Below, one piece after another: positions 1-10,478 of a stretch of DNA of 10,478 nucleotides. The translations under genes and the position numbers were made by a program. The stretch spans positions 1-10,478 of the forward strand of contig JALWQC010000489.1 of assembly GCA_027080755.1 (NCBI GenBank), read 5' to 3'. The stretch comes from Paracoccaceae bacterium (lineage in GTDB: Bacteria > Pseudomonadota > Alphaproteobacteria > Rhodobacterales > Rhodobacteraceae). Each line of letters starts with the position of its first letter. Position 1 is the stretch's first letter. A model generated the notes under the pieces. The model was given only the letters and a program-made list of their open reading frames with translations, was not told the DNA's origin and ran no database searches.

Positions 1-37
1 TTCCAGACTGGCGGCCACCTTTGCCGCCAGTCTGGAA
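1..37. repeat. Perfect 15-bp inverted repeat inside scpA
   Basis: Bases 1-15 (TTCCAGACTGGCGGC) are the exact reverse complement of 23-37, separated by a 7-base loop (CACCTTT, 16-22). The repeat touches the window edge, so it could be longer. It lies wholly in coding sequence (residues reading RLAATFAASLEL) and would fold into a very stable mRNA stem about 80 nt before the scpB start. No T-run follows it, so it does not look like an ordinary terminator. Its function is unknown. Confidence 0.8.
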
Positions 38-118
38 CTGGCCAAGGAGGGGCGCGTGGAAATCCGCCAGACGGAAATGTTCGCGCCCATCATGTTGCGC
101 AAGAAACTGGCCCGTTAA
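1..118 (+). CDS. scpA: ScpA, segregation and condensation protein A (3' end only)
   Basis: Only the last 38 complete codons are present, in frame from base 2, ending in TAA at 116-118. The tail reads as the typical ScpA C-terminus, a short winged-helix segment with the pattern LELAKEG, then a valine-containing strand and a Q...F.PI motif, ending LRKKLAR. ScpA is the kleisin subunit that bridges the SMC head domains and recruits ScpB in the SMC-ScpAB condensin complex on the nucleoid. The stop codon is one base from the scpB ATG, so the two genes are surely co-transcribed and probably translationally coupled. The identification rests on this short tail plus the scpB neighbour. The coding sequence contains a striking perfect inverted repeat (listed separately). 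Confidence 0.85.
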   Translation, partial: SRLAATFAASLELAKEGRVEIRQTEMFAPIMLRKKLAR

Positions 119-119
119 G

Positions 120-758
120 ATGGACGACACACCGGAAAACGAAATCGAATCCCTGTTCGAAGCCCCGCCGATGGGCGAACAGGAACGCATGATAGAGGCG
201 ATCCTCTTTGCCACCGCCACGCCGATGACCAGCAAGCAACTGGCCGAACGGATGCCCCACGGCTGCGAGGTCCCCGAGGCCCTGGCCCGCCTGCGCAAAC
301 GCTACGAGGGCAGGGGGGTGCATCTGGTCAAGGCGGGGGACGGCTGGGCCTTTCGCACGGCGCCCGATCTGGGCTTTTTGATGCAAAAGGAAACGGTGGA
401 AACGCGCAAACTGTCGCAAGCGGCCATCGAAACACTGGCGATCATCGCCTACCACCAGCCCACAACCCGCGCCGAGATAGAGGAAATCCGCGGTGTCTCT
501 GTATCGCGTGGCACGCTCGATATGCTGCTGGAACTGGGGTGGATCAAGCTGGGCCGCCGTCGCATGACCCCGGGGCGCCCCGTAACCTTTATCGTCACAC
601 AGGAATTTCTGGATCACTTCGGGCTGGAAAGCAGCCGCGATCTGCCCGGCATCAAGGAACTGCGCGCCGCCGGCATTCTGGACAACCGCCCCCCGCCGGG
701 CGTCAAGCCGGAGGACGAAGACGGCGAAACCCGTGGTCAGGACGACATGTTCGAATAG
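120..758 (+). CDS. scpB: ScpB, segregation and condensation protein B
   Basis: A 212-residue protein. ScpB is a dimer of tandem winged-helix proteins that binds the central part of ScpA in the SMC condensin complex for chromosome condensation and segregation. The first winged helix is visible around residues 20-85 (ERMIEAILFATATPMTSKQLAERM). The second contains the family signature IETLAIIAYHQPTTRAEIEEIRGV (about residues 105-128), followed by the glycine-arginine turn GRRRMTPGRP and the motif FLDHFGLESSRDLPGI. The start at 120 is chosen because it follows the scpA stop by one base and leaves a normal family length; an upstream in-frame start at 21 would lie inside scpA in another frame. No strong ribosome binding site is seen, which fits translational coupling to scpA. 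The acidic tail ends at a TAG whose last base abuts the left copy of the dcd-end repeat. Confidence 0.95.
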   Translation: MDDTPENEIESLFEAPPMGEQERMIEAILFATATPMTSKQLAERMPHGCEVPEALARLRKRYEGRGVHLVKAGDGWAFRTAPDLGFLMQKETVETRKLSQAAIETLAIIAYHQPTTRAEIEEIRGVSVSRGTLDMLLELGWIKLGRRRMTPGRPVTFIVTQEFLDHFGLESSRDLPGIKELRAAGILDNRPPPGVKPEDEDGETRGQDDMFE

Positions 759-791
759 CTACCTGAAATGTTTCGACAGCTTCAGGCCCTG
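758..791 (+). repeat. Left copy of 34-bp direct repeat (duplicated 3' end of dcd)
   Basis: This segment matches 2410-2443 at 31 of 34 positions; the differences are at 768, 780 and 789. Read on the minus strand it encodes QGLKLSKHFR-stop, exactly the last ten residues of the intact dcd gene at 2411-3493, and all three differences fall on silent third codon positions. Similarity stops abruptly at 792. The core has imperfect dyad symmetry: arms CCTGAA (762-767) and TTCAGG (781-786), inner TGT/ACA around a TTCG centre (772-775). It directly adjoins the scpB stop codon, giving back-to-back convergent stops TAG-CTA. It is either a displaced gene tail or one of two attachment-type ends of the inserted block. 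Confidence 0.9.
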
Positions 792-806
792 AATAAAATT
801 AGAACA

Positions 807-834
807 TTTACATCGGTCGCGGGACTTATATATT
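807..834 (+). promoter_or_regulatory. Candidate sigma-70-type promoter for the inserted hydrolase gene
   Basis: TTTACA (807-812) and TATATT (829-834), each one base from consensus, are separated by 16 bases. They lie inside the AT-rich insert, between the left repeat and the ATG at 888. This suggests that the inserted gene carries its own promoter. The call is by eye only, and AT-rich sequence gives such matches more often than the surrounding DNA. Confidence 0.45.
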
Positions 835-887
835 TGTGGGACTGTCGTGTAAGCAAGATTAACACCTTGAGTTCTATAAGGGTTTCG

Positions 888-2405
888 ATGCCACTAGATG
901 TTTATATATTTATCGGGCAAAGCAATATGTCCGGTCTTGTTAATGGCTTTTCGAATGTATCCCAAAAGTGGCTGTCTCCTGTTCCCAATGTATCCATATG
1001 GGATGCCGGCAAGTGGGCGGTGTTTGATCCTCTGAATATTGCGGATACCCGACTTGGGCCCGAGTTTTCGTTTATACATGAACTGGTTAATTCCGGTCAC
1101 GGGCCATTTGGAATTATTAAGCTCTCCAAGCCCGCTACGTATCTTGCGACAGATTGGCGTGCAAAAAATGGGCGGCTGTATAAAAAACTTGTCAAGGAAG
1201 TTCGAAATGCAGGTCAGGAAAACAAGATAAAAATCAAAGGCGTCTTATGGGTTCAAGGGGAAGCCGATGCAATCGATGAAGTAAACGCGAAAAATTATCG
1301 TTCCAATCTGGAGCATTTCGTAACCAGCTTGCGTAATGACCTGAAGATTGAAGAGGCACCTTTTATAGCGGCTGTCGTTAATCCTCCTTTGGATATTTGC
1401 CCTTATGTTTTCTTGGTTAACGAGGCTCAAAGAAAAAATTCCCTGTCGAATTATCACACTGTCGAATGTCATGATTTGCCAAAAAGGCGTGATAATCTGC
1501 ATTACTCCGTGCGGGGATTGTCAAAGCTTGGAAAAAGGCTGGCTTCCGAAGTTTTGAAGTTGGAAACGGTGAGTGAAACTCTGGAAGAGTATTTTTATAC
1601 CGGTGATCTGTTGCGCTTGAAATTCAACGGATACCCGATTGACGACGGGAAACTGGTGTTGTGTATGCCGCATGCTGTTGTTGGAAACGGTTTTGAAGAA
1701 AAGGGGTTTGGCGAAGATTATTTTTCCAAGAAAGGCCAAGCCGCGGTTTATCTGTTCTCCAGGCATTCGGATTGGTTTCAAAACGCCGAGATATGGGATG
1801 CTATGGACGCATTGAGGGAAAAATTTCCTAATGCCGAGATCCTTATTTATGGTGCCAGTATGGGGGCCTATGGGGCGCTGCTGGTTTCAAAATACATCGG
1901 TGCAACCAAAGTATTGGCCATAGCTCCGCAGTATTCGATAGATCGGAAATCTGTTCCATTTGAATATCGCTGGAAAAATGCAATCAGAAATATTGGCTCT
2001 TTCCGCTATGATCTTGGGGAATATATTTCCGGGGATTGTACAATATGGGTCTTTTATGACCCATACCATCTGGACCGAAAGCATATTGAAATGATGCCCG
2101 ACACTGAAAACTGGGAACACTTCAGGCTGCCTTTTGTCGGTCATAGGCCGCTGGAATTTATTATCGAACTCGGGCTTTTTAGTGAAATTTTTTCTGCCTG
2201 TATAAATAATGACGTAACGGCTGCGGAATTACGTAAAAAAATTAAATCGGAAAGAATGAATAGCCAGTGGTATTGGGTGAATCTCGGGGGGGTGGCAATA
2301 AAAAATCATAGACATATTGCACATATTGCGTGTGAAAACGCCGAGAAACTGGGGCCTGCAAGCCGCAAGTTGAAAAAGCTGAAAAACGCCCTAAGCATGG
2401 AATAG
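888..2405 (+). CDS. Two-domain hydrolase: SGNH/sialate-O-acetylesterase-like domain plus alpha/beta-hydrolase-like domain, on an AT-rich insert
   Basis: A 505-residue protein with no signal peptide. Residues about 4-225 carry the SGNH-esterase blocks as seen in carbohydrate esterase family 6/SASA proteins: GQSNMSG with candidate nucleophile Ser12, LWVQGEAD (Gln123-Gly124-Glu125), and DNLHYS with the Asp202/His205 pair. Residues about 245-435 look like an alpha/beta hydrolase: nucleophile elbow YGASMGAYGAL (Ser324), a possible acid at Asp391 (FYDPYH) and a possible base at His419 (VGHRP). About 70 further residues are lysine-rich and unrecognised. Family knowledge suggests removal of acyl groups from sugars, but the substrate is not deducible. 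The frame stays open upstream to an ATG at 768 inside the repeat; 888 is preferred because an AAGGG ribosome binding site lies five bases upstream and the first domain strand begins there. Base composition is far more AT-rich than its neighbours, indicating acquisition. It is convergent with dcd, with 5 bases between the stop codons. Confidence 0.8.
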   Translation: MPLDVYIFIGQSNMSGLVNGFSNVSQKWLSPVPNVSIWDAGKWAVFDPLNIADTRLGPEFSFIHELVNSGHGPFGIIKLSKPATYLATDWRAKNGRLYKKLVKEVRNAGQENKIKIKGVLWVQGEADAIDEVNAKNYRSNLEHFVTSLRNDLKIEEAPFIAAVVNPPLDICPYVFLVNEAQRKNSLSNYHTVECHDLPKRRDNLHYSVRGLSKLGKRLASEVLKLETVSETLEEYFYTGDLLRLKFNGYPIDDGKLVLCMPHAVVGNGFEEKGFGEDYFSKKGQAAVYLFSRHSDWFQNAEIWDAMDALREKFPNAEILIYGASMGAYGALLVSKYIGATKVLAIAPQYSIDRKSVPFEYRWKNAIRNIGSFRYDLGEYISGDCTIWVFYDPYHLDRKHIEMMPDTENWEHFRLPFVGHRPLEFIIELGLFSEIFSACINNDVTAAELRKKIKSERMNSQWYWVNLGGVAIKNHRHIAHIACENAEKLGPASRKLKKLKNALSME

Positions 2406-2409
2406 CCCT

Positions 2410-2443
2410 GCTACCTGAAGTGTTTCGACAGTTTCAGGCCTTG
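2410..2443 (+). repeat. Right copy of 34-bp direct repeat (3' end of intact dcd)
   Basis: This copy forms the last ten codons and stop of dcd on the minus strand and lies 4 bases after the stop of the inserted gene. Relative to the left copy (758-791) it differs at 2420, 2432 and 2441, all silent in dcd. The dyad arms CCTGAA (2414-2419) and TTCAGG (2433-2438), the inner TGT/ACA and the central TTCG (2424-2427) are unchanged between copies; two of the three differences sit in the bulge between the outer and inner stems. GAATAG precedes both copies, directly at the left one and with a CCCTG spacer at the right one, which may be chance. Confidence 0.9.
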
Positions 2444-3493
2444 CCCCTGATAGTTTGATCCCATGTCCTTGCCATAGAGGATATCGGGCACCTCGGTCAT
2501 GCGTTCATAGACCAGCCGCCCGACGATTTGTCCGTGTTCCAGGGCAAAGGGGGCCTCGTGGCAGCGGACTTCCAGCACCCCGCGCGACCCTTGCCCGCCG
2601 GCCGCGGCATGGCCGAAACCGGGGTCGAAGAAACCGGCGTAATGCACGCGGAATTCCCCGACCATCGCCAGATAGGGGGCCATTTCGGCGGCGCAATCGG
2701 GGGGGACATGCACGGCCTCGCGGCTGACCAGAATGTAAAACGCCCCGGGATCAAGGATCATCGAGCCGTTCTGCGTGCGCACCGGCTCCCAGAACTCGGA
2801 GGGGTCGTAAAAGGCAATGCGGTCCAGATCGATCAGCCCCGTGTGCGGTTTGGCGCGATAGCCGACGATGCCGTCCTTGCGCGGGGTCAGATCGACGGAA
2901 AAGCCCAGCCCGTTGTCTATGTGGGCCTCTACGTCCACCAGCGCCTGTTCCGCATCCATCGCGCGCAGCTCGTCATCAGACAGCACAACCTGCCCCTGAC
3001 GGAAACGGATCTGGTTCAGGCGCATGCCCGGGCGGGCCAGCACGGAAAAGGATCGGGGCGAGATTTCGGCGTAAAGCGGGCCTTCATAGCCGGCCTCTAT
3101 CCGGTCGAATTCGGTGCCGCTGTCGGTAATCAGCCGCGTGAACAGGTCTAGCCGTCCGGTGGAGCTTTTGGCGTTGGCGACCGCGTTGATCGTTTCGGGC
3201 AGGGCCAGCCCCTCCATCAACGGGACCACATAGACGCAGCCTTTTTCCAGCACCGCGCCGTTGGTCAAATCAATGCTGTGCATGGCAAAATCCTGCAGGC
3301 GGTCCGCCACCGTGGAACCGGCCCCCGGCAGGAAAGAGGCCCGCACCCGCCACGCCACATTCCCCAGCCGCAGGTCCAGCGAGGCAGGCTGTATCTGTCC
3401 GTCCGGCACCGGCTGTGTTGCAGTGATGCGCCCGTCGGCAAGCATGTCACGAATGGTCTGGCTGGGCAGAACGCCCTGTGTGGTGCTGTTCAT
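2411..3493 (-). CDS. dcd: 2'-deoxycytidine 5'-triphosphate deaminase, long double-domain alphaproteobacterial form
   Basis: A 360-residue protein of the dUTPase/Dcd fold superfamily, deaminating dCTP to dUTP to feed dTMP synthesis in the cytoplasm. Two related halves are visible. In the first, DGQIQPASLDLRLG (residues 32-45) is the N-terminal family motif, followed by AKSSTGRLDLFTRLITD and AGYEGPLYAEISPRSFSVL with RPGMRLNQIRF. The second half repeats the pattern with AGFFDPGFGH and GVLEVRCHEAPFALEHGQIVGRLVYE. E. coli Dcd is about 193 residues, so this resembles a duplicated fold within one chain. The C-terminal tail (GSNYQGQGLKLSKHFR) is the part duplicated at 758-791. GGGGAC lies 5 bases before the ATG as ribosome binding site. 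A terminator hairpin ends 24 nt upstream of the start codon, leaving little room for a dedicated promoter. The fold family is certain; dCTP rather than dUTP as substrate comes from family annotation. Confidence 0.88.
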   Translation of the reverse strand: MNSTTQGVLPSQTIRDMLADGRITATQPVPDGQIQPASLDLRLGNVAWRVRASFLPGAGSTVADRLQDFAMHSIDLTNGAVLEKGCVYVVPLMEGLALPETINAVANAKSSTGRLDLFTRLITDSGTEFDRIEAGYEGPLYAEISPRSFSVLARPGMRLNQIRFRQGQVVLSDDELRAMDAEQALVDVEAHIDNGLGFSVDLTPRKDGIVGYRAKPHTGLIDLDRIAFYDPSEFWEPVRTQNGSMILDPGAFYILVSREAVHVPPDCAAEMAPYLAMVGEFRVHYAGFFDPGFGHAAAGGQGSRGVLEVRCHEAPFALEHGQIVGRLVYERMTEVPDILYGKDMGSNYQGQGLKLSKHFR

Positions 3494-3516
3494 CCTGTCC
3501 CCGTCCCCTTGCAGAC

Positions 3517-3545
3517 AAAAACGCCGGCGTTGCCGCCAGCGTTTT
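3517..3545 (-). terminator. Intrinsic terminator downstream of tRNA-Pro
   Basis: Read on the minus strand, a 12-bp stem (3534-3545 with 3518-3529, one G-T pair) closes a four-base GCAA loop of the stable GNRA type and ends in five T residues. It lies 6 bases past the tRNA 3' end. The outer four pairs are A-T, so on the plus strand it also has a short T run and could act weakly in both directions. It also sits in the leader of dcd. Confidence 0.85.
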
Positions 3546-3551
3546 GAAAAA

Positions 3552-3628
3552 TGGTCGGGCTAGCGGGATTCGAACCCACGACCTTCCGTCCCCCAGACGG
3601 ACGCGCTACCAGACTGCGCCATAGCCCG
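3552..3628 (-). tRNA. tRNA-Pro (anticodon GGG)
   Basis: A 77-nt cloverleaf with encoded CCA (TGG at 3552-3554 on the plus strand). The acceptor stem CGGGCTA pairs perfectly with TAGCCCG, and A is the discriminator base. The D-arm is GCGC-AGTCTGGTA-GCGC. The anticodon stem TCCGT/ACGGA encloses loop CTGGGGG, with T33 and anticodon GGG. The T-arm GTGGG/CCCGC (one G-T pair) carries the standard TTCGAAT loop. It reads CCC and CCU proline codons. It has its own promoter upstream and a terminator downstream. Confidence 0.97.
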
Positions 3629-3637
3629 AACGAGGGT

Positions 3638-3665
3638 GTTATAACGCAGATATTTCCGGTGGCAA
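3638..3665 (-). promoter_or_regulatory. Promoter of tRNA-Pro
   Basis: On the minus strand TTGCCA (3665-3660) and TATAAC (3643-3638) are separated by 16 bases. The -10 element ends 9 bases before the mature tRNA 5' end, so the transcript would start almost at the tRNA. It is read by eye, but the element quality and position agree well. Confidence 0.65.
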
Positions 3666-3695
3666 GCGCGAAACGGCCCAGCATCTGTCTTACCT

Positions 3696-4106
3696 CTAAA
3701 TTTCTGCCGACATTCTGGAATGCAAGGCCAGAAGGCGGGCGTAAAGCGGGGCGAGCTGCGCGGATCTGTCCGGTTTTGCCTGCGGTTCGGGGGGCGGCGG
3801 CGTGGTGACGGTCGGCGTTTCCGCCCCGTCCAGCGCGGCCTGTCCGATGGCGGTTACCGCCTTGACACCGCGTTCGCGCAGCACCTTCTGCGCGCCCTTG
3901 ATGGTTAGCCCGTCTTCATACAACAGATGTTTGATGCCGCCGATCAGGGCAATATCCCCGGGGCGGTAATAGCGCCGCCCGCCGCCGCGTTTGACCGGCT
4001 TTATCTGGCTGAACTTGCTTTCCCAGAACCGCAGAACATGCGACGGCACCCCCAGAATATTGCTAACCTCGCTTATGGTGCGAAAGGCAGAGGGGGATTT
4101 TTCCAT
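3696..4106 (-). CDS. MerR-family transcriptional regulator encoded next to ihfA
   Basis: A 136-residue protein. The N-terminal MerR-type winged helix is clear: [25 protein letters not shown] (about residues 8-32), then the wing [17 protein letters not shown] and a second helical pair ending [11 protein letters not shown]. There is no cysteine-rich metal-binding tail. Instead there is a proline-rich linker ([10 protein letters not shown]) and a short helix, as in CarA/LitR-like small regulators without an effector domain in this length class. The gene starts 3 bases after the ihfA stop, with GAGGG six bases before its ATG inside the end of ihfA, so it belongs to the same transcript. This neighbour arrangement is familiar in alphaproteobacteria. 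Its targets and ligand cannot be told from sequence. Confidence 0.88.
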
Positions 4107-4109
4107 GGG

Positions 4110-4418
4110 CTACCCTCGGGATTTGTTACCCGCGTCCACGCGTTCCTTCATCAGGTGCGAGGGGCGGAAGGTCAGGACACGGCGCGGGGCGATGGGGACC
4201 TCTTCGCCGGTTTTGGGGTTGCGGCCGATGCGTTCGTTCTTGTCCCGGATAGAAAACGTCCCGAAAGAGGAAATCTTTACGCTTTCGCCGGAAACCAGCG
4301 CGTCGGAGATATGGTTCAGGACGGATTCCACCAGATCGGCGGATTCGTTGCGCGACAGGCCCACCTCGCGGAAAACGGCTTCGCTCAAATCCATTCGTGT
4401 CAATGTCGACTCGCTCAT
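4110..4418 (-). CDS. ihfA: Integration host factor subunit alpha
   Basis: A 102-residue HU/IHF-fold DNA-bending protein (E. coli IhfA has 99). Visible features are the helical N-terminus ([32 protein letters not shown]), the core strand motif [27 protein letters not shown] and the beta-arm with its intercalating proline in [10 protein letters not shown], then [14 protein letters not shown]. IhfA pairs with IhfB to make sharp bends for replication, recombination and transcription. The start at 4418 is chosen because AAGGA lies 8 bases upstream and the N-terminus then matches the family; an ATG seven codons further up has no good ribosome binding site. The leader contains a perfect inverted repeat that covers this ribosome binding site. 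Confidence 0.95.
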
Positions 4419-4419
4419 A

Positions 4420-4456
4420 CCAATATCCTTTCCATACATTTCCCACAGGATATTGG
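4420..4456. repeat. 10-bp perfect inverted repeat in the ihfA leader
   Basis: CCAATATCCT (4420-4429) is the exact reverse complement of 4447-4456, with a 17-base spacer. On the ihfA sense strand the downstream arm is AGGATATTGG, ending two bases before the start codon and containing the AGGA ribosome binding site. The upstream arm overlaps the candidate -10 element. It could be an operator for a dimeric protein, or an RNA hairpin hiding the ribosome binding site if transcription starts further upstream. Confidence 0.75.
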
Positions 4457-4476
4457 ATTTAGTAAAACAGAGTCAA
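4447..4476 (-). promoter_or_regulatory. Candidate promoter for ihfA-merR
   Basis: On the minus strand TTGACT (4476-4471) and TATCCT (4452-4447) have an 18-base spacer. This is the AT-rich part of the 101-base gap between fabH and ihfA. The -10 match is modest. If correct, transcription would start inside the loop of the inverted repeat at 4420-4456. The genes might equally be read through from fabH. Confidence 0.35.
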
Positions 4477-4519
4477 TAACAATGACTTAGGGGCGGACCG
4501 GATCGGGGGGATTTCCGCC

Positions 4520-5497
4520 TTACCAGCGCAGGACCGCCGCACCCCATGTCAGGCCGCCGCCGATGGCCTCCAGCAACAACAGGTCACCCTGCTTGATCTG
4601 CCCGCGTTCGGCGGCAACCGACAGGGCCATGGGGATGGACGCGGCCGAGGTGTTGCCGTGATCCTGCACGGTGACCACAACGCGATCCATCGATACGCCG
4701 ACCTTCTGCGCCGTGCGTTTGATGATGCGCAGATTGGCCTGATGCGGCACGATCCAGTCGATGTCGTCCGCATGCAGTCCGGCCTTGTCCAGCGCGGTTT
4801 CCCCGCAGGCGGCCAGCTTGGCAACGGCATGTTTGAACACCTCTTGCCCCTGCATCTTCACAACCCCCGCCGTCCCGGTAGAGGAAACCCCCCCGTCCAC
4901 ATACAAAAGATCGTTGAAACGGCCGTCGGAATTCAGGTCCGTGGCCAGAATCCCGCGATCAGAACCGGTGCCTTCGCCGGGCTCGGCCTGCAGAATCACA
5001 GCGCCGGCCCCGTCGCCAAACAGCACGCAGGTGGTGCGGTCTTCCCAGTCCAGAATACGCGAGAACGTCTCGGCCCCGATCACCATCACGGTTTTCGCCT
5101 GCCCCGAGGTAATCATCGCATTGGCATTGGAAAGCGCGAAAATAAAGCCGGCGCAAACGGCCTGGATGTCGAAGGCAAAGCCGTGCGTCAGGCCGATGGC
5201 ATGCTGCACGCGCGTGGCGGTGGAAGGGAAGGTCTGGTCCGGTGTGGCGGTGGCCAGCACGATGGCATCCAGGTCATTGCCCTGCATTCCGGCCTTTGCC
5301 AGCGCCATTTTCGCCGCCTCAATCGCCAGATCCGAGGTTTTCTGCCCCTCGGCAGCAAAATGGCGGCGCTCGATTCCCGTGCGCGAGCGGATCCACTCGT
5401 CCGAGGTGTCCAGCGTTTCGGCAAATTCGGCGTTTTCCACCACCCGTTCAGGCAGATAATGGCCGTAGCCTTTGACGACTGCGCGGATCACGCTCAT
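4520..5497 (-). CDS. fabH: Beta-ketoacyl-ACP synthase III (FabH)
   Basis: A 325-residue condensing enzyme that joins a short acyl-CoA to malonyl-ACP, the first elongation step of type II fatty-acid synthesis. The catalytic triad is intact: Cys115 in AVCAGF, His252 in VPHQAN and Asn282 in DHGNTSAAS. Other hallmarks are DEWIRSRTGIERR near residue 33, GDGAGAVILQ at 161-170 and the C-terminal GGGLTWGAAVLRW. The length is normal for the family. The ATG at 5497 follows the plsX stop by one base (TAATATG), with GGGGA six bases upstream inside plsX; the open frame above it reads through plsX and is not used. Spacing implies translation coupled to plsX. Confidence 0.97.
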   Translation of the reverse strand: MSVIRAVVKGYGHYLPERVVENAEFAETLDTSDEWIRSRTGIERRHFAAEGQKTSDLAIEAAKMALAKAGMQGNDLDAIVLATATPDQTFPSTATRVQHAIGLTHGFAFDIQAVCAGFIFALSNANAMITSGQAKTVMVIGAETFSRILDWEDRTTCVLFGDGAGAVILQAEPGEGTGSDRGILATDLNSDGRFNDLLYVDGGVSSTGTAGVVKMQGQEVFKHAVAKLAACGETALDKAGLHADDIDWIVPHQANLRIIKRTAQKVGVSMDRVVVTVQDHGNTSAASIPMALSVAAERGQIKQGDLLLLEAIGGGLTWGAAVLRW

Positions 5498-5498
5498 A

Positions 5499-6602
5499 TT
5501 ATTCCCCGTCTTTTTCAGAAGCTTCCCTAAGGGCATCTTGGCTGGCTTCGACGCCGGATGCAACCCGCGCGGCCAGCTTTTCGGCGAAATCGTTATGGGC
5601 CAGCGTGAAGGCCAGCTTGATCGCCGCCGACACGCCGATGGCATCGGCCCCGCCGTGGGATTTGACGACCGTGCCGTTCAGGCCCAGAAACACCCCGCCG
5701 TTGAAGCGGCGCGGATCGACCCGTTTTTTCAGACGTTTGAGCGAGCGCAGCGCCAGCAGGCCGGTCAGGCGCGCCAGAAAGGAATGGTTGAACGCCTCCC
5801 GCAGCCAGTCCCCGAACAGCTTTGCCGTGCCTTCGCTGGCCTTCAGCGCCACATTGCCGGTAAACCCGTCGGTCACGATCACATCGACACGATCCGAGGG
5901 CAGGTCGGAGCCTTCTACAAAGCCGATATAGTCCAGATCCGCGCTGTCCTGAACCGAGGCCACCAGCCCCGCCGCTTCCTGTATCTCGGGGCGGCCCTTG
6001 GTTTCTTCGACGCCGACATTCAGCAGCCCGATGCGCGGACGTTTCAGCCCCAGCGCATTGCGCGCGTAAGAGGCCCCCATAATGGCATATTGCAGCAGAT
6101 CATTGGCATCGGCGCGGATATCGGCGCCCATGTCCAGAATGATGTTTTTGCCGCTTTCATTGCGCGAGGGCCATAAAACCGCGATCGCGGGGCGGCTGAC
6201 GCCGGGCATTTTGCGCAAACGCAGCATGGAAATCGCCATCAGGGCGCCGGTGTTGCCGCAGGATACGGCGGCCATTGCCTCGCCGTCGCGCACGGATTCG
6301 ACGGTGTTCCACATGGACGACCCCTTGCCCGAGCGCAGCGCCCGCGAGGGTTTCTCGTCCATGGCAATAACCTTGTCGGAATCGCGAATCACGGTGATGC
6401 GGGCCAGATCGGGCTTTTTCTGCAAAAGCGGGGTGATCTGGTCAGCAGCACCGTGAACGATAAACCGTATCTCGGAATTTTTCCGGGCGGATTTTGCCAT
6501 GCCGCCAATAATGGCAGCCACGCCCGCATCGCCCCCCATTGCATCAATGGAAATAACTGTCTGGCGCATAGGCGTGTCTGTCCGGTCTGGAACTTCGGTC
6601 AT
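5499..6602 (-). CDS. plsX: Phosphate acyltransferase PlsX
   Basis: A 367-residue protein from the chosen start. PlsX converts acyl-ACP and phosphate to acyl-phosphate and ACP, feeding PlsY for phosphatidic acid synthesis at the membrane. The N-terminal signature VISIDAMGGDAG is followed by SVRDGEAMAAVSCGNTGALMA, the conserved DMGAD motif, and VDVIVTDGFTGNVALKASEG near residue 275. Start choice: 6602 gives a short tail before the signature, as in relatives from this group; an ATG at 6569 would give 356 residues, the E. coli length. Neither has a strong ribosome binding site, and the frame open to 6704 overlaps rpmF and is rejected. It lies 22 bases after rpmF and 1 base before fabH, in the classic rpmF-plsX-fabH order. 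Confidence 0.95.
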   Translation of the reverse strand: MTEVPDRTDTPMRQTVISIDAMGGDAGVAAIIGGMAKSARKNSEIRFIVHGAADQITPLLQKKPDLARITVIRDSDKVIAMDEKPSRALRSGKGSSMWNTVESVRDGEAMAAVSCGNTGALMAISMLRLRKMPGVSRPAIAVLWPSRNESGKNIILDMGADIRADANDLLQYAIMGASYARNALGLKRPRIGLLNVGVEETKGRPEIQEAAGLVASVQDSADLDYIGFVEGSDLPSDRVDVIVTDGFTGNVALKASEGTAKLFGDWLREAFNHSFLARLTGLLALRSLKRLKKRVDPRRFNGGVFLGLNGTVVKSHGGADAIGVSAAIKLAFTLAHNDFAEKLAARVASGVEASQDALREASEKDGE

Positions 6603-6624
6603 ACCGGACACACCCTGTTTTGGC

Positions 6625-6831
6625 TTACGCTGCGTCTTCGTCGAAGTCGATTTCTTCGACGGTGGCAACGACTTCGCGTTCGTCGTAGTGGCCACATGCG
6701 CCACAGACGTGATGCGGGCGCTTCAGCTCGCCGCAGTTGGAACATTCGTTCGGGTTGGCCGCAACCAACGCATCATGCGCGCGACGCATACCGCGTTTGG
6801 AGCGGGTGATTTTACTCTTGGGAACAGCCAT
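6625..6831 (-). CDS. rpmF: 50S ribosomal protein L32
   Basis: A 68-residue basic protein beginning [21 protein letters not shown], the standard bL32 N-terminus. A zinc ribbon of two CxxC pairs (Cys30/Cys33 and Cys43/Cys46) is intact. The acidic tail [10 protein letters not shown] is typical of alphaproteobacterial L32. AGAGGT lies 6 bases before the ATG as ribosome binding site. It heads the rpmF-plsX-fabH group and follows the DUF177 gene after a 150-base gap, longer than the other gaps in the cluster. Confidence 0.98.
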
Positions 6832-6940
6832 AATGGACCTCTAATTCTTGGATGGGGCGAACCCCCGACATCCGGCGTCAATAAGGCCCGCACGCGAATT
6901 GTGCAACCACCTATTGCCCCGAACAGGAAAGGAAGCGCGA

Positions 6941-6968
6941 AAAATAGCGAAAAAACTGCAAATCGCAA
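6941..6968 (-). promoter_or_regulatory. Candidate rpmF promoter in the 150-base DUF177-rpmF gap
   Basis: On the minus strand TTGCGA (6968-6963) and TATTTT (6946-6941), each four of six to consensus, are separated by 16 bases in an AT-rich stretch just after the DUF177 stop. The predicted leader of about 100 bases contains a short GGGG-TTCG-CCCC hairpin (6854-6865), about 22 bases before the rpmF start codon. Read by eye; the match is moderate. Confidence 0.35.
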
Positions 6969-6981
6969 GCCTTTTTTGCCC

Positions 6982-7551
6982 CTATCCGTCCTTGTCCAGC
7001 GTGTCTTTCAGGGCGGCAAGGCCGGCAAAGGGGTTTTGCGAATCCCCGTCGGCGGAATCATCGTCCCCGTCAATGGCTTCGGGGGGCAGTTCGGCGCCCT
7101 CGGCCTTGGGGTAGTCGGGCAGGGCCAGGGCCAGGGCTTCTATCGCGACATGGCCCAGATCCAGCGTCGCTTCCAGCGGCTCTACCTCGTCATCGCCGGA
7201 ATACTCGATTTCAAGTGATTCGCTGTCATAGTCCGGCTCGGGCAGGAAACGGCGCCGGACCTCCAGATCAAGACGGGTGCGCACCGGTTCCAGTGTGATC
7301 ACACAGGCCTGCGTGACGGTTGCGCCCAATGTCCCCTCCAGCTGCCAGCCATCGCGCCCCAAAGGGGCCAGAGTGCCGGAAAACCGCATTTTACGCACCG
7401 AAAGCGCCCCCAGATCACGGGCAATGGCGCGCAATTCGGCCTCGGTCGGTTTTTCATCGAATTCGAAGGACTTTGCCTTGCTGATCCGGTTGAAACGCAC
7501 AAGGCGGCTGAAGCTTGCCGGCGGGCTGGTGCTGTCTGTGTTTTCTGCCAT
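6982..7551 (-). CDS. DUF177 / YceD family protein
   Basis: A 189-residue acidic protein of the YceD family, which is almost always encoded upstream of rpmF. Family members have been linked to 23S rRNA accumulation and processing, together with L32, in bacteria and plastids. Visible features are an N-terminal FSRLVRFNRIS segment, the central conserved strand GTLGATVTQACVITLEPV (where the two-Cys motif of some relatives is reduced to one Cys), followed by RRRFLPEPDYD, and the tail NPFAGLAALKDTLDKDG, a common ending for this family. The length fits. A ribosome binding site is only weakly visible (GGGAC about ten bases upstream). It is divergent from bamE across a 112-base gap. Confidence 0.9.
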   Translation of the reverse strand: MAENTDSTSPPASFSRLVRFNRISKAKSFEFDEKPTEAELRAIARDLGALSVRKMRFSGTLAPLGRDGWQLEGTLGATVTQACVITLEPVRTRLDLEVRRRFLPEPDYDSESLEIEYSGDDEVEPLEATLDLGHVAIEALALALPDYPKAEGAELPPEAIDGDDDSADGDSQNPFAGLAALKDTLDKDG

Positions 7552-7606
7552 TGTAAAATTGTCCCGAAAAGTGGATTGTAGGGGCGAAGGCGCCGAGATT
7601 CTTGAA

Positions 7607-7635
7607 TTTAGAACACGCGCGCGCTAACTGGGCAA
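7607..7635 (-). promoter_or_regulatory. Candidate promoter for the DUF177-rpmF-plsX-fabH unit
   Basis: On the minus strand TTGCCC (7635-7630) and TCTAAA (7612-7607) are separated by 17 bases, in the 112-base gap between the divergent DUF177 and bamE genes. The predicted start would leave a leader of roughly 50 bases. The spacer contains an alternating CG run. Moderate match, judged by eye; no equally good bamE promoter was found in the gap. Confidence 0.35.
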
Positions 7636-7663
7636 GAACATTTGGGTTTTGAAGAGGGTAATT

Positions 7664-8119
7664 ATGTCAGGCAAGATTATGCGCAGGATTGTTTTGGTTT
7701 CGATGCTTGGCACCGCGACGCTGGCGGCCGGTTGTTCCCCGATTATCCAGAATCACGGCTATGTGCCGGTTTCCGCCGATGTGGCGGCGCTGCAGCCGGG
7801 CAAGGACACCAGGGACAGCGTTTATGCCGCCCTGGGCGAGCCGACCCTGAAAGGGGTCGAGGGTGACAGCAGCTGGTATTACGTATCCTACACCGAGCGC
7901 CGCTTTGCCTTTTTCCCGCCCAAAATCACCAGCCGCGAAATTCTGGCCATATCCTTTGACGCCCGCGGGCGCGTGGCCGCGATCAACCGCTACGGGCTGA
8001 AAGACGGTATCGTCATTGATCTGAACACCAACGAAACCGTCACCGGCGGGCGCAAGCTGTCCTTCCTGCAACAGCTGCTGGGCAACATCGGCAACTTCAG
8101 CGCCGAGAGCTTCCTCTAG
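7664..8119 (+). CDS. bamE: Outer membrane protein assembly factor BamE (SmpA/OmlA lipoprotein)
   Basis: A 151-residue lipoprotein of the BAM complex, which folds and inserts beta-barrel proteins into the outer membrane. The N-terminus has two arginines, a hydrophobic stretch and the lipobox LAAGC, giving lipidated Cys24. The SmpA/OmlA domain follows: LQPGKDTRDSVYAALGEPT (about residues 43-61), then WYYVSYTERRFAFFPPKITSREILAISFDARGRV. The ATG at 7664 is chosen because AGAGGG lies 7 bases upstream; a TTG at 7649 is in frame but lacks such a site, and an ATG at 7679 is also possible. Its TAG stop shares the tetranucleotide CTAG (8116-8119) with the stop of the convergent gene. Confidence 0.94.
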   Translation: MSGKIMRRIVLVSMLGTATLAAGCSPIIQNHGYVPVSADVAALQPGKDTRDSVYAALGEPTLKGVEGDSSWYYVSYTERRFAFFPPKITSREILAISFDARGRVAAINRYGLKDGIVIDLNTNETVTGGRKLSFLQQLLGNIGNFSAESFL

Positions 8120-9228
8120 GCCGGCTTTGCGCGCGGTTTTCTGCGGGCCAGTCGCCGCAAGCCTCGTTTCAACAGCCAGCCAATCAGAGAATGCAGTATG
8201 CCTGAAACCATGCCCGAAAGGATACTTAATGCAGTCAGGAAGGCTGCTCCGGCCGTGATAAAGGTGTCACTATAGCGCATTGTCGCGCGAATGGCTCTGT
8301 TCTTGCCCAGAACCTCGATAATCCCGACGCTCTGCTTTCCTTCCGCCTTTGTGATTCTGGAGATTGCGCGTGCATCGGCGGGGGTATCGATCAGCTTCAT
8401 GAAATGCAGGGTCTCGGGGATTGATGTGTTTCTTCTGATGTCTTCGACATTTTGTGCCAAGTGTACCAGAGGGGCCATTTTTTCCGCATCAATTACCCTG
8501 CGTAAATTTGGCCCGAAATTCCGAATGCCACTTTTGGCTATCAAGCCCCAGTTTATCGCCCTGCCGAATGTGTGGCGGGCGCTTTTTACCAGCGTCGAGG
8601 ACAGCCGCCCCATCCGGCGCGCTGTTTTGATAAGCGAGGCCCCAAGCTTTATTGTTTCCGAAGAACCACCGGTTAACGGAACCAGAGCCGTTGCCCCCAG
8701 TCCCAGAACAGACAGCCCCAGATCAAACATATCAACATCACGCCCCAACATATAATTAGTGCTTTGCAAGACAACCCCCGAGACATCTCCAAGCGGGGTC
8801 AGGTCGATCGGCGCACGGCATAACAGTACGGCCGAAAGCTCGCAATTGGTGGCATCCCACATGCATTTCAGGCATTTTCCGGAACCGGCAAGAATCCCGT
8901 GGTCTTCGTCGTAGGCAATGTCCTTTGCTGCTATGACATCGGCCTTGATCGGGATATTCCGCATTTCCGCCATTTCTCCGACTGCCTCAATCACCAGCCA
9001 GTTTCGGGGCGTTTCCTGCAAAAGGGCGGAGATATGCGCCGAAATGGAATCAGGCGTCGCATAGCGGGCAAGCTCATACTCGATTTTGGCGGTAAGCTCG
9101 TTTTGTTCCCGTTCAACGAAAAAACGCGCCGCCGGATTTTTCAGGATTCCGCGGATATTCATTGTTGTACCCAGAAGTGACAGTATCATCAGGGTGGTCA
9201 GAGCAAGGCTAGCGGCTTTTCGAAGCAT
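8116..9228 (-). CDS. Unrecognised membrane protein with a four-cysteine cluster
   Basis: A 370-residue protein that I do not recognise. The N-terminus (residues 1-24) is a positively charged signal or anchor segment (LRKAASLALTTLMILSLLG). A charged, probably helical region follows (about 36-110), then four cysteines in 19 residues (Cys119, 122, 129, 137, the first two as CLKC), which could form disulfides or bind metal. Residues 165-187 are hydrophobic (LGLSVLGLGATALVPLTG). About 200-245 is basic, rich in alanine, serine and arginine, and a C-terminal hydrophobic segment (323-353) ends in a strongly basic tail (RRLARRKPRAKPA), suggesting at least two membrane spans. The start at 9228 is preferred over 9270 because AGGAT lies 7 bases upstream and the signal segment then begins at once. 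It is more AT-rich than bamE and olsB (43% G+C over 8701-8760). Its stop overlaps that of bamE by 4 bases. Confidence 0.75.
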   Translation of the reverse strand: MLRKAASLALTTLMILSLLGTTMNIRGILKNPAARFFVEREQNELTAKIEYELARYATPDSISAHISALLQETPRNWLVIEAVGEMAEMRNIPIKADVIAAKDIAYDEDHGILAGSGKCLKCMWDATNCELSAVLLCRAPIDLTPLGDVSGVVLQSTNYMLGRDVDMFDLGLSVLGLGATALVPLTGGSSETIKLGASLIKTARRMGRLSSTLVKSARHTFGRAINWGLIAKSGIRNFGPNLRRVIDAEKMAPLVHLAQNVEDIRRNTSIPETLHFMKLIDTPADARAISRITKAEGKQSVGIIEVLGKNRAIRATMRYSDTFITAGAAFLTALSILSGMVSGILHSLIGWLLKRGLRRLARRKPRAKPA

Positions 9229-9305
9229 CGACGTAATCCTGTGGCAAATATCGACAGGGTAAGGGGGCAATAGAAAAATGCAAGAGAGACGCTACAGGGT
9301 TACGG

Positions 9306-9704
9306 TCAGTCTTTGTGTGACTCGAACCCCAGCGCCACGCCGTTCAGGCAGTAGCGCAGGCCGGTGGGGGGCGGGCCGTCGGGGAAGACGTGGCCAAGGT
9401 GGGCGTCGCATTTTGCGCAGACCACCTCGGTGCGGCGCATCCACAGTTTGTTGTCGGCGCGTTCCTCGATAGCATCGGGGGACAGGGGCCGGAAGAAGCT
9501 GGGCCAGCCGGAGCCGGACTCATATTTCGCCGCCGTATCGAACAGGGGGGCCCCGCAGCAGATGCAGGTGAATATGCCCCCGGCGTCGGGGAAATCCTCG
9601 TGGCTGCCGGCGCGTTCCGTCGCCCCCTTGCGCGTCACCTTATAGGCCAGCGGCGACAGCTGGGTTTTCCACTCGGCATCGGATTTGCGGATTTTTTCCG
9701 GCAT
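9306..9704 (-). CDS. msrB: Peptide-methionine (R)-S-oxide reductase MsrB
   Basis: A 132-residue enzyme that reduces the R isomer of methionine sulfoxide in proteins, repairing oxidative damage. The zinc site is intact as Cys47/Cys50 (CICC) and Cys96/Cys99 (CAKC). The core motif YESGSGWPSFF is at 61-71, LGHVFPDGPPPTGLRYCLNG follows, and Cys119 is the catalytic residue. The cysteine at position 49, between the zinc ligands, is an extra one. The ATG at 9704 is chosen for its AAGGGG ribosome binding site six bases upstream; an ATG at 9725 sits in AT-rich sequence without one. A single-domain, apparently cytoplasmic form, divergent from olsB. Confidence 0.96.
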   Translation of the reverse strand: MPEKIRKSDAEWKTQLSPLAYKVTRKGATERAGSHEDFPDAGGIFTCICCGAPLFDTAAKYESGSGWPSFFRPLSPDAIEERADNKLWMRRTEVVCAKCDAHLGHVFPDGPPPTGLRYCLNGVALGFESHKD

Positions 9705-9818
9705 TTTCGGCCCCTTTTTTGTCATTAATATTTTGATAACAAGGGGTATATGTGGCACGATTGCCCCTGTATCAAGCCGGAATCCGGCCCCTGACCGGAT
9801 CGTGAAGCGGAGTCCCCG

Positions 9819-10478
9819 ATGCCCCAGCCAGCCAAAGGCGCCTACCACGCCCGTTTTGCCGAAACGCAAGACGACCTGAGGGCGGCGCAACGCCTGCGGT
9901 TTCGGGCCTTTCGCGGCGGCGAGGGGCTGGACAAGGACCGTTTTGATGCCCTGTGCCGCCATGTCCTGGTAGAGGATGCCACGGGCGCAATCGTTTGCAC
10001 CTATCGCCTGCTGCCATTGCAAAACGGGGCGGAGATCGCGGGGTCCTACTCGGCCCAGTTCTACGATTTGTCGGCGCTGAAGGACATCGGCGGCATGGTA
10101 TTGGAGGTCGGGCGCTTCTGCATTGATCCGGCGCGCAAGGACCCCGATATCCTGCGCGTCGCCTGGGCCTTTCTGACCGGTTTTGTGGACCGTCACAATG
10201 TGGAACTGCTGTTCGGCTGCACCAGCTTTTCGGGCACGGAGGCGGGCGAATACACCGACGCCTTTGCCCTTTTGCGCGACAAACACCTTGCCCCGACGCG
10301 CCGTCTGCCGAAAATCAAGGCGCCGCGGGTGTTCGATTTCGCCGCCCTGTTGCGCAAGAAACCGGACCCGAGGCTGGCCCGCCTGCGCATGCCGCCCTTG
10401 TTGCGCACCTATCTGAGCATGGGGGGCTGGGTGTCCGATCATGCGGTGGTAGACGAGGATATGAACACGCTGCATGTT
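9819..10478 (+). CDS. olsB: OlsB-like L-ornithine N-alpha-acyltransferase (5' 220 codons; runs off the window)
   Basis: The frame opens at ATG 9819 with GCGGAG seven bases upstream and stays open for 220 codons to the last base of the window. The protein belongs to the GNAT-related family of OlsB/hemolysin-like acyltransferases, which transfer a 3-hydroxyacyl chain from ACP to ornithine to make lyso-ornithine lipid. Visible features are the N-terminal AAQRLRFRAFRG helix, the core LEVGRFCIDPARKDPDILRVAWAFLTGFVD (about residues 89-118), the LLFGCTSFSGTEA strand-loop, and the arginine/proline-rich region RLRMPPLLRTYLSMGGWVSDHAVVDEDMN expected before the C-terminal end. Relatives are about 250 residues, so only the tail is missing. 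The acyl-ACP substrate links it to the fatty-acid genes nearby. The OlsB assignment is by motif memory; the wider family is safe. Confidence 0.85.
   Translation, partial: MPQPAKGAYHARFAETQDDLRAAQRLRFRAFRGGEGLDKDRFDALCRHVLVEDATGAIVCTYRLLPLQNGAEIAGSYSAQFYDLSALKDIGGMVLEVGRFCIDPARKDPDILRVAWAFLTGFVDRHNVELLFGCTSFSGTEAGEYTDAFALLRDKHLAPTRRLPKIKAPRVFDFAALLRKKPDPRLARLRMPPLLRTYLSMGGWVSDHAVVDEDMNTLHV

Follow-up and report, generated by a model that had tools for sequence, protein, structure and literature searches.

A one-gene insert between scpB and dcd flanked by copies of the dcd 3' end, and a like scar at leuC

The window, as we call the whole 10,478-bp stretch of DNA analysed here, carries one foreign gene that separates scpB from dcd and is bordered on either side by a copy of the dcd 3' end. 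An insert of the same structure, holding a distant homologue of this gene, lies at the 3' end of leuC in another genus. The most likely origin of the scar at dcd is one-sided homologous recombination, as opposed to the action of a dedicated mobile element, and on balance we favor homology-facilitated illegitimate recombination (HFIR) as the way in which the gene was acquired.

The insert and the scpB–dcd junction

The features on which the argument rests are as follows. Genes of the window for which no profile match is cited bear the names that we presume from their sequence.

120..758, plus strand: scpB (PF04079, E 4e-49); the stranded dcd tail follows immediately on its stop TAG (756-758)
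759..791, minus strand: stranded (old) 3' end of dcd, the last ten codons plus stop, beside scpB as in the empty relative G009
787..791, no strand: CCCTG at the left insert edge, a possible, unproven microhomology seen in the sequence
792..2410, no strand: inserted segment, 44% GC, with one gene and no recombinase
878-882, plus strand: AAGGG before the cargo ATG, ribosome-binding-like as read from the sequence
888..2405, plus strand: cargo coding sequence, 505 aa, with SASA/SGNH esterase and alpha/beta-hydrolase domains (PF03629 E 1.4e-41, alignment, structural model, Foldseek)
2406..2410, no strand: CCCTG at the right insert edge, seen in the sequence
2411..2443, minus strand: 3' end of intact dcd, the second repeat copy (repeat comparison, relatives)
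2411..3493, minus strand: dcd, intact, 360 aa, the proposed homology anchor (PF22569/PF06559)

The predicted 34-bp direct repeat was confirmed (758-791 versus 2410-2443, 31/34 identical). Its dcd-derived part is 33 bp long (759-791 versus 2411-2443, 30/33), with all three differences synonymous; the 34th base, a G, is part of the scpB stop in the left copy and of a CCCTG in the right one. The pair had a local score of 25, whereas 60 shuffles of the window under a first-order Markov model gave 15 at best, and the genome-wide search that had been proposed found the 33-mer, with up to three mismatches, at just these two sites in the assembly. This assembly (2.22 Mb, 528 contigs, 93% complete; the window is on contig C489) is fragmented, and the joins in the window come from it; the leuC case has the same structure.

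Between scpB and dcd lie 1.65 kb of 44% GC with a single gene. The AT-rich character of this block held up (GC 0.40-0.46 inside the insert versus 0.61-0.66 in windows of scpB and dcd), as did its coding content of one gene and no recombinase, since a single ORF, that of the esterase, fills 792-2410. The promoter-like sequence that had also been proposed (807-834) proved to be at chance level for the region, with 3 such matches found and 2.9 expected. Similarity to dcd stops at 791/792 and unrelated sequence follows, that is, the join was made without long homology. Relative to G009, all codons of scpB and dcd are present at the junction, which thus shows a short duplication and no deletion. 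Elsewhere in the window, 8116-9270 on the minus strand holds a 384-aa ORF of somewhat lower GC (about 0.51-0.56) and without a Pfam match.

We compared this junction within the genus, where dcd was found in 12 of 13 genomes and the junction was readable in nine besides the window; G002 and G012, in which contig ends came first, and G007, which has no dcd match, were left out. In 7/9 readable genus-mates scpB and dcd are directly joined, 0-2 bp apart, and the insert is therefore lineage-specific. The nearest empty relative, G009, reads TAG then CTA at the junction, the same as the left edge in the window. The gap measures 238 bp in G008, with a 67-aa ORF, and 868 bp in the sister genome G005, where another gene, of 275 aa, is present and the dcd tail is not duplicated. 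The empty genus-mates and the G005 cargo together support the prediction of a single foreign gene inserted, in a lineage-specific manner, at the 3' end of dcd. The absence of the left copy beside other cargo in G005 is, as we read it, a finding of the kind that the original prediction had itself named as speaking against its route of insertion. In the G005 gap (L003, G005:C5) the 275-aa ORF has no Pfam match, and its stop lies where G009 has the dcd stop.

In a survey of the family, dcd was found in 380 and scpB in 378 of 394 genomes. Coordinates were paired by eye for at least 63 genomes, and 40 stretches were taken, mostly with wide gaps, which biases the sample towards inserts; 80 named loci were added. 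The scpB–dcd gaps in this sample range from 0 to 3.2 kb and their cargo is diverse: they hold 82 ORFs of at least 150 aa, and the 38 that were scanned included MFS transporters (7), GGDEF proteins (4), Na/Ca exchangers (3) and single proteins with TIR, LamB, PALP and Hint domains. A dcd tail copy occurred in 1 of 110 distinct gaps (at least 12 bp), the window's own, with a score of 24; the next score was 14 and the rest were at most 11. Downstream of dcd in further stretches in which scpB was out of reach, none of 23 had a copy (some of these are just 0.3-1.5 kb long, and at least four come from genomes already counted). The dcd end is therefore not a recurrent attachment site, contrary to what had been proposed, and different cargo between two repeat copies, another expectation of that proposal, was not seen in any other tested gap. 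We conclude that scpB–dcd is a convergent junction that tolerates insertions rather than an attachment site. Many gaps of about 200-400 bp contain an ORF of 65-100 aa (those of L007 and L137 are short, basic and look alike); such an ORF has no room in 7/9 readable genus-mates of the window.

The cargo gene and its homologues at leuC

The cargo ORF opens at 768, inside the repeat, and its homologues start near 888, where AAGGG precedes an ATG. Residues 3-223 of the protein match SASA (PF03629, E 1.4e-41). This half contains GQSNM, and in an alignment of 18 sequences G124, E125 and D127 are invariant and D202 and H205 are kept in at least 90%. The second half, which no Pfam model matched, has a GASMG nucleophile elbow, and D391, D396 and H419 are invariant across the 18 homologues. 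We take the catalytic roles of these residues in both halves to be the usual ones. The AlphaFold2 model (mean pLDDT 88, pTM 0.58) matched AT4G34215 (2apj) in Foldseek with a TM-score, by target, of 0.82; weaker matches were to alpha/beta hydrolases, among them the meningococcal capsule O-acetyltransferase. The N-terminal half thus resembles SASA / carbohydrate esterase family 6-like proteins (PF03629; AT4G34215, 2apj), with the catalytic motifs kept, whereas the fusion to an alpha/beta-hydrolase domain with its GASMG elbow sets the cargo apart from them. The gene looks intact, and the product is probably a carbohydrate esterase for surface or scavenged glycans.

This two-domain family is rare, with 33 members among 7,998 scored candidates; about 21 of the 33 are near full length, and the best, P0001 on a 72-kb contig, is 54% identical to the cargo. 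Matches to the cargo were found in 8 of 394 family genomes (E 1e-30, the window's included), and three of the others match over the full length. Among 390 genomes of the order (E 1e-60) we found its own genome and one partial match, and among 362 of the class (E 1e-80) its own genome only. A phage or plasmid origin of the gene was considered and rejected: no relative was confirmed in viral contigs, and none of 92 matching plasmid records reached 80% query coverage, the best 10 of the 92 matching the C-terminal half only.

In all three other full-length carriers (G168, G166, G031) the gene adjoins leuC. G168 and G166, of two other genera, have the order leuC-cargo-leuD without repeats, presumably the donor-type order. 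In G031, of another genus, the order is leuC-cargo-(leuC tail)-conv225-leuD, and the flanking direct repeat is 57 bp of the leuC tail (56/57 identical). G406, of the same genus as G031, has leuC-conv225-leuD and no cargo. The stranded leuC tail abuts the convergent conv225 as leuC does in this empty genome, just as the stranded dcd tail abuts scpB. At the join (L183:4695) leuC similarity stops and unrelated sequence lies beyond. Intact leuC and the stranded tail of G031 end at the same length in VRKMM and VRDLL, respectively; the KMM ending was absent from the few other leuC ends compared, and the last codons of the intact gene read as if they came from another leuC.

The two cases also differ. 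The G031 insert has a GC content of 0.52 against 0.53 in its flanks, that is, no contrast, unlike the window insert. The 33-bp dcd and 57-bp leuC repeats are unrelated in sequence, and the cargos, which are just 30% identical, are convergent with dcd in the window and co-directional with leuC in G031. If the two are taken as one system, the unrelated repeats and opposite orientations argue against one site-specific recombinase. The scar is present in two of the four full-length carriers, but the window was chosen for its scar, so the independent count is 1/3; among loci matching only the C-terminal half of the cargo it was absent from all 14 (some overlapping). An origin of the insert from the genome's own leuC locus was rejected, as leuC and leuD adjoin directly in the window genome and ten genus-mates; about 1.1 kb separates them in G008, and G007 has no leuC match.

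As a background for flanking repeats, we found five pairs with a score of at least 22 in 1.76 Mb of partly overlapping stretches. By eye, four look like repeats inside coding sequence. The fifth is at L065:7978-9271 (Amylibacter sp. OFTM397, JAJFHZ010000006.1), where a 237-aa RTX-repeat gene (PF00353) in 41% GC DNA sits between a convergent pair, presumably FAH-like and GH25-like genes; in three relatives the matches to these two genes end at a distance of 12-33 bp. A 41-bp direct repeat (37/41) flanks the RTX-repeat gene; it occurs twice in that genome and is absent from the other loci compared.

Route of acquisition and rival explanations

By HFIR, a linear fragment of a relative's DNA, in which the cargo gene lay beside the 3' part of dcd, would have entered the cell by way of a gene transfer agent or transformation and recombined homologously within dcd, with RecA-type anchoring. 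At its other end the fragment would have been linked to the resident chromosome by an illegitimate join, located 33 bp within the old 3' end of dcd. Intact dcd would now end with the incoming tail, and the resident tail would be stranded beyond the cargo, beside scpB. Because in the empty relatives the stops of the two genes abut or nearly abut, a join further left would damage scpB, and only joins inside the redundant dcd tail would survive; a short tail duplication is expected, since in tight convergent pairs only such joins spare the neighbor. The gene transfer agent RcGTA delivers fragments of about 4.5 kb that are integrated by homologous recombination (passages of PMC9690577), and an RcGTA-like agent would be a candidate vehicle at hand in the group.

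Consistent with this route, the stranded copy stands in the native scpB–dcd context of G009, and it differs from the intact dcd end only synonymously. The dcd donor state is hypothetical, as none of the genomes showed the cargo beside dcd without a stranded tail. At leuC, two genera show the donor-type order, and the donor-type, empty and product states fit a leuC-anchored fragment joined illegitimately in the resident leuC tail. The near-identity of the G031 copies (56/57) would be explained equally well by two copies of resident origin and by a donor tail. The occurrence of CCCTG at both insert edges is at most suggestive of a microhomology at the join.

The two window copies of the dcd tail share the changes GGC CTG and AGG, which are absent from the five genus-mates compared. 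At two of the three differing sites it is the intact copy that departs from both nearest relatives (G005, G009) and the stranded one that agrees with them, which is what an intact tail derived from a second lineage would show; at one of the three (CAA) three more distant genus-mates match the intact copy, and three sites are few for such a conclusion. The dcd product ends in HFKS in G005, HFK in G009 and HFR in the window. The G005 ending is at most a hint of an exchange, because other genus-mates also end one codon longer. A recombination signal in dcd between the window lineage and G005 has its breakpoint about 232 nt before the stop (2 of 2000 permutations in one site class, 212 of 2000 in the second). 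Identity between the two is 0.82 in the 5' part, 0.925 in the middle and 0.84 in the 3' part of dcd, and the middle may be an exchanged tract. Since this tract rather than the 3' end stands out, the signal is not tied to the insertion, and the mosaic was set aside as proof of import.

A staggered break or template switching, for which we see a smaller but appreciable chance, would dispense with the homologous anchor: both fragment ends would be joined illegitimately with overlap, and 33 bp (dcd) or 57 bp (leuC) would be duplicated in the manner of a long target-site duplication. The near-identity of the leuC copies, CCCTG at both insert edges and the varying repeat lengths agree with it. However, random joined DNA would hardly supply a new leuC C-terminus of equal length, the linkage of leuC and cargo seen in G168 and in G166 suggests that the two were transferred together, and two of the three differences in the window, all synonymous, fall in the selected copy when compared with the two nearest relatives.

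The original prediction regarded the block as the remnant of an element integrated site-specifically at the dcd 3' end with a matching tail. Its lineage-specific foreign gene at this position stands, but its attachment site is not supported, and as an origin of the insert we consider such an element unlikely. The topology is that of gene-end integration, with the target gene resealed and the old tail displaced, and on a viral contig a relic of a dcd tail occurs near an integrase gene, albeit in another topology. Against this, the insert has no recombinase, no other tested dcd locus has a tail copy, the leuC case has an unrelated repeat and the opposite cargo orientation, and the tail was not seen as a phage attP. 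The attP candidates amounted to three phage matches, the best with E 0.01, and four plasmid matches, the best of which (E 4e-7, 42 bp) lies in a 2.8-Mb Methylobacterium record and may itself be a dcd gene. A degenerate-pattern search of viral contigs gave one match, a phage-borne dcd. In this contig (L188:686-4109, IMGVR_UViG_3300035307_000014) intact dcd is at 691-1662 and a Phage_integrase gene at 2186-2821, both on the minus strand; the relic, 77 bp of a second dcd tail (82%), lies beside a dCMP-deaminase-type gene and upstream of intact dcd.

A role of the tail as a terminator or structured RNA was also rejected: there is no U-tract, and tails at 0-6-bp junctions show no higher average stability than the rest. 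Both copies fold into a small hairpin of -8 to -11 kcal/mol, which seems to follow from the conserved codons.

A bolder idea, to which we give little credence, is that the rare SASA-hydrolase genes move as one-gene cassettes that lodge at core-gene 3' ends in tightly packed convergent pairs by a dedicated route copying the last 30-70 bp of the target, so that stranded tails would mark a non-autonomous cassette system. Very improbable is a slippage that first duplicated the dcd tail in tandem and a later insertion between the copies, perhaps with a 5-bp CCCTG duplication: CCCTG does flank the insert exactly, but no tandem tail was seen in the nine readable genus-mates or the tested gaps, and the leuC case would require both steps again.

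The entry of single foreign genes into compact genomes without mobile elements is rarely observed directly. When a core-gene tail is left stranded, it forms a readable scar of such an event, identifying the anchor gene and the direction. Because tblastn of a core protein reports the relic as a short second hit, as it did for leuC, such scars can be searched in any genome collection, and the natural rate of one-sided acquisition is therefore measurable.

Comparison with known systems

Some genomic islands integrate at gene 3' ends by means of tyrosine recombinases. The present insert is like them in having the gene tail at both edges and an intact target gene, but differs in that there is no recombinase, no recurrent site and no fixed cargo orientation. 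In the literature searched, as covered by titles and abstract openings and including few subscription papers, no insertion at the dcd end was described; for a cyanophage with dcd, the attachment site proposed in the pages of PMC2784084 consulted is elsewhere.

At T6SS and Rhs loci, old 3' parts are proposed to have been displaced in a similar way (sections of PMC5361080). Like their displaced immunity genes and orphan 3' regions, the module here is anchored in a conserved gene and the old 3' part is kept downstream. Unlike in those loci, as these sections describe them, the anchor is a housekeeping gene with a complete product, the cargo is unrelated and the relic is a few codons long.

HFIR itself, our preferred reading, is known in Streptococcus pneumoniae, Acinetobacter baylyi, Pseudomonas stutzeri and E. 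coli conjugation. According to passages of PMC3240628, its joins are mostly at 3-10 bp of microhomology, and in the laboratory a deletion of similar size is usual, not obligatory. The inserts described here share with HFIR as outlined there (PMC3240628) a single foreign segment with an illegitimate join on one side and, as we propose, an anchor by homology on the other; they differ in that the end of the anchor gene is duplicated, by 33 bp or 57 bp, instead of a deletion, and in that they stand in natural genomes.
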